From positions 6,076,001 to 6,140,000 of the forward strand of contig NZ_CP123923.1 of the NCBI RefSeq assembly GCF_030450125.1: a stretch of 64,000 nucleotides of DNA, in the 5' to 3' direction. The DNA comes from Streptomyces sp. WP-1 (GTDB lineage: Bacteria > Actinomycetota > Actinomycetes > Streptomycetales > Streptomycetaceae). The notes beneath the pieces were generated by a model. It ran no database searches. It saw only the letters and a list, made by a program, of their open reading frames with translations, and was not told the DNA's origin. Of this stretch, positions 1 to 64,000 are shown piece after piece (position 1 is the stretch's first letter; every line of letters begins with the position of its first letter). The position numbers and the translations under genes were made by a program.

Positions 1-654
1 CAGCTCCGCCGCGCGCCGCACCGACTCCTCCGGCAGCCCCAGCGCCGAGCCCCACACCGCGTCGTCCAGCCGCCCGGCCCGCGCCAGCGCCCCGGCGACC
101 TCGGCGGCCTGCCGCCCGAACTTGTACGCCACGACCGTCCCCGGACCGGCCAGCGCCTCCTCCAGCACCGCCGCGCCCGCCGTCACCGGCACCAGCGTCA
201 GCGGCTCGGTGCCCTCGGTCAGCACGGCACCGGAGCGCGCCGCGAGATCCTGCATGGCGGTGATCCCGGGCACGGTCTCCACGACCACCCCGGGCACCAG
301 CCCGGCGATGGTCTGCGCGAGATACGTGAACGTCGAGTACACGTTCGGGTCCCCGATGGTGGCGAACGCGACCGAGCCGTGCCGCCCCAGCAGCTCCGCG
401 ACCCGCGCGCCCGCCGCGTCCCAGGCGGCCTCCCGGCGCGCCCGGTCGGACCGCTCGTTCAGCGCGAACACCACGCGGACGATCTTCTCCCCGGACACGT
501 AGTGCGCCACGGTCGCCTCGGCCCGCCCGCGCTCACCGCTGTCCATCACGGGGACGACGACCACCTCGGCCGCCCGCAGCGCGTTGACCCCCTTCACGGT
601 CACCAGCTCCGGGTCCCCGGGGCCGACCCCGACACCGATCAGCCTGCTGCTCAT
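1..654 (-). CDS. cobI: Precorrin-2 C20-methyltransferase, 3' end outside window
   Basis: SAM-dependent methylation of precorrin-2 (or cobalt-factor II) at C20 in the corrin pathway, cytoplasmic. The first 218 codons are visible. The tetrapyrrole-methylase signature GVGPGDPELVTVKG lies at residues 7-20 and the glycine-rich GDPNVYSTF at about 101-109; both are typical of CobI/CbiL. The ATG at 654 overlaps the cobB stop as ATGA, so it is the last visible member of the cob operon and translationally coupled. The C-terminus lies beyond position 1. Other tetrapyrrole methylases (CobJ, CobM) are less likely because of the GDPNVYST loop. Confidence 0.88.
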   Translation of the reverse strand, partial: MSSRLIGVGVGPGDPELVTVKGVNALRAAEVVVVPVMDSGERGRAEATVAHYVSGEKIVRVVFALNERSDRARREAAWDAAGARVAELLGRHGSVAFATIGDPNVYSTFTYLAQTIAGLVPGVVVETVPGITAMQDLAARSGAVLTEGTEPLTLVPVTAGAAVLEEALAGPGTVVAYKFGRQAAEVAGALARAGRLDDAVWGSALGLPEESVRRAAEL

Positions 655-2033
655 GACGTCCGGCACCTCTCCACGAACCGATGGGCGACACCGGGCTCGG
701 ACGCCCAGTGCGTGTGCAGATAACTCGCGTGCACGCCCCGCTGTACAAAACCCTCGACCCGCCGCTCCCGGCCCCAAAACCCCCAGGCGGGCACGGCACC
801 GGCCCCCGGCTCCACCACGGTGCGGTGGAACTCGTGCCCCCGCATCCGCGTCCCGGCACCGGCCAGCACACTGTCCCCGACGGCCACGGCATCCCGGTAC
901 CCGAGCGTGAGCCGCTCCGCCATCCGCGCGGTGGCGTCCAGCACGCCGCACATGGGACTGCCGTCCAACTCCCGGCACAGGTAGAGGAGTCCGGCACACT
1001 CGGCGGCGATCGGCGCGCCACGCTCCGCGAGTTCGGACACGGCGGCCCGGAGCGGCTTGTTGGCCGACAGCTCGGCGGTGTACACCTCGGGGAACCCGCC
1101 GCCGATGACCAGCCCGGCGGTGCCGTCGGGCAGTTCCTCGTCACGAAGCGGATCGAAGGTGACGACGTCGGCGCCGGCGGCGGTGAGGAGTTCGGTGTGC
1201 TCGGCGTAGGAGAAGGTGAAGGCGGGGCCACCGGCGACGGCGATTTTGGGCCTTGGCCTTCCAGTTCGCTGAGACGGGTGGTCGTGGGTGGGCGAGAAGT
1301 CGGGGGTCCAGGGGGCGGAGCCCCCTGGGACGGCGCCCGCGGAACGCGCCAGCCTCTCCAGCGCGGGCAGATCACACCCACCGGCCACCAACGCCGCCAT
1401 CTCCGCAACGGCGTCCACCGCGACCCCGCGCCGCTCGGCCACCGGAACCAACCCCAGATGCCGGGAAGGCGTCTCCACCAGCGGAGCCCGCCGCAACACC
1501 CCCAGCACCGGCACCCCGACGGACTCCAGCGCCTCCCGCAACAGAGCCTCGTGCCGCGCCGACCCCACCTTGTTCAGGATCACGCCCCCGACCCGCACCC
1601 GCGGATCCCACGACACGAACCCGTGCACCAGCGCCGCCACCGACCGCGACTGCGCCGACGCGTCCACCACCAGCACCACCGGCGCCCCCAGCAGCTTCGC
1701 CACCTGCGCGGTGGACGCCAGCTCACCCTCCCCGGCCGCACCGTCGTACAGCCCCATCACACCCTCGACCACGGCGAGGTCGCACCCCCGCGCCCCGTGC
1801 AGGAAGAGCGGAGCGATCAGCTCCGGCCCGCACAGGTACGCGTCCAGGTTCCGCCCCGTCCGCCCGGTCGCGAGCGCGTGATACCCGGGATCGATGTAGT
1901 CCGGCCCGACCTTGTGCGGGGACACGGCGAGCCCCCGCGCGGCGAACGCGGCCATCAGCCCCGTGGCCACGGTGGTCTTGCCGCTGCCCGAGGAGGGCGC
2001 GGCGACGACCAGCCGCGGCATCGACGGTGTCAC
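651..2033 (-). CDS. cobB: Cobyrinic acid a,c-diamide synthase (glutamine-hydrolysing)
   Basis: Amidates the a and c carboxylates of (hydrogeno)byrinic acid using glutamine and ATP. With a GTG start at 2033 the protein has 460 residues, the usual size. The N-terminal synthetase half carries the P-loop APSSGSGKT at about 12-20. The C-terminal class I glutaminase half has a nucleophile Cys at about 346 (AECAGLLYL) and a late HTH motif near 440. The GTG overlaps the cobO stop as GTGA, which decides the start over the in-frame ATG at 2021. The 4-nt overlaps on both sides indicate tight operon coupling. Confidence 0.93.
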   Translation of the reverse strand: MTPSMPRLVVAAPSSGSGKTTVATGLMAAFAARGLAVSPHKVGPDYIDPGYHALATGRTGRNLDAYLCGPELIAPLFLHGARGCDLAVVEGVMGLYDGAAGEGELASTAQVAKLLGAPVVLVVDASAQSRSVAALVHGFVSWDPRVRVGGVILNKVGSARHEALLREALESVGVPVLGVLRRAPLVETPSRHLGLVPVAERRGVAVDAVAEMAALVAGGCDLPALERLARSAGAVPGGSAPWTPDFSPTHDHPSQRTGRPRPKIAVAGGPAFTFSYAEHTELLTAAGADVVTFDPLRDEELPDGTAGLVIGGGFPEVYTAELSANKPLRAAVSELAERGAPIAAECAGLLYLCRELDGSPMCGVLDATARMAERLTLGYRDAVAVGDSVLAGAGTRMRGHEFHRTVVEPGAGAVPAWGFWGRERRVEGFVQRGVHASYLHTHWASEPGVAHRFVERCRTS

Positions 2034-2629
2034 CACTCGATGCCCTTCTGGCCCTTCTGCCCCACGTCCATGGGGTGCTTGACCTTGGACATGTCGGTCA
2101 CGAGATCCGCGAAGTCCACCAGCTTCGCCGGCGCGTTCCGCCCGGTGATCACCACATGCTGGGTACCGGGACGGCCGCGCAGCACCTCCACGACCTCCTC
2201 GGTGTCCACCCACCCCCAGTGCATCGGGTACGCGAACTCGTCGAGGACGTAGAACCGGTACGTCTCGGCCGCCAGGTCACGCTTGACCTGCTCCCAGCCC
2301 TCCCGCGCCTTCTCCTCGTTGTCCATCTGCGCGTCCCGCTGCACCCAGGACCAGCCCTCGCCCATCTTGTGCCAGTCCACGCGCCCGCCCTCGCCGGAGG
2401 CCCCGAGCACCCGCAGCGCGTTCTCCTCGCCGACCTTCCACTTCGCCGACTTGACGAACTGGAACACCCCGATGGGCCACCCCTGGTTCCAGGCCCGCAG
2501 CGCCAGCCCGAACGCGGCGGTGGACTTCCCCTTGCCGACGCCCGTGTGCACCACCACCAGCGGCCGGTTGCGACGCTGACGGGTCGTCAGTCCGTCGTCC
2601 GGTACGACACTCGGCTGTCCCTGCGGCAC
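2030..2629 (-). CDS. cobO: Cob(I)yrinic acid a,c-diamide adenosyltransferase
   Basis: Transfers the adenosyl group of ATP to Co(I) corrinoid (CobA/CobO/BtuR family). It has 199 residues with P-loop GVGKGKST at 30-37, a conserved VFQFVKSAKWKVGEEN stretch, and the Walker-B-like YVLDEF. The GTG start at 2629 shares one base with the TAG stop of the chelatase gene (TAGTG), and the stop overlaps cobB as GTGA. The N-terminal 20 residues are variable, as in other family members. Position in the operon fits adenosylation after cobalt insertion. Confidence 0.93.
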   Translation of the reverse strand: MPQGQPSVVPDDGLTTRQRRNRPLVVVHTGVGKGKSTAAFGLALRAWNQGWPIGVFQFVKSAKWKVGEENALRVLGASGEGGRVDWHKMGEGWSWVQRDAQMDNEEKAREGWEQVKRDLAAETYRFYVLDEFAYPMHWGWVDTEEVVEVLRGRPGTQHVVITGRNAPAKLVDFADLVTDMSKVKHPMDVGQKGQKGIEW

Positions 2630-4625
2630 TACGCGGCCCTCCTCGACGTCCCCTGCACATCCCGTACCAGCCCGGCGATGGAGTCCGCCCGCAGCTCGTC
2701 CAACGTGACGGCCGTACCCGCGAGTTCACCCGCGAGCTGCCCGGCGAGCCCGAGCCGTACCGGCCCCGACTCGCAGTCCACGACCACCGAGGCGACCTGC
2801 TCGGCCGCGAACAGCCGCGCCGCCCGCCCCGCGAGCGCCACCGGCTCCGGACCGCCCGTCGCCCGGCCGTCCGTGACGACGACCAGCAGCGCCCGCCGCG
2901 CCGGATCCCGCAACCGCTCCACCCGCAGCACCTCGTGCGCCTTGAGCAGCCCCGCCGCGAGCGGGGTACGGCCGCCCGTCGGCAGCGACTGAAGCCGTAC
3001 GGCCGCCGCGTCGACCGAGGACGTCGGCGGCAGCGCCACGTCCGCGCCGGAGCCCCGGAAGGTCACCAGACCCACCTTGTCCCGCCGCTGATAGGCGTCG
3101 AGCAGCAGCGACAGCACGGCACCCTTCACCGCGCCCATCCGCTGCCGGGCCGCCATCGACCCCGAGGCGTCCACCACGAACAGCACGAGATTGCCCTCGC
3201 GCCCCTCCCGGCTCGCCTGCCGCAGATCGTCCCGGCGGACCACGAGGCCGGGCCCGGACCGGCCGCGCGCCCGCTGATGCGGCGCCGCCGCCTGCACGGT
3301 CGCCGCCAGATGCAGCTTGGTCAGCGCCCCCTGCGGCCGCCGCGCCCCCGTGGTCCGGCCGTGCTCGGTCCGCGCCCGCGAACGCCGCCCGGCGGCACCC
3401 TCCCCGATCCCGGGCACGCTGAGCACCTTGGTCCGGAACGGCTCGGCCGCCCGCACCGGGGACTGCTCACCCGCGCCGGCACCGGCGGGCTGCGGCTCCC
3501 CGCCCTCACCGGCCTCCGGCCGCGCGGCGGTGTCCCCGCCGCCCTCGGGACCGGACTCGGGCGCCGGCTGCCCGCCGCCACCGGGACCGTCGGGATCGTC
3601 GTCGCCGTCCCCGTCCTGACCGGCGGACTGCTCCAGCGTCTCGTCCAGCTTGTCCTCGTCCAGGCCCGGCGCGTCGAAGGGGTTGCGGCGCCTGCGGTGC
3701 GGCAGCGCGAGCAGCGCCGCCTGCCGTACGTCCTCCGCGAGCACGTCCGTCCGCCCGTCCCACGCCGCCAGCGCGGTCGCCGTGCGCGCCATCACGATGT
3801 CGGCGCGCATGCCGTCCACCTCGAAGGCCGCGCAGGTCGCCGCGATCTGCCGCAGCGCCGCGTCACCGAGGCGCACCTGGGGCAGCAACTCCCGTGCCGC
3901 GACGATCCGCTGCCGTACGGCGGCCTCCTCGCCGGCCCAGCGCGCGGCGAAGGCGGCGGGGTCGTCGTCGTACGCGAGGCGCCGTCGTACGACCTCCACC
4001 CGCTGGTCCGGCTCCCGCGAGGCGGCGACCTCGACGGTCAGCCCGAACCGGTCGAGCAGCTGCGGCCGCAGCTCGCCCTCCTCCGGGTTCATGGTCCCGA
4101 CGAGCAGGAACTTCGAGGCGTGCCGCACCGAGACGCCCTCGCGCTCCACGTAGGAGGCGCCCATCGCCGCCGCGTCCAGCAGCAGGTCGACCAGGTGGTC
4201 GTGGAGCAGGTTGACCTCGTCCACGTACAGGATCCCGCGGTGCGCGTCGGCCAGCAGGCCCGGCTCGAACGCCTTCACGCCCTCCGCGAGCGCCCGCTCG
4301 ATGTCCAGCGCCCCGACCAGCCGGTCCTCCGAGGCCCCGACGGGCAACTCGACCATCCGCGCGGCCCGTTCGCCACCCGGACCCGCCTCGTGCGGCCCGT
4401 CCGGGCACCCCGGGTCGGGCGCCGCGGGGGCACAGGAGAACCGGCACCCGGGCACCACGGCCACCTCGGGCAGCAGTGCCGAAAGGGCCCGTACCGCGGT
4501 CGACTTGGCGGTGCCCTTCTCGCCGCGCACCAGCACACCGCCGACCGCCGGGGACACGGCGTTCAGCAGCAGCGCGAGCCGCAGATCGTCCTGGCCGACA
4601 ACGGCCGTGAAAGGAAAGGGGGTGG

Positions 4626-4629
<4 letters not shown>
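2629..4629 (-). CDS. Cobaltochelatase accessory subunit, fused ChlI/ChlD type
   Basis: This 666-residue protein joins an AAA+ motor (ChlI/BchI-like, residues 1 to about 320) and a von Willebrand A domain (ChlD-like, about 480-666) through a Gly/Pro/Glu-rich linker. P-loop GEKGTAKST is at 36-44, Walker B is ILYVDEVNLL, and the MIDAS motif DASGS is at 487-491. It probably powers cobalt insertion by the adjacent CobN. Proteobacteria use separate CobS and CobT, whereas actinobacteria often carry this single-chain version. The ATG overlaps the cobN stop as ATGA. Magnesium chelatase is excluded by context, since no bacteriochlorophyll genes are present. Confidence 0.88.
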
Positions 4630-8278
<3,649 letters not shown>

Positions 8279-8282
<4 letters not shown>

Positions 8283-9787
8283 GCGGGCGCTCCCGGTGGG
8301 ATGAAGGGCAGTCCTTGCGGCGCGCCGGACTCGATGAGCCGCCACAGCGCGTCCGTGTCCGCGTGCTGTTCGATCAGATCGCCGAGCCGGTCCAGCTGCT
8401 CCTCGCGCAGCGCGGCGAAGGAGGTGTCCGGCGCGGGCACGAAGCGGCGGCCCGCGGCGGCGGCCACCTCGCGCAGGAAGGCCCGGCGGAAGCCGTCCGA
8501 CTCCAGTGAGCCGTGCCAGTGGGTGCCCCAGGTCGCGCCGACCCGGCAGCCGTCCAGGAAGGCTTCGCCTCCCGTGACGCGGGCGACGCCGTGGTGGATC
8601 TCGTACCCCTCGACCGGTTCGCCGAGGGCCCGGCCGGCGGGGCGGGTGAGGGTCTTCTCGCGGGCGAACCGCACCCGCACGGGCAGCAGTCCGAGGCCGG
8701 GGACCGCGCCGGCCCGCGACTCCACGTCGTCCTCGATGTGCTCGCCGAGGATCTGGAAGCCGCCGCAGATGCCGAGCACGGGCCGGTGCTCGGCGGCCCT
8801 GCGGGCGAGCGCGTCGGCGAGGCCGCGCTCGCGCAGCCACCGCAGCGCCCGGACGGTGCCCCGGGTGCCGGGGACGACGACCAGGTCGGCGTCGGCCAGC
8901 TCCTCCGGGCGGTCCACGAACCGCACCACGACGCCGGGTTCGGCGGCGAGCGCGTCCACGTCGGTGAAGTTGGACATCAGCGGGATCGCGCACACGGCGA
9001 CGCGCAGCACGTCCGCGCCGAGCGGGGGAGCGACGGCCGACTCCCGCACCGTGCCCCGCAGGGAGACGCGGAGGCCGTCCTCCTCGTCGATCCCGAGTCC
9101 GTGCCGGAACGGCAGCACGCCGTACGCCGGCCGCCCGGTGAGGCCCTTGAGCATGTCGAGGCCCGGCTCCAGCAGCGAGACGTCACCGCGGAACTTGTTC
9201 ACCAGGAACCCGGCGACCAGTTCCTGGTCCTCGGGGGAGAGCAGGGCGACGGTGCCGAAGAAGGAGGCGAAGACGCCGCCGCGGTCGATGTCGCCGACGA
9301 CGAGCACGGGCAGCCGGGCGCCGCGCGCGATCCCCATGTTGACGATGTCGGTGCGGCGCAGATTGATCTCGGCCGGGCTGCCCGCGCCCTCGCAGATCAC
9401 CGCGTCGTACTGCCCGCGCAGCTCGGCCAGGCAGTCCAGCACCGTGCCCAGCAGCCGCTGCCGGCGCCCGCCGTGGTAGCCGCGCGCGCTCATCTCGCCC
9501 ACCGGTTTGCCCAGCAGCACCACCTGGCTGCTCTGCTCGCCGCCCGGCTTGAGCAGCACGGGGTTCATCTGCGCGGTCGGCTCGATCCGGCACGCCTGGG
9601 CCTGCATGGCCTGCGCCCGGCCGATCTCGGCGCCCTCACGGGTGACGAAGGAGTTGAGGGACATGTTCTGCGCCTTGAACGGCGCGACCTTCACGCCCTG
9701 GCGCACCAGCCACCGGCAGATCCCGGCCGTCACGACGCTCTTGCCGGCGTCGGAGGTGGTGCCGGCGACGAGGAGACCACCGTTCAC
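8279..9787 (-). CDS. cobQ: Cobyric acid synthase
   Basis: Amidates carboxylates b, d, e and g of adenosylcobyrinic acid a,c-diamide, using glutamine and ATP. It has 502 residues. The N-terminal BioD-like P-loop is GTTSDAGKS at about 9-17. The C-terminal glutaminase has its Cys at about 341 ([11 protein letters not shown]) and a WGTHWHG motif downstream. The GTG start at 9787 overlaps the cobD stop as GTGA. It is the second gene of the riboswitch-led operon. The start could only be later if the P-loop were lost, so GTG 9787 is secure. Confidence 0.94.
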
Positions 9788-10737
9788 TTCCCGCGTCCCT
9801 TCGGTCCGTTGACGAAAAGGCGCGCGGCGAGTGTGGTGCCGAGCGCGAGCAGGCCGACGCGCCGGGAGAGCCGTACGGCCCGCCCGATGTCGGGGACTTG
9901 TACGGCCCGTCCGGCAGCGCCGTTGAGCACGGGCCGGTGTTCGACGCGGCCGCCGTAGGAGAGGGTGCCGCCCAGGCGGACGCCGAGGGCGCCCGCGAAG
10001 GACGCCTCCACGGGACCGGCGTTGGGGCTCGGATGGCGGCGGGCGTCCGCGCGCCAGGCCCGCAGGGCGCCGCGCGGATCGGGTCCGGCCGCGGCGGCGA
10101 GGACGGCGGTCAGCCGGGCCCCCGGCCAGCCGGCCACGTCGTCCAGGCGCGCGGACGCCCAGCCGAAGCGGCGGTACCGGGCGGACTTGTGACCCACCAT
10201 CGCGTCCAGGGTGTTGACGGCCCGGAAGCCCAGCAGCCCCGGCACCCCGGCGGCCGCGCCCCACACCAGGGCGCCCACGACCGCGTCGGAGGTGTTCTCG
10301 GCGACCGACTCGACCACGGCCCGTGCGATCCCGTCGGCGTCCAGCGCCTGCGGGTCCCGGCCGCACAGATGCGGCAGCCGGGCGCGGGCCGTCTCGATGT
10401 CCCCGGCCGTCAGGGCGGCCCCGATGGCCTCGGCCTCGCGGGCGAGGGAGGTGCCGCCGACGACGGCCCAGGCGGCCGCGGCGGTCAGGGCGGCGGAGGC
10501 GGCGGGGGAGGGGCGTACGACGTGTGCGGCCAGCGCTCCGAGCGCGACGGCGCCACCGGCGCACACGGTGGTGTGCAGGGTGCCCCAGCCGCGGTGGTCG
10601 TGCCACAACGCGCCCTCGACAGCGGCGGCCGCACGTCCGAACGCGGCGACCGGGTGCCCGCGGCGGGGATCGCCGAGGAGGAGGTCGCCGAGAAGTCCGG
10701 CGGCGGCGCCGTACGCGTAACTGCGATCGGCGGCCAT
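9784..10737 (-). CDS. cobD: Adenosylcobinamide-phosphate synthase
   Basis: Integral membrane CbiB/CobD family protein that attaches aminopropanol (or its phosphate) to adenosylcobyric acid. It has 317 residues. The family stretches [20 protein letters not shown] near the N-terminus and [19 protein letters not shown] in the middle are clear. Several hydrophobic segments are visible. It is the first recognised gene after the cobalamin riboswitch, and a tiny candidate leader ORF ends 4 nt before its ATG. It starts the chain of overlapping genes through cobQ to cobI. Confidence 0.92.
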
Positions 10738-10741
10738 CGGC

Positions 10742-10801
10742 TCAGTCGGCCGTGGTCACCGTGGCGGTGGTCCTGGTACTGGTCCTTCGGCAGCCGGGCA
10801 T
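10742..10801 (-). CDS. Candidate 19-codon leader ORF between riboswitch and cobD
   Basis: An ATG at 10801 opens a 19-residue frame (MPGCRRTSTRTTATVTTAD) rich in Thr and Arg. It ends in TGA at 10744-10742, only 4 nt before the cobD ATG. A purine-rich stretch (GAGTGAGGA) lies about 10 nt upstream of the ATG and could be a ribosome site. It sits immediately after the cobalamin riboswitch, so it could translationally couple cobD to riboswitch-controlled initiation. I do not recognise the peptide; it may be chance. Confidence 0.3.
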   Translation of the reverse strand: MPGCRRTSTRTTATVTTAD

Positions 10802-10844
10802 GGCGATGTGTCCTCACTCAGGGTGTCCGCGCCCTGGTTCGACG

Positions 10845-10990
10845 TGATCGGCGGCGAGAGTTCCTGGCTACCCGGGGAGTTCTTCCCCGGTGACAGTGGC
10901 GGGACCGCGCCGGATTCGCACCGGCTTCCTCTCCTGCTGCCGTACATGGCGTGGGCAGTCCACCACGCCCCCGGAACGGCCGTCAACTTG
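10845..10990 (-). promoter_or_regulatory. Cobalamin (AdoCbl) riboswitch upstream of the cob operon
   Basis: On the minus strand the invariant core GGAAGCCGGTGCGAATCC, followed by the GGTCCCGCCACTGT element, covers 10893-10929. A B12-box-like segment (TAGCCAGGAACTCTCGCCGCC) lies at 10850-10870. The order and spacing match the cobalamin riboswitch class. It precedes cobD by about 110 nt, so B12 should repress the whole cobD-to-cobI unit, probably at translation initiation. The 5' limit near 10990 is approximate. Confidence 0.93.
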
Positions 10991-11049
10991 CCGTTGACCT
11001 GCGGGAGTGTGCAGATTCCCACACCACGAGGGGTGGCCGGGCACGCGAG

Positions 11050-11083
11050 AGGCTCCCCTGCCGCGGGCGGCGGAGGGGAGCCT
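11050..11083 (-). terminator. Hairpin terminator after the phosphate-transport genes
   Basis: A perfect 10-bp inverted repeat (AGGCTCCCCT/AGGGGAGCCT) with a 14-nt loop sits 38 nt past the stop of the small membrane protein gene and upstream of the cob riboswitch. It has no long U run, as is common in Streptomyces. It would insulate the cob operon from read-through. Confidence 0.7.
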
Positions 11084-11120
11084 TCGGGAAACTGCCGGGA
11101 CCCGGGACCGGGCCCCGGGC

Positions 11121-11348
11121 TCAGGACTTGGAGACGATGAGGAGGATGCCGTACGCCACCGCCGCCGCGCAGGCCGCGAAGCAGACGTAGGCGCCGGTGA
11201 CGGCGAGCGTGGCGGAGCCGCCCTCGGCCGCGGCCTTCTCGCGCCGGGCCAGGCCGTTGACGCCGAGGGTGAACAGGACCACCAGGCCGACGGTGAACGC
11301 GAGGCTGACGCCGAAGACGGAGCCGATGGCCGCCCAGTCGATCTTCAT
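11121..11348 (-). CDS. Small membrane protein linked to the PiT transporter
   Basis: A 75-residue protein with two hydrophobic segments (about 8-30 and 47-70) separated by a short charged loop (ARREKAAAEGG). It lies 32 nt downstream of the phosphate transporter gene on the same strand and ends before a strong hairpin, so the two are likely co-transcribed. A role beside phosphate transport is an inference from position only; I recognise no domain. The ATG start at 11348 follows a weak purine-rich stretch. Confidence 0.75.
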   Translation of the reverse strand: MKIDWAAIGSVFGVSLAFTVGLVVLFTLGVNGLARREKAAAEGGSATLAVTGAYVCFAACAAAVAYGILLIVSKS

Positions 11349-11380
11349 GGGGTTGCTTCCTTGGTGAACGGGGCTCGGGG

Positions 11381-12649
11381 TCAGACGGTGGCGGCCGGCG
11401 GGGCCGCGGCGGCGGGGGCCGCCGGTCCGGCGGCCGGGGCCTGTGCGGGGGCCGGGATGGTGGCCGTGAGGTCCTCGGTGATCGTGCCGGCGGGCGGGGG
11501 GCTCACCGCGGCGATGGCGGTGGTCACCACGCCGGAGGGCTCCGCGGCCGGGTCGGCGACCACATTGGTGTGGTCGATGACCTCGCGCCGGGACAGCTTG
11601 TAGATCCAGGCGCTCGCGGCGACCAGGAAGACGGCGACCGCCGCGGTGCCCCCGTCACCGAGTTCGGTGACGGCCTCGGCGCCCGCGCCGACCAGCGCGG
11701 CGGCCGGCAGGGTGAGCACCCAGGCGACGGCCATCCGGGTCGCGGTGGACCAGCGGACCACACCGCCCTTGCGGCCGAGACCCGAGCCCATCACCGCGCC
11801 GGAGACGACATGGGTGGTGGAGAGGGAGAAGCCGAGGTGGGAGGAGGCCAGGATGGCGGTCGCGGCGCTGGTCTGCGCGGCGAAGCCCTGCCGGGGCTCC
11901 AGATCGGTCAGGCCCGTGCCCATGGTGCGGATGATGCGCCAGCCGCCGATGTAGGTGCCGAGCGCGATGGCGAGGCCCGCGGAGAGGATCACCCAGGTGG
12001 GAGGGTTGGAGCCGGGGGCGATGGCGCCGCCCGCGATCAGCGCGAGGGTGATGATGCCCATCGTCTTCTGCGCGTCGTTGGTGCCGTGCGCGAGGGAGAC
12101 CAGCGCGGCGGAGGCGACCTGGCCGACGCGGAAGCCCTTGCGGGTGGCCTCGCCCTCGGTCCTGGTGCCGGCGCCGTAGGAGAGCCGGGTGGCCACCAGC
12201 GCGGCGATCCCCGCCACGACCGGCGCGGCGACCGCGGGCAGCAGCACCTTGGTGACCAGGACCCCGCCGTGCACGGCGCCGAATCCGGCGGAGGCGACGG
12301 CGGCGCCGATCAGACCGCCCATCAGGGCGTGCGAGGAACTGGAGGGCAGGCCCACCAGCCAGGTCAGCAGGTTCCAGAGGATCGCGCCGACCAGGGCGGC
12401 GAAGATGACCTCGGGGCGGATGCCGCTCTCGTCGACGAGTCCCTTGGAGATCGTGTTGGCGACCTCCACGGAGAGGAAGGCGCCCACCAGGTTGAGGGTG
12501 GCGGACATGGCTACCGCGAGCTTCGGCTTCATCGCGCCGGTGGAGATGGTGGTGGCCATCGCGTTCGCGGTGTCGTGGAAACCGTTCGTGAAATCAAACG
12601 CGAGTGCGGTGACCACCACAATCGCGAGGATCAGCGAGAAGCTTTCCAT
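11381..12649 (-). CDS. pit: Low-affinity inorganic phosphate transporter (PiT family)
   Basis: Integral membrane metal-phosphate:H+ symporter, 422 residues. The PiT signature GFHDTANAMATTISTGA lies at about 23-39, and its internal repeat partner SLAHGTNDAQKTMGI is in the middle, as expected for the duplicated PiT fold. Many hydrophobic helices are visible, with an Ala/Pro-rich C-terminal tail. Its ATG lies only 12 nt after the lysozyme gene, and PHO-box-like repeats lie just upstream inside that gene's 3' end, suggesting PhoP control. S. coelicolor carries similar pitH genes. Confidence 0.93.
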   Translation of the reverse strand: MESFSLILAIVVVTALAFDFTNGFHDTANAMATTISTGAMKPKLAVAMSATLNLVGAFLSVEVANTISKGLVDESGIRPEVIFAALVGAILWNLLTWLVGLPSSSSHALMGGLIGAAVASAGFGAVHGGVLVTKVLLPAVAAPVVAGIAALVATRLSYGAGTRTEGEATRKGFRVGQVASAALVSLAHGTNDAQKTMGIITLALIAGGAIAPGSNPPTWVILSAGLAIALGTYIGGWRIIRTMGTGLTDLEPRQGFAAQTSAATAILASSHLGFSLSTTHVVSGAVMGSGLGRKGGVVRWSTATRMAVAWVLTLPAAALVGAGAEAVTELGDGGTAAVAVFLVAASAWIYKLSRREVIDHTNVVADPAAEPSGVVTTAIAAVSPPPAGTITEDLTATIPAPAQAPAAGPAAPAAAAPPAATV

Positions 12650-12661
12650 TTACCCAGACAA

Positions 12662-13558
12662 TCATTCGAGGTCGTTGTCCGGATGAACGTAGGCAACCTG
12701 GGTGAACGGAAGATGAACTGGGGCGGGCAGGGTGGTGTCCGCGTCGGGGGTATGAGGCTCCGCTTCCGCTTCCGGAACCCCCGGTGCCCGTGCACCGCTT
12801 GGGTCGCCGGCCGTGGCGAAGGTCCGCAGCCTGCTGGAGCTGCCGTTGAAGAGATTCTGGTCACCCGGCAGCCGGCCGGAGGTGGCGTGCTGCCAGAAGG
12901 TCCAGTACTGCCAGCCGCCCGGCAGCCTGCCCGGGTCCGAGGAGCCGTGGCGGGCGACCCACAGGGGGTGGCGGGAGGCGAAGGCGTGGCTGTCGCCGGT
13001 GCACTGCCTCCACCAGTGGGCCGTGGTGTAGATCACGGGACGGCGGCCGGTCTCGCGGGCGATCTCGTCGCTGAACGACCAGATCCAGGCCGTCATGCGC
13101 TTCCAGCCCAGCCTGTAGCAGGGGTGCTTCGCACTGTACGGGTTGTACTCGATGTCCAGCGCGGGCGGCAGCGTCCAGCCGTCGGGCCGCCAGTCCCCGC
13201 CGTGCGCCACGAAGTACCGGGCCTGCGTGGCGCCGGAGGACTCGTCGGGCAGCGCGAAGTGGTAGGCGCCGCGGATCAGTCCCGCGTCGCGGGCGCCGTC
13301 GTACTGCTGGTGGAAATAGGGGTTGCGGTAGCCCGTGGACTCGGTCGCCTTGACGTAGACGAAGCGCGCCCCGCGGGCCCGCGCGGCCGGCCAGTCCACC
13401 GTCTTCTGGTGGGACGACACGTCGTGCCCCCTGGGCAGGCTCGCGACCCGCTCCGGGGGGCCGGCCGCGGCGGTGGCGGCGCAGGTGAGGGTGAGGGCCG
13501 CGGTGGTCGCGGCGAGGGCACCGGCGCGGCGGCGGAGGTGGGTGCGGTGACGGGCCAT
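12662..13558 (-). CDS. Secreted GH25 lysozyme (N,O-diacetylmuramidase type)
   Basis: Hydrolyses the beta-1,4 bonds of peptidoglycan outside the cell. From ATG 13558 the protein has 298 residues with an Arg-rich n-region and a hydrophobic signal peptide (about 1-33). The GH25 domain follows: GHDVSSHQ (first catalytic Asp), FVYVKATES, GAYHFALP, and ALDIEYNPY (second acidic pair). The C-terminal 40 residues are Pro/Glu-rich and probably disordered; their codons also carry the PHO-box-like repeats. The in-frame extension upstream of 13558 lacks a signal-peptide shape, so the later ATG is preferred. Confidence 0.9.
   Translation of the reverse strand: MARHRTHLRRRAGALAATTAALTLTCAATAAAGPPERVASLPRGHDVSSHQKTVDWPAARARGARFVYVKATESTGYRNPYFHQQYDGARDAGLIRGAYHFALPDESSGATQARYFVAHGGDWRPDGWTLPPALDIEYNPYSAKHPCYRLGWKRMTAWIWSFSDEIARETGRRPVIYTTAHWWRQCTGDSHAFASRHPLWVARHGSSDPGRLPGGWQYWTFWQHATSGRLPGDQNLFNGSSSRLRTFATAGDPSGARAPGVPEAEAEPHTPDADTTLPAPVHLPFTQVAYVHPDNDLE
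12682..12718 (-). promoter_or_regulatory. PHO-box-like direct repeats upstream of pit
   Basis: On the minus strand there are GTTCATC (12718-12712) and GTTCACC (12707-12701), spaced 11 bp apart. They are followed by a degenerate GTTGCCT (12697-12691) and another GTTCATC (12688-12682). Units of GTTCACC with 11-bp periodicity are the known PhoP-binding PHO box of Streptomyces. The element ends about 33 nt before the pit ATG and lies inside the lysozyme coding region. Confidence 0.65.
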
Positions 13559-13754
13559 GAGCCGGCTCCCCGGGGGTGACGGACGACCAGGTCGCCCGGA
13601 GGGCAAGGAGCGCTCATTCAAGGGCCGGTGATCATTGAATCAGTGGAGATTCTTAGCGTTTGGCCGGATGTACACCCTTTTGGGGGTGCGGGAGTTCGGT
13701 CGGAAGTGCGGCGACCGGCCACCTGGTGTACAAGCGGCTGGCAGGATCGCGGGC

Positions 13755-14435
13755 ATGACCTCCAAGCTGCGGGAGACGGGCCAGGAAGTGCGCGAGGAAG
13801 CGGCCGGGACATGGGCGGCGCTGGTGGCGACGGCGCGGCGGAGCGTCGCCGACGGGCTGGTCGTCGGCACCTCCGGCAATGTCTCCGCGCGCGTCGGGGA
13901 CGTGGTGCTGGTCACCCCGTCGGGCGTGCCCTACGACCGGCTCACCCCGGACGACATCACCGGCGTGGACCTCACCGGCCGTCAGGTGCTCGGGACACTG
14001 GTGCCGACCAGCGAACTGCCCATGCACCTCGCCGTCTACCGCACCACCGACGCCCGCGCGATCGTCCACACCCACGCCGTGCACGCCACCGCGGTCTCCA
14101 CGCTGGTGCCCGAGCTGCCGCTGGTGCACTACATGGCCGCCGCCCTCGGCGGACCGGTGCGCGTCGCGCCGTACGCCGCCTACGGCACCGACGAACTGGC
14201 CGCGCACATGCTCCAGGCCCTCGCCGGCCGCTCCGGCTGCCTCCTCCAGAACCACGGCACCCTCACCCACGGCGCCACCCTCGACCAGGCGTACGACCGC
14301 ACCGCCCAGCTGGAGTGGATGTGCCGCCTCTGGCTGACCGCCTCCTCGGTGCCGGGCCTGACCCCGTCTCTGCTGACGGAGGCACAACTCGCCGAAGTCG
14401 GGGAACGCCTGAAGGGATACGGCCAACGGAGGTGA
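13755..14435 (+). CDS. Class II aldolase/adducin family protein
   Basis: A 226-residue zinc-dependent aldolase like L-fuculose-phosphate aldolase. Motifs seen are GTSGNVSAR (phosphate loop), VTPSGVPYDRL, the metal ligands in HTHAVHATAVS, and the late QNHGTLTHG. ATG 13755 is chosen because homology begins about 20 residues later; the longer open frame from 13635 has no ribosome site. It is divergent from the lysozyme gene. The stop is followed 3 nt later by the next gene, whose GGAGGTGA ribosome site overlaps the stop codon. The natural substrate is unknown. Confidence 0.85.
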   Translation: MTSKLRETGQEVREEAAGTWAALVATARRSVADGLVVGTSGNVSARVGDVVLVTPSGVPYDRLTPDDITGVDLTGRQVLGTLVPTSELPMHLAVYRTTDARAIVHTHAVHATAVSTLVPELPLVHYMAAALGGPVRVAPYAAYGTDELAAHMLQALAGRSGCLLQNHGTLTHGATLDQAYDRTAQLEWMCRLWLTASSVPGLTPSLLTEAQLAEVGERLKGYGQRR

Positions 14436-14438
14436 CCC

Positions 14439-15713
14439 GTGTCCCGCAGCTTTTCGATCAGCTCCCCGATCAGTTCCCCGATCCGCGACCTGGCCTCGCT
14501 CCTTAACCTCTCGCCCCCTTCACCCCCCTCACCCCGCCCCGCCTCTCCGCTGGCCGGGCACCGCACCCCCCGTGACACTGGTGCCGTGCGCCCCCTCAAA
14601 GCGACCGCCGCCGCGGTCACCGCCGTCGTGGCCGCCGGACTAGCATCCGTGGCCGCCGGGCGGCTCGCCAGTGATGTCGCGCTGAAGGCCAGCGGCGGCC
14701 GGCCGCTGCCCACCGAGCCCCGGCTCACCGTGCACGGCACCGCGGCCGGCCAGATCACGCTCACCCGGGACCTGGCCGCGCTGCGCCCCGGTCTCTACGG
14801 CCTCGCGGGCGACGGCTCGCACGCGGTCGTGGGGCCCGTCCTGGACACGGCACGGCACACCGCCGACACCGTCGTGCGCCGCCTGGACGGCGTGACCCAC
14901 GGCACCCTCGCGCCCGGCGACTCCGTCTGGCTCACCCCCAACCTGTACGTCGGCAACCCGCGCACCGCGCTCGGCCTCGACCACGCCGACGTGGACGTGC
15001 CCGGCGAACTCGGCGCGCTGCCCGCCTGGTTCCTGCCCGGCGACCGGCACACCTGGGTGATCGCCGTGCACGGCCTGGGCACCACCCGCGAGCACGCCAT
15101 GAACGTCATGCGCTTCCTGGTCGCCCGCAGGCTTCCGGTGCTGGCCCTCGCCCACCGCGGCGACCTCGGCGCGCCCCGCCCCGCGGACGGCCTGAACCAC
15201 CTCGGCGAGACCGAGTGGCGGGACGTGGACGCGGCGATCCGCTACGCCGTGCGCCACGGCGCCCGCCGCGTCGTCCTGCTGGGCTGGTCCACCGGCGCCA
15301 CCATGGCGCTGCGCGCCGCCGAGCACTCCGCCGTGCGCGAGCACATCGCCGGGCTGATCCTCGACTCGCCGGTGCTCAGTTGGGAGGCCACGCTGCGCGC
15401 CCTCGCCCGCGCCCGGCACACCCCCGCCCCGCTGCTGCCGCTCGCGGTCCGCGCCGCCCAGGGCCGCGCCGGACTGCACGCCGACCGGGTCGCCGAGATC
15501 ACCGACCCCGACCGGCTCGCCGTGCCCACCCTGATCATCCACGGGCCCGGCGACCGGGTCGCCCCCTGGGAGTTCTCCCGGCTGCTCGCCGCCCGCCGCC
15601 CCGACCGTGTCGCCCTGCACACCGTGCCGAACGCCCCGCACGCGGCGATGTGGAACCCGGACCCCCCGGCGTACGAGGAACGGCTGCGGCGCTTCCTGAC
15701 CCCACTGATGTGA
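14439..15713 (+). CDS. Alpha/beta hydrolase, membrane-anchored or secreted
   Basis: A 424-residue hydrolase of the abhydrolase fold. The nucleophile elbow is GWSTGAT; the acid is likely the Asp in HGPGDRVAP and the His is in PNAPHAAMW. A hydrophobic segment at about 53-75 could be a signal or anchor. GTG 14439 has an ideal GGAGGTGA site 6 nt upstream, overlapping the aldolase stop, so it is taken as the start. An internal GTG at 14586 (MRPLKATAAAV) would begin right before the hydrophobic segment and is the main alternative, with a weak ribosome site. The substrate is unknown. Confidence 0.8.
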   Translation: MSRSFSISSPISSPIRDLASLLNLSPPSPPSPRPASPLAGHRTPRDTGAVRPLKATAAAVTAVVAAGLASVAAGRLASDVALKASGGRPLPTEPRLTVHGTAAGQITLTRDLAALRPGLYGLAGDGSHAVVGPVLDTARHTADTVVRRLDGVTHGTLAPGDSVWLTPNLYVGNPRTALGLDHADVDVPGELGALPAWFLPGDRHTWVIAVHGLGTTREHAMNVMRFLVARRLPVLALAHRGDLGAPRPADGLNHLGETEWRDVDAAIRYAVRHGARRVVLLGWSTGATMALRAAEHSAVREHIAGLILDSPVLSWEATLRALARARHTPAPLLPLAVRAAQGRAGLHADRVAEITDPDRLAVPTLIIHGPGDRVAPWEFSRLLAARRPDRVALHTVPNAPHAAMWNPDPPAYEERLRRFLTPLM

Positions 15714-15894
15714 CGGCGCGCGCCGGGTCGCACCGGGCGCGCGCGGGAACGGCCGGGGTCCTTCCGGTTGTGATCGCGCGGTTGGCCGGAACATGCCCCC
15801 CGACCCCCTGTGGAGCCCGGTGCGTTGGCCAGCCCCGTCGCCCGCCGTGACATTCCGTTTGGGTTTTCGGACCGTCAACCGGAAGACTGCCCCT

Positions 15895-17316
15895 GTGACG
15901 TCCCGTATCCCGCGCGACTCCAGGCTCCGACTCGTCCGACCTCGACCCCTGGCCGCCGCCCCCGCAGCTGTGAACCAGCGGCCCACGCGCCGCCCCGCAC
16001 CCCGGCCGCCGGAGGGCACCCCCGCGCCCGCCGAGCTGGCCAAAATGGCCCGCGCCGGGCTGGCCGGCGCGGTCCGCGTCGCCCGCTGGGCGGACAACGC
16101 CCTGGGCCCCGGCCGCGACGCCGCCACCGCCGACGGCAAGGCCACCCTCTCCGCCGCCACCGCGGACCGCGCGGCCGCCGACCTCGGGCTCACCCCCGAG
16201 CAGATCCGCGCCGACTGGGACACCGCACGCCTGGCCGGACTGGTCGAGGTGCACGGTGACAGCGCGCGCCCCGGCTGGCGGCTGCGCGCCTGGGACCGGG
16301 ACGACAGCGCCGTGCTGCGCGGCTGGGTCGCCCTCTTCGACGCCTGGTCGCTCGCCCTGCCCGAACCCGAGGGACACGAGCCGGCCGCCGTCGCGGAGGC
16401 CGTCTCCGCCATGCCGCAGGTGCTCTCCTTCCTCCAGCTGTCCGCCGGACCCGTCCCGGTCGAACAGCTGCTCGACCTGCTCCAGCAGCGGGTCACCGAA
16501 CTGCGCACCGAACGCTGCGAGGTCTCCTACGGGCCCGGCACCGAGCCCCCCGTCGAGGCCGCCGCCGAGCCCGCCGGGACCCCGGACACCCCGCCCGCCT
16601 CCCTCGCGCCGCTCCTCGACTGGGCGCTGGCGGCCCTCGCGTCCGTCGGCGCCCTCACCTGCGGCGGCGGGCAGGCCACCCTCACCCCGCTGGGCAGCTG
16701 GGCGGTGTGGGTCAAGCTGGAGCAGATCTGCGTGGCCGCGCAGAGCCCCGCCGGCAACATCGAGCAGTCCGCCGAGGACATGCTGCGCGGCTGCGCCCAG
16801 CTGCGCCCCAACGCGGCCCGCGCCGAGTACCGGGCCTGGCTCGCCGCCCGCACCGTCGGCAGCGCCGTCAGCGAGCTGATCGACGCCGCGCGGGGCGAGG
16901 ACGCTTTGCTGCGCGGGCTGGCCTTCGAGGCGCTGCGCGTGGTCGGCGCCCCCGCCGAGCCCGAGGTGCGCGCGGTGGTGGACGAGCCGACGCTGCGGCC
17001 GTACGCCCTGCTGTGGCTCGCCGAGCACGACGGTCTCGACCCGGAGGACGCCCACGAGGTGCTCACCCGCGAGGAGGCCACCTGGCTCTGGGTGGACACC
17101 GCCGCGGCCGTCGCCGACCACGGCGAGGCGCCGATGCTGGTACGGCACCTGGAGTCCGCGGTGCAGCCCACCGTGCCCCGGCTGCTCGACGAGGTCCGCG
17201 CCGTCGGCCACCCGCGCACCGTGCAGGTCCTGGTCGCCCTCGCCGCCGCCCATCCCGACCCGGCCCTCGCCAAGGCCGTGCGCCGGGCCGCGTTCCAGGT
17301 GCACACCGGCGGCTGA
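15895..17316 (+). CDS. Conserved Streptomyces hypothetical protein
   Basis: A 473-residue soluble, Ala/Leu/Glu-rich protein that I cannot assign to a function. Start GTG 15895 has GGAAGA 8 nt upstream; the open frame extends to 15793 but the added residues look non-coding. The middle (about 60-330) has alternating helices, and the C-terminal third resembles helical-repeat proteins (regular pairs such as LRGLAFEALRVVGAP and TVQVLVALAAAHPDP). The N-terminus is Arg/Pro-rich. It stands alone, convergent with the VOC gene. Confidence 0.75.
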   Translation: MTSRIPRDSRLRLVRPRPLAAAPAAVNQRPTRRPAPRPPEGTPAPAELAKMARAGLAGAVRVARWADNALGPGRDAATADGKATLSAATADRAAADLGLTPEQIRADWDTARLAGLVEVHGDSARPGWRLRAWDRDDSAVLRGWVALFDAWSLALPEPEGHEPAAVAEAVSAMPQVLSFLQLSAGPVPVEQLLDLLQQRVTELRTERCEVSYGPGTEPPVEAAAEPAGTPDTPPASLAPLLDWALAALASVGALTCGGGQATLTPLGSWAVWVKLEQICVAAQSPAGNIEQSAEDMLRGCAQLRPNAARAEYRAWLAARTVGSAVSELIDAARGEDALLRGLAFEALRVVGAPAEPEVRAVVDEPTLRPYALLWLAEHDGLDPEDAHEVLTREEATWLWVDTAAAVADHGEAPMLVRHLESAVQPTVPRLLDEVRAVGHPRTVQVLVALAAAHPDPALAKAVRRAAFQVHTGG

Positions 17317-17373
17317 GGGGGTGCGCCGGCGACTCCGGCGGGTGTGCGGGTCCGCGCGCCCGCCGGGGACGGC

Positions 17374-17787
17374 TCAGAGGCCGATCTCCGGCGCGTACGT
17401 CCCGAAGTTCCAGATGTTGCCCTCGACGTCCCGGGCCAGATAGTCCCGCGAGCCGTAGTCCTGGTCCGCCGGGGGCGCGAGGATCTCCACGCCGTGCGCC
17501 GCGGCCCGCCGGTGATGGGCGTCCACGTCGTCCACCACGACGTAGATCCCGGTGGGCCCCGCGTCGCGCAGCGCCGTGTCGAAGGGCCCGCCGCGGCCCT
17601 TGGAGGCGATCATTATCGCGCCGTTGCCCTGCACCAGCTCGGCGTGCAGCACCTTGCCGTCGGCCGCCTCGTACACGGTCAGCTCGGTGAAGCCGAGGCC
17701 CCGCGTGAGCTGCCGGATCGCCGCCTTCGCGTCCGTGTACAGCAGCGTGGGGCAGATGCCCGGCCGTCCCCCGCCCATCGATGCCAT
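17374..17787 (-). CDS. VOC family (glyoxalase/bleomycin-resistance fold) protein
   Basis: A 137-residue single-domain vicinal-oxygen-chelate protein. It shows the beta-alpha-beta-beta-beta pattern with TLLYTDAKAAIRQLTRGLGF at the start, GPTGIYVVVDDVDAHHRRA in the second half, and the closing DVEGNIWNFGTY typical of the family. ATG 17787 has GGGAGGAG about 8 nt upstream. The enzyme or binding activity is not predictable from sequence. It is convergent with the preceding hypothetical gene and divergent from the ABC-F locus. Confidence 0.85.
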   Translation of the reverse strand: MASMGGGRPGICPTLLYTDAKAAIRQLTRGLGFTELTVYEAADGKVLHAELVQGNGAIMIASKGRGGPFDTALRDAGPTGIYVVVDDVDAHHRRAAAHGVEILAPPADQDYGSRDYLARDVEGNIWNFGTYAPEIGL

Positions 17788-17867
17788 GCGGATCACTCCT
17801 CCCGTGGCTCCCGGGAATTTCTCCCCGGTCCGCCGCCCCTGGATGCGGCCCCGGGGGCGCGGACGCG

Positions 17868-17897
17868 GGAAATCGGCTTGCACGGCCCCGTTAGACT
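17868..17897 (+). promoter_or_regulatory. Candidate promoter of the ABC-F transcription unit
   Basis: GGAAAT (17868-17873), 16 nt, then GTT (17890-17892) resembles an ECF/SigE-type promoter. Overlapping it, TAGACT (17892-17897) fits a housekeeping -10 but lacks a good -35. Either would start RNA close to the ATG at 17905. Confidence 0.35.
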
Positions 17898-17904
17898 TCT
17901 TCCC

Positions 17905-17928
17905 ATGGCCATTCTCCTCGCGCATTAG
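17905..17928 (+). CDS. Candidate 7-codon leader peptide (MAILLAH) before the ABC-F gene
   Basis: ATG GCC ATT CTC CTC GCG CAT TAG. No ribosome site precedes it, but the putative promoter would place the RNA start within a few nucleotides of the ATG, allowing leaderless translation. It is followed by a 59-nt spacer with a GGCGGG/CCCGCC stem (17931-17960) before the ABC-F start. Antibiotic-resistance ABC-F genes in other bacteria are often controlled by such leader peptides through ribosome stalling; that role here is inference. Confidence 0.35.
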   Translation: MAILLAH

Positions 17929-17987
17929 ACGGCGGGAACGTCCTCAGCCGCCCACCCGCCAACCTCTGTACGCCCAGGAGTCTGTCC

Positions 17988-19586
17988 GTGATCTCCGCCA
18001 CCGGAATCGAGCTGCGCGCCGGCGCCCGCATCCTCATCGAGAACGCCACCTTCCGGGTCGCCAAGGGTGACCGCATCGGCCTCGTCGGCCGCAACGGCGC
18101 AGGCAAGACCACCCTCACCAAGTGCCTGGCCGGCGAGGGCATCCCCGCGGCCGGCACCATCACCCGCTCCGGCGAGGTCGGCTACCTCCCGCAGGACCCC
18201 CGCACCGGCGACCTGGACGTCCTCGCCCGCGACCGCATCCTGTCCGCGCGCGGCCTGGACACGCTGCTGCGCAAGATGCGCGAGAACGAGCAGCGGATCG
18301 CCAACGGCACGGGCGCCACCCGCGCCAAGGCGATGAAGCAGTACGAGCGCCAGGAGACCGAGTTCCTCACCAAGGGCGGGTACGCCGCCGAGGCCGAGGC
18401 CGCCACCATCGCCGCCGCGCTGAACCTGCCCGACCGGGTGCTCGGCCAGCCGCTGCACACTCTCTCCGGCGGTCAGCGCCGCCGTATCGAGCTGGCCCGG
18501 ATCCTGTTCTCGGACGCCGACACCCTGCTCCTGGACGAGCCGACCAACCACCTCGACGCCGACTCGATCATCTGGCTGCGGGACTACCTGAAGACCTACC
18601 GCGGCGGCTTCATCGTGATCTCCCACGACGTCGACCTGGTCGAGACGGTCGTCAACAAGGTGTTCTACCTGGACGCCAACCGCTCGAACATCGACGTCTA
18701 CAACATGGGCTGGAAGCTCTACCAGCAGCAGCGCGAGGCCGACGAGAAGCGCCGCAAGCGCGAGCGGGCCAACGCCGAGAAGAAGGCCGCCGTCCTGAAC
18801 GCGCAGGCCGACAAGATGCGCGCCAAGGCCACCAAGACGGTCGCCGCGCAGAACATGGCCCGCCGCGCCGACAAGCTGCTCTCCGGCCTGGAGGCGGTCC
18901 GCCAGTCCGACAAGGTCGCCAAGCTCCGCTTCCCCGAGCCCGCTCCCTGCGGCAAGACCCCGCTGATGGCCGAGGGCCTGTCGAAGTCGTACGGCTCGCT
19001 GGAGATCTTCACCGACGTCGACCTCGCGATCGACAAGGGCTCCCGGGTCGTCATCCTCGGCCTGAACGGCGCGGGCAAGACGACCCTGCTGCGCCTGCTC
19101 GGCGGTGCCGAGCAGCCCGACACCGGCGAGGTCGTCCCCGGGCACGGGCTCAAGCTCGGCTACTACGCGCAGGAGCACGAGACCCTCGACCCCGGGCGCA
19201 CGGTCCTGGAGAACATGCGCTCGGCCGCCCCGGACATGGACCTGGTCGAGGTCCGCAAGGTGCTCGGCTCGTTCCTGTTCTCCGGCGACGACGTGGACAA
19301 GCCCGCGGGCGTCCTGTCCGGCGGCGAGAAGACCCGGCTCGCGCTCGCGACGCTGGTGGTCTCCTCCGCCAATGTGCTGCTGCTGGACGAGCCGACCAAC
19401 AACCTCGACCCGGCCAGCCGCGAGGAGATCCTCGGCGCGCTGCGCACCTACAAGGGCGCGGTCGTCCTCGTCACCCACGACGAGGGCGCCGTGGAGGCGC
19501 TCCAGCCCGAGCGGATCATCCTGCTGCCCGACGGCGTCGAGGACCTGTGGGGCTCCGACTACGCGGATCTCGTCGCCCTGGCGTGA
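17988..19586 (+). CDS. ABC-F family ATPase (ribosome-associated)
   Basis: A 532-residue soluble protein with two ABC cassettes and no membrane segment. The first P-loop GRNGAGKT is at 34-41 with signature LSGGQRRRIELARIL; the second cassette has GLNGAGKT and LSGGEKTRLALATLV. Between them is a charged linker (QQREADEKRRKRERANAEKK) typical of ABC-F proteins that enter the ribosomal E site. The GTG start has AGGAG 8 nt upstream. It could be a housekeeping EttA/Uup-like factor or an antibiotic target-protection protein; conserved synteny with gbn favours housekeeping. A leader peptide candidate precedes it. Confidence 0.9.
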   Translation: MISATGIELRAGARILIENATFRVAKGDRIGLVGRNGAGKTTLTKCLAGEGIPAAGTITRSGEVGYLPQDPRTGDLDVLARDRILSARGLDTLLRKMRENEQRIANGTGATRAKAMKQYERQETEFLTKGGYAAEAEAATIAAALNLPDRVLGQPLHTLSGGQRRRIELARILFSDADTLLLDEPTNHLDADSIIWLRDYLKTYRGGFIVISHDVDLVETVVNKVFYLDANRSNIDVYNMGWKLYQQQREADEKRRKRERANAEKKAAVLNAQADKMRAKATKTVAAQNMARRADKLLSGLEAVRQSDKVAKLRFPEPAPCGKTPLMAEGLSKSYGSLEIFTDVDLAIDKGSRVVILGLNGAGKTTLLRLLGGAEQPDTGEVVPGHGLKLGYYAQEHETLDPGRTVLENMRSAAPDMDLVEVRKVLGSFLFSGDDVDKPAGVLSGGEKTRLALATLVVSSANVLLLDEPTNNLDPASREEILGALRTYKGAVVLVTHDEGAVEALQPERIILLPDGVEDLWGSDYADLVALA

Positions 19587-19882
19587 TCGAAAGCCTGATC
19601 CACTGAGTATGGATCATTCGGCCGAGCCGTGATCCGCCATCTGTGTGAGATCTCCTCATACCAGGGTGTGTCGTACACCGATTTCCCGGCCGATCCCTTG
19701 TCCAGCAAGGGGTCGGCCGTGTCGCGTCTCTGACCTGGTACTTCGCGAGCCCACCCGTTCGGCCCTGTCGACGGAGAGGGCTGGAATCCGGCGTTCCGCT
19801 TGTGGGGATCCGCTCCTGTCGTCACAACGATGTCCCATCGACCTTGCCGAATGGGTGGCCATCACGCCCCGGAGGGGTGATC
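19566..19882. promoter_or_regulatory. GATC-rich leader region of gbn (nine GATC sites)
   Basis: GATC occurs at 19566, 19585, 19597, 19612, 19631, 19649, 19692, 19807 and 19879. Two of these form the dyad GATCCActgagtaTGGATC (19597-19615). Apart from this cluster and the hairpin at 19687-19719, I see no gene in 19587-19921. Gbn is a GATC-binding protein, so this may be an autoregulatory binding region. Confidence 0.5.
19687..19719 (+). terminator. Strong hairpin between the ABC-F gene and gbn
   Basis: CGGCCGATCCCTTG, a 5-nt loop, then CAAGGGGTCGGCCG: 14-bp arms with one non-Watson-Crick position. It lies 100 nt after the ABC-F stop and most likely terminates that transcript. It also contains one GATC site of the cluster. 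Confidence 0.65.
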
Positions 19883-19921
19883 ATGAGGAGACCAGAGCGC
19901 ACTTCCCATGAGGAGGCACGG

Positions 19922-20143
19922 GTGGCCGAGACTCTGAAGAAGGGCAGCCGGGTGACCGGCGCCGCGCGCGACAAGCTCGCGGCAGACCTGAAGAAGAAGT
20001 ACGACTCCGGTGCGAGCATCCGGGCACTGGCCGAAGAGACCGGCCGCTCGTATGGCTTCGTCCACCGGATGCTCAGCGAGTCGGGCGTCACGCTGCGAGG
20101 GCGTGGCGGAGCGACCCGGGGCAAGAAGGCCGCGACGTCCTGA
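19922..20143 (+). CDS. gbn: GATC-binding nucleoid-associated protein Gbn
   Basis: A 73-residue basic helix-turn-helix protein. After an N-terminal basic helix (ETLKKGSRVTGAARDKLAADLKKKYDSG is spread over about 3-30) comes the HTH ASIRALAEETGRSYGFVHRML and a basic Gly/Arg/Lys tail. Length, sequence and position between an ABC-F gene and a crotonase match S. coelicolor SCO1839 (Gbn), reported as a GATC-recognising nucleoid protein that affects development. GTG 19922 has AGGAGG 5 nt upstream, which fixes the start; the longer open frame back to 19802 is not needed. Confidence 0.88.
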   Translation: MAETLKKGSRVTGAARDKLAADLKKKYDSGASIRALAEETGRSYGFVHRMLSESGVTLRGRGGATRGKKAATS

Positions 20144-20173
20144 CTCCGGGCGGCCCATCGGCTTCGATGGTGG

Positions 20174-20205
20174 CCACCCGGTCGGCGAACCGACCGGCCG
20201 GGTGG
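20174..20205 (+). terminator. Hairpin after gbn
   Basis: CCACCCGGTCGG pairs with CCGACCGGCCGGGTGG (a 4-nt bulge in the 3' arm, GAA-type loop). It lies 30 nt beyond the gbn stop and before the crotonase gene. No U run. Confidence 0.55.
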
Positions 20206-20260
20206 TTACTGTGCAGTCACTTAGCTTCGCTTCGCTGACCGCACCCACCGGAGGCGCCCC

Positions 20261-21064
20261 ATGGCCACGCCCGACAAGGACCTCGCTCCTGTACTCGACA
20301 AGGACGGCGTACGGCTCACCGTCGACGACGCGATCGCCACGGTGACGCTGACGAATCCGGCCAAGCGCAACGCACAGAGCCCCGCCCTGTGGCGGGCGCT
20401 CGCCGAGGCCGGCCGGCTGCTGCCGGGCTCCGTCCGTGTCGTGGTGCTGCGCGGCGAGGGCAAGTCCTTCTCCGCCGGGCTGGACCGCCAGATGTTCACC
20501 CCGGAGGGGATCCCGGGCGAGCCGACCTTCACCGATATCGCGCGTCGTGACGACGCAGGGCTCGACGCGACCATCGCCGAATTCCAGGAGGCGTTCACCT
20601 GGTGGCGACGCAACGACATCGTGTCCGTCGCCGCCGTACAGGGACATGCCATCGGTGCCGGATTCCAGCTGGCGCTCGCCTGCGACCTGCGGATCGTCGC
20701 CGACGATGTGCAGTTCGCCATGCGCGAGACCGGTCTCGGCATCGTTCCCGACCTGGCCGGCACGCATCCGCTGGTCGGCCTGGTCGGGTATGCCCGCGCG
20801 CTGGAGATCTGCGTGACCGGGCGGTTCGTCGGCGCGCAGGAGTCGGTGGCCTCGGGCCTGGCGAACCTGGCCGTCGCCGTGGACGAACTCGACGGCGCCG
20901 TACGCGATCTGACCGCCGCTCTGGTGGCCGCCCCGCGGGACGCCGTGGTCGAGACCAAGGCACTGCTCAGCGGCGCGGCCGGCCGTTCGTACGACGAACA
21001 GCGCTCCGCCGAGCGCGCGGCCCAGGCCCGCCGCCTGCGCGACCTGGCCGGCATCGGCGAATAG
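20261..21064 (+). CDS. Enoyl-CoA hydratase/isomerase family protein
   Basis: A 267-residue crotonase-fold protein. It has the oxyanion-hole segments GEGKSFSAGLDRQMF and QGHAIGAGFQLALACDLRI. Both acidic positions used by hydratases appear to be kept: Glu in AMRETGLGIVPDLAG and Glu in ALEICVTGRFVG. It may therefore be an active hydratase on an unknown acyl-CoA. It sits directly downstream of gbn, as in S. coelicolor, but a hairpin separates the two genes. The N-terminal 15 residues are variable. Confidence 0.88.
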   Translation: MATPDKDLAPVLDKDGVRLTVDDAIATVTLTNPAKRNAQSPALWRALAEAGRLLPGSVRVVVLRGEGKSFSAGLDRQMFTPEGIPGEPTFTDIARRDDAGLDATIAEFQEAFTWWRRNDIVSVAAVQGHAIGAGFQLALACDLRIVADDVQFAMRETGLGIVPDLAGTHPLVGLVGYARALEICVTGRFVGAQESVASGLANLAVAVDELDGAVRDLTAALVAAPRDAVVETKALLSGAAGRSYDEQRSAERAAQARRLRDLAGIGE

Positions 21065-21067
21065 GGC

Positions 21068-21778
21068 TCACCCCACCGACGTGACCAGGACGGCCACCGT
21101 CGGCCTGTCCTCCAGCGCTTCCCGTACGGCCGCGCGCACCCGCCGGGCCACCTCCACGGTCCGGTGGGTCGCGTCGGTCGCCAGGTCCACCCGCACATGG
21201 CGGTGGGCCAGCGCGGCCGTGCCGTCCGTCCGCTCCTCGATCCGCACCGCTCGGCCCGGTCCGGTCAGCCGTACGACTCCCGGCACCGCGACGGCCGCCT
21301 CGGCCGCGCGCAACGCGGACAGGGCCGTCTCCTCCCGGGCCTCCGGCGGCTCGGGCGGCCGTACCTCCACGAGGTGCCCGTCCGGCTCCAGCAGATCCGT
21401 GATCCGCAGATCCACCTCCGCCACCACCAGGCCGAGGCGCTCGCCCGCCGCCGTCGCGAGCAGGTCCCGCAGGCGCTCCGCGGTGGCGGGCAGCGGCTCG
21501 GCGGAGGTCGCCGTCAAGTCCGCCGTCACCCGCAGGGCGCCCGGCCCCAGCGCGCTCGGCGGGGCCGGCACCACGGGCTCGGCCACGTCCTGCGGGTCGG
21601 CGAGCCCGATCCGCAGCGCGCCCAGGCGCACCCCGGGCAGCCCGTCCGCCACCGCCCGCCGCAGCACCGCGCCCGCCGCGTTCTCCGCGATCCACGCGCC
21701 GTCCTCCGGCTCACCCAACGGCAGCAGCCTGCCGAGCCCCGTGTGATGTCGTACGACCTGGGTCCACGCGTCCGTCAT
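21068..21778 (-). CDS. Conserved hypothetical divergent from the Asp23/AmaP operon
   Basis: A 236-residue protein; ATG 21778 (MTDAWTQVVRHH) is preferred over the in-frame extension to 21817. It has no signal or membrane segment. Several stretches (LRVTADLTATSAEPLPATAERLRDLL, VRVDLATDATHRTVEVARRVRAAVREAL) resemble the alternating strand-helix pattern of Asp23-like domains, so it may contain two divergent copies. Its 87-bp divergent spacing from the Asp23 gene suggests shared control. Databases sometimes call such proteins nucleopolyhedrovirus P10-like, which is not informative. Function unknown. Confidence 0.75.
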   Translation of the reverse strand: MTDAWTQVVRHHTGLGRLLPLGEPEDGAWIAENAAGAVLRRAVADGLPGVRLGALRIGLADPQDVAEPVVPAPPSALGPGALRVTADLTATSAEPLPATAERLRDLLATAAGERLGLVVAEVDLRITDLLEPDGHLVEVRPPEPPEAREETALSALRAAEAAVAVPGVVRLTGPGRAVRIEERTDGTAALAHRHVRVDLATDATHRTVEVARRVRAAVREALEDRPTVAVLVTSVG

Positions 21779-21865
21779 GCATCCAGCCTGCCCCATCCAC
21801 GGCGCGCGGTCGCGCAAACGTGCTTACGGTGGTGGAAGGACGACGACCGAAAGGGACGTACGGCG

Positions 21866-22339
21866 ATGACCGACATGACGACGACCCCTGAAGGCGGCGG
21901 CGAGCCGCAGACGTCGACCCGGAAGGCCGTCCGGCGCGGCGGCGGGGATCCGTCGACCCGGGGACGGACCACCATCGCGGACGGCGTGGTGGAGAAGATC
22001 GCCGGGATGGCCGCCCGTGACGTGGTCGGTGTGTACGCGATGGGCGGCGGCTTCGCCCGCACCCTCGGCGCCGTGCGCGACCGGGTCCCCGGCGGCTCCA
22101 AGTCGGTGACCCGTGGCGTGAAGGCCGAGGTCGGGGAGGTGCAGGCCGCTCTCGACCTGGAGATCCTGGTGGACTACGGCGTCTCCATCCGCGATGTCGC
22201 CGGTGCCGTGCGCGAGAACGTGGTCGCCGCGGTGGAGCGGATGACCGGCCTGGAGGTCGTCGAGGTCAACATCGCGGTCAGCGACGTCAAGCTGCCCGAC
22301 GAGGAAGAGGAGGAGGAGCCGGAGCCCCGGATCCAGTGA
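21866..22339 (+). CDS. Asp23/Gls24 family envelope stress protein
   Basis: A 157-residue cytoplasmic protein. The Asp23 domain covers about 35-145: GRTTIADGVVEKIAGMAARDVVGV, then DLEILVDYGVSIRDVAGAVRENV and VVEVNIAVSDVKLP. The tail is highly acidic. In Firmicutes, Asp23 is membrane-tethered by AmaP, and an AmaP-like gene ends this cluster. AAGGGA lies about 11 nt before ATG 21866. First gene of a tightly packed five-gene operon. Confidence 0.9.
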   Translation: MTDMTTTPEGGGEPQTSTRKAVRRGGGDPSTRGRTTIADGVVEKIAGMAARDVVGVYAMGGGFARTLGAVRDRVPGGSKSVTRGVKAEVGEVQAALDLEILVDYGVSIRDVAGAVRENVVAAVERMTGLEVVEVNIAVSDVKLPDEEEEEEPEPRIQ

Positions 22340-22387
22340 CCCGGCCCGCGCCGGACCCCGTACATCCGATGGACTGAGGAGCGCTTC

Positions 22388-22570
22388 ATGAGCACGGCCA
22401 TGGTCGGCATGATCGCCGGGTTGGCGCTGGGGTTCGCCGGCTACTTCGGCGGGTTCGGCGCGTTTTTGCTGGTGGCGGCGTTGGGCGCCGTCGGGTTCGT
22501 GGTCGGCAGGTTCGCCGAGGGCGACCTGGATCCCGGCGACTTCTTCCGCGGCCGCGACCGGCGGCGGTGA
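22388..22570 (+). CDS. Small glycine-rich membrane protein of the Asp23/AmaP cluster
   Basis: A 60-residue protein with two close hydrophobic segments rich in Gly/Ala (MIAGLALGFAGYFGGFGAF and LLVAALGAVGFVVGRF) and a short Asp/Arg tail. It resembles the DUF2273-type small integral membrane proteins that accompany Asp23 genes. Its stop overlaps the next gene's GTG by 4 nt, showing coupling. A GAGGAG-like site precedes the ATG. Confidence 0.8.
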   Translation: MSTAMVGMIAGLALGFAGYFGGFGAFLLVAALGAVGFVVGRFAEGDLDPGDFFRGRDRRR

Positions 22571-22941
22571 CCACCGTGAGCACCGGGACCGGAGCGGTAC
22601 GAGAGCCACCGGCCCGGGTGCCGCCCGGGGAGCGGGGCGCCACCCGGATCGCCGACCGGGTGGTGGCGAAGGTCGCCGCGCGGGCCGCCCGCGAGGCGCT
22701 GGGGCCGCCGCCCGCCGACGCCGGGGCGCCGCACGCCACGGTGGCCGTCCACCGCGACACCGCCCGGATCCGCGTCTTTCTCGAACTCGGCTACCCCTGC
22801 GACATCGGCGCCCGCTGCGCCGCCGTGCGTCGTCACGTCACCGAGCGGGTGGGGGCGCTGGTGAACCTGACGGTCTCCGAGGTCGCCGTCCACATCGAGC
22901 GGCTGCACCCGCCGACGGCCGCGGGCCGGAGGATCCGATGA
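22567..22941 (+). CDS. Asp23-like protein, second copy
   Basis: A 124-residue protein with one weak Asp23-type domain (about 25-115): GATRIADRVVAKVAARAAREAL and LVNLTVSEVAVHIERLH echo the first Asp23 protein. The start is GTG 22567 in a 4-nt overlap, and the stop overlaps the next ATG by 4 nt. It may pair with the first Asp23 protein at the membrane. Assignment is by pattern resemblance rather than a strict motif. Confidence 0.75.
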   Translation: MTTVSTGTGAVREPPARVPPGERGATRIADRVVAKVAARAAREALGPPPADAGAPHATVAVHRDTARIRVFLELGYPCDIGARCAAVRRHVTERVGALVNLTVSEVAVHIERLHPPTAAGRRIR

Positions 22942-23531
22942 GCCAGGTCACCCTCGACAAGAGCGCCGACGCCCCCGCGGACGCGGGCCGCAGCCGCCGA
23001 TCCTGGGCGCCGCGCCGCGTCCCCGCGACCGTCGTCGCCGTCCTGCTGCTGGCCGGCGCGGGCCTGCTGCTCTACGACATCATCTCGGTACGCGCCCACC
23101 GGCCCGCGATGCACTGGCGCCGCTACCTGGCCCGTCAACTGGCCGAACGGCCCCTGGACGACACCTGGGTACTGGCCGGCGCGGCCCTCGCGGTCGCCCT
23201 CGGCCTGTGGCTGCTGCTCCTCGCGCTCACCCCGGGAAAACGCTCCCTGCTGCCGATGCGCCGCCCGCACCCGGACGTCCGCGCGACGCTCAAGCGGGCC
23301 GCCGCTGCCCAGGTGCTGCGCGACCGGGCCATGGAACTGTCCGGCGTACGGTCCGTACGGGTGCGGATGCGCCGCCGCAAGGCCGCGGTCCGCGCCGTCT
23401 CGCACTTCCGGGAACCGGACGAGGTGCGCGCCGACCTGGACACCACGCTGACCGAGGCGATCCACGGCCTCGGCCTGACCCATACCCCCCGGCTCGCCCT
23501 GCGGGTGACCCGGGCTCCGCGGAAGGGGTGA
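22938..23531 (+). CDS. DUF6286-type membrane protein of the Asp23/AmaP cluster
   Basis: A 197-residue protein. After a basic N-terminus come a membrane segment at about 30-49, an extracytoplasmic stretch (VRAHRPAMHWRRYLARQL), and a second segment at about 77-99. The cytoplasmic C-terminal domain has a strand-helix pattern similar to AmaP/Asp23 (ELSGVRSVRVRMRRRKAAVRA, HGLGLTHTPRLALRV). The ATG start overlaps the previous stop as ATGA. Role inferred from its neighbours. Confidence 0.8.
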   Translation: MSQVTLDKSADAPADAGRSRRSWAPRRVPATVVAVLLLAGAGLLLYDIISVRAHRPAMHWRRYLARQLAERPLDDTWVLAGAALAVALGLWLLLLALTPGKRSLLPMRRPHPDVRATLKRAAAAQVLRDRAMELSGVRSVRVRMRRRKAAVRAVSHFREPDEVRADLDTTLTEAIHGLGLTHTPRLALRVTRAPRKG

Positions 23532-23536
23532 CGGCG

Positions 23537-24118
23537 ATGCGCTCCGGGGCACTCAACCGGGCCCTGCTCGCCCTGGCCGGACTGATCCTGCTCGCCCTCG
23601 GCGGCGCGGTGCTCGCCGTCGGCCTCGGTGTCCGGCCGCCCTCCTGGTGGATCCACGGCGGCTCGCACGACGTCCTGCTCAGCCGTGCCGAGCGCACCCA
23701 CTACCGGGCCGCCGACTGGTGGTGGCCCGCGCTGATCGCCGCGCTGGCCCTGCTCGTGCTGGGGGCCCTGTGGTGGCTGAACGTGATCCTGCGCCGGCAC
23801 CGCCTCGCCGACATCCGGGTGGACACCGGCGACGGCGGCGCCGCGCTCCTGTCGGCCAAGGCGCTGGAGAGCGCCCTGGCCGAGGAGACCGGCAGGGGGA
23901 CCGGAGTGGCCCATGCCCAGGTCCGGTTGCGGGGCCGGCGCAGGAAGCCCAGGGCACGGGTCGCGCTGCGGCTGGCCCCCGAGGTGGCCCCCTCGACCGC
24001 GCTGAGCGACTTCGCCGCCGGGCCCCTGGCCCACGCCCGCGAGTCGGCGGGCCTGCCGTCCCTCCCGGCGGAGGTCCGCCTCGCGGCGGTCAAGCACCGG
24101 GCGGAGCGCGTCACCTGA
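23537..24118 (+). CDS. amaP: AmaP-like alkaline-shock membrane anchor
   Basis: A 193-residue protein with two membrane segments (about 8-30 and 61-84) and a cytoplasmic C-terminal domain (DIRVDTGDGGAALLSAKALESAL, then RARVALRLAPEVAPS) like the membrane anchor of Asp23. ATG 23537 is chosen because GGAAGGGGTGA lies 5-6 nt upstream; a GTG at 23528 overlapping the previous stop is the alternative. Last gene of the operon. It probably tethers the Asp23 proteins to the membrane; the ligand is unknown. Confidence 0.82.
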   Translation: MRSGALNRALLALAGLILLALGGAVLAVGLGVRPPSWWIHGGSHDVLLSRAERTHYRAADWWWPALIAALALLVLGALWWLNVILRRHRLADIRVDTGDGGAALLSAKALESALAEETGRGTGVAHAQVRLRGRRRKPRARVALRLAPEVAPSTALSDFAAGPLAHARESAGLPSLPAEVRLAAVKHRAERVT

Positions 24119-24161
24119 CGGGCCTCCGGACGGACTCCGGCGCAGTCAAGGACCTGCGGGA

Positions 24162-24917
24162 TCAGAATCCGTGCCGCATCCCGCCGTCCACCGGCACCAT
24201 GATCCCGGTCAGATAGGACGCCGCCGGGGACAGCAGGAAGGCCGCGACCCTGCCGAACTCCTCCGGGGTGCCGTAGCGGCGCAGCGGGATGCGGGACTGG
24301 TTGGCGGCGCGGGTGGCCTCCGGGTCGGCGGACAGGGAGTCCAGCTCGCGCACCCGGTCCGTGTCGATGCGGGCCGGGAGCAGGCCCAGCACCCGGATGC
24401 CGCGCGGACCCAGCTCGTCCGCGAGGGACTTGGCGAACCCGGCGAGCCCGGGGCGCAGGCCGTTGGAGATGGTCAGCGCCGGGATCGGCTCGTGCACCGA
24501 GCCGGACAGCACGAAGCCGATGACACCGCCCTCGTCCAGCTCGGCCGCCGCCGCGCGGGCGAGCCGCACCGCGCCGAGGAAGACGGACTCGAACGCGGTG
24601 CGCCACTGCTCGTCGGTGTTGTCGGCGACGAACCCGGGCGGCGGACCGCCCACGCTCACCAGCACCCCATGGAAGCCGCCGAAGCGCTCACGGGCGGTCT
24701 CGATCAGCCGCTCGGGCGCCTGCTCGTCCGCGTTGTCCATGGCCACGCCCACCGCGTCCGGGCCCAGTTCGGCGGCCGCCGCCGCGGCCCGCTGCTCGTC
24801 CCGGCCGGTGATCACCACCTTCGCGCCGTCCGCGACGAGCTGCCGCGCGGCCGCGTTGCCGAGGCCGCGGGTGGCCCCGGTGACGATGTACACCCGGTCC
24901 TTCAGTCCAAGATCCAT
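24162..24917 (-). CDS. Atypical short-chain dehydrogenase/reductase
   Basis: A 251-residue Rossmann-fold protein. The cofactor motif is TGATRGLG at about 14-21 and the family end is YLTGIMVPVDGG. The usual catalytic Tyr-X3-Lys is missing: where YxxSK is expected the sequence reads ISNGLRPGLAGFAKSL. Ser is kept in VLSGSVHEP. This belongs to a divergent SDR group in which an Asn/Arg region replaces the Tyr/Lys pair, so the reaction is uncertain. It lies 5 nt downstream of the frameshifted GH15 gene on the same strand. Confidence 0.85.
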   Translation of the reverse strand: MDLGLKDRVYIVTGATRGLGNAAARQLVADGAKVVITGRDEQRAAAAAAELGPDAVGVAMDNADEQAPERLIETARERFGGFHGVLVSVGGPPPGFVADNTDEQWRTAFESVFLGAVRLARAAAAELDEGGVIGFVLSGSVHEPIPALTISNGLRPGLAGFAKSLADELGPRGIRVLGLLPARIDTDRVRELDSLSADPEATRAANQSRIPLRRYGTPEEFGRVAAFLLSPAASYLTGIMVPVDGGMRHGF

Positions 24918-24922
24918 GGCCC

Positions 24923-26738
24923 CTATCCTGCCTCGTCGGTCCCGAACAGTGTGAGGGCGGAGTTCACCAGGCCGAGATGGCTGAACGCCTGCGGGAAGTT
25001 GCCCAGCTGACGGTCCGCGCCGGGGTCGTACTCCTCGGCCAGCAGTCCCACGTCGTTGGCCACCCGCACCAGCCGTTCGAACAGCTCCCGTGCCTCCTTC
25101 GGGCGCCCGGTCAGATGCAGCGCGTCCACCAGCCAGAACGAGCAGGCCAGGAACGCGCCCTCACCGCCCGGCAGCCCGTCGACCACCGAGTCGTCGTCGT
25201 CCTCGGAGTCGTAGCGGCGCAGGAAGCCGTGGTGGGCGAGGTCGGCGCGGATGGCGTCGACCGTGCCGATCACCCGGGGGTCGTCCGGCGGCAGGAAGCC
25301 GACGCGCGGGATGAGCAGCAGGGCGGCGTCCAGTTCGCGGGAGCCGTAGAACTGGGTGAAGGTGTTGCGCCGCGGGTCGTAGCCCTTCTCGCAGACCCTC
25401 CCGGTGCACCTGCGCGCGCAGCCGCCGCCAGCCCTCCAGGTCGCCGCTGGTCTCCTGGCCCTGTTCGAGGGTCCGGACCGCCCGGTCGGCGGCCACCCAC
25501 ACCATCACCTTGGAGTGCACGAAGTGGCGGCGCTCGCCGCGCACCTCCCACAGGCCCTGGTCCGGCCGCCGCCACGCCGACGCCAGGAAGTCCATCAGCG
25601 CCCGCTGGATCGACCACATGTGCGGCCGGGTGGGCAGGCCCGCGCCCCGCGCCAGCGACAGCGAGTCCATCACCTCGCCGTACACATCGAGCTGGAGCTG
25701 CTCCACGGCGCCGTTGCCGATGCGCACCGGGGAGGAGCCGGCGAAGCCGGGCAGCCAGGGCAGCTCGCTCTCCGGCAGGCGCCGCTCGCCCGCGACGCCG
25801 TACATGATCTGGAGCGCGGCGGGATTCCCGGCGACCGCGCGCAGCAGCCAGTTGCGCCAGGCCTCGGCCTCCTCCTGGTAGCCCGCGGTGAGCAGCGCGT
25901 CGAGGGCGAGGGTGGAGTCGCGCAGCCAGCAGTAGCGGTAGTCCCAGTTGCGCACCCCGCCCAGCCGCTCGGGCAGCGAGGTGGTGGGCGCGGCGACGAT
26001 CCCGCCGGTCGGGGCGTAGGTGAGCGCCTTGAGGGTGATCAGGGAGCGGACGACGGCGTCCCGGTGCGGTCCGTCGTAGCGGCAGCGCCGGGCCCAGGCC
26101 CGCCAGTCGCCGACACTGCTCTCCAGGGCCTCGTACGGGTCGACGAGCCGGGGGCGCCGCTCGTGGGAGGGGTGCCAGGTGAGCACGAACGCGACCCGCT
26201 CGCCCTCGCCGACGGTGAACTCGGAGTGGGTGCGGTAGTCCTCGCCCCAGGTGCGCACCGGCGGCTCGGAGCGCAGCCACACCGAGTCGGGGCCCGCGAC
26301 CGCCACCCGGTGGCCGTCCGAGCGGCGCATCCACGGCGTGATCGAGCCGTAGTCGAAGCGCAGCCGCAGGGTGCCGCGGACGGTGACCCGGCCGCTGACG
26401 CCCTCCACGATGCGCACGACATCGGGGGCGTGCTCGCGCTGCGGCATCAGATCGGTGACGCGGACCGTGCCCTCGGGGGTGTCCCACTCGGTGTCCAGGA
26501 CGAGGGTGTCGGAGCGGTAGGCCCGGCGGGTGCAGGTGCCGTCGTCGCCCGCGGCCTCGGGCGCGATCCGCCAGTGGCCGTGGTCCGCGCCGCCGAGCAG
26601 CCGGGCGAAGCAGGCGCCGGAGTCGAAGCGGGGCAGGCACAGCCAGTCGATCGAGCCGTCCCTGCCGACCAGCGCCGCGGTCTGCTCGTCGCCGATGAGG
26701 GCGTAGTCCTCGATACGGGCACGGTCACGGGCGTTCAC
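24923..26738 (-). pseudogene. GH15 glycoside hydrolase (trehalase/glucoamylase type), one-base frameshift
   Basis: With one frame correction this gives a 604-residue GH15 protein. The N-terminal part has IEDYALIGDEQTAALVGRDG and SIDWLCLPRFDS. The (alpha/alpha)6 domain has NWDYRYCWLRDSTLALDALL and MWSIQRALMDF. Near 25396-25398 the minus strand reads GAGGGTCTGC where homologous reading requires GAGGTCTGC. After removing one G, the frame continues as VCEKGYDPRRNTFTQFYG and runs cleanly to the stop at 24923 through DSVVDGLPGGEGAFLACSFW, the catalytic C-terminal region. This could be a recent mutation or a sequencing error in a G run. The start is GTG 26738. Confidence 0.85.
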
Positions 26739-26815
26739 GGGATGCGGTTTCCCGGCGGGCCCGGGGGCCAATCAGGTGGTGCGCCGGGGGAGTGAAACGA
26801 GGCCCGCGCGGGCCG

Positions 26816-27628
26816 TCAGACGGCGGCCGGTTCGCCCTCCTTGGGCTGCGGCGCCGCCGCGGCCTCCTCCTGGTCCCGGATCTCCCGGCGGAGCAGGAAC
26901 CACCAGCCGACCGGGACGGCCGCCGCGAACAGCCACCACTGGATCATGTAGGCGTAGTTCAGCGGGGCGTCCTCGGTGCCGGGGTCGGAGATCTGCTCCG
27001 GGGAGCCGCCCTTGGGCGTCGGCGCCGTCTGCTCCATGTAGCCGCCGAGCACCGGCACACCGAGCCGGTGCGCCTCCTCGGTGCTGTTGATCAGCATGAT
27101 CTGCCGGTCGGGCAGGCCCTTGAGGTTCTTGATGCCGCTGGCCGCGGTGGTCTCGTCGGCCATCAGGCGCCCGCTGATGGTGGTCCGCCCCGGGGGCGGC
27201 GCGGGGATCTCCGGGAAGGCGGTCTGGGAGGCGTCCGCGGCGACCCAGCCGCGGTTGACCATCAGTACCTTGCCGTCGGCGAGGACGAACGGGGTCAGGA
27301 CGTGGTAGCCGACATCGCCGTTCTCGTTGGTCCGGCGCCGGACCACTTCCGTCTTCGCGGTCTCGAAGGTGCCGGTCGCGGTGACGGTGCGGTACCTCTC
27401 GGTCCGGGTCACGGCGTGCCCGGGGGAGGACAGCCGCTCCACGGGGACCGGCCGGGCGTGCAGCGCGGAGGAGACGAGGTCGTTGCGCGCGGTGCGCTCC
27501 TCGTAGCGGTGCTTCTGCCAGAAACCCAGCTTGATCATCGTCGGGATCAGCGCGATCGCGACGATGGTGAGGATGACCCACTGGAGGGACAACAGGAAGC
27601 GGTAGCGATGCACCCCACGACGGTACAT
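26816..27628 (-). CDS. SURF1 family protein
   Basis: A 270-residue inner-membrane protein involved in cytochrome c oxidase (haem aa3) assembly. One membrane segment lies near the N-terminus (about 10-32, ending in the family motif LGFWQKHRYEER) and one near the C-terminus (IQWWLFAAAVPVGWWFLL). The external domain has VLMVNRGWVAAD and NYAYMIQWW, typical of SURF1. ATG 27628 (MYRRGVHRYRF) is preferred over the upstream ATG at 27646. A charged Glu/Ala/Pro tail follows. Confidence 0.92.
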   Translation of the reverse strand: MYRRGVHRYRFLLSLQWVILTIVAIALIPTMIKLGFWQKHRYEERTARNDLVSSALHARPVPVERLSSPGHAVTRTERYRTVTATGTFETAKTEVVRRRTNENGDVGYHVLTPFVLADGKVLMVNRGWVAADASQTAFPEIPAPPPGRTTISGRLMADETTAASGIKNLKGLPDRQIMLINSTEEAHRLGVPVLGGYMEQTAPTPKGGSPEQISDPGTEDAPLNYAYMIQWWLFAAAVPVGWWFLLRREIRDQEEAAAAPQPKEGEPAAV

Positions 27629-27690
27629 CCGGGCCGCGGGGTGCATTCAGGCGGGTACCGGGTCACACCCGGTGGCGTCCGGCCGGCCGG

Positions 27691-27924
27691 TCACACCCGG
27701 TCGACGACCCCGGTACGGCCCTCCGCGCGGGCGCAGTGCGCTCCGCAGTACCAGTGGCCGTCCACCTCCACGCCCTGCCCGATGATCTGCACCCGGCAGT
27801 GCTCGCAGATCGGGGCCATGCGGTGGATCGCACAGGAGAAGCAGTCGAAGACATGGACCGCGCCCTGGGCATGGACCTCGAAGGTCATTCCGTAGTCATT
27901 GCCGCACACTTCGCATCTCGCCAT
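27691..27924 (-). CDS. Small Cys-rich zinc-ribbon-like protein
   Basis: A 77-residue protein with CxxC pairs at the start (CEVCGNDYG), a CFSC in the middle, CEHC, and a late CGAHC: at least two treble-clef or ribbon sites. No signal or membrane segment. It is conserved in actinobacteria as a hypothetical; the function is unknown. It is transcribed toward SURF1. Upstream of ATG 27924 there is no clear ribosome site, so leaderless or weak initiation is possible. Confidence 0.8.
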   Translation of the reverse strand: MARCEVCGNDYGMTFEVHAQGAVHVFDCFSCAIHRMAPICEHCRVQIIGQGVEVDGHWYCGAHCARAEGRTGVVDRV

Positions 27925-28019
27925 GCGCCACAGGGTGATCCGTCGGGCGGGTCCGGGCGAGCGGGTTCCGGGTGAGTCGTGCGTCAACCACTCTTTCGTA
28001 CGATCACCCGGCCGTGGCC

Positions 28020-29009
28020 CTACTCGTCCGCGGGCTCGACATCCCGCAGCAGCTGTCCGAACGCGGCCTCGTCCACGACCGGCGTGCCGAACTGCCGCGC
28101 CTTGACCACCTTGGAGGTGCCCGAGTCGGGGTCGTTGGTCACCAGCAGGCTGGTCAGCCGGGAGATGCTGGACGCCACATGCAGCCCGCACTCGGTCGCC
28201 CGGTCCTCCAGCAGATCCCGCTCGGTGGAGGTGTCACCGGAGAACGCCACCCGCATGCCCTGTTTGAGAGGTTTGCCGTCTTCATAGCGGCCCGGGTTGG
28301 GATAGGGGCATGCGGGCCTTTTGCGGGAGGGGCGCCAACTGCCGGGACGGTAGCCGCCGTAGCCGGGGGAGGACTGCCGGGGCACCGGCGCGTCCGACCA
28401 CTCCGTCAGCGGGCGGCACTCCAGCAGCGGCAGCCGTACGCCGCCCGCCGCCGCGGCCCGCAGGCTGGGCCGGAACGCCTCCGCGAGCACCCGCGCGTCG
28501 TCCAGCGCGTGGTGCGCCCGCTGCTGCACCACGCCGAAGTGCGCGGCGAGCGACTCCAGCTTGTGGTTGGGCAGCGGCAGCCCCAGCTCCTTGGACAGCG
28601 CGATGGTGCACAGCCGCTGGCGCACCGGCGCCCGGCGCTCGGCGCGCGCGTACTCCCGGGCGATCATCTGCCAGTCGAAGACCGCGTTGTGCGCGACCAG
28701 CACCCGGCCGTCCAGACGGGCCGCGAACTCCTCGGCGATGTCCGCGAACAGCGGCGCGCCCTCCAGCGCCTCGCTCGTCAAACCGTGTATCCACACGGGT
28801 CCCGGATCGCGCTCCGGGTTGACCAGGGTGTACCAGTGGTCCTCGACCTCGCCGCGCGCGTCCAGCCGGTAGACGGCGGCGGAGATGATCCGGTCGTGCC
28901 GGGCCAGGCCGGTGGTCTCCACGTCAACGACCGCGTACCCCTGGGGATACGCGGTCGGCCACCGGGTGGCGGAGGACACTGCGGGCGCACGGTCTTCGAG
29001 CATGGTCAT
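28020..29009 (-). CDS. DEDDh 3'-5' exonuclease with C-terminal BRCT-like domain
   Basis: A 329-residue protein. The exonuclease domain (about 18-190) has motif I VVDVETTGL, motif II VAHNAVFDWQMI, and motif III with HHALDDARV, as in the DNA polymerase III epsilon family. After a Pro/Gly/Arg-rich linker comes a BRCT-like domain (about 250-325: GMRVAFSGDTSTERDLLEDRATECG ... LLVTNDPDSGTSKVVKARQFGTPVV). Likely role: DNA repair or proofreading-type trimming. ATG 29009 has no ribosome site. TATCCT at 29015-29010 could be a -10 giving leaderless translation from the second ATG (29003). Confidence 0.88.
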   Translation of the reverse strand: MTMLEDRAPAVSSATRWPTAYPQGYAVVDVETTGLARHDRIISAAVYRLDARGEVEDHWYTLVNPERDPGPVWIHGLTSEALEGAPLFADIAEEFAARLDGRVLVAHNAVFDWQMIAREYARAERRAPVRQRLCTIALSKELGLPLPNHKLESLAAHFGVVQQRAHHALDDARVLAEAFRPSLRAAAAGGVRLPLLECRPLTEWSDAPVPRQSSPGYGGYRPGSWRPSRKRPACPYPNPGRYEDGKPLKQGMRVAFSGDTSTERDLLEDRATECGLHVASSISRLTSLLVTNDPDSGTSKVVKARQFGTPVVDEAAFGQLLRDVEPADE

Positions 29010-29181
29010 TGAGGATACGGGCCGCGACCGACATCTCCGCCCCACAGGTCCCCCCGGCTCGCCCCGCCCGGGCCCCGGCGCGGCGCCCGTCCGGGCCGAA
29101 CGGCCCTTTCCGCCGCGCCTGTTGTCGCTCCGGGAGCGTCCGAGCGGCGCGAACGCGTCCAAGAGTGCGATCCTCGCCGCT

Positions 29182-29892
29182 GTGACGGAACCGGAGCACG
29201 AGGAGAACCACGGCGGCGCGCTCGGCGCGCGCCTGAACTGGCTGCGCGCCGCCGTGCTGGGCGCGAACGACGGCATCGTCTCCACCGCGGGCCTCGTCGT
29301 CGGCGTGGCCGGGGCGACCGGCAGCCGCACCGCGCTGCTCACCGCGGGCCTCGCCGGACTGCTCGCCGGATCGATGTCCATGGCGGCGGGCGAGTACGTC
29401 TCCGTCTCCACCCAGCGCGACTCCGAACTGGCCGCGCTGGCCGTGGAGAAACGGGAGCTGCGCGAGCAGCCCGAGGCCGAACTGCGCGAGCTGACCGGGA
29501 TGCTCAGGGCGCGCGGGCTGTCCGAGGAGGTGGCCCGGGAGGCCGCCGAGCAGCTCACCGAGCGGGACGCGCTGCGCGCCCACGCCAGGGTGGAGCTGGG
29601 CATCAACCCCGACGAGCTGACCGATCCGTGGCACGCGGCCTGCGCGAGTTTCCTCGCCTTCACCGTGGGCGCGCTGCTGCCGCTGCTGGCCATCGTGCTG
29701 CCCCCGACCGACCGGCGGCTGCCGGTCACCGTGTTCTCCGTGCTCGCCGCGCTCGTCCTCACCGGCTGGACCAGTGCCCGCCTCGGCTCGGCCGCGCCCC
29801 GGCGGGCGGTGCTGCGCAATGTGGGCGGCGGGGCGCTGGCGATGGCGGTCACGTACGCGGCGGGCAGCCTGCTGGGGGCGGTCGGCGTGTGA
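29182..29892 (+). CDS. VIT1/CCC1 family iron/manganese transporter
   Basis: A 236-residue membrane protein. It has the family signature LRAAVLGANDGIVSTAGLVVGVAGA, then SMSMAAGEYVSVSTQRDSE and a soluble Glu-rich metal-binding helix pair (EKRELREQPEAELRELT). Three further membrane segments follow. It probably exports Fe2+/Mn2+ from the cytoplasm. The start is GTG 29182 (MTEPEHEENHGG); the longer upstream frame looks non-coding. It is divergent from the exonuclease gene, and a 31-bp direct repeat follows its stop. Confidence 0.9.
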   Translation: MTEPEHEENHGGALGARLNWLRAAVLGANDGIVSTAGLVVGVAGATGSRTALLTAGLAGLLAGSMSMAAGEYVSVSTQRDSELAALAVEKRELREQPEAELRELTGMLRARGLSEEVAREAAEQLTERDALRAHARVELGINPDELTDPWHAACASFLAFTVGALLPLLAIVLPPTDRRLPVTVFSVLAALVLTGWTSARLGSAAPRRAVLRNVGGGALAMAVTYAAGSLLGAVGV

Positions 29893-29953
29893 GCGGGGCG
29901 CACGCCGGGGCCGGGTCGCACCTCCAGGCACCGGGTGACCGGGCTCGCTCCCG

Positions 29954-30045
29954 GGCGACCCGCACGCGCGCCCCTGTGGTGCGGAGTGCTTTCCGGGGCC
30001 CGGAGGCCCCCGATGGCGACCCGCACGCGCGCCCCTGTGGTGCGG
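29954..30045. repeat. Two perfect 31-bp direct repeats between VIT and CoA-transferase genes
   Basis: The same 31 bp (beginning GGCGACCCGCACGCGCGCCC and ending TGTGGTGCGG) occur at 29954-29984 and 30015-30045, 61 bp apart, in the short convergent intergenic space. The second copy ends 3 bp before the CoA-transferase stop. I see no insertion sequence. Confidence 0.85.
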
Positions 30046-30047
30046 GC

Positions 30048-31451
30048 TCACGCCCAGGCGGCCCGGTCCGAACCCCAGGGCGTCGGCGGCCGGCGCCAAT
30101 CCCCGGGCCCGCCCGCGAAGTTCACCGGGGAGAGGGCGTGCCGCAGCCGCCCGAGGGGACCGTCGGCCTCGGCGAGCCAGGCGTCCGGGGGGACACGGGC
30201 GGCGTCGTCCGCCTTCGGGGTCTCGACCGCCCCCGGGCCGTCGTCGTACGGCATCCCGTCCGTCAGCCAGTGCGCCGTGCGGGCCAGCGCCAGCCGGACG
30301 GAGCGTCCCGCACCGTCGTACGAGCGTTCGGTCAGCGCCCGCAGGACGGCCGCCGCCAGCAGATAGCCGGTGCCGTGGTCCAGGGCCTGCGCGGGCAGCG
30401 CGCCCGGTTCCGCCGCCGAGCCCTCGGTCACCGCGATGCCGGTGGCGACCTGCACCAGGCTGTCGAAGCCGCGCCGCCCGCCCCAGGGCCCGTAGGTGCC
30501 CCACGCCGAGACCTGCGCCAGCACCAGTCCGGGGTGCCGTTCCGCGAGCGCCTCGGGGGAGAGGCCGAAGCGGTCCAGCGCGCCCGGCCGGTAGCCGGTG
30601 ACCACGACGTCCGCCCCGGCCAGCAGCTCCTCGAAGGCGTCCCGGTCGGCGGCCAGGTCCAGGGTCGCGGAGCGCTTGCCGAAGCCCGTGTCGGCGTGCT
30701 GGTCGGGGAGTTCGGGCGACCAGGGCGCGTCCAGGCGCAGCACGTCCGCGCCCAGCAGGGCGAGGGTGCGGGTGGCGACCGGGCCCGCCAGGACCCGGGT
30801 CAGATCCAGGACGCGCACCCCGGCGGCGGGCAGCAGCGGGGCGCTGTCCCCGTCGAGCGGCGGCAGCGGGCGCACGGGGGCCGCGCCGAGCACCGCGCGC
30901 TCCACCAGGGGACGGGCCCCCACCTCGGCGGCCTGCGCGGTCGCCCGCCACTGGGACGGGGTGCGCAGGGCCGCCGCGAGACCGCCGGCGGCAAACACCG
31001 CCTCCTCGGTCCCGAGGGCGGTGCGTTCGGCGAGCAGGGCGGCCACGGTCCCGGGCGCGGCGTCCGGGGGCAGGCCCAGCGCGTCGAGCAACCGGGCCCG
31101 GTGGTGCGGGTAGTTGGCGTGGGTGCGCACCCAGCCGTCGGCCGTGCGCCAGAACCGCGACAGCGGCGCGAAGGACACCGGCGCCCGCCCGTCCACCCGC
31201 AGCAGCCGCTCACTGTGGAACGCCGCCGCGACGGCACCGTCGTCGACCCGGACCCCGGGCACCTCGGCGCGCCCGGTCCGGCGGGCCCCCAGCTCGGCGG
31301 CGGCCAGGGCGCACGCGCCGACACAGGCGCGCGCGAGCCGTCGTACGGGAAGGCGGGCCGCGAGGGTGCCGGGCCGCTCGGCCGTCGTCACCCAGGAGAG
31401 CAGGGCGGGGTCGCCGCCCAGCGCAGTCCATGCGAACGCGATATCCGTCAT
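30048..31451 (-). CDS. CaiB/BaiF family CoA-transferase
   Basis: A 467-residue class III CoA-transferase. The second half holds the classic block GVRVLDLTRVLAGPVATRTLALLGADVLRLD, then FEELLAGADVVVTGYRPGALDRFG and YGPWGGRRGFDSLVQVATG. The first half is a less conserved CaiB-like segment, so the chain looks like a two-part fused form. The Asp/Glu nucleophile position is hard to fix by eye. ATG 31451 starts MTDIAFAW. Substrate unknown. An AT-rich promoter area with a dyad lies upstream. Confidence 0.87.
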   Translation of the reverse strand: MTDIAFAWTALGGDPALLSWVTTAERPGTLAARLPVRRLARACVGACALAAAELGARRTGRAEVPGVRVDDGAVAAAFHSERLLRVDGRAPVSFAPLSRFWRTADGWVRTHANYPHHRARLLDALGLPPDAAPGTVAALLAERTALGTEEAVFAAGGLAAALRTPSQWRATAQAAEVGARPLVERAVLGAAPVRPLPPLDGDSAPLLPAAGVRVLDLTRVLAGPVATRTLALLGADVLRLDAPWSPELPDQHADTGFGKRSATLDLAADRDAFEELLAGADVVVTGYRPGALDRFGLSPEALAERHPGLVLAQVSAWGTYGPWGGRRGFDSLVQVATGIAVTEGSAAEPGALPAQALDHGTGYLLAAAVLRALTERSYDGAGRSVRLALARTAHWLTDGMPYDDGPGAVETPKADDAARVPPDAWLAEADGPLGRLRHALSPVNFAGGPGDWRRPPTPWGSDRAAWA

Positions 31452-31455
31452 GACC

Positions 31456-31481
31456 GCACTATGCACTATTGATTCGATCAA
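31456..31481 (-). promoter_or_regulatory. Candidate operator before the CoA-transferase gene
   Basis: Two tandem GCACTAT units (31456-31462, 31463-31469) run into the perfect dyad TTGATtcgATCAA (31469-31481), in an unusually AT-rich stretch just upstream of the gene. It may bind a repressor of the gene. The remaining intergenic DNA to 31579 holds a short CCAGAGAAAGCGCA duplication and nothing else I can name. Confidence 0.4.
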
Positions 31482-31579
31482 CCCATGTATGGACTCGGCG
31501 TCGACCAGAGAAAGCGCACCAGAGAAAGCGCACGGGCGGGTGGCCGGATTTCCCCGCGTCACCCGCCCGTACGGGGGCG

Positions 31580-33145
31580 CTAATAGGTCACAGCGGCGAG
31601 GGCGTCCGCCATGCCACGGCCGTAGAAACCGTTGTGGTTCGCCGGTCCCCGGCACACCGCGTCGGCCTTGCCGTCGCCGTTGATGTCGTACGGGTCCGTG
31701 CACGGCGTGGCGTCGGCCTCCAGGTAGAGGAGAGCCTTGACCAGCGCGGCGGACGCATGCGGATGGGTTGACTTGATCAATGCGGCAACCCCGGCCACAT
31801 GCGGGGTCGCCATGGACGTCCCCGCCATGTAGCCCCACTTGCCGCCCGGCAGCGTGCCCAGGATGAGGCCGCTGGTCGCCGGGGGCGCCGGCGGCTGGTA
31901 GACCGTCGAGTCACCGCCGGGCGCCGCGATGTCGATGACGCCCCGGCCGTAGTTGGAGTACGACGCCTTCAGCCCCTTGGCGCCGGTCGCGGCGACCGTG
32001 ACGACGCCGGGCAGCTGGGTCGGGATGTCGAAGCACCGGCGCGGATCGATCACCCGGTCCGACGCGGTGCCGTCGTTCGGCGACTGCGGGTCGGTGATCG
32101 AGTCGGCGGCCAGGTCGTAGCTCTCGTTGCCCGCCGCCGCGATGTTGACCGTGCCCCGCTTCTCCGCGTACCGCGAGGCCCGGTCCACGGCGTCCACCAG
32201 CGCCCTCTGGTCCGGGTCGGTGGTGCAGTTGAAGTACCAGGGGTCGGTGAAGTAGCTGTTGTTGGTCACGTCCACGTGGTGCTCGGCCGCCCAGACGAAG
32301 CCGCAGACCACGGACTCGGCGTAGAAGTACCCGTCCGGGTTCGCCACCTTGATGCCGGCCACCTTCACGCCCGGCGCCACCCCCGTCATGCCGACGCCGT
32401 TCCGCGCGGCCGCGATCTCACCCGCCACATGCGTGCCGTGCGGGCTCTCCGAGGCGCTGGGCCGCCAGGCGCCGTCGGCCGTGTCCGGCTTGCCCGACAC
32501 GCAGTCGACGGAGGCGGCGCGGTCGAAGTTGGGCGCGATGTCCGGGTGGGTGTCGTCCACGCCGGTGTCGATGACGCCGACCGTGACGTCCGGGCTGCCC
32601 AGCGTCTTCTGGTGCGCCTTGTCCGCCTTGATGGCGGGCAGGTCCCACTGCAACGGCTCCAGCGGGTCCTGGTCCCCGGTCGCCGCCGCGCCGGCCGCGG
32701 CCGCCTGCGCGCCGCCCAGCACCTGCGGCGCGCCCAGGTCCGCGGTGGACGCGGCGGCCAGCGGGGTGTGCCGGGTGGCGCCCGCCGAGACCACCCCGGG
32801 CACCGCGCGCAGCAGCCGGGCGAAGTCCGGGTCGGCGGAGTGCGCGACGAGAACGCCGATCCGGTCGTAACCGGCGACCAGGGTCCCGCCGTCGCGGCCG
32901 ATCTCCCGGCGCACCGAGGCGAGCGTGCGAGGGTCCGTGCGGGTGTTGACCACGTACGACAGTCCGGGGCCGGCCGCCGCCGAGACCGCCTTGGCCGGGG
33001 TTCCCGCTGCCGCCGGGGCCGTCGCCGCCGTACCGGCCGAGGCGGGCGCGGCGGCGGCCACCGGCAGGAAGCCGAGCGAGGCGGTCAGCGAGAGCACGGC
33101 CGGCACGGCGAGCGACGCCCGGCGTCCGGTGCGCAGATGAGCCAT
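31580..33145 (-). CDS. Secreted subtilisin-like serine peptidase (S8)
   Basis: A 521-residue secreted protease. The signal peptide is at about 1-38 and is followed by an inhibitor-like propeptide. The catalytic triad is Asp193 ([13 protein letters not shown]), His236 ([10 protein letters not shown]) and Ser444 ([12 protein letters not shown]), with oxyanion Asn in AAAGNESY. Near the C-terminus [12 protein letters not shown] forms a single EF-hand-like loop between two Cys residues, probably Ca2+-binding. A similar secreted subtilase sits at this location in S. coelicolor (from memory). It is divergent from the DUF485/actP pair across 262 bp containing 11-bp direct repeats. Confidence 0.93.
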
Positions 33146-33254
33146 GGGTTCTCCACTTCATCCCGATACGAAGCCTGCCCGAGACACGGATCGGTGCTCG
33201 GGCAGGTGCATGGCGAGTGGTGCAGGCGGAACGTATCCCGTCATCTCTGTGACC

Positions 33255-33275
33255 GGCAATGACTTGGCAATGACT
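33255..33275 (-). promoter_or_regulatory. 11-bp-spaced direct repeats upstream of the subtilase gene
   Basis: GGCAATGACT occurs at 33255-33264 and 33266-33275, i.e. with 11-bp periodicity. On the minus strand they read AGTCATTGCC twice followed by GGTCACAG. The spacing matches head-to-tail binding as at PHO boxes, though the sequence differs from GTTCACC. They lie about 110 bp before the subtilase start and 130 bp before the DUF485 gene. Confidence 0.4.
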
Positions 33276-33407
33276 CAATCAGATCGCTTGCGAACGAACT
33301 CAGGGCACTTGAATCGGCCTTCGCGTGGCGCCGTGGACCTGGGCGGGAAGCGCCAGCACCATCGAGCCTCCGGCCGCCCTGCCCGACCGCACCCGCGAGG
33401 AGAACCC

Positions 33408-33782
33408 GTGGCCACCGAGACACCGCCCCCCGCCCTCCCCAAAGCCCTTCCCGGCACCGAGGAGTTCACCGAGGTCCAGCAGAGCGCGGACTTCGCCGCA
33501 CTGCGCCGCGCACACCGCTCGTTCGCCTTCCCGCTGACCATCGCCTTCATCGCCTGGTACCTGCTGTACGTGCTGCTCTCCGGCTACGCCGGCGGATTCA
33601 TGGGCACCAAGGTCGTGGGCAACCTCAATGTCGCCCTGGTCCTCGGACTCGCCCAGTTCCTCACCACCTTCCTGATCGCCTGGTGGTACGCCCGGCACGC
33701 CGCGGCCGAGCTCGACCCGAAGGCGGGGGCCATCAAGTCCCGTATGGAGAGCGCCGAGTCCCGCACGGAGGACGCCGTATGA
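33408..33782 (+). CDS. DUF485 membrane protein, partner of ActP
   Basis: A 124-residue protein with two membrane segments (about 40-62 and 75-95) and cytoplasmic ends. The family pattern SFAFPLTIAFIAWYLLYVLLSGYA is present. Such proteins (YjcH type) are usually encoded just before the acetate permease and are thought to assist it. GTG 33408 has AGGAG 6 nt upstream. The stop overlaps the actP ATG as ATGA, so the two are coupled. Confidence 0.9.
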   Translation: MATETPPPALPKALPGTEEFTEVQQSADFAALRRAHRSFAFPLTIAFIAWYLLYVLLSGYAGGFMGTKVVGNLNVALVLGLAQFLTTFLIAWWYARHAAAELDPKAGAIKSRMESAESRTEDAV

Positions 33783-35407
33783 GCCCCGCGACCCACCACA
33801 CCCTGCTGGCCGCGGGCGAGGCGAGCGAGCACCGGACGCTGATCGTCACCCTGTTCGCCGTCTTCGTCGCCGCCACCCTCGTCATCACCGTATGGGCCGG
33901 CCGGCAGACGAAGGACGCCGCCGACTTCTACGCGGGCGGGCGCCAGTTCACCGGCTTCCAGAACGGCCTCGCCGTCTCCGGCGACTACATGTCCGCCGCG
34001 TCCTTCCTCGGCATCGCCGGCGCCATCGCCCTCTTCGGCTACGACGGCTTCCTCTACTCCATCGGCTTCCTGGTCGCCTGGCTCGTCGCGCTCCTGCTGG
34101 TCGCCGAGCCGCTGCGCAACTGCGGCCGCTACACGATGGGCGACGTGCTCGCCCACCGGATGCGCCAGCGCCCCGTGCGCACGGCCACCGGTACCTCCAC
34201 CATCGTGGTGTCGATCTTCTATCTGCTCGCCCAGATGGCCGGGGCGGGCGTCCTGGTCTCCCTGCTGCTCGGCATCACCGGCGACCTGGGCAAGATCGGC
34301 GTCGTCGCCCTGGTCGGCGTCCTGATGATCGTCTACGTGACCATCGGCGGCATGAAGGGCACCACCTGGGTCCAGATGGTCAAGGCGGTGCTGCTGATGG
34401 CCGGCGCCCTCCTGCTGACCTTCCTGGTCCTCATGAAGTTCCACTTCGACGTCTCGGACCTGCTCGGCCGGGCCGCCGAGAACAGCGGCAAGGGCGCGCC
34501 GTTCCTCCAGCCCGGCCTGAAGTACGGCGCCACCGGCACCACCAAGCTGGACTTCCTCTCCCTCGGCCTCGCCCTGGTCCTCGGCACCGCGGGCCTGCCG
34601 CACATCCTGATCCGCTTCTACACGGTGCCCACCGCGAAGGCCGCCCGTCAGTCGGTGATCTGGGCCATCGGCCTGATCGGCGTCTTCTACCTGATGACCC
34701 TCGCCCTCGGCTTCGGCGCCGCCGCGCTGATCAAACCCCAGGAGATCATCGCCTCCAACAAGGCGGGCACCACCGCGGCCCCGCTCCTCGCCCTGCACCT
34801 CGGCGGGACCGACTCCACCTGGGGCGCCGTCCTGCTCGCCACCGTCTCCGCCGTCGCCTTCGCCACCATCCTCGCCGTCGTCGCCGGCCTCACCCTCGCC
34901 TCGTCCTCCTCCTTCGCGCACGACATCTACGCCAACGTCATCAAGAAGGGACGGGCCGGCGAGAAGCAGGAGCTGCGCGCGGCCCGCTGGGCGGCCGTCG
35001 GCATCGGCGCCGTCTCCATCGTCCTCGGCGCCCTGGCCCGCGACCTCAACGTGGCCGGGCTGGTGGCGCTCGCCTTCGCCGTCGCCGCCTCCGCGAACCT
35101 GCCGACGATCCTCTACAGCCTCTTCTGGAAGCGCTTCACCACCGCCGGCGCCCTGTGGTCGATCTACGGCGGCCTGGTCACCGCGGTCGGCCTCGTGCTC
35201 TTCTCCCCGGTGGTCTCCGGCGGCCCCGCCTCGATGTTCCCCGGCGCCGACTTCCACTGGTTCCCGCTGGAGAACCCCGGGATCGTCTCCATCCCCGTCG
35301 GATTCCTGCTCGGCGCCGTGGGCACCCTGCTGTCGAAGGAGGCGCCGGACACCGGCAAGTACGCGGAACTGGAGGTGCGCTCCCTGACCGGGACGGGCGC
35401 GCACTGA
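33779..35407 (+). CDS. actP: Cation/acetate symporter (SSS family)
   Basis: A 542-residue sodium:solute symporter. It has about 13 hydrophobic helices, with FYAGGRQFTGFQNGLAVSGDYMSAASFLG near the N-terminus and GTAGLPHILIRFYTVPTAKAAR in the middle, both typical of ActP-like acetate permeases. It imports acetate or other short monocarboxylates. It is coupled to the DUF485 gene by a 4-nt overlap. No regulatory site is evident. Pyruvate or propionate transport is also possible. Confidence 0.9.
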   Translation: MSPATHHTLLAAGEASEHRTLIVTLFAVFVAATLVITVWAGRQTKDAADFYAGGRQFTGFQNGLAVSGDYMSAASFLGIAGAIALFGYDGFLYSIGFLVAWLVALLLVAEPLRNCGRYTMGDVLAHRMRQRPVRTATGTSTIVVSIFYLLAQMAGAGVLVSLLLGITGDLGKIGVVALVGVLMIVYVTIGGMKGTTWVQMVKAVLLMAGALLLTFLVLMKFHFDVSDLLGRAAENSGKGAPFLQPGLKYGATGTTKLDFLSLGLALVLGTAGLPHILIRFYTVPTAKAARQSVIWAIGLIGVFYLMTLALGFGAAALIKPQEIIASNKAGTTAAPLLALHLGGTDSTWGAVLLATVSAVAFATILAVVAGLTLASSSSFAHDIYANVIKKGRAGEKQELRAARWAAVGIGAVSIVLGALARDLNVAGLVALAFAVAASANLPTILYSLFWKRFTTAGALWSIYGGLVTAVGLVLFSPVVSGGPASMFPGADFHWFPLENPGIVSIPVGFLLGAVGTLLSKEAPDTGKYAELEVRSLTGTGAH

Positions 35408-35588
35408 CGCCCGTACGACCGTCGTACGGCGGGCCGCGTCGCCGGGGCCCCACGGCACCCGGGGCTGTACGGTCCTACGACGCGGCCGCCGGACACCTCG
35501 TTCGATCGGGCCGGTGCCGCTGTCAGTGGCGTCACGTAGGCTCGCAGATGACAGGGAAGAACACCGATGACCGAGGGAGGGGGCCCAG

Positions 35589-36578
35589 GTGCTCATCGAC
35601 ACGTACGGCCGCGTGGCCACCGACCTGAGGGTCTCGCTGACCGACCGCTGCAATCTGCGCTGTACGTACTGCATGCCCGAGGAGGGCCTGCAGTGGCTGG
35701 CGAAGCCCGAACTGCTCACGGACGACGAGATCGTCCGCCTCATCGACATCGCGGTGCGCCTGCTCGGCATCGAGGAGGTCCGCTTCACGGGCGGCGAGCC
35801 CCTGCTGCGCCCCGGCCTGGTCGGCATCGTCGAGCGCGCCGCGGCCCTCGGCCCGCGCCCGCGGATGTCCCTCACCACCAACGGCATCGGCCTCGGCCGC
35901 ACCGCCGCCGCCCTGAAGGCGGCGGGCCTGGACCGGGTCAATGTCTCCCTGGACACCCTGCGCCCCGACGTCTTCAAGACGCTCACCCGCCGCGACCGCC
36001 ACAAGGACGTCCTCGAAGGACTCCGCGCCGCCCGCGCGGCCGGCCTCGCCCCCGTCAAGGTCAACACCGTGCTGATGCCGGGGCTCAATGAGGACGAGGC
36101 CCCCGACCTGCTGGCCTGGGCCATCGAGCACGACTACGAGCTGCGGTTCATCGAGCAGATGCCCCTGGACCCCCAGCACGGCTGGAAGCGCGAGGGCATG
36201 GTCACCGCCGGTGACATCCTCGCCTCCCTGCGCACCCGCTTCGACCTCACCCCCGAGGACGCCGGCGCGCGCGGCTCGGCGCCGGCGGAGCGCTGGCTGG
36301 TGGACGGCGGCCCGTACCGGGTCGGGGTGATCGCCTCGGTCACCCGCCCGTTCTGCGCGGCCTGCGACCGCACCCGGCTGACCGCCGACGGCCAGATACG
36401 CACCTGTCTGTTCGCCACCGAGGAGACCGACCTGCGCGGCGCCCTGCGCTCGGGCGCGCCCGACGAGGAGATCGCCCGGCTGTGGCGGGTGGCGATGTGG
36501 GGCAAGAAGGCGGGCGCGGGCCTGGACGACCCGTCCTTCGTCCAGCCGGACCGCCCGATGTCGGCGATCGGCGGCTGA
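35589..36578 (+). CDS. moaA: GTP 3',8-cyclase MoaA (molybdenum cofactor biosynthesis)
   Basis: A 329-residue radical SAM enzyme catalysing the first step of Moco synthesis. The N-terminal 4Fe-4S motif is CNLRCTYC (CxxxCxxC) and RFTGGEPLLRP follows. The C-terminal GTP-binding cluster is FCAACDRTRLTADGQIRTCLF (Cys-X2-Cys-X13-Cys), and the chain ends in the essential GG. GTG 35589 has GGGAGGGGG about 6 nt upstream. It stands alone and is convergent with the small Cys-rich gene. Confidence 0.95.
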   Translation: MLIDTYGRVATDLRVSLTDRCNLRCTYCMPEEGLQWLAKPELLTDDEIVRLIDIAVRLLGIEEVRFTGGEPLLRPGLVGIVERAAALGPRPRMSLTTNGIGLGRTAAALKAAGLDRVNVSLDTLRPDVFKTLTRRDRHKDVLEGLRAARAAGLAPVKVNTVLMPGLNEDEAPDLLAWAIEHDYELRFIEQMPLDPQHGWKREGMVTAGDILASLRTRFDLTPEDAGARGSAPAERWLVDGGPYRVGVIASVTRPFCAACDRTRLTADGQIRTCLFATEETDLRGALRSGAPDEEIARLWRVAMWGKKAGAGLDDPSFVQPDRPMSAIGG

Positions 36579-36587
36579 GCGCGGGCC

Positions 36588-36803
36588 TCAACTCCCGTGC
36601 CGCTCCCACTCGTCGAAGCGGACGACGTCCTTCAGGAAACCCCGTGCGCCCAGGAACGCCGACAGATGTTCGCGGTGCTCCTCGCAGGCGAGCCAGGTCT
36701 TGCGCCGCTCCGGTGTGTGGATCTTCGGGTTGTTCCAGGCCAGCACCCACACGGCGGCGGCGCGGCAGCCCTTGGCGGAGCAGATGGGGGTCTCGTCACT
36801 CAC
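36588..36803 (-). CDS. Small Cys/His protein, conserved hypothetical
   Basis: A 71-residue soluble protein with CSAKGC near the N-terminus and LACEEHREHL in the middle, a possible Cys3His-type metal site. Conserved in Streptomyces; I recall no function (some database entries name it acetone carboxylase, which the sequence does not support). Its stop lies 10 bp from the moaA stop in convergent orientation. The 200-bp stretch beyond its start (36804-37011) holds its promoter and no gene I can support. Confidence 0.75.
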   Translation of the reverse strand: MSDETPICSAKGCRAAAVWVLAWNNPKIHTPERRKTWLACEEHREHLSAFLGARGFLKDVVRFDEWERHGS

Positions 36804-37011
36804 AGATTCGTCTCACCAGATCGGGTGCAGAACGAGGCGACGCCGAGCAGCCACGGGGGGAGCTGCCCGGCGTCGGTCCGTCGCTCCGACGGGGGATGCG
36901 GAGCGCTTACGCAGTATGTCACGGCCCACCCGTCGCCCGGCACCGGAACTGCGTGATTGATTCTGAGCTTTTCTTGAGCATGAAATGCGAGCGGCGTCCG
37001 CTTCCTTCGCG

Positions 37012-37362
37012 TCAGCCCTGATCACGCGGGGGCTGCTCGTCCTCGCCGCGCGGCGCCCCGATCACCGGACGCATCGGCGCGGTGACGAACGTCGAGGGCA
37101 GGGAGGGCGGCCGCTCACGGCCCGCGTTCGCGATCACCACGGCGATGTAGGGCAGGATCGCGCCGGCCACCAACGCCACGACGGCGAAGGGCCGTTCGAC
37201 ATTCCACAGGGTGGCCGCCAGGATCACCGCCACCGTACGGATCACCATCGAGATGACGTACCGCCGCTGCCGTCCGCGCACGTCCTCGGCGAGGCCGGTC
37301 CGGGCGCCGGTGATCCGGAACACCTGGCCGCCGTCGCCGTGCTGCTTCCGCGTCGCCTTCAC
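37012..37362 (-). CDS. DUF3099 family membrane protein
   Basis: A 116-residue protein. From GTG 37362 (MKATRKQHGDGG) there is a basic N-terminus, RGRQRRYVISMVIRTVAVILAATLW forming the first membrane segment, a second at about 67-88 (FAVVALVAGAILPYIAVVIANA), and a Pro/Arg-rich tail. This matches the DUF3099 layout. The longer open frame to 37425 is unnecessary. Function unknown. Confidence 0.82.
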   Translation of the reverse strand: MKATRKQHGDGGQVFRITGARTGLAEDVRGRQRRYVISMVIRTVAVILAATLWNVERPFAVVALVAGAILPYIAVVIANAGRERPPSLPSTFVTAPMRPVIGAPRGEDEQPPRDQG

Positions 37363-37519
37363 GGGTCTTACGGTACGCCGCGCCCGTCCGGCCGACGAGA
37401 CCGGGTCGCCCGCCGTCTGCGGCAACGCCTCGGCCGTACGGCGGAGCCCGACATGCGCCCCGGGGTGCCCCGGCCGACACTGACGTAAAGCTCACGTCGA
37501 TCCGGACGAGGAGGCAGCC

Positions 37520-37801
37520 ATGGGCTGGTTGTGGGCGATCATCGTGGGATTCGTGCTGGGTGTGATCGCCAAGGCGGTCATCCCGGGCAAGCAGCACAGC
37601 CCCCTCTGGCTGACCACCCTCTGCGGCATCCTGGGCGCCATCGCGGGCAACGCGATCGCCGCCGCGCTGCACGTCCGCGAGACCCGGGGCATCGACTGGA
37701 GCCGCCATATCTTCCAGCTGGTGGCCGCGATCATCATCGTCGCCGTGGTCGACTCGCTCTACATGGCGACGCTGGGCAGGCGGAAGCGCGAGAGAATCTG
37801 A
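37520..37801 (+). CDS. GlsB/YeaQ/YmgE family stress membrane protein
   Basis: A 93-residue protein with three hydrophobic segments (about 2-18, 30-50 and 65-85). The glycine-zipper pattern GFVLGVIAKAVIPGK and GILGAIAGNAIAAAL defines the YeaQ/GlsB family. In other bacteria these are induced by envelope or general stress. GAGGAGGC lies 8-9 nt before ATG 37520. It is convergent with tyrS across a bidirectional terminator. Confidence 0.88.
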   Translation: MGWLWAIIVGFVLGVIAKAVIPGKQHSPLWLTTLCGILGAIAGNAIAAALHVRETRGIDWSRHIFQLVAAIIIVAVVDSLYMATLGRRKRERI

Positions 37802-37809
37802 TCGCGTCC

Positions 37810-37839
37810 GTGCGGGGCGCCCCGGAGGACGCCCCGCAC
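37810..37839. terminator. Bidirectional terminator between the GlsB-like gene and tyrS
   Basis: A perfect 10-bp stem GTGCGGGGCG/CGCCCCGCAC with a 10-nt loop in the 44-bp convergent gap. It would serve both transcripts. Confidence 0.75.
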
Positions 37840-37844
37840 CGCGA

Positions 37845-39113
37845 CTAACCGGCGACGACCTCGACGGCCGCCAGATTCCGCTTCCCGCGCCGCAGCACCA
37901 GCCACCGCCCGTCCAGCAGCTCCTCCGGCGAGGCCACCGCGTCCTCGGAGGTCACCTTGACGTTGTTCACGTAGGCGCCCCCCTCCTTCACGGTCCGGCG
38001 CGCCGCGGACTTGCTCGCGACCAGACCCACCTCGGCGAACAGGTCCACCACGGACCCCAGCTCGGCGACCTGGATGTGCGGCACCTCGGACAGCGCCGAC
38101 GCCAGCGTCCTGCCGTCCAGCTCCGCCAGCTCGCCCTGCCCGAACAGCGCCTTCGACGCGGCGATCACCGCGGCCGTCTGCTCGGCCCCGTGCACCAGCG
38201 TGGTCAGCTCCTCGGCCAGCGCCCGCTGCGCCGCCCGCGCCTGCGGCCGCTCCCCGGTCAGCCGCTCCAGCTCCTCGATCTCCTCATGGGACCTGAAGCT
38301 GAAGATGCGCAGGAACTTGGCGACATCACGGTCGTCCGCGTTGATCCAGAACTGGTAGAACGCGTACGGCGTGGTCATCTCGGGGTCGAGCCAGACCGTG
38401 CCGGACTCGGTCTTGCCGAACTTCGTGCCGTCCGCCTTGGTGATCAGCGGTGTGCCCAGCGCGTGCACCACGGCGTCCGGCTCGACCCGGTGGATCAGGT
38501 CGGTGCCGGAGGTGAGGTTGCCCCACTGGTCGCTGCCACCGGTCTGCAGCGTGCAGCCGTACCGCCGGTACAGCTCCAGGAAGTCCATGCCCTGGAGGAT
38601 CTGGTAGCTGAACTCGGTGTAGCTGATGCCCGCGTCGGAGTTCAGCCGCCGGGAGACGGCCTCCTTGGCGATCATCTTGTTGACCCGGAAGTGCTTGCCG
38701 ATGTCCCGCAGGAACTCGATCGCCGACAGGCCCTGGGTCCAGTCCAGGTTGTTGACCATCACCGCGGCGTTCGGACCGTCGAAGTCCAGCAGCGGGGCGA
38801 TCTGGCCGCGCAGCCGCTCGACCCACTCGGCGACGGTCTCCGGCGCGTTCAGCGTGCGCTCGGCGGTCGGCTTCGGGTCGCCGATCAGACCGGTCGCGCC
38901 CCCGACCAGGCCCAGCGGGCGGTGTCCCGCCTGCTGGATGCGGCGCATCGTCAGGATCTGCACGAGGTTGCCGAGGTGCAGACTGGGCGCGGTCGGGTCG
39001 AAGCCGCAATAGAACGTGACGGGACCGTCCGCGAACGCCTTGCGCAATGCGTCCTCGTCCGTGGAGAGGGCGATGAGCCCGCGCCACTTCAGTTCGTCGA
39101 CGATGTCCGTCAC
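37845..39113 (-). CDS. tyrS: Tyrosyl-tRNA synthetase
   Basis: A 422-residue class I aminoacyl-tRNA synthetase. The HIGH-type motif is LHLGNLVQ, the tyrosine-binding segment includes [11 protein letters not shown], the KMSKS-like loop is KFGKTESG, and the C-terminal S4-like RNA-binding domain includes [18 protein letters not shown]. This is the TyrRS-1 (TyrS) bacterial type. It lies 55 bp downstream of pmbA on the same strand and may be read through from it. No T-box leader is visible. Confidence 0.96.
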
Positions 39114-39168
39114 GGTTCTCGTGTCTCCTCGATGATCCTCGGCGGTCGGGTGACAGCCGAGTACGAGG

Positions 39169-40560
39169 TTATACGCCCTGGCTGACAGAACTCATGTTGA
39201 AATCGGGGACCCGCAGCGGCGGCATCGCGGCCCTGGTGAACCAGTCGCCCCATTCGCGCGGCAGCGTCTTCTCCGTGCGGCCCGCCTCGATCGCGCGCCG
39301 CAGCAGGTCCACCGGCGACTCGTTGAACCGGAAGTTGTTCACCTGCCCGGTCACCTCGCCGCCCTCCACCAGGTAGACGCCGTCCCGGGTCAGGCCGGTG
39401 AGCAGCAGCGTCGCCGGGTCGACCTCGCGGATGTACCACAGGCAGGTCAGCAGCAGCCCGTGCCCGGTGTCCGCGACCATCTCGTCCAGGGAGCGGTTGC
39501 CGCCGTCCAGGATCAGATTGTCCGCCGCCGGGGTGACCGGCAGCCCGGTCAGGGCCGCGCTGTGCCGGGTCGTCGTCAGGTTCTTCAGGGTGCCGCGCTC
39601 GATCCAGTCGGTGGCCGGCGCCGCGAGGCCGTTGTCGAACACCGACCGGTCGCCGTTCGAGGAGTGGGCGATCACGAAGGGCGCGCACTCCAGACCGGGC
39701 TCGTCCGGGTCGCTGCGCAGGGTCAGGGGCAGTTCGGAGAGCCGCTCGCCGATCCGGGTGCCGCCGCCGGGCCGGGAGAAGACCGTACGGCCCTCCGCCG
39801 CGTCCCGGCCCGAGGCCGACCACAGCTGGTAGATGAGCAGGTCCGCCACCGCGGTCGGCGGCAGCAGCGTCTCGTAGCGGCCCGCGGGCAGCTCCACGCG
39901 CCGCTTCGCCCAGCCCAGCCGCGTCGCCAGCTCGGCGTCCAGGGCGGCCGGGTCGACGTCCTTGAAGTCCCGGGTGGAGCGCCCGGCCCACGCGGAGCGG
40001 GTGCGGTCCGGCGACTTGGCGTTCAGCTCCAGCGTGCCGGTCGGCTGGTCGTGCCGCAGCCGCAGCCCGGTGGAGCTGCCGAGGTAGGTCGAGACCATCT
40101 CGTGGTTGGCGAAGCCGTACAGCTCCCGGCCGCCGGCCCGGGCGCGGGCGAACGCCTCGCCGAGCGCCGGGGCGAAGTCGGCGAACACCGCGGAGGAGGT
40201 CTCGGCGGGCGCGTCCGTGAAGTCGGGGGCCGCGGCCGCGCCCGTGACCAGCGGCTGAGCGTCCTCGGCGGGGCCCGCGCCGCGCGCGGCGGCCTCGGCG
40301 GCCCGCACCAGCGGCTCCAGTTCGTCGGCCGTCACCGCCGACCGGGAGACGACCCCGGAGGCCGTGCCCTGCCGGCCGTCCACGGTCGCGATCACCGTGA
40401 GGCTGCGGCCCCGGGTCACACCGTTCGTGGTGAGCGCGTTGCCCGCCCAGCGCAGGTTGGCGGTGGACGTCTCGTCGGCGATGACGAGGCAGCCGTCCGC
40501 CCGGGACAGCGCGAGCGCCTGTTCGACGATCTCGTGCGGCTTGTTGCTACGGGCGCTCAT
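39169..40560 (-). CDS. pmbA: TldE/PmbA-type subunit of a TldD/E metalloprotease
   Basis: A 463-residue protein of the TldD/PmbA fold. It lacks the HExxxH motif, as expected of the non-catalytic partner TldE. Motifs include [39 protein letters not shown] and [17 protein letters not shown]. It would form a heterodimer with the TldD encoded at 45908-47434, degrading unfolded peptides or maturing peptide natural products. The ATG at 40560 overlaps, as ATGA, the stop of a short frame that is a remnant of a tldD 3' end. Normally tldD is directly upstream; here about 5.3 kb intervenes. Confidence 0.9.
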
Positions 40561-40616
40561 CGACCGGCCTCCTGCGTGGTGTTCGAGACGGCGACGCCCC
40601 GGAACAGGGCGAAGGG
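40557..40616 (-). pseudogene. Remnant of a tldD 3' end, upstream of pmbA
   Basis: The minus-strand frame ending at the TGA that overlaps the pmbA start reads [19 protein letters not shown]. The true TldD C-terminus at 45908 reads PSALFRGVNILNTASESGR: 12 of 19 positions identical, with the same reading frame relative to the stop. Upstream of this piece the frame (to 40913) bears no TldD similarity. This is the leftover end of an ancestral tldD that once overlapped pmbA. Confidence 0.75.
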
Positions 40617-40772
40617 CAACCATGGGGCGGTGGATCCGTGCTGAGCGTACCCACCGACCGTGGGGGCGAGGGCCGTTATGCGTGCCGAGCCCGGCGCTCC
40701 CGCCACCGCCGGGGCCCGGTAAGGCTTGCCTTGCTTTCTGATCGGTCCGGCCTTTACGGTGAAGACCATGAA

Positions 40773-40793
40773 GTCCTCAGAGGACCTGAGGAC
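40773..40793. promoter_or_regulatory. Candidate operator before the amidase operon
   Basis: The perfect palindrome GTCCTCAGAGGAC (40773-40785) overlaps a second arm (GTCCTCA ... TGAGGAC, 40773-40793), followed by another TGAGGA that serves as ribosome site. A possible promoter (TTGCTT 40731-40736, 18 nt, TACGGT 40755-40760) would place the site just after the RNA start. The GntR protein encoded two genes downstream is the obvious candidate ligand; GT...AC ends fit that family. Confidence 0.5.
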
Positions 40794-40806
40794 CTGAGGA
40801 TTCGGG

Positions 40807-42246
40807 GTGGCCATGACAGACCTCCATGACCTGACGCTCACCGAACAGGCCGCAGCGATCCGCGGCCGTACCGTGTCGCCGACCGAGCTGATCGACCACC
40901 ACCTGCGCCGCATCGAGGAGTCGAACAGCGCGCTGGGCGCCTACCGCACCGTCGACGCGCCCGGCGCCCGGCGGGCCGCCGCCGCCGTCGAGGCCCGGCT
41001 GGCCGCCGCGCCCGACGACGAGGGACTGCCGCCGCTGCTCGGGGTGCCGCTGTCGGTGAAGGACACCTGGCCGGTCGAGGGACTGCCGTTCACGGCGGGC
41101 TCGGCGGCCTTCGACGACCGGACGGCCCCGGCGGACGCGGCCGTCGTGGGCACCCTGCGGGCGGCCGGCGCCGTGCTGCTGGGGACCACCACCGCCGCCG
41201 AGTTCGGCTGTTCCTCCTACACCGAGACGGTGTTCGCCACCGCCCGCAACCCGTACGACCTCACCCGCGGGGCCGGTGGCTCCAGCGGCGGAGCGGCCGC
41301 CTCGGTGGCCGCGGGACTGGCCGCCGGCGCCCTCGGCAGCGACGGCGGCGGCTCGGTCCGCATCCCGGCCGCGGCCTGCGGAGTGGTCGGTCTCAAGCCG
41401 AGCCGGGGACGGGTCTCGCCCGCCCCCGCGACGGACGCGCTGGGGCTCGCCACCGCCGGGCCACTGGCCAGGACGGTGGCGGACGCCGCCCTGCTGCTGG
41501 ACGTGATGACCGGCAGCATCCCGGGCGACGCCGCCGCCCTGCCCGCCCCGCCCGCCGGGTACTTCCGGGCCCGCGCCGGACAGGAGCCCGGTCCCCTGCG
41601 GATCGGGGTGCTGCCGCGGACCGAGAGCCAGCACCCCGAGGCGGCACTGGCCTGCCGCCGTACCGCCGACCTGCTCGCCGGACTCGGCCACCACGTGACG
41701 GACGCCCCGCCGTACGACCCCGCCGAGTACCTGGCGGACTTCACCGTGCTGTGGAGCGTGCTGGCGGCCGCGGTGCCGGTGCCTCCCGCGAGGGAGACAC
41801 GTCTGCTGCCCCTCACCCGCTGGCTGCGCGACCGGGGCCGCGAGCACGGCGCGGTACGGCTGTACGCGGCGATGGCCTCGCTGTCGGCCACCGCCCGCGC
41901 CCTGTGCCACCGCTACGCCGACTTCGACGCCGTACTGAGCCCGACCACGGACCGACCGCCGCTGCCGGTCGGCTCGTCGGCCGACCCCGACGACCCCGAG
42001 CGCACCTTCCGGCGGATGCTCGCCCACACCCCGCGCACCCCACTGGCGAACCTCACCGGACAGCCGTCGATCAGCCTGCCGCTGCACCGGACGCCGGACG
42101 GTCTGCCGGTCGGCGTGATGCTGACCGGCCGGCTCCACGAGGAGGGCGTCCTGCTCTCCCTCGGCGCCCAGCTGGAACGGGCCCGGCCCTGGCCCCGCCA
42201 CGCCGCCCGGCCGGTGGCGGCGCTGCCCGAGCGGACGGCGCGATGA
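40807..42246 (+). CDS. Amidase signature family hydrolase
   Basis: A 479-residue Ser-cisSer-Lys amidase. Lys is in LSVKDTWPVEG, cis-Ser and nucleophile are in RGAGGSSGGAAASVAAG, and GSDGGGSVRIPAAACGVVGLKPS is the signature core. GTG 40807 has TGAGGA 6 nt upstream; ATG 40813 is the alternative. It could hydrolyse an amide substrate that the adjacent MFS protein transports. It is not GatA, since no gatB/gatC are present. First gene of an amidase-MFS-GntR unit. Confidence 0.9.
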   Translation: MAMTDLHDLTLTEQAAAIRGRTVSPTELIDHHLRRIEESNSALGAYRTVDAPGARRAAAAVEARLAAAPDDEGLPPLLGVPLSVKDTWPVEGLPFTAGSAAFDDRTAPADAAVVGTLRAAGAVLLGTTTAAEFGCSSYTETVFATARNPYDLTRGAGGSSGGAAASVAAGLAAGALGSDGGGSVRIPAAACGVVGLKPSRGRVSPAPATDALGLATAGPLARTVADAALLLDVMTGSIPGDAAALPAPPAGYFRARAGQEPGPLRIGVLPRTESQHPEAALACRRTADLLAGLGHHVTDAPPYDPAEYLADFTVLWSVLAAAVPVPPARETRLLPLTRWLRDRGREHGAVRLYAAMASLSATARALCHRYADFDAVLSPTTDRPPLPVGSSADPDDPERTFRRMLAHTPRTPLANLTGQPSISLPLHRTPDGLPVGVMLTGRLHEEGVLLSLGAQLERARPWPRHAARPVAALPERTAR

Positions 42247-43538
42247 AGCGCGGCCGGCTGGCCTTCCTGACCGGCACCCATGTCGTCAACGACCTGTACC
42301 AGGGCGCGGTCCCGGCGCTGCTGCCCTTCCTGACGGCCGAACGGCACTACAGCTACACCGCCGTCTCGGGCATCGCGCTCGCGGCCGGCGGCCTGTCCAG
42401 CCTCGCCCAGCCGCTCTTCGGCCTGCTGGTGGACCGCCGCCACCGCGGCTGGCTCATCCCGGGCGGCTTCCTCACCGCCGCGGGCGGGCTCGCCTGCGCG
42501 GGGCTGGCCGGCAGCTACCCGCTCACCTGGCTCTGCGTCGCCCTGGCCGGGATCGGCATCGCCGCCTACCACCCGCCCGCCACCAATGAGGCCCGGGCCG
42601 CGGGCGGGCAGTCCCAGCGGGCGATGAGCCTGTTCTCGGTCGGCGGCACGCTGGGCGCCTCGCTGGCACCGGCGCTGGTCACCCTCGTGGTCGGCTCGTT
42701 CGGCCTGGCGGGCAGCTGGCTGCTGGCCGTGCCCGCCCTGGTCACCGCCGCGCTCTGGGCCGCGCAAGGGCCCTGGCTGCGGCACCGCGGACACACACCG
42801 GCGGCCCCGGCGACCGCGCGGGGCACGGTGGCGGGCGGGCACCGGGACGACTGGCGGGCGTTCCGGCGCCTGGCCGCGGCCACCGTCGCCTGGTCGGTGC
42901 CGTATGTGACGGTCACCTCCATGCTCGCCCTGCACATCCACCGCGACCTGAACGCCTCGACGGCCGTCGGCGCCACGGCGCTCACCCTGCTCACCCTGGC
43001 CGGGGCGGCGGGCACCCTGCTCGGCGGCTGGCTGGGCGACCGGTACGGACGGACGGTGCCGATCCGCGCCGGCTATCTGCTGGCCGTACCCGCCCTGGCC
43101 GCGCTGGCGTTCGCCCCGTCCGCGGGCGTGGCCGTGGTGGCCGCGGCGCTCTTCGGGTTGACCATGTTCCTGCCGTTCGCCTCCCAGGTGACGCTGGCCC
43201 AGGACTATCTGCCCACCCGGCCCGGCACCGCCGGCGGGCTGACCCTCGGGCTCGCCATGTCCGTGGGCGCGCTGGCCGCACCGGCGCTCGGTCGGCTGGC
43301 CGACGCCCAGGGGCTGCGCACGGTTCTCGCGCTGGTGCTCGGCGTGCTGCTGGTCGCACTCGGCTGCGCCCTCCGGCTGCGCGACCGCGTGCTGCCGACT
43401 CCGGCTCCGGCTCCGGCAGCGGCGACGGCGGCCGAGCCGGTGTCCGAGCCGGTGTCCGAGCCGGCCGCGGGCCCGGCGGGTCGAGGGGGCCGGACCTCGG
43501 CCGCACACGGTGCCGGTGGCCCCATGGGCCCGCTGTAG
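42243..43538 (+). CDS. MFS transporter, fosmidomycin-resistance-like
   Basis: A 431-residue 12-helix major facilitator. The N-terminal TGTHVVNDLYQGAVPALLPFL stretch is typical of the Fsr-like group. LGGWLGDRYGRTVPIR is the central MFS loop motif. The C-terminal tail is Ala/Pro/Glu-rich with tandem EPVS repeats. The ATG overlaps the amidase stop as ATGA, showing coupling. Substrate unknown: drug efflux or amide uptake are possible. Confidence 0.87.
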   Translation: MKRGRLAFLTGTHVVNDLYQGAVPALLPFLTAERHYSYTAVSGIALAAGGLSSLAQPLFGLLVDRRHRGWLIPGGFLTAAGGLACAGLAGSYPLTWLCVALAGIGIAAYHPPATNEARAAGGQSQRAMSLFSVGGTLGASLAPALVTLVVGSFGLAGSWLLAVPALVTAALWAAQGPWLRHRGHTPAAPATARGTVAGGHRDDWRAFRRLAAATVAWSVPYVTVTSMLALHIHRDLNASTAVGATALTLLTLAGAAGTLLGGWLGDRYGRTVPIRAGYLLAVPALAALAFAPSAGVAVVAAALFGLTMFLPFASQVTLAQDYLPTRPGTAGGLTLGLAMSVGALAAPALGRLADAQGLRTVLALVLGVLLVALGCALRLRDRVLPTPAPAPAAATAAEPVSEPVSEPAAGPAGRGGRTSAAHGAGGPMGPL

Positions 43539-43547
43539 GGTCGTCCC

Positions 43548-44249
43548 ATGACTGTCCGACCGGTACGCCACAGCTCGTTGGTCGAGGAGGCCGTCGCCGA
43601 GCTCCGCCGACTGATCGGTACGGGCGAGTGGCCGGTCGGGGCCAAGCTCCCGGGCGAGGTGGAGCTGAGCCGGCTGCTCGGCGTCGGCCGGACCACCTCG
43701 CGCGAGGCGGTCCGGGTGCTGATCGCCGACGGCCAGCTGTCCGCCCGGCACGGCTCGGGCACCTACGTCGTCGCCGCCGCCCCGGTCTCGCAGTTCGACC
43801 GGGAGCTGCGCCGCGCGGAGGTCTTCGACGTGTACGAGGTCCGCGCCGCGCTGGAGGTGGAGGCGGGCCGGCTGGCCGCGCGGCGGCGCACCCAGGAGGA
43901 CGTGGCCGCGTTGCGGGCCGCACTGGCAGCCCGCGACGCGGCGGCCGACCCGGCCGCGCTCATCGAGGCGGACCTGGACCTGCATCGCCGGGTGGTGCTG
44001 GCCGCGCGCAATCCGGTGCTCGTCCGGCTCTTCGACTCCTTCGTCGGCGCCCTGCGCGAGGCGGCCGGGCAGCTGCTGGCCGACACCGACCTGCACGGCG
44101 CCGAGGAACGGCACGCGATCAACCGCGCGCACCACGCGCTGGTCGAGGCGATCGCGGCCGGGGACCCGGACGCCGCCGTCGAGGCGACCCGCGGCAATCT
44201 GGACCGCACCCTGGACGAGCTGCGCGCCGAGGGCGTCGGGCCGCGCTGA
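43548..44249 (+). CDS. FadR-subfamily GntR transcriptional regulator
   Basis: A 233-residue regulator. Its winged HTH (about 10-75) has LPGEVELSRLLGVGRTTSREAVRVL and GSGTYVV, and its FCD effector domain (about 85-225) has DLDLHRRVVLAARNPVL and HHALVEAIAAGDPDAA with the usual metal/carboxylate-binding His/Asp residues. It lies 9 bp after the MFS gene and probably controls the amidase-MFS operon through the palindrome at 40773. Confidence 0.9.
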   Translation: MTVRPVRHSSLVEEAVAELRRLIGTGEWPVGAKLPGEVELSRLLGVGRTTSREAVRVLIADGQLSARHGSGTYVVAAAPVSQFDRELRRAEVFDVYEVRAALEVEAGRLAARRRTQEDVAALRAALAARDAAADPAALIEADLDLHRRVVLAARNPVLVRLFDSFVGALREAAGQLLADTDLHGAEERHAINRAHHALVEAIAAGDPDAAVEATRGNLDRTLDELRAEGVGPR

Positions 44250-44285
44250 GCGCGGCCCGACGGCGGGCGGGCCCCGGCCGGAGGA

Positions 44286-44906
44286 TCATCCCTTACGGGC
44301 CAGGAAGCGGATCTGCCGGTCGCCCGGCTGCCGGGACTCGACGTCCTCGAAGCCGCTGCGGTACAGGCGCCCTGGCAGGGTCCCGGGGTCGAGCACCAGC
44401 ATGGTGTCGCCGATGTGCAGCAGCCGGAAACGCAGGCTGGGCAGGCTGTCCACGCCCCGGAACACCCCGCCCGGCCGCAGCACACGGCACGCCTCGGCGA
44501 ACAAGGCGTCCTGGAGTTCGGCGGAAGGCACATGGTGCAGCATGGTGAAGCAGACGACGGCGGAGAACCGTCCGTCCGGAAAGGGCAGCCGGGTGCCGTC
44601 GCCGTGCACGATCTCGGCCCGGCCGGCGAACTCGGCACGCAGCAGGGCCGCGGAGGCCCGGTCGATCTCGACGGCGGTCAGCCTCGCCGCGGCGGACGAC
44701 CCCGTGGCGGGTGCCGCCCTTGTGGCGGGGGCCGCCTTCGCCAGGTGCGACAACAGCGCGCGGGTGGTGGCTCCGAAGCCGGGACCGATCTCCAGGACGT
44801 CGTCCCCGAGGTCGACGCCGGCCAGCAGCTCGGGCATGCGTTCGGCCACGCCGGCGGCCCAGCGCGCGGAGCTGCATATCTTGCGATGCGGGTAATTCAT
44901 CGGCAT
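44286..44906 (-). CDS. SAM-dependent class I methyltransferase
   Basis: A 206-residue Methyltransf_11-type enzyme. Motif I is DDVLEIGPGFGATTRALL, motif II is LTAVEIDRASAALL, and the later motif is VVCFTMLHHVPS with LRPGGVF. A low-complexity Ala/Thr insertion lies between motifs I and II. Substrate unknown. It is convergent with the GntR gene and divergent from the AraC gene, and part of the block that separates tldD from pmbA. Confidence 0.87.
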   Translation of the reverse strand: MPMNYPHRKICSSARWAAGVAERMPELLAGVDLGDDVLEIGPGFGATTRALLSHLAKAAPATRAAPATGSSAAARLTAVEIDRASAALLRAEFAGRAEIVHGDGTRLPFPDGRFSAVVCFTMLHHVPSAELQDALFAEACRVLRPGGVFRGVDSLPSLRFRLLHIGDTMLVLDPGTLPGRLYRSGFEDVESRQPGDRQIRFLARKG

Positions 44907-45010
44907 GGTGCGACTCTAGGAAGGCCGCTCGACGGCCGCGAGATCCGCCGGGGCCGGACGATGTCGTACAGAGGCCGGGGCCCGGACGACGAACGCTCTG
45001 GAGTGACCGG

Positions 45011-45808
45011 GTGACCTCTTCGGGTTCTGGCGGCTTACCGGCCCCTCACATGATGTCCGCGGCGGAGATCGAGCTGGGGGAGGGCGCCACTTCGGTGGGG
45101 CCCCTGCCGCTCCCGGCCGGCCGGTGGTTCCGGGCGCACGACCATCCGCGGCACCAACTCGCCTGGGCCGTCAGGGGGGTTCTGGGAGTGACGGTCGGCG
45201 ACGAGACCTGGGTGCTGCCGACCACCCGGGCCCTGTGGATCCCCGCCGGAACCGTGCACCGCACCGGCGCCCCACGCGACACGGTCCTGCACAGCCTGTA
45301 CGTGGATCCGACCCGCTGTCCGCTGGACTGGCCGGCGCCGGTCGCGGTCGGTGTCGGCGCCCTCCTGGCCCAACTGCTGGCCCACCTCGGCCGCTTCGAC
45401 CTCGCGCCGGACGCGCGGCACCGCGCGGAGGGTGTGGTCTTCGACCTGCTCCGCCCGCTGGCGAGCGCGCCGATCACCGTGCCCGAACCCGTCGACGACC
45501 GCGCCCGGGCGGTGGCCGCCCTGCTGCTGGACGACCCCGCCGACACGCGCACGCTGGAGGCGCTCGCCCGCGCGGTCGGCAGCAGCCGCCGGACCCTGAG
45601 CCGGCTCTTCGTGCGGGACACCGGGATGAGCTTCGACCGCTGGCGCACCCGGCTGAGACTGCGTGCGGCCCTGCCGCTGCTCGCCGAGGGCCGATCGGTC
45701 GCCCACGCGGCCCGGGCCGTCGGCTACGCCACGCCCAGCGCCTTCCTCGCGGCCTTCCGCCGGGCCGTCGGCACCACCCCCCGGCGCTATCTGCACCACG
45801 CGGACTGA
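45011..45808 (+). CDS. AraC family transcriptional regulator with a TTA codon
   Basis: A 265-residue regulator. An N-terminal cupin domain (AHDHPRHQLAWAVRGVLGV, LWIPAGTVHRTGAP) is followed by two HTH motifs in the C-terminal AraC domain (LEALARAVGSSRRTLSRLF and SVAHAARAVGYATPSAFLAAFRR). GTG 45011 has GGAGTGA 7 nt upstream. With this start codon 9 is TTA (45035-45037), the rare leucine codon read by the bldA tRNA. An ATG at 45050 would avoid it. It is likely a regulator of neighbouring genes. Confidence 0.88.
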   Translation: MTSSGSGGLPAPHMMSAAEIELGEGATSVGPLPLPAGRWFRAHDHPRHQLAWAVRGVLGVTVGDETWVLPTTRALWIPAGTVHRTGAPRDTVLHSLYVDPTRCPLDWPAPVAVGVGALLAQLLAHLGRFDLAPDARHRAEGVVFDLLRPLASAPITVPEPVDDRARAVAALLLDDPADTRTLEALARAVGSSRRTLSRLFVRDTGMSFDRWRTRLRLRAALPLLAEGRSVAHAARAVGYATPSAFLAAFRRAVGTTPRRYLHHAD

Positions 45809-45845
45809 AACCGCCCCCGCGGGTGAAACAGCCCCGGCGGGTGAA

Positions 45846-45867
45846 AGGCCCTCCCGGAGAAGGGCCT
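45846..45867. terminator. Hairpin between the AraC gene and tldD
   Basis: AGGCCCT, an 8-nt loop, AGGGCCT in the 99-bp convergent gap. Two CGGGTGAAA copies precede it. Short stem, moderate strength. Confidence 0.45.
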
Positions 45868-45907
45868 CGCCTCCCGCGCCCCGGCGGCCGGGTGTGCCGC
45901 GACCACG

Positions 45908-47434
45908 TCAGGAACGGCCGGACTCGCTCGCGGTGTTCAGGATGTTCACACCGCGGAACAGTGCGGACGGGCACCCGTGCGACACGGAGGCGACCTGCCC
46001 CGGCTGGGCCTTGCCGCAGTTGAAGGCGCCGCCCAGGACGTACGTCCCGGGGCCGCCGACCGCCGCCATCGAACCCCAGAAGTCGGTCGTGGTGGCCTGG
46101 TAGGCGACGTCCTTGAGCTGCCCGGCGAGCCGCCCGTTCTCGATCCGGAAGAAGCGCTGCCCGGTGAACTGGAAGTTGTAGCGCTGCATGTCGATCGACC
46201 AGGAGCGGTCCCCGACCACGTAGATGCCCCGCTCCACGCCCCCGATCAGATCCTCGGTGGACAGCCCCGCCGGGTCCGGCCGCAGCGACACGTTGGCCAT
46301 CCGCTGCACCGGCACATGGGCGGGGGAGTCGGCGTACGCGCACCCGTTGGACCGCTCGAACCCGGTCAGCCGGGCGATCCTGCGGTCCAGCTGGTAGCCG
46401 ACCAGCGTGCCGTCCTTCACCAAATCCCAGGACTGCGCCTCGACGCCCTCGTCGTCGTACCCGATGGTGGCCAGGCCGTGCTCGGCGGTGCGGTCGCCGG
46501 TGACGTTCATCAGCTCGGAGCCGTACCTGAGCTTGCCCAGCTGGTCGAAGGTGGCGAAGGAGGTGCCGGCGTACGCCGCCTCGTAGCCGAGCGCGCGGTC
46601 CAGCTCGGTGGCGTGCCCGATGGACTCGTGGATGGTCAGCCACAGGTTGGACGGATCGACCACCAGGTCGTACAGGCCCGGCTCCACGCTCGGCGCCCGC
46701 ATCTTCTCGGCCAGCAGCTCCGGGATCCGCGCCAGCTCGTCGTCCCAGTCCCAGCCGGTCCCGGTCAGGTACTCCCAGCCGCGCCCGGCCGGCGGCGCCA
46801 GTGTCCGCATGGAGTCGAACTCCCCGCTGGACCCGTCCACCGACACCGCGGTCAGCTCGGGGTGCAGCCGCACCCGCTGCTGGGTCGTGACGGTCCCGGC
46901 TGTATCCGCGTAGAACTTGTTCTCGTGCACGGCGAGCAGCGAGGCGTCCACATGGCTCACCCCGTCCGTCGCCAGCAGCCGCGCGCTCCACTCCGCGAGC
47001 AGCGCCGCCTTCTCCTCGGCCGGCACGGCGAACGGATCGATCTCGTACGACGAGACCCACGTCCGGTCGGCGTGCACCGGCTCGTCGGCGAGTTCCACCC
47101 GCTCGTCCGACCCCGCGGCCTTGATCACCTGCGCGGACAGCTTGGCCATGGCGACCGCCTGCGAGGCGACCCGGGCCGCCGCGTCCAGGGTCAGATCGAC
47201 CCCGGAGGCGAAGCCCCACGTACCGCCGTGCACGACCCGGACCGCGTACCCGAGGTCGGTGGTGTCCGAGGACCCCGAGGGCCGGGCGTCGCGCAGCCGC
47301 AGCGCCGCGCTGCGCACCCGCTCGAAGCGGAAGTCCGCGTGCTCGGCCCCGAGCGAACGCGCGCGGGCGAGCGCGGCGTCGGCGAGGGACCTGAGCGGAA
47401 GCGCGGTGAAGGCTTCGTCGATGGAATGGGGCAC
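45908..47434 (-). CDS. tldD: TldD metalloprotease subunit
   Basis: A 508-residue catalytic subunit of the TldD/TldE protease. The zinc motif HESIGHATELD carries the HExxxH ligands. Other hallmarks are YAVRVVHGGTWGFASG and LGGAFNCGKAQPGQVASVSHG, and the C-terminus PSALFRGVNILNT. Its partner PmbA is encoded at 39169-40560, more than 5 kb downstream, with unrelated genes between. It is divergent from fabG. Confidence 0.92.
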   Translation of the reverse strand: MPHSIDEAFTALPLRSLADAALARARSLGAEHADFRFERVRSAALRLRDARPSGSSDTTDLGYAVRVVHGGTWGFASGVDLTLDAAARVASQAVAMAKLSAQVIKAAGSDERVELADEPVHADRTWVSSYEIDPFAVPAEEKAALLAEWSARLLATDGVSHVDASLLAVHENKFYADTAGTVTTQQRVRLHPELTAVSVDGSSGEFDSMRTLAPPAGRGWEYLTGTGWDWDDELARIPELLAEKMRAPSVEPGLYDLVVDPSNLWLTIHESIGHATELDRALGYEAAYAGTSFATFDQLGKLRYGSELMNVTGDRTAEHGLATIGYDDEGVEAQSWDLVKDGTLVGYQLDRRIARLTGFERSNGCAYADSPAHVPVQRMANVSLRPDPAGLSTEDLIGGVERGIYVVGDRSWSIDMQRYNFQFTGQRFFRIENGRLAGQLKDVAYQATTTDFWGSMAAVGGPGTYVLGGAFNCGKAQPGQVASVSHGCPSALFRGVNILNTASESGRS

Positions 47435-47539
47435 GGAGGTCTCCCTGCTGTCGTGGCCTGTGGGCTCCGATCATGGCGCGCGGGCGGCCCCACCGACCAC
47501 ACCCCTTTCGGACCCGGACCCCGCGATTATGTAGGGACC

Positions 47540-47567
47540 CGACAGTGACGGTCCCGCGCCACTGTCG
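47540..47567. promoter_or_regulatory. Dyad in the tldD-fabG divergent region
   Basis: A perfect 8-bp inverted repeat CGACAGTG ... CACTGTCG with a 12-nt spacer lies about 120 bp before fabG and 106 bp before tldD. It may be an operator for the fatty-acid genes or tldD. The rest of 47435-47685 shows no other element I can name. Confidence 0.4.
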
Positions 47568-47685
47568 GTGCCCGAATGCCCACGGACGCGGCCGTACCGA
47601 TAGGTTTTCGATGAAGCCGCCTGTCATCCAGGTGTTCGGGCGGGTTGTCGGACCTCTAGCAGACCGCTATCGAAAGGGTGATCCG

Positions 47686-48390
47686 TTGAGCCGCTCGGTT
47701 CTCGTCACCGGAGGCAACCGGGGCATCGGCCTCGCCATCGCCCGCGTTTTCGCCGACGCCGGCGACAAGGTCGCGATCACGTACCGCTCGGGTGAGCCGC
47801 CGGCGGGCTTCCTGGCCGTCAAGTGCGACATCACCGATCCCGAGCAGGTGGAGCAGGCCTACAAGGAGATCGAGGACCAGCACGGTCCCGTCGAGGTGCT
47901 GGTCGCCAACGCCGGCATCACCAAGGACCAGCTCCTGATGCGCATGTCCGAGGAGGACTTCACCTCGGTCATCGACACCAACCTCACCGGCACCTTCCGC
48001 GTCGTCAAGCGTGCCAACCGCGGCATGCTGCGCGCCAAGAAGGGCCGTGTCGTCCTGATCTCCTCCGTCGTCGGCCTGCTCGGCTCGGCGGGGCAGGCGA
48101 ACTACGCCGCCTCCAAGGCCGCCCTGGTCGGCTTCGCGCGCTCGCTCGCCCGTGAGCTGGGCTCGCGCAACATCACCTTCAATGTCGTCGCGCCCGGTTT
48201 CGTCGACACCGACATGACCAAGGTGCTCAGCGACGAGCAGCGCCAGGGCATCATGTCGCAGGTGCCGCTCGGCCGGTACGCGCAGCCGGAGGAGATCGCC
48301 GCGGCGGTCCGGTTCGTCGCGTCGGACGACGCCTCGTACATCACTGGAGCCGTCATCCCCGTTGACGGCGGACTGGGAATGGGTCACTGA
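47686..48390 (+). CDS. fabG: 3-oxoacyl-ACP reductase FabG
   Basis: NADPH-dependent reduction of 3-oxoacyl-ACP in fatty acid synthesis. 234 residues from the TTG start at 47686 (MSRSVLVTGGNRGIGLAIA), which has AAAGGGTGA about 4 nt upstream. The cofactor motif TGGNRGIG, NAG (VANAGITKD) and the catalytic Ser-Tyr-Lys (LISSVVGLLGSAG, NYAASKAA) are all present. The upstream open frame to 47473 is non-coding. FabI follows after 5 nt, so they form an operon. Confidence 0.94.
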   Translation: MSRSVLVTGGNRGIGLAIARVFADAGDKVAITYRSGEPPAGFLAVKCDITDPEQVEQAYKEIEDQHGPVEVLVANAGITKDQLLMRMSEEDFTSVIDTNLTGTFRVVKRANRGMLRAKKGRVVLISSVVGLLGSAGQANYAASKAALVGFARSLARELGSRNITFNVVAPGFVDTDMTKVLSDEQRQGIMSQVPLGRYAQPEEIAAAVRFVASDDASYITGAVIPVDGGLGMGH

Positions 48391-48395
48391 TCACC

Positions 48396-49163
48396 ATGAG
48401 TGGAATTCTCGAGGGCAAGCGCATCCTGATCACCGGGGTGCTGATGGAGTCCTCCATCGCCTTCCACGCCGCGAAGCAGGCCCAGGAGCAGGGCGCCGAG
48501 ATCATCCTGACCGCGTTCCCGCGGCCCACGCTGACCGAGCGCATCGCCAAGAAGCTGCCGAAGCCGGCCAAGGTCATCGAGCTGGACGTGACCAACGAGG
48601 AGCACCTCGCGCGCCTGGCCGACCTCGTCGGCGAGGAGCTGGGCGGCCTGGACGGCGTCGTGCACTCCATCGGCTTCGCCCCGCAGGACGCGCTCGGCGG
48701 CAACTTCCTGAACACGCCGTTCGAGTCCGTGGCCACCGCCATGCACGTCTCCGCGTTCTCCCTGAAGTCGCTCACCATGGCCTGCCTGCCGCTGATGCAG
48801 AACGGCGGCTCGGTCGTCGGCCTCACCTTCGACGCGCAGTTCGCCTGGCCGCAGTACGACTGGATGGGCCCGGCCAAGGCCGCCCTGGAGGCGACCAGCC
48901 GCTACATGGCGCGCGACCTGGGCAAGCAGAACATCCGCTGCAACCTCATCTCCGCGGGCCCGATCGGCTCCATGGCCGCCAAGTCCATCCCGGGCTTCGG
49001 CGACCTGGCCGCCGTGTGGGACAGCCGCTCCCCGCTGGAGTGGGACCTGAAGGACCCGGAGCCGGCCGGCAAGGGCGTCGTCGCCCTGCTCAGCGACTGG
49101 TTCCCGAAGACCACCGGCGAGATCATCCACGTGGACGGCGGCCTGCACGCCATCGGCGCCTGA
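48396..49163 (+). CDS. fabI: Enoyl-ACP reductase FabI (InhA type)
   Basis: NADH-dependent final reduction step of each elongation cycle. 255 residues. The N-terminal GKRILITGVLMESSIAF, SIGFAPQDALGG and the catalytic Tyr-X6-Lys (YDWMGPAK) are typical of FabI/InhA. It forms an operon with fabG, and a strong terminator follows. It is the target class of triclosan and isoniazid-type inhibitors. Confidence 0.95.
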   Translation: MSGILEGKRILITGVLMESSIAFHAAKQAQEQGAEIILTAFPRPTLTERIAKKLPKPAKVIELDVTNEEHLARLADLVGEELGGLDGVVHSIGFAPQDALGGNFLNTPFESVATAMHVSAFSLKSLTMACLPLMQNGGSVVGLTFDAQFAWPQYDWMGPAKAALEATSRYMARDLGKQNIRCNLISAGPIGSMAAKSIPGFGDLAAVWDSRSPLEWDLKDPEPAGKGVVALLSDWFPKTTGEIIHVDGGLHAIGA

Positions 49164-49200
49164 GCGCTCACGCCCGGCTGAAACCCGCCGCACGGCAGCA

Positions 49201-49244
49201 CGGCGAAGGCCCGCACCCCGCAACGGGGGCGCGGGCCTTCGCCG
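49201..49244 (+). terminator. Strong terminator after fabI
   Basis: A perfect 14-bp stem CGGCGAAGGCCCGC/GCGGGCCTTCGCCG with an internal CCCCG/CGGGG stem in the loop. It begins 38 nt past the fabI stop. Confidence 0.8.
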
Positions 49245-49282
49245 TACCCGCGCCGTCGGCCTTCGCCGTACCCGCGCCGTCG
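49235..49282. repeat. Two tandem 24-bp repeats downstream of fabI
   Basis: GCCTTCGCCGTACCCGCGCC followed by GTCG occurs at 49235-49258 and again at 49259-49282. The first copy supplies the 3' arm of the fabI terminator, so the array is a duplicated terminator arm. The surrounding 49283-49485 has no gene. Confidence 0.8.
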
Positions 49283-49485
49283 GCCGTCCCGTATCCACGC
49301 CCTCGGCCGTCCCGTCCGGTGTCGGCCGGTATCGCCCGGCGTTCTCCGACGCCATCCCGTGCCGCCCGGCGTCGTCACCCGTTCGGCTCACCGGCCGGGC
49401 GGCCCGACCCGCGCGCGGCGCACCCTGAAGAGGCGCGCGTTCGTCCGGCTCATCCCTCCGCAGCCCGGCCGAGGAGGTCCCCCTT

Positions 49486-49839
49486 GTGCGCCTGTCCCGC
49501 TGCCTGGCCCCGCTGACCCTGGCCGCCGCCCTCGCACTCGCCCTGCCGTACGACGCGACGCCCCACGCGCACGCCCACGCGAGCACGGGCCCGCCCGCGC
49601 CGAGCCTGTTCGGGGCCGCCTGCCGGACCGCGGTGAGCGGCTCCCATGTGGTGGCCTACTGCCACAACCCCTATGTCGACACCGACCGGGTACGCCTGCA
49701 CATCGAGTGCGCCCGCTGGTGGGACCTCGACACCGACAGCGCGCCGGTGGACGCCGGGGCCGCCCTGACGGTACGGCTCACCGGGCGCTGCTGGAAGGAG
49801 GTCGGCTCGGCGTGGATCAGCCACCAGAAGGTGCGCTGA
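49486..49839 (+). CDS. Small secreted protein with four cysteines
   Basis: A 117-residue protein. A signal peptide (about 1-30; MRLSRCLAPLTLAAALALALP) is followed by a His/Ala-rich linker and a mature domain with Cys in GAACRTAVSG, AYCHNPYVD, IECARWWD and GRCWKEVG, able to form two disulfides. GTG 49486 follows AGGAGG by 8 nt. I recognise no family. It lies alone between the fab operon and the GntR gene. Confidence 0.75.
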   Translation: MRLSRCLAPLTLAAALALALPYDATPHAHAHASTGPPAPSLFGAACRTAVSGSHVVAYCHNPYVDTDRVRLHIECARWWDLDTDSAPVDAGAALTVRLTGRCWKEVGSAWISHQKVR

Positions 49840-49857
49840 TTCGCCGGGACCGGGCCG

Positions 49858-50541
49858 TCAGCCGATGCCGGGCCCTCCCGGACGGCACTGGAAGGGGTAG
49901 CTCGCCGCCTCCCGGGCCGCCGCCTCGGTGTCACCGGTGCGGATCGCGTCCACCAGGCGCGTGTGGTCCATGTGCGCCCCCGGCGTCAGCTCCGCGCCGA
50001 CGTCCGCGCGCAGCGCGTCCCGCAGCAGCTCGCCCAGGTCGGCGTACATCGCCGTCATGACCTCGTTGTGGGAGGCGCCCACCACGGCCAGGTGGAAGGT
50101 GGCGTCCGCGGCCACGAAGGACTCCGCCTCGCCGCTCTCCCATGCCTCCTCGCGCCGCAGCAGCAGCGCGTCCAGCTGCTTGAGGTCCTTCTCGGTGCGC
50201 CGTTCGGCGGCGAGCTCGGCCGCGGCCGACTCCAGGGTGGCGCGCACCTCGGCGATGTGCCGGGGGTCCGCGCCGGCGAACCGGCGGTGCATCACCCCGG
50301 CCAGCTCGCTGGTCGCCACCACATAGGTGCCCGAGCCCTGCCGGATGTCCAGCAGTCCGTTGTGGGCGAGCGCGCGCACGGCCTCGCGGACCGTGTTGCG
50401 GGCGACGCCCAGCTGCTCGACCAGCTCGGGCTCGGTCGGGATACGGGAGCCGACCGGCCACTCACCGGTGGCGATCTGGTTGCGCAGTTCGGCGATCACC
50501 TGCTCGGAGAGGGCCGAACGGCGCGGGTGGCTCAGAGGCAT
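49858..50541 (-). CDS. FadR-subfamily GntR regulator, divergent from an MFS gene
   Basis: A 227-residue regulator: winged HTH (TEPELVEQLGVARNTVREAVRAL, GSGTYVVAT) and FCD domain (DATFHLAVVGASHNEVM, HTRLVDAIRTGDTEAA). ATG 50541 has AAGGTG about 6 nt upstream. It resembles the GntR encoded at 43548, and both neighbour an MFS transporter. It likely represses the divergent transporter through the dyad at 50604-50618. Confidence 0.92.
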   Translation of the reverse strand: MPLSHPRRSALSEQVIAELRNQIATGEWPVGSRIPTEPELVEQLGVARNTVREAVRALAHNGLLDIRQGSGTYVVATSELAGVMHRRFAGADPRHIAEVRATLESAAAELAAERRTEKDLKQLDALLLRREEAWESGEAESFVAADATFHLAVVGASHNEVMTAMYADLGELLRDALRADVGAELTPGAHMDHTRLVDAIRTGDTEAAAREAASYPFQCRPGGPGIG

Positions 50542-50603
50542 GGCACACCTTCGCACGACAGACCGGGGCACGCACGCTCCGGTGGTTCCAGGAATGGACA
50601 ACC

Positions 50604-50618
50604 AATCATCCTATGATT
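50604..50618. promoter_or_regulatory. Operator-like dyad overlapping the MFS promoter
   Basis: Perfect inverted repeat AATCATcctATGATT in the 79-bp divergent space. It covers a TATGAT -10 hexamer (50612-50617) that reads toward the transporter, so binding would block transcription. AT-rich against a 70%+ GC background. Confidence 0.6.
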
Positions 50619-50620
50619 CT

Positions 50621-51958
50621 ATGATGGGTCTCATGGCTAGTGAGGAAACCCGGGCAGTGGACACCCGTACGGCGATGTCACCGACCGAACGCGACACGCC
50701 CCCCGCGATGGACGCGACCGAGACGACCCTGGAGAAGGGCACCCCGCGCACGTGGGCGACCCGGCTGGTGGTCGCCGGCATCGTGCTGTCCGCCGTCAAC
50801 CTCCGCCCGGCCATCACCAGCCTCGGCGCCCTCCTGGAGGAGGTCCGCGACGGGCTCGGCATGAGCGGCAGCGTGGCCGGACTGCTCACCTCCGTGCCCC
50901 CGCTGTGCTTCGCCGTCTTCGGCGTGATGGCGCCCCGCCTGGCGCGCCGCTTCGGACCGGCCGCCGTGGTGTGCGCCGGCATGGCCGCGATCTTCACGGG
51001 CCTGCTGATACGGCCGTACGCCGGCGGCACCGCCGGATTCCTGGCCGCCAGCGCGCTCGCCCTGATGGGCATCGCCGTCAGCAACGTGCTGATGCCGGTC
51101 ATCGTCAAGCGCTGGTTCCCCGACCGGGTCGGCTCCATGACCGGCCTCTACTCGATGGTCCTCGCGCTCGGCACCGCCCTGCCGGCCGCGGTGACGGTCC
51201 CGCTGACCCACGCCATGGGCGGGAACTGGAAGCCGGGCCTCGCGGTGTGGGCCGTGCTCGCGGCGGCGGCGGTGGTGCCGTGGATACCGTTGGTGCGCAA
51301 GGACCGGAGGGAGTCGGCGTCCGCCGCGCGGTCGGCGTCGGCACCGGCGGCCGCGGGGGAGCAGCCGCCGCTGCGGATCGCGCGCAGCCGTACCGCCTGG
51401 GCGCTCGCCGTCTTCTTCGGCCTCCAGGCCACCGCCGCCTACATCACCATGGGCTGGATGCCGCAGATCTTCCGGGACGCGGGCGTCTCCGCCGGCACCG
51501 CGGGTCTGCTGCTCGCCGTCACGATGGTGATGGGCGTGCCGCTGGCCTTCGTCATCCCGCGGATCGCCGCCCGGCTGCCCCACCAGGGCCCGATCGTGCT
51601 GGTCCTGGGCGGCTGCGGGCTCGCCGGATACGCCGGTCTGTACCTCGCCCCGGCCGCCGGTGCCTGGGCCTGGGCGCTGCTGCTGGGCGTCGCCAACTGC
51701 GCCTTCCCGCTCGCGCTGACCATGGTCGGCATGCGCGCCCGCAGCGGTCCCGGTGTGGCCCAGCTGTCCGCGTTCGCGCAGAGCACCGGCTATCTGATCT
51801 CCATCCCCGGCCCGCTGCTGGTCGGCGTGCTCTACCAGCACAGCGGCGGCTGGGGACTGCCGATCGCCCTGATGGCGGCCCTGATGCTGCCCCAGATGGT
51901 GGTGGGCTTCCTGGCCGGCCGCAACCGCACGGTCGAGGAAGAGGCCGCGGCGCGCTGA
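50621..51958 (+). CDS. CynX/NimT family MFS transporter
   Basis: A 445-residue 12-helix transporter. LSAVNLRPAITSLGALLEEVRDGLGMS is the hallmark of the CynX/NimT group, and GYLISIPGPLLVGVLYQHSGGW lies near the end. Three candidate starts exist (ATG 50621, 50624, 50633). The promoter -10 at 50612 places the RNA start at or near 50624, so initiation at 50624 (leaderless) or 50633 is plausible. A mini-protein of the SGM_5486 type follows. Substrate (cyanate- or nitroimidazole-like, or drug) unknown. Confidence 0.88.
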   Translation: MMGLMASEETRAVDTRTAMSPTERDTPPAMDATETTLEKGTPRTWATRLVVAGIVLSAVNLRPAITSLGALLEEVRDGLGMSGSVAGLLTSVPPLCFAVFGVMAPRLARRFGPAAVVCAGMAAIFTGLLIRPYAGGTAGFLAASALALMGIAVSNVLMPVIVKRWFPDRVGSMTGLYSMVLALGTALPAAVTVPLTHAMGGNWKPGLAVWAVLAAAAVVPWIPLVRKDRRESASAARSASAPAAAGEQPPLRIARSRTAWALAVFFGLQATAAYITMGWMPQIFRDAGVSAGTAGLLLAVTMVMGVPLAFVIPRIAARLPHQGPIVLVLGGCGLAGYAGLYLAPAAGAWAWALLLGVANCAFPLALTMVGMRARSGPGVAQLSAFAQSTGYLISIPGPLLVGVLYQHSGGWGLPIALMAALMLPQMVVGFLAGRNRTVEEEAAAR

Positions 51959-52002
51959 CCCCCCGCGCACGGCCACCGGGGCGGGGGTGCGAGACTGGGC
52001 GC

Positions 52003-52122
52003 ATGCAGCCTGTGCTCGACCCGAATCCGCGAAACGGTCAGAAGAAGATGCTGCTCGTCTTCGGCTCCTTCTTCGCGATCTTCGTCATCATCGCCATCGT
52101 CGCGACCATCGCGTCCCCGTGA
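52003..52122 (+). CDS. SGM_5486 family transporter-associated mini-protein
   Basis: A 39-residue protein (starting MQPVLDPNPRNGQKKM) with one hydrophobic segment (LLVFGSFFAIFVIIAIVATI). It matches the small Streptomyces family named SGM_5486 transporter-associated, which is found next to CynX-type MFS genes. Start ATG 52003, 44 bp after the transporter gene. The intergenic 52123-52361 holds a CCCCTAGGGG palindrome and a CCACC...GGTGG hairpin around a T5 run, but no gene. Confidence 0.8.
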   Translation: MQPVLDPNPRNGQKKMLLVFGSFFAIFVIIAIVATIASP

Positions 52123-52361
52123 CGCCTTCCGCCGCGTCCTCGTGACGACCCCCGCCGCGCGGCCGTGACGCCGCCCGGCCCGGCCCCGTCCACCAGGGGT
52201 TTTTGGTGGACGGTGGTGCTGGCCCCCCTATCCCCTAGGGGGTAAGGGTCAGGGGTAACTGGGTGGAAAACCTGATGGGTTGGCGGCCCGGGATTCCGTA
52301 CCTTCGAGTGGTGACCGCAGGGGGCGGTCGCACGAACCGCTCAAGGCCCACGGAGGCGACC

Positions 52362-52568
52362 ATGCCCGCCCGCACCCACTTCCGGACCCACCCGGCGACC
52401 ACGGGCGGCGTCGACATGCGGCTGCCCTGGTGGGCCCTCGCGCTGCCCGTGCTCGCCTTCGCCGTCCTGTTCCTGCTGATCCTGAACCCCTCGGACGCGC
52501 ACGCGGCGAACGCGGACCCGGCGATAGCCCACCTCGTCGAGCGCGCGCGGCTGCTGTTCACGCGCTGA
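52362..52568 (+). CDS. Small single-span membrane protein
   Basis: A 68-residue protein (starting MPARTHFRTHPATTGG). One hydrophobic span at about 24-44 (WWALALPVLAFAVLFLLIL) precedes a short external part with an AHAANADPAIAHLVERA helix. GGAGG lies 6 nt before ATG 52362, which decides this start over the longer open frame from 52263. Function unknown. Confidence 0.72.
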   Translation: MPARTHFRTHPATTGGVDMRLPWWALALPVLAFAVLFLLILNPSDAHAANADPAIAHLVERARLLFTR

Positions 52569-52649
52569 CCGGGAGCCGCCGTCCCGCATGGTGAATCCGC
52601 ATGTCAACTCCCTGCGCCCCATGGCCTGTTTCATGCGAAGCTGGGACGC

Positions 52650-53168
52650 ATGAGCGTCGCAGAACCCCGCAGGATCGCCCTTTTCCGGCATGCGAAAGCC
52701 GACTGGCCCCAGGTGTCCGATCATGAGCGCCCGCTCGCCGAGCGGGGCCGGATGGACGCGGCCGTCGCCGGGCGCAGGCTGACCGACTCCGGCCTCGCCT
52801 TCGACCTGGCCCTGTGTTCCACCGCGACCCGGACCCGCGAGACCTGGAAGCTCGCCGTGCACGAACTGGACCACCGGCCGAGGACCGTCTACGAGGAGCG
52901 GGTGTACGAGGCCTCCCCGGGCCAGCTGATCGCCCTGCTGAACGAGGTCCCGGACGAAGTCCGCACCCTGATCCTCATCGGCCACAACCCCGGCGTCCAC
53001 GGCCTCGCCGAGATCCTGGCCGGCTCGGCCGAGGGGGACGCCCGCGACCGGATGAACCGCCGCGGCTTCCCGGCCGCCGCCTTCGCCGTGCTCTCCTTCG
53101 AGGGCCCGTGGAAGGGCCTGGAGCCGGGTGTGGCCACGCTGACGGACTACTGGGCACCGTCGGAGTGA
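52650..53168 (+). CDS. SixA-type histidine phosphatase family protein
   Basis: A 172-residue phosphohistidine phosphatase-like protein. The RHG-type motif is LFRHAKADWP (catalytic His), the second catalytic region includes LCSTATRTRETW, and the last His is in LIGHNPGVHGL. SixA proteins dephosphorylate phosphohistidine. It is convergent with serB across 31 bp. Confidence 0.9.
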   Translation: MSVAEPRRIALFRHAKADWPQVSDHERPLAERGRMDAAVAGRRLTDSGLAFDLALCSTATRTRETWKLAVHELDHRPRTVYEERVYEASPGQLIALLNEVPDEVRTLILIGHNPGVHGLAEILAGSAEGDARDRMNRRGFPAAAFAVLSFEGPWKGLEPGVATLTDYWAPSE

Positions 53169-53199
53169 GCTGACCCCCGGCACTCCCGCCAGGGCCGTC

Positions 53200-54408
53200 T
53201 CAGCTCTCGTCGTGGGTATCGGCCGCCTCGACCTCTTCGCGGGTGACGCCGAGGAGGTAGAGGACCGTGTCGAGGAAGGGGAAGTTCACGGCCGTGTGCG
53301 CGGCCTCGCGCACCACGGGCTTGGCGTTGAAGGCGACGCCGAGACCGGCCGCGTTCAGCATGTCGAGGTCGTTGGCGCCGTCACCGATCGCCACCGTCTG
53401 CACCAGCGGCACCCCGGCCTCGGCGGCGAACCGGCGCAGCAGCCGCGCCTTGCCCGCGCGGTCCACGATCTCGCCGGTGACCCGGCCGGTCAGCTTGCCG
53501 TCGACGATCTCCAGCGTGTTGGCCTGGGCGAAGTCGAGACCGAGGCGTTCCTTGAGATCGTCGGTGACCTGGGTGAAGCCGCCGGAGACCACGCCCACCT
53601 GGTAGCCGAGCCGCTTCAGGGTGCGGATCAGGGTGCGGGCGCCGGGGGTCAGCCGGATCTCGTCGCGCACCTTGTCGACCACGGAGGCGTCGAGGCCGGC
53701 CAGCAGGGCGACGCGGGCGTGCAGCGACTGCTCGAAGTCCAGCTCGCCGCGCATCGCCGCGGCGGTCACCTCGGCGACCTTGTCCTCGCAGCCGGCGTGG
53801 GCGGCGAAGAGTTCGATGACCTCGTCCTGGATGAGGGTGGAGTCCACGTCCATGACCACGAGACGCTGCGCCCGCCGGTGCAGACCCGCGGAGACGACCG
53901 CGATGTCCACGCCGAGCGCCCCGGCGTCCGAGGCGAGCGCGGTGCGCAGGGGCTCGGTCTCCACACCGGAGACCGCGAACTCCACCGCGGTCACGGGGTA
54001 CTTGGCGAGCCGGAAGATGCGGTCGATGTTGCCGCCGGCCTTCGCGATACGGGCGGCGATGGCGGCCGTCGACTCGGCGGTCAGCGGATGGCCGAGGACG
54101 GTCACCAGGGAGCGTCCGAGGCCGCGCGGACGGTTGTCGCCGTGGCCCGAGATGATCTCCGCCTGCATCTTCATCGACTCGGCCCAGCTGTGCACGGTGG
54201 CCCGCAGATCACCCTCGATGCCGGCCGGCGGCTGGCTCACCAGCGCGCACAGGACCAGGCGCCCCCGGGTGACGACCTGCTCGATGTCGACCACGTCGAC
54301 GGAGTACGCGGCGAGGGTGTCGAAGAGTCCGGCCGTGATGCCCGGCCGGTCCTTGCCGAAGATCTTGACGAGGAGAGTGGGGACCTCGGGGGTCTGCGCA
54401 GCAGTCAT
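53200..54408 (-). CDS. serB: Phosphoserine phosphatase, ACT-HAD type
   Basis: Last step of serine synthesis. 402 residues. An N-terminal ACT-like regulatory region (about 10-90, VKIFGKDRPGITAGLFD) and a second (about 100-170) precede the HAD domain. HAD motif I is DVDST at 187-191, motif II is VVSGGFTQV, and motif III/IV is VAIGDGANDLDML. ATG 54408 has GGAAGA 4 nt upstream. This layout is common in actinobacteria. Feedback by serine through the ACT part is a family property. Confidence 0.94.
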   Translation of the reverse strand: MTAAQTPEVPTLLVKIFGKDRPGITAGLFDTLAAYSVDVVDIEQVVTRGRLVLCALVSQPPAGIEGDLRATVHSWAESMKMQAEIISGHGDNRPRGLGRSLVTVLGHPLTAESTAAIAARIAKAGGNIDRIFRLAKYPVTAVEFAVSGVETEPLRTALASDAGALGVDIAVVSAGLHRRAQRLVVMDVDSTLIQDEVIELFAAHAGCEDKVAEVTAAAMRGELDFEQSLHARVALLAGLDASVVDKVRDEIRLTPGARTLIRTLKRLGYQVGVVSGGFTQVTDDLKERLGLDFAQANTLEIVDGKLTGRVTGEIVDRAGKARLLRRFAAEAGVPLVQTVAIGDGANDLDMLNAAGLGVAFNAKPVVREAAHTAVNFPFLDTVLYLLGVTREEVEAADTHDES

Positions 54409-54979
54409 GGTCTTCCCACCGTATCCGGCACCCGGTGCCGTCCGCCGCCGAGGTCCGCCTGACGGACACGGAACAATGGATGGCGTCCCGGCATCAAGGA
54501 TCTTGCCGACAGCTTCCCACCGGGTCGCCCCGACCGCGGCCGAAGGAGCCGGGGTGGCCTGATCCACCCGGTACCGGGCGCGCGCCCGGGGACCCGGCGG
54601 CAGGCGCGGTCCGCTCCTGTTCCGCACCGCACCCGGAAGCCGACCCCCCGGCTCGGGAGCCCTGCCCCGCCCTCCTCGCCCTCACCGCTCTCCCGCGCGC
54701 GGATCGCCGTATCGCGCGGCCTCGCCCCGCGGACCTGCGCCGTCCCCGCCCGCGCCCCGCACCGCCAACTCCCGCGCCCCGCCGCCGTACCGCCCCCGGC
54801 TCGCACGCGGCACCCCCACTTATCCCCCCTCGCCTGAATTGCCGTTCTCCCGCCGGAGCGCCGGGCGTCGATGCGCGCAAGGCCCGGGTTTTGGTCAGGG
54901 GGGTGGGCCTGAAATAGTTCCCCACGATGTTCGACATCCCTAGACTCCCTGCGATGGGGGTAATTCGGGGGACAACTCA
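54409..54979. other. 571-bp intergenic stretch without a supportable gene
   Basis: Contains the divergent promoters of serB and the FHA-ABC gene. TAGACT (54941-54946) is a plausible -10 for the latter, but no convincing -35 precedes it. Open frames here are Arg/Pro-rich, lack ribosome sites and look like GC-bias shadows. Confidence 0.5.
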
Positions 54980-57571
54980 GTGGGGCATGGAGTGCCGGAA
55001 CTCGTACTGGAAACAAACGGACGTACCTGGACGCTCGACCCGTCCAGGCCTTACACCCTCGGCAGAGATCCGCAGGGTGACATCGTGTTCGACGACGCCA
55101 GGGTCTCCTGGCGACACGCCACCGTCAGCTTCGACGGCCGCAGTTGGGTCATCGAGGACCACGGCAGCACCAACGGCACCTATCTCCAGGGTCAGCGGAT
55201 CCAGCGCACGGAGATAGGCCCGGGGACGGCGCTGCACCTCGGCAACGCGACGGACGGACCGCGGCTGGATCTCGCCGGTGCCGCCGTCGCCCAGGCGCAG
55301 CAGGCGCCGTACGCCGCGGCTCCCGCGGGATGGGCCCAGCAGGCGGCCCCCCAGCAGGCACCCGCCCAGCAACCCGGCTGGCAGCAGCCGCAGCAAGCGC
55401 CGCAGCCGCAGCCGAAGTCGCAGCAAGCGCCGCAGCCGCAGCCGGCCCAGCCCGCCCCGCAGGCCGGCTTCCCGCAGCAGCGGGACGCGGGAGCCGCCGC
55501 CTTCCCGCAGCAGGCCGGGTCGGGGGCGCCCGCGCACGGGGACCGCAGCCCGACCACGTTCCACCAGTTCTCCCTCGGCCGCGTCATGCGCATCGGCCGT
55601 GCCCTGGAGAACGAGCTGGTCGTCTCCGACCTCCAGGTCTCGCGGCACCACGCCGAGTTCCACTCGACGCCCGACGGCCGCTTCGAGATCCGCGACCTCG
55701 GCTCGCACAACGGCACGTACGTCAACGGCCACCCGGTGCCCAAGGGCGGCTCGGTGCAGCTCGGCCCGGCCGACATCGTCGGCGTCGGCCACTCCACCTT
55801 CCGTATCGTCGGCGACCGGCTCGAAGAGTTCGTCGACACCGGTGAGGTCTCCTTCTCCGCGCGCCATCTGACCGTCACGGTCGACGGCGGCAAGCAGATC
55901 CTCAAGGACGTCTCCTTCGGCGTCCCGGAGAAGTCCCTGATCGCGGTCATCGGCCCGTCCGGCTCCGGCAAGTCCACGCTGCTGAAGGCGCTCACCGGCT
56001 ACCGGCCCGCCAACCAGGGCGAGGTGCTGTACGACAACCGCAACCTGTACAAGCAGTTCGCGGAGCTGCGCCAGCGCATCGGTCTGGTCCCGCAGGACGA
56101 CATCCTGCACAAGGAACTCACCGTCAAGAAGGCCCTGAAGTACGCGGCCAAGCTGCGCTTCCCCGCCGACACCACCGCCCAGGAGCGCGACGCCCGCATC
56201 GAGGAGGTGCTGCGCGAGCTGAAGCTGGACATCCACAAGGACAAGAAGGTCACGTCCCTGTCCGGCGGTCAGCGCAAGCGCGTCTCGGTGGCCCTGGAGC
56301 TGCTGACCAAGCCGTCGCTGATCTTCCTGGACGAGCCGACCTCCGGCCTCGACCCGGGCATGGACCGCGATGTCATGCAGCTGCTGCGCGGTCTCGCCGA
56401 CGACGGCCGCACCGTGCTCGTCGTCACCCACTCGGTGGCCGAGCTGGCGCTGTGCGACAAGCTGCTGGTGATGGCGCCGGGCGGCGCCGTGGCCTACTTC
56501 GGTCCGCCGGAGGAGGCGCTGAACTTCTTCGGCTACGACAGCTGGGCCGATGTCTTCTCCGCCTTCGAGAACTACCGCGACTACGACTGGGCGGGCCGCT
56601 GGAAGGGCTCGCAGCACTACCAGATGTACGCCGCGGACTTCGACGCCGTCGCCCCGCAGCAGGCGGCGTACCTGCCCCCGCCCGTGGCGATCAAGCCGCC
56701 CAAGCCCCAGGCGTGGGGCTCCCAGCTGCTGACCCTGATCCGGCGCTATGTGTCGGTCATCGTCTCCGACAAGGGCTTCCTCGCGCTGACGGTGATCCTG
56801 CCCGCGGTCCTCGGCTCGGTCAGCCTGCTGATGAACCACGACCGGGGCCTGCTGGTGAACCCGGCGGTCGACCCGCGCACCGGCCTGCACGTCCCCAACG
56901 GCACCGCCACCACCGTGCTGCTGATCCTCTCGGTGGGCGCGTGCTTCGCGGGCGCCGCGAACTCCGTGCGTGAGCTGATCAAGGAACGGGTGATCTACGA
57001 GCGGGAGCGGGCGACCGGCCTGTCCCGGTCGGCCTACCTGATGTCCAAGGTGGTCGTGCTCGGCGCCGTCACCGTGCTCCAGGGCCTGATGGTCGGCCTG
57101 ATCGGCTTCTCGCCCCGCAAGATCCCGGACCAGGGCGTGATCCTCGGCGGTTCGACCCTGTTCGAGCTGTGCCTGCCGATCATGGCGCTCGGCTTCACGT
57201 CCATGATGGTCGGCCTGGTGATCTCCTCGCTGGTGAAGACCGCCGAGAAGACCATGCCGCTGCTGGTGATGTTCGCGATCGTCCAGGTCGTCTTCACCGG
57301 CTGCCTGTTCACCCTGCACGGCACGCTCGGCGTCAACGAGTTCTCGTACCTGATGCCCTCGCGCTGGGCGGTGGCCGCGGCCGGCACCACGCTGGACCTG
57401 AACAACATCGCCCCCAACGGCGACGACCCGGGCAGCACCGACCCGCTGTGGAACCACACGGCCGGGGCCTGGACCCTGGACATGATCGCGCTGCTCGCGC
57501 TCGGCGCGGTCTGCGGCTTCTTCGTGGCCCGCTTCCTGCGCCGCCACGAGCCCGAGGTCATGCGCAAGTAG
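54980..57571 (+). CDS. Double-FHA ABC transporter (ATPase-permease fusion)
   Basis: An 863-residue protein: FHA1 (about 5-98; GRD at 28-30, SWRH, STNGT at 63-67), a Gln/Pro/Ala linker (105-190), FHA2 (195-275; SRHH, SHNGT), an ABC cassette (P-loop GPSGSGKS at 325-332, signature LSGGQRKRVSVALELL, IFLDEPTSGLDPG), and an ABC2-type permease with six helices. The order resembles M. tuberculosis Rv1747, whose FHA domains bind Ser/Thr-kinase-phosphorylated sites. The start is GTG 54980; an in-frame GTG at 54992 (MPELVLETNG) is equally possible. Substrate unknown, probably an envelope component. Confidence 0.92.
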   Translation: MGHGVPELVLETNGRTWTLDPSRPYTLGRDPQGDIVFDDARVSWRHATVSFDGRSWVIEDHGSTNGTYLQGQRIQRTEIGPGTALHLGNATDGPRLDLAGAAVAQAQQAPYAAAPAGWAQQAAPQQAPAQQPGWQQPQQAPQPQPKSQQAPQPQPAQPAPQAGFPQQRDAGAAAFPQQAGSGAPAHGDRSPTTFHQFSLGRVMRIGRALENELVVSDLQVSRHHAEFHSTPDGRFEIRDLGSHNGTYVNGHPVPKGGSVQLGPADIVGVGHSTFRIVGDRLEEFVDTGEVSFSARHLTVTVDGGKQILKDVSFGVPEKSLIAVIGPSGSGKSTLLKALTGYRPANQGEVLYDNRNLYKQFAELRQRIGLVPQDDILHKELTVKKALKYAAKLRFPADTTAQERDARIEEVLRELKLDIHKDKKVTSLSGGQRKRVSVALELLTKPSLIFLDEPTSGLDPGMDRDVMQLLRGLADDGRTVLVVTHSVAELALCDKLLVMAPGGAVAYFGPPEEALNFFGYDSWADVFSAFENYRDYDWAGRWKGSQHYQMYAADFDAVAPQQAAYLPPPVAIKPPKPQAWGSQLLTLIRRYVSVIVSDKGFLALTVILPAVLGSVSLLMNHDRGLLVNPAVDPRTGLHVPNGTATTVLLILSVGACFAGAANSVRELIKERVIYERERATGLSRSAYLMSKVVVLGAVTVLQGLMVGLIGFSPRKIPDQGVILGGSTLFELCLPIMALGFTSMMVGLVISSLVKTAEKTMPLLVMFAIVQVVFTGCLFTLHGTLGVNEFSYLMPSRWAVAAAGTTLDLNNIAPNGDDPGSTDPLWNHTAGAWTLDMIALLALGAVCGFFVARFLRRHEPEVMRK

Positions 57572-57589
57572 CGTCCCCGGTACGTCACA

Positions 57590-57622
57590 AAGGGCGGCAC
57601 CCCCTTACGGGGTGCCGCCCTT
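57590..57622. terminator. Bidirectional terminator after the FHA-ABC gene
   Basis: A perfect 14-bp stem AAGGGCGGCACCCC/GGGGTGCCGCCCTT with a 5-nt loop between convergent genes. It ends with a T pair on one side and starts with an A pair on the other, so it serves both strands. Confidence 0.88.
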
Positions 57623-57650
57623 CGGCGTTCGTCAGAGGTCCGCGCCGACC

Positions 57651-58406
57651 TCAGTACGCGCTGTTGACGTTGTCCATCGAGCCGTAGCGGTGGGCAGCGT
57701 AGTTGCAGGCCGCGGTGATGTTGGCGACCGGGTCGTAGATGTTCCACGAGGTGCCGGGCACGTGGTACGTGTTGAAGGTGGGCTGGATCACCTGGAGCAG
57801 GCCCTTGGACGGGATGCCGTTGATCGCGTTGATGTCCCAGTTGTTGATGGCCATCGGGTTGCCCGAGGACTCACGCATGATGTTGCGGTACAGACCGTTG
57901 TAGCTGCCCGGGATGCCCTTGGAGTGCATGATGTCCAGGGACTGGCGGATCCAGCCGTCGAGGTTGTTCGCGTAGGTCTTCGCGGCGACGTCCTGCATCT
58001 GCGGGCGCTGCGCGGAACGGTTGGCGCTCTGCTTGGCGGCCCGCTCCTGCGCGGCCTTCTTGGCGGCGGCGTCGGCGGCCTTCTTCGCGGCGGCGTCGCT
58101 GCGCTGCTTGGCGGCGGCCTGGTCGGCGGCCTTCTGCTGCGCGGCGATGGCGTCGAGCTTGACGCTCTGCGCGGCGGCGCGGTCGGTGACCGAGCCCTTG
58201 ACGTTCACCGGCGTGGCGTCCTGGGTGGCGACCTTCGCGACCTGCGCGGCGGTGGCCGGGGAGCCGGTGGTGACGGTGTCCGCGTTACCGGGGACGGCCG
58301 ACAGGGCGATGGCGGCGGTGCCGAGAGCGGCGACACCGGCGACGGCGAACTTGTGCTGCTTGGTCAGGGACCGATTTCGAGCACGACTGAGCATGTTCTT
58401 GGGCAT
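57651..58406 (-). CDS. Secreted transglycosylase, SLT-like fold
   Basis: A 251-residue secreted protein. Basic residues and a hydrophobic signal (about 10-45, KFAVAGVAALGTAAIALSAVPG) are followed by a long Ala/Lys/Gln coiled-coil (about 80-145) and a C-terminal lysozyme-like domain. The catalytic Glu is in IMRESSGNPMAINNWD, and GLLQVIQPTFNTYHVPG and AACNYAAHRYGS follow. It probably cleaves peptidoglycan during growth or germination. ATG 58406 (MPKNMLSRARNRSL) is chosen over the upstream frame. It has a long 5' leader from the promoter at 58520-58548. Confidence 0.9.
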   Translation of the reverse strand: MPKNMLSRARNRSLTKQHKFAVAGVAALGTAAIALSAVPGNADTVTTGSPATAAQVAKVATQDATPVNVKGSVTDRAAAQSVKLDAIAAQQKAADQAAAKQRSDAAAKKAADAAAKKAAQERAAKQSANRSAQRPQMQDVAAKTYANNLDGWIRQSLDIMHSKGIPGSYNGLYRNIMRESSGNPMAINNWDINAINGIPSKGLLQVIQPTFNTYHVPGTSWNIYDPVANITAACNYAAHRYGSMDNVNSAY

Positions 58407-58519
58407 GGCGTTGGACCTCTTCGTTGGCGCGGAGGTCGCTCCTGCGTCCGCCGGGGGAATCGGTTCCTCCCGCACAGAAGCCGCGGGGAGAAACCCACGG
58501 CGCTGAGCGACGAGAGCAA

Positions 58520-58548
58520 TTCTTAGCGGCCGCAAAATGCCCTGGCAA
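58520..58548 (-). promoter_or_regulatory. Housekeeping-type promoter of the transglycosylase gene
   Basis: On the minus strand TTGCCA (58548-58543), a 17-nt spacer, TAAGAA (58525-58520). RNA would start near 58513, leaving a leader of about 107 nt that folds into GC-rich stems. No known riboswitch could be matched. Confidence 0.6.
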
Positions 58549-58591
58549 AGGTGTGACGTACGAAGCTCGATAGTGGATCAGGGAAGGCCAA

Positions 58592-58621
58592 AACGGGACA
58601 GATTGGACCATCTGTCCCGTT
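58592..58621. promoter_or_regulatory. Perfect 12-bp dyad between the QueA-like gene and the transglycosylase promoter
   Basis: AACGGGACAGAT, a 6-nt spacer, ATCTGTCCCGTT. It is 44 bp upstream of the transglycosylase -35 and 120 bp downstream of the QueA-like stop. It could be an operator or activator site, or a terminator of the QueA-like transcript. A second small dyad TGTGAGggCTCACA lies at 58673-58686. Confidence 0.5.
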
Positions 58622-58740
58622 CGCAGCGGCGGGTATATCTCCTATGTCCGTTCGTACGTGATGCAGGCCCTATGTGAGGGCTCACAGGGAACACAGATCA
58701 ACCTCACGGCGAGTTGCCATCGCAACGCACTCTGTGAGGC

Positions 58741-59853
58741 TCAGCGCCGGGTCTCGTCCCGTAGGAGGAGATGGACGTCCCCGAACTCGTGCCACAGGTA
58801 GAGCCCCCGCAGCGCCTCCTCATACGCGCGGTCGACCGCGGCCCGCCCGGCGACGGCCCGCAGCATCAGCAGATGCGAGGCCTCCGGCTCGTGCAGCCCG
58901 GTCAGCAGCCCGCCCACCACCCGCACCCCGCGCTCGGGCGTGACCACCAGGTCCGTCCACCCCTCGCGCGCCCGCACCGAGCCGTCCGCCCCCGCGGCCG
59001 ACTCCACCGCCCGTACGGCCGTCGTGCCGACCGCGATCACCCGGCCCTCCCCGGCCGCCGCCGCGCCGATCGCCCGCGCGGACGCCTCCGGCACCGAGAA
59101 CCACTCCGGGTACGGCGGCTCGTGTGCCTCCGCCGACGCCACCCCCGTATGCAGGGTGACCCGTGCGAAACCCACGCCCCGGCGGATCAGCTCGGCCACC
59201 ACCCGCTCGGTGAAGGGCCGCCCCGCGCTCGGCATCTCCGCGCTGCCCGCGCCGTCGGGGGAGGGGAGGCAGAACAGGGTCTGGTACGCCGACAGCGGCT
59301 GGTCACGTGTCGTATAGGAGTACCGGATCGGCCGCCCGTGCCCGCGCAGCAACCCCAGCACCGCCCCGCCTTCGACCCGCCCCCACCACAGCCTCTCCCC
59401 ATGTCCCCCTACGGGCCCCCGCCCGCTCACGGACTCCGGCCCACCGGTGAGCACCCGCCCGCCCACCGGCTCCTCCACCACCAGCCGGACCCCGTCCGGC
59501 AGCCGCACCTCTGTATCCGCGCGTGTGCCCGCCCGCGCGCGGGTGGTGCCCCGGCCGTCCGGCTCCCGGAGTTCCACCGCCCAGCGGCCGTCGTCGCCGC
59601 GGGTCGAGAAGTGCACCACCACGGGCGCGTCCCCGATCCGGCCGTCCACCGCCGCGGCCAGCGTCGGGGAGGTGTTCACCACCAGCAGGTCCCCGGCCCG
59701 CAGCAGCCCCGGCAGCTCGCGGAACGCGTGGTGCGTCACCCGGGTGCCGTGGGAGACGAGGAGCCGTACGTCGTCCCGGGCCCGCCCCGGACCCCGCTGC
59801 TCGGCCGGCACCCGCGCGGACCGTTCCCCCGGTACCCGCACGGTCGTGCTCAT
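58741..59853 (-). CDS. QueA-like S-adenosylmethionine:tRNA ribosyltransferase-isomerase family protein
   Basis: A 370-residue QueA-fold protein. It shows LLRAGDLLVVNTSPTLAAAVDG, IRYSYTTRDQPLSAYQTLFC, VTLHTGVASAEAHEPPYPEWF and a late GGLLTGLHEPEASHLLML, all characteristic. No queuosine genes (tgt, queC-F) are in the window, and Streptomyces often carry such isolated paralogs, so the true reaction is open. The ATG overlaps the SDR stop as ATGA, a two-gene operon. Confidence 0.87.
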   Translation of the reverse strand: MSTTVRVPGERSARVPAEQRGPGRARDDVRLLVSHGTRVTHHAFRELPGLLRAGDLLVVNTSPTLAAAVDGRIGDAPVVVHFSTRGDDGRWAVELREPDGRGTTRARAGTRADTEVRLPDGVRLVVEEPVGGRVLTGGPESVSGRGPVGGHGERLWWGRVEGGAVLGLLRGHGRPIRYSYTTRDQPLSAYQTLFCLPSPDGAGSAEMPSAGRPFTERVVAELIRRGVGFARVTLHTGVASAEAHEPPYPEWFSVPEASARAIGAAAAGEGRVIAVGTTAVRAVESAAGADGSVRAREGWTDLVVTPERGVRVVGGLLTGLHEPEASHLLMLRAVAGRAAVDRAYEEALRGLYLWHEFGDVHLLLRDETRR

Positions 59854-60545
59854 CGGCCCGCCCCCAGGGCCGCCGCCGCGTACCGCCCGCTCGCCGGTCG
59901 CTCGTCCAGCAGCCGCAGGAACGCCGGTACGACGGTGCCCGGCGCCGGCCGCTCGTCCGCGTCGCCGGGTACGGCCGCCGCGTACAGGTCGGTCGCCATG
60001 TCCCCGGGGTCCACCGCCCACACCCGCAGGCCCGGCTCCTCCATCGCGAGCACCGCCGCCAGCTGGTCCAGGGCCGCCTTCGAGGCGCCGTAACCGCCCC
60101 AGGTCGCGTACGCCTGCGCCGCCGCGTCCGAGCTGACCGCGATCACCGTGCCCGCGGCCGCCGCCCGCAGCAGCGGCAGCGCCTCCTGGACGAGGCCCAG
60201 CGCGGCCGTGACGTTCACCTCCAGCGCCCGCCGCAGCCCGTCCAGCGGCAGCCGGTCCAGCCGTACCAGCGGCTCGGCGCCGAGCGCGCTCGCGTTGCCC
60301 ACCAGCAGTTCGAGACCGCCCAGCGCGCGGGCGGCGGCCACCAGCGCGGCCCGGTGTCCGGCGTCCGTGACGTCCCCGGGCAGCGCCGACACCCGGGTGC
60401 CGTACCGGCCGACCGCCGCCGCTGCCTCCGCCAGCGCCGCCTCGCCCCGCGCGTCCAGCACCAGGTCCCAGCCGCGCCCGGCCAGCGCCTCGGCGAGCGC
60501 CCGCCCCAGCCCCTTCGAGGCACCCGTGATGATCCCTACCGGCAT
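59850..60545 (-). CDS. Short-chain dehydrogenase/reductase coupled to the QueA-like gene
   Basis: A 231-residue classical SDR. The cofactor motif TGASKGLG is at about 8-15, the Asn-Ala motif is VGNASALG, and the catalytic residues are Ser in VIAVSSDAAAQ with Tyr-X3-Lys in YGASKAAL. It precedes the QueA-like gene with a 4-nt overlap and is divergent from the kinase gene. The 288-bp space before that kinase has no other gene. Substrate unknown. Confidence 0.9.
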   Translation of the reverse strand: MPVGIITGASKGLGRALAEALAGRGWDLVLDARGEAALAEAAAAVGRYGTRVSALPGDVTDAGHRAALVAAARALGGLELLVGNASALGAEPLVRLDRLPLDGLRRALEVNVTAALGLVQEALPLLRAAAAGTVIAVSSDAAAQAYATWGGYGASKAALDQLAAVLAMEEPGLRVWAVDPGDMATDLYAAAVPGDADERPAPGTVVPAFLRLLDERPASGRYAAAALGAGR

Positions 60546-60833
60546 GACTACCGTCCCCTCGTCGCTCCCCGCCCGTTCCGGCGGATGCCGCTCACCGTAG
60601 GAACGCCCCCTCCCTCCCCGCCTCGGCCGCGGGTCCCGTGGCGGAGGGGCCCTTCGGCGTACGACGGCCGCCCGGACCCTCGGACGTACGGCACCGGGCG
60701 GGGTCCCCGGGGCCTACGCCGCCCGGCCTAGGACCAGCGGACGGCGATGGGCCGTCGGCGGCCCGATCCGCGCCCGGGCACCCCGCCGGTACCGTGAGGG
60801 CATGAGCCACCGCCCCGGTCCGGCCTCGCCGCG

Positions 60834-61970
60834 GTGAGTTCCGCGCTGCTGGCCATGAGCAGGCATCTGGAGATGCGCGACGTCCTGAAGACGATCGTCG
60901 CCTCCGCCCGCGAACTCCTCGACGCGCAGTACGCCGCCCTCGGCGTCCCCGACGACCACGGCGGCTTCGCCCAGTTCGTCGTGGACGGCGTCAGCGACGC
61001 CCAGTGGAAGGCGATCGGCCCGCTGCCCCGCCAGCACGGCGTGCTCGCCGCGATGCTGCACGAGGCCCGCCCCGAACGCCTCGCCGATGTGCGCAAGGAT
61101 CCCCGCTTCGAGGGCTGGCCCGACGCCCACCCCGACCTCGTCGACTTCCTGGGGCTGCCCATCCGCGACGGCGACGAGATCATCGGCGCGCTCTTCCTCG
61201 CCAACAAGCTGCGCCCTGCGGAGGGACATCCCCCGTGCCCTGAACCGCAAGGCAGTTGCGGCTTCACCCAGGAGGACGAGGAACTCCTCGCCCTCCTCGC
61301 CCAGCACGCCGCGATCGCCCTCACCAACGCCCGCCTGTACGAGCGCAGCCGCGAACTGACCATCGCCGAGGAACGCTCCCGCCTCGCCCATGAACTCCAC
61401 GACGCGGTCAGCCAGAAGCTGTTCTCGCTGCGCCTGACCGCACAGGCCGCCGCCGCCCTCGTCGACCGCGACCCCGCCCGCGCCAAGGACGAACTCCACC
61501 AGGTCGCCGCGCTCGCCGCCGAGGCCACCGACGAACTGCGGGCCGCCGTCGTGGAGTTGCGGCCCGCCGCGCTGGACGAGGACGGACTGATCGCCACCCT
61601 GCGCACCCAGATCCAGGTCCTCGACCGCGCCCACACCGCCCGCGTCACCTTCACCGGCACCGGCTACCGCGCCCTGCCCGCCGCCCAGGAGGAGGCCGTG
61701 CTCCGGGTCGCCCAGGAGGCCCTGCACAACGCGCTGCGCCACGCGGACGCGGAGCGCGTCGACGTGAGCGTGGCGCGGCGCGGCCAGGGGGCGGTGCTGC
61801 GGGTCAGCGACGACGGCGCCGGCTTCGACCCGGCCGCCGTCGGCCGCGCCGGGCGGCACCTCGGACTGGTCTCGATGCGGGACCGGGCGAGCGGGGTCGG
61901 CGGCACGCTGACCGTCGAATCGGCGCCCGGCAAGGGCACCACGATCGAGATGGAGGTCCCCGGTGGCTGA
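60834..61970 (+). CDS. GAF-domain sensor histidine kinase (NarL-type partner)
   Basis: A 378-residue soluble kinase. The GAF domain covers about 1-170 (ALLAMSRHLEMRDVLKTIV, YAALGVPDDHGGFAQFVVDG). The HisKA_3 box has catalytic His in LAHELHDAVSQKLFSLRL, and the ATPase domain has EALHNALRHADA and VSDDGAGFDP. GTG 60834 is the only in-frame start before the homology. A better-looking ATG at 60802 (with GAGGG) is one base out of frame and ends in TGA overlapping this GTG, so the N-terminus may be frame-disrupted. The GTG of the response regulator lies inside its 3' end by 8 nt. Confidence 0.88.
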   Translation: MSSALLAMSRHLEMRDVLKTIVASARELLDAQYAALGVPDDHGGFAQFVVDGVSDAQWKAIGPLPRQHGVLAAMLHEARPERLADVRKDPRFEGWPDAHPDLVDFLGLPIRDGDEIIGALFLANKLRPAEGHPPCPEPQGSCGFTQEDEELLALLAQHAAIALTNARLYERSRELTIAEERSRLAHELHDAVSQKLFSLRLTAQAAAALVDRDPARAKDELHQVAALAAEATDELRAAVVELRPAALDEDGLIATLRTQIQVLDRAHTARVTFTGTGYRALPAAQEEAVLRVAQEALHNALRHADAERVDVSVARRGQGAVLRVSDDGAGFDPAAVGRAGRHLGLVSMRDRASGVGGTLTVESAPGKGTTIEMEVPGG

Positions 61971-62604
61971 GCCCATCAAGGTGCTGCTCGTCGACGACCA
62001 CCAGGTCGTCCGCCGGGGCCTGCGCACCTTCCTGGAGGTGCAGGAGGACATAGTGGTCGTCGGCGAGGCGGCCGACGGCGCGGAGGGGGTGGCCCGCGCC
62101 GAGGAACTGCGGCCCGACGTCGTCCTCATGGACGTCAAGATGCCGGGCATGGACGGCATCGACGCGCTGCGCAGGCTGCGTGAGCTCGACAACCCCGCGC
62201 GGGTGCTGATCGTCACCAGTTTCACCGAGCAGCGCACGGTCGTACCGGCCCTGCGCGCCGGCGCCGCCGGGTATGTGTACAAGGACGTGGACCCCGACGC
62301 CCTGGCCGGCGCCATCCGCTCCGTGCACGCCGGGCACATCCTGCTCCAGCCCGAGGTGGCGGGCGCGCTGCTGTCTCAGGAGGAGGTCAACTCCGGTCAG
62401 GGCCGGGGGAGTTCGCTCACCGAACGGGAGCGCGAGGTGCTCGGCCTGATCGCCGACGGCCGCTCCAACCGGGAGATCGCCCGTGCGCTGGTGCTGTCCG
62501 AGAAGACGGTCAAGACGCACGTCTCCAACATCCTGATGAAGCTCGACCTCGCCGACCGCACACAGGCCGCGCTGTGGGCCGTACGGCACGGAGTGGCCGG
62601 CTGA
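61963..62604 (+). CDS. NarL/LuxR-type response regulator
   Basis: A 213-residue regulator. The receiver domain has the acidic pair VDDHQ and phospho-Asp in VVLMDVKMPGMDG. The C-terminal LuxR HTH is LTEREREVLGLIADGRSNREIARAL ... KTVKTHVSNILMKL. GTG 61963 overlaps the kinase by 8 nt. The chaplin gene chpE lies 188 bp downstream on the same strand; a regulatory link is possible but not shown. Confidence 0.93.
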   Translation: MAEPIKVLLVDDHQVVRRGLRTFLEVQEDIVVVGEAADGAEGVARAEELRPDVVLMDVKMPGMDGIDALRRLRELDNPARVLIVTSFTEQRTVVPALRAGAAGYVYKDVDPDALAGAIRSVHAGHILLQPEVAGALLSQEEVNSGQGRGSSLTEREREVLGLIADGRSNREIARALVLSEKTVKTHVSNILMKLDLADRTQAALWAVRHGVAG

Positions 62605-62792
62605 GACCTCCGTACGGACGAGACTTCCGTACGGACGCCGTACGGAAGTTCCCCCCAGAAGTCCCGTTCCGGACTGAGATTCATACCGTCGTGGGAATGT
62701 CACCCGGATGGCGCATCCCCGGGCGATCTCCGCCGTTCTCCAGTGCGTGCCACGGAGAACCGCCGTGGTGAACGTCCAAGAGGGGTTTGAAA

Positions 62793-63032
62793 GTGAAGAA
62801 CCTGAAGAAGGCAGCGGCCGTGACGATGGTGGCCGGTGGCCTGCTGGCCGCCGGTGCCGGCCTGGCCTCCGCCCAGAGCGAGGCGGGCGGCGCGGCCGTG
62901 AACTCCCCGGGCGTCGTCTCGGGCAACGCCATCCAGGCGCCGATCCACGTCCCGGTGAACGTGACCGGCGACAGCATCGACGTCATCGGCGTGCTGAACC
63001 CGGCCTTCGGCAACGTCGGCCTCAACCACTGA
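62793..63032 (+). CDS. chpE: Short chaplin ChpE
   Basis: A 79-residue secreted amyloidogenic surface protein that coats aerial hyphae. A signal peptide (MKNLKKAAAVTMVAGGLLAAGAG) precedes one chaplin domain: NSPGVVSGNAIQAPIHVPVN, then GVLNPAFGNVGLNH. It lacks the Cys pair found in other short chaplins, which is the mark of ChpE. GTG 62793 has GAGGGG 7 nt upstream; the TTG at 62787 is too close to that site. Position beside the two-component genes matches S. coelicolor SCO1800. Confidence 0.93.
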   Translation: MKNLKKAAAVTMVAGGLLAAGAGLASAQSEAGGAAVNSPGVVSGNAIQAPIHVPVNVTGDSIDVIGVLNPAFGNVGLNH

Positions 63033-63049
63033 GGCATCACGACCGCGGC

Positions 63050-63080
63050 GCGGGCCCCCCGGATCCACCGGGGGGCCCGC
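63050..63080 (+). terminator. Strong terminator after chpE
   Basis: A perfect 13-bp stem GCGGGCCCCCCGG/CCGGGGGGCCCGC, 5-nt loop, then CCCTTTG. Lies 18 nt after the stop and also serves the convergent gene. Confidence 0.85.
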
Positions 63081-63101
63081 CCCTTTGTCCGGCCCCGGAG
63101 G

Positions 63102-63890
63102 TCACCTCACCCTCCGCTCCCTCTCCTCCACCATCGAGTTGTACGCCGCCACCTGCGCCCGCCGGGCCGTCCGCTCCACCGGGCGCAGCGCCTGGGTGCG
63201 CGCCGCCATCTCCGAGGCGGTCACCGCGGCCCCGTGGCCGTGGTCGTGCGCCAGGGCGATCAGCAGGCCGATCCGCTGCGCCAGCTCCAGGACCCGGGCC
63301 GCGCGGGGCGGATAGCCCGGGGCCAGGACCTCGCGGCCGGCCTCCGCCCGCGCCCGGTACGCGTCGATCGCGGCCTCGGCCACCGGGCCCGAGGCGGCCA
63401 CGTCCAGCCGGGCGAGCACCGCCGTGGCGTCCCGCAGGGCCTCCGCCAGCTCCCGCTCCGCCTCGCCCAGGGAGGGCACGTCCGCGGGCGGGGCCTCGCG
63501 CACCGGCAGGGCGTGCCAGACCACCTCGACATGCACATCACCCGCGGGCCCGGCCTCGTGCACCTCCGGCACCAGCCCCAGCGCGGTGCCGAAGCAGACC
63601 ACCGCCTCCTGCGCGTCCAGCGCCCGCGCGTTGAACTCCGGCGGGCCGCTCAGCCCCAGCGGATGGCCGGGTGCCGGCAGCGCCACCCGCAGCCCCGTCG
63701 CCCCGAGCGCCCGCAGCCGCCCCAGCGCGAGCGTCAGCCCCACCGGCGCCGCTTCCCCGGGCAGCCCGGCCACCCGGTGCACGGTGTCGTCACCCACCAT
63801 GGCGAGCGCGGCGTCATCCGGAGAGACAAGTCCGGCCAAAAGGGCATTTCCCCAAGCGGCAAGGCGTCCTGAACGCGGTTCCGTGAGCAT
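63102..63890 (-). CDS. Conserved Streptomyces hypothetical protein
   Basis: A 262-residue soluble protein. The N-terminal half (about 1-150) has alternating strands and loops (AWGNALLAGLVSPDDAALAM, GLTLALGRLRALGATGLRVALPAPGHPLG), and the C-terminal half is helical and Arg/Glu/Ala-rich. No signal peptide or known motif. It may correspond to the gene next to chpE in S. coelicolor (from memory). ATG 63890 lies before a gene-free 110 bp that reaches the window end. Confidence 0.75.
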   Translation of the reverse strand: MLTEPRSGRLAAWGNALLAGLVSPDDAALAMVGDDTVHRVAGLPGEAAPVGLTLALGRLRALGATGLRVALPAPGHPLGLSGPPEFNARALDAQEAVVCFGTALGLVPEVHEAGPAGDVHVEVVWHALPVREAPPADVPSLGEAERELAEALRDATAVLARLDVAASGPVAEAAIDAYRARAEAGREVLAPGYPPRAARVLELAQRIGLLIALAHDHGHGAAVTASEMAARTQALRPVERTARRAQVAAYNSMVEERERRVR

Positions 63891-64000
63891 GCCCCCACCC
63901 TAAGGACCGGACCGATGGAATGGACCGGCGCGCCGGTGGCGTAGATTTCATACGGGCCGTGCCCACCGGCGCGGCGGACCGCGCCACAGGCGTACGCGAC

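What the first reader, a model, noticed from the sequence alone, without database searches (positions are those of the whole stretch)
39169..47434. tldD-pmbA protease operon split by a 5-kb block, with a tldD 3' remnant left behind
TldD and its partner PmbA/TldE normally sit together. Here amidase, MFS, GntR, methyltransferase and AraC genes lie between them. Next to pmbA, a frame reading [19 protein letters not shown] ends in a TGA that overlaps the pmbA ATG. This matches the TldD C-terminus (PSALFRGVNILNTASESGR, 12/19 identical) but its DNA is clearly diverged. Possible explanations: an ancestral tldD was replaced by a second copy carried with the block, or an insertion duplicated the gene end and the remnant drifted.
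Basis: partly seen in the sequence, partly recalled or inferred. Interest (0 to 1): 0.75.

Follow-up and report, generated by a model that had tools for sequence, protein, structure and literature searches.

The report
Scar of mobile DNA in tldD
The odd gene fragment is the original end of the protease gene tldD, pushed away from its partner by mobile DNA that lands at one exact spot in this gene and brings its own replacement ending; here the mobile machinery has since gone and five unrelated genes sit in its place.

Summary
Confirmed: tldD and pmbA are 5.35 kb apart, and the frame next to pmbA is a true tldD 3' remnant (alignment score 45; best of 1582 other window tiles 15, best of 1000 shuffles 16). 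It matches the native tldD end of close relatives; the intact tldD has a foreign-type end (last ~28 codons).

Relatives show the cause. AICE-type elements (tyrosine integrase, RepSA, sometimes FtsK-like Tra) integrate at one site in tldD, core AACTTCCARTTYAC, about 85 codons before the stop. They carry a replacement tldD end and leave the native end on pmbA. All 10 named integrase loci lie beside tldD. Streptomyces phage Success carries the same integrase beside a tldD end. At least 22 of 392 genomes are split. S. griseofuscus, a close relative, still has the integrase and shares the window's shortened remnant.

The window's five genes are not element genes and were found as a unit in no other sampled genome; how they replaced the element is unknown. 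The element arm also puts a start codon in frame before the displaced end, which should keep pmbA translationally coupled (inferred). My searches found no report of a tldD site.

The parts
39169..40560 (-). pmbA/tldE, intact
   Evidence: Pfam PmbA_TldD domains 1-3; one match in the genome
40557..40625 (-). native tldD 3' remnant (from HGCP to the stop; TGA overlaps the pmbA ATG); its last 24 nt are the pmbA ribosome-binding region
   Evidence: 59 of 71 aligned columns with the tldD ends of G351/G003; control; last 24 nt 24/24 identical to the G003 end, the 48 nt before only 30/48 in an ungapped count that the slip lowers
40557..40691 (-). stretch shared with Streptomyces griseofuscus DSM 40191 (L108): remnant plus ~65 nt upstream of it, same shortened form
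   Evidence: blastn W 8810-13000 to L108, 95.1% over 4255 nt
40807..42246 (+). amidase
   Evidence: PF01425
42243..43538 (+). MFS transporter
   Evidence: PF07690; MFS-GntR pair also in G359 at 63% aa identity each
43548..44249 (+). GntR/FCD regulator
   Evidence: PF00392, PF07729
44286..44906 (-). methyltransferase
   Evidence: PF08241; 74% aa identity to G173; matches to this gene and to the AraC gene lie next to each other in 7 genomes of the capped list
45050..45808 (+). AraC/cupin-type regulator (start codon chosen by eye)
   Evidence: PF12833, PF00165, PF02311 in the longer ORF 44711-45808
45908..45994 (-). last ~28 codons of the intact tldD: element-type (foreign) tail
   Evidence: Codons 481-507: identity up to 90% with element-type tails (15 of 31 such rows above 83%), at most 83% with native tails; identity to G351 in 60-nt bins is 90-100% along the gene, then 85% and 71% in the last two bins
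45995..47434 (-). native part of tldD; the attB core AACTTCCAGTTCACC lies at codons 420-424 and is uninterrupted here

Best explanation
The split is the decayed scar of site-specific integration into the 3' part of tldD. A tyrosine integrase, carried by AICE-type elements and by at least one phage, recombines a short core in tldD with a copy on the element. The element supplies a replacement tldD end, so the interrupted gene stays whole, and the original end stays attached to pmbA together with pmbA's ribosome-binding site (shown by comparison in relatives). The ancestor of the window's organism and S. griseofuscus carried such an integration, and its displaced native end was later shortened (inferred from the shared remnant). 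In the window's line the integrase and rep genes are gone and an amidase-MFS-GntR plus methyltransferase-AraC set occupies the place; part of the tldD tail (codons 424-480) has returned to the native sequence by recombination (inferred). The pmbA ribosome-binding segment was kept while the rest of the remnant drifted (shown). In intact elements the arm next to the core also adds a start codon and a 21-codon leader in frame with the displaced end, which should let ribosomes still reach the pmbA start (shown as sequence, function inferred).
For: 10 of 10 named integrase loci (8 full length, 2 partial) lie directly downstream of tldD. 9 of 9 genus genomes with an integrase match of at least 70% identity have it at tldD; three of the named loci are probably the same records as three of these. 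Phage Success gp10 is a tldD end beside the integrase. 19 of 20 split genomes other than the window have the element-type tail. Tails of split genes plus phage against native tails plus remnants: 1 change on the tail tree when W, L071 and one tandem copy are set aside (4 with them), but 14 changes on the tree of gene bodies. S. griseofuscus (L108) keeps the integrase and rep pieces and shares the window's remnant. The window's last 28 codons are element-like. Leader in frame in 12 of 12 chromosomal junctions printed and in the phage.
Against: The window itself has no integrase trace and one weak rep hit only (E 0.008), and no attP arm; nor was an arm found in S. griseofuscus. Its tldD is native through the core and up to about codon 480, so the window's own junction is not at the core. 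The element-like tail is only 28 codons long, and 16 of 31 element-type rows are no closer to it than the best native row. Of 21 split genomes tested with the L069 integrase, 8 have it whole or in part and 13, the window among them, do not; for these the link rests on tails, remnants or arms. G351, as close to the window as S. griseofuscus is, has an intact native pair, so excision or later recombination must be assumed if the insertion is older than that split. The five block genes match no element gene.
Confidence: 0.82

Rival explanations
1. The five-gene block entered by ordinary homologous recombination with another strain whose tldD-pmbA pair was already split; the crossover fell inside tldD near codon 480, giving the mosaic gene. 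The mobile element was involved only in the donor's history.
For: The tldD mosaic breaks near codon 480 rather than at the core; the block is bounded by tldD on one side and by the shared remnant on the other.
Against: No donor with this block was found among 391 other genomes. Not exclusive of the best explanation; it is one way to get from the S. griseofuscus-like state to the window.
Confidence: 0.4
2. A transposon or insertion sequence carried the block in and duplicated the end of tldD.
For: A duplicated gene end flanks the block.
Against: No transposase among the block genes; the repeats listed in the block are short and imperfect (which shows 20 of 34 direct families and 25 of 89 inverted pairs). 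The two tldD ends differ far more than a recent duplication would, and the copy at pmbA is the native one.
Confidence: 0.03
3. Tandem duplication of the whole tldD-pmbA pair followed by loss of one copy of each gene.
For: It would leave a tldD end next to pmbA.
Against: Remnants in ten other genomes start at one core, integrases sit at the junction in part of the split genomes, and tails group apart from gene bodies.
Confidence: 0.03

Closest known systems
AICEs, the actinomycete integrative and conjugative elements of the pSAM2 type (PMC3218068 and PMC9513070, passages read)
   Same: Tyrosine integrase next to one att site and RepSA initiator; in L114 also an FtsK/SpoIIIE protein and a GntR protein, in L113 ORFs that look alike by eye. 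Decay and mixed cargo at one site are described for AICEs (PMC9513070 passages).
   Different: AICEs with tyrosine integrases sit mostly in tRNA genes, with the pSLS integrase subfamily as a stated exception whose site the passages do not name (PMC3218068); I did not test whether the tldD integrase belongs to it. Insertion in protein genes is reported (14, against 36 in tRNA genes, PMC9513070), but the passages I read do not name tldD. No Tra gene was seen in the ORF lists of L067, L069, L107 and L109.
PAISt island at the 3' end of bacA in Streptomyces (PMC4057263, abstract and passages read)
   Same: Tyrosine recombinase, insertion at the 3' end of a protein gene, a duplicated 3' end at the far side, integrase remnants and decayed att sites in fixed islands.
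   Different: Other gene, other core, other size (674 kb). A leader that keeps the next gene coupled is not mentioned in the passages read.
Streptomyces phage Success (NC_073472)
   Same: Integrase 87.7% identical over 415 aa, the same core, and a tldD end beside it.
   Different: A 57-kb phage rather than an AICE; gp10 is annotated only as a metalloprotease and no attP is marked in the stretches read.
TldD/PmbA (TldE) metalloprotease pair
   Same: Pfam domains, each found once in the genome, HExxxH in TldD (HESIGH; meaning of the motif recalled).
   Different: The two genes are 5.35 kb apart instead of overlapping by 4 nt.

Membership tests
AICE | site-specific integrase | tested here: not met
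   Window block: no match to the L069 integrase. Met in L067, L069, L070, L084 and L107-L114.
AICE | RepSA-type replication initiator | tested here: not met
   Window block: one hit of E 0.008 only. Met in L069 and L114 (PF20199).
AICE | FtsK/SpoIIIE-type transfer protein | tested here: not met
   Window block genes: none. Met in L114 (PF01580); L113 has an ORF that looks alike by eye.
Site-specific integration in tldD | common core at both junctions | tested here: not met
   The window's remnant does not reach the core. Seen in nine of ten genomes with long remnants, in some with substitutions, and in the phage.
Site-specific integration in tldD | native 3' end displaced next to pmbA | tested here: met
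Site-specific integration in tldD | element-type end on the intact tldD | tested here: inconclusive
   Only the last ~28 codons.
Site-specific integration in tldD | shared descent with a locus that still has the integrase | tested here: met
   S. griseofuscus L108.
TldD/PmbA pair | all three PmbA_TldD domains in each protein | tested here: met
Transposon insertion | transposase and terminal inverted repeats | tested here: not met
pSLS integrase subfamily of AICEs | integrase of that subfamily, site not in a tRNA gene | not tested
   The pSLS integrase was not compared; subfamily known only from PMC3218068 passages.
Active integration | recombination between attP and tldD in cells | not testable with these tools
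   needs an experiment

The most novel reading that the evidence does not exclude
The 3' part of tldD is a shared landing site for AICEs and phages across Streptomyces, and their attP arm does two repairs at once: it restores the interrupted gene with a spare 3' end, and it puts a start codon and a 21-codon leader in frame before the displaced native end, so that the downstream partner pmbA keeps its overlapping stop-start coupling. After the element dies, only the ~24 nt that start pmbA are kept.
Probability: 0.55. Interest if true: 0.6.

Novelty: new variant of a known kind. Interest (0 to 1): 0.5.

Why it matters
It turns an unexplained gene fragment into a readable record of repeated integration at one protein gene, with stages from full element to bare scar in different species. 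It gives a candidate integrase and attachment site for Streptomyces genetics, offers a reason why the TldD C-terminus varies between strains, and suggests that mobile DNA can protect the gene downstream as well as the one it interrupts.

Tried and rejected
Rejected: transposon insertion and pair duplication (see rivals). Tried without result: promoter scan upstream of pmbA (no sigma-70-like site); search for an attP arm in the window and in L108 (scores within 20 shuffles each); search for integrase, rep or HTH genes in the window block (only one rep hit, E 0.008); search for the block elsewhere (listed partial matches of about 65-84% identity); the integrase in plasmids (37 records, all under 60% identity); in phages 346 records matched, of which the two records of phage Success at 80-90% and 344 under 60%. 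Paper searches; two gave no paper, the others gave listings in which I saw no title or abstract start on a tldD site. The three papers whose tldD passages I read report no phage or AICE attachment site there, but one lists regions of genomic plasticity beside tldD in Photorhabdus and Xenorhabdus and one a toxin cluster downstream of tldD in Yersinia. Supplementary tables could not be read, so a tldD entry in one of them is not excluded.

Against my reading: L071 and the window do not have the element signature at codons 424-480; L025 and L093 have that signature although their pairs are adjacent (gap 2 and 82 nt), which I read as mosaic scars. 13 of 21 split genomes show no trace of the L069 integrase. 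The labels printed were wrong by a script fault (all complete genes marked E); one search repeats the count with labels by gap. In those trees two genomes stand twice (L002/L087 and L003/L089), and L113-L115, whose pmbA lies outside the stretch, were counted as split because the integrase follows tldD. The genomes looked at closely were chosen by me for low or double tldD matches (58 of 392, plus G351 and G003), so the share of split genomes is a lower bound and the trees are enriched for splits. An AraC-like match in G173 falls on the reverse of the methyltransferase gene and is not used.
Full report
Check of the observation. tldD (45908-47434, -) and pmbA (39169-40560, -) are intact and 5.35 kb apart, with amidase, MFS, GntR, methyltransferase and AraC genes between them. 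The frame upstream of pmbA is a tldD 3' end. Aligned to the native tldD end of the relative G003 it scores 45; the best of 1582 other tiles of the window scores 15 and the best of 1000 shuffles 16. It matches the native ends of G351 and G003 (59 of 71 aligned columns, score 45) better than the window's own intact gene (score 25). So the remnant is the old native end.

What is normal. Of the 37 genus genomes in the relatives search (the window's own included), 34 have tldD and pmbA on one contig, 31 with a gap under about 100 nt; the split ones are G000 (the window), G018 and G036. The usual native gene ends ..NTTQEAGR and its TGA overlaps the pmbA ATG. The two nearest of the 391 other genomes by listed PmbA identity, G351 (97% aa) and G003 (94%), have the native layout.

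Recurrence. Searching 392 genus genomes with the TldD C-terminus and with PmbA gave genomes with two C-terminal matches or with low C-terminal scores. I took 58 of these plus G351 and G003 for a closer search and fetched loci of the split ones. Twenty genomes besides the window have a gap over 700 nt or, for G357, lie on two contigs; G077 adds one more. With the window that makes at least 22 of 392; genomes not fetched were not all measured.

The site. Ten genomes carry a remnant of at least about 85 codons (L061, L067-L074, L085). In nine of the ten the junction between native and foreign sequence in the complete gene falls at the same place, codons 420-424 (for G357 seen in L084); the complete gene of L071 looks native on both sides. 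The core AACTTCCARTTYAC is shared by most full genes, remnants and the phage, with substitutions in L070, L072, L073 and one L074 copy. The replacement ends read FT[GQE]QRA[YF].I instead of FTGQRF[FY].I; 19 of the 20 split genomes other than the window have this type, L071 being the exception. In L074 two remnants lie one behind the other, as expected for a tandem of two elements.

The machinery. L067, L069, L070 and L084 carry a 415-aa tyrosine integrase just downstream of tldD, and a rep gene, whole or in pieces. L061, L068, L072 and L074 keep integrase fragments; the other 13 of 21 split genomes, the window among them, show no trace of this integrase. In the genus sample nine genomes have a match of 70% identity or more, all nine at tldD; one search scored up to four candidates per genome at E 1e-60. 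Three weaker matches (35-41%), in G010, G244 and a second place of G357, were not looked into. L114 (Actinacidiphila) has integrase, RepSA, an FtsK/SpoIIIE protein and a GntR protein; L113 looks alike by eye; a 62-aa HTH_17 protein in L109 resembles an excisionase. These are the modules of AICEs.

A phage with the same site. Streptomyces phage Success carries an integrase 87.7% identical over 415 aa. Next to it lies gp10, annotated metalloprotease, 110 aa. gp10 is a TldD C-terminus (PF19289) that begins, after a leader, at the same core. So the phage holds the spare tldD end expected of attP; integration by this phage is inferred, not shown.

Trees. For codons 424-507 (80 rows), the split genes plus phage against native genes plus remnants need 4 changes on the tree, or 1 if W, L071 and the element-type tandem copy L074_rem are set aside. 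For the bodies of the genes (codons ~1-422, 65 rows) the split label needs 14 changes, at least 10 of them forced by well-supported branches. The deepest fork of the tail tree is weakly supported (60). The tails thus have a history of their own and the integrations were many. Two genomes stand twice in these trees.

The window and S. griseofuscus. S. griseofuscus DSM 40191 (L108) has tldD and flanks 95-96% identical to the window. It keeps the integrase and pieces of rep in a 3.0-kb gap, and its sequence before pmbA is the same shortened remnant with the same ~65 nt upstream. The integration is therefore inferred to be shared by descent. The window's interior shows no integrase or arm and only one weak rep hit. 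The intact tldD of the window is a mosaic: codons 424-480 are 97-98% identical to G351 and G003; codons 481-507 are up to 90% identical to element-type tails (15 of 31 such rows above 83%, 12 without the probable repeats) and at most 83% to native tails. Body identity does not settle whether the window is nearer to G351 or to S. griseofuscus (96.6 and 95.9% in tldD, 96.0% each in pmbA).

The block. As a unit it was found in none of 391 other genomes; single genes or pairs match at about 65-84% DNA identity in scattered places (capped list, one or two candidates scored per genome). MFS and GntR stand together in G359 (63% aa each). Matches to the methyltransferase and AraC parts lie next to each other in seven genomes of that list (G035, G088, G105, G132, G278, G374, G377). 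It looks like a composite of two chromosomal sets. No transposase or element gene is present among the five. How it came in is not shown.

What happens to pmbA. In 12 of 12 chromosomal junctions printed and in the phage, the arm before the core has a start codon and a leader in frame with the tldD end; in 11 chromosomal junctions the ORF is 109 codons, in L061 the script took a longer frame, and in the phage it is 110. In the chromosomal cases its stop overlaps the pmbA start. In old scars (no long remnant) the last 24 nt before pmbA stay close to the native sequence of G003 while the 48 nt before them mostly do not (ungapped counts): W 24/24 against 30/48, L108 24/24 against 17/48, L065 23/24 against 14/48, L078 23/24 against 21/48, L079 21/24 against 19/48, L082 21/24 against 16/48, L076 22/24 against 23/48, L083 23/24 against 31/48; L077 is the exception with 15/24, and L075 keeps 40/48. 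L076, L077 and L078 still hold recognisable pieces of the element arm; L065 and L079 are weaker (20 shuffles each). That the leader keeps pmbA translationally coupled is inference.

What is known. AICEs with tyrosine integrases sit mostly in tRNA genes, the pSLS integrase subfamily being an exception (PMC3218068, passages); whether the tldD integrase belongs to that subfamily was not tested. Some AICEs sit in protein genes, and decay at a site is described (PMC9513070, passages). PAISt inserts at the 3' end of bacA and leaves a duplicated end (PMC4057263, abstract and passages). Searches for a tldD site found none in the held library. The novelty claimed is the site, its use by both AICEs and a phage, and the coupling-preserving arm; the mechanism class is known.

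Noticed in passing
L093 (G404) and junctions of G015, G024, G148, G230, G240, G253, G303, G358: In L093 an insert of about 86 nt with hairpin-like text and a repeated target end sits between tldD and pmbA; the spacings listed for the other genomes are about 83-86 nt, and G160 and G219 have about 172 nt, as if doubled. Similar text stands before pmbA in L074, L076 and L078 (by eye).
   Followed up: no
L092 (G164): The tldD tail is partly repeated in another frame and no stop is met, so tldD and pmbA read as one long frame; possibly a scar left by recombination between two tldD ends.
   Followed up: no
L025 (G023), L093 (G404): Adjacent pairs whose tldD has the element signature (AY) at codons 428-429 but a native last end: possible scars of lost elements.
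   Followed up: partly
15 of 392 genus genomes (such as G008, G010, G112, G145, G162): Both tldD and pmbA give no match, so the pair seems to be lost together in some lineages or missing from the assemblies.
   Followed up: no
L071 (G161): The full tldD end and the displaced copy are nearly identical apart from the last codons, as if one had converted the other.
   Followed up: partly
L075 (G193): Split pair with a gene set resembling a molybdenum hydroxylase (by eye) and a remnant cut to 28 codons, much like the window's.
   Followed up: no
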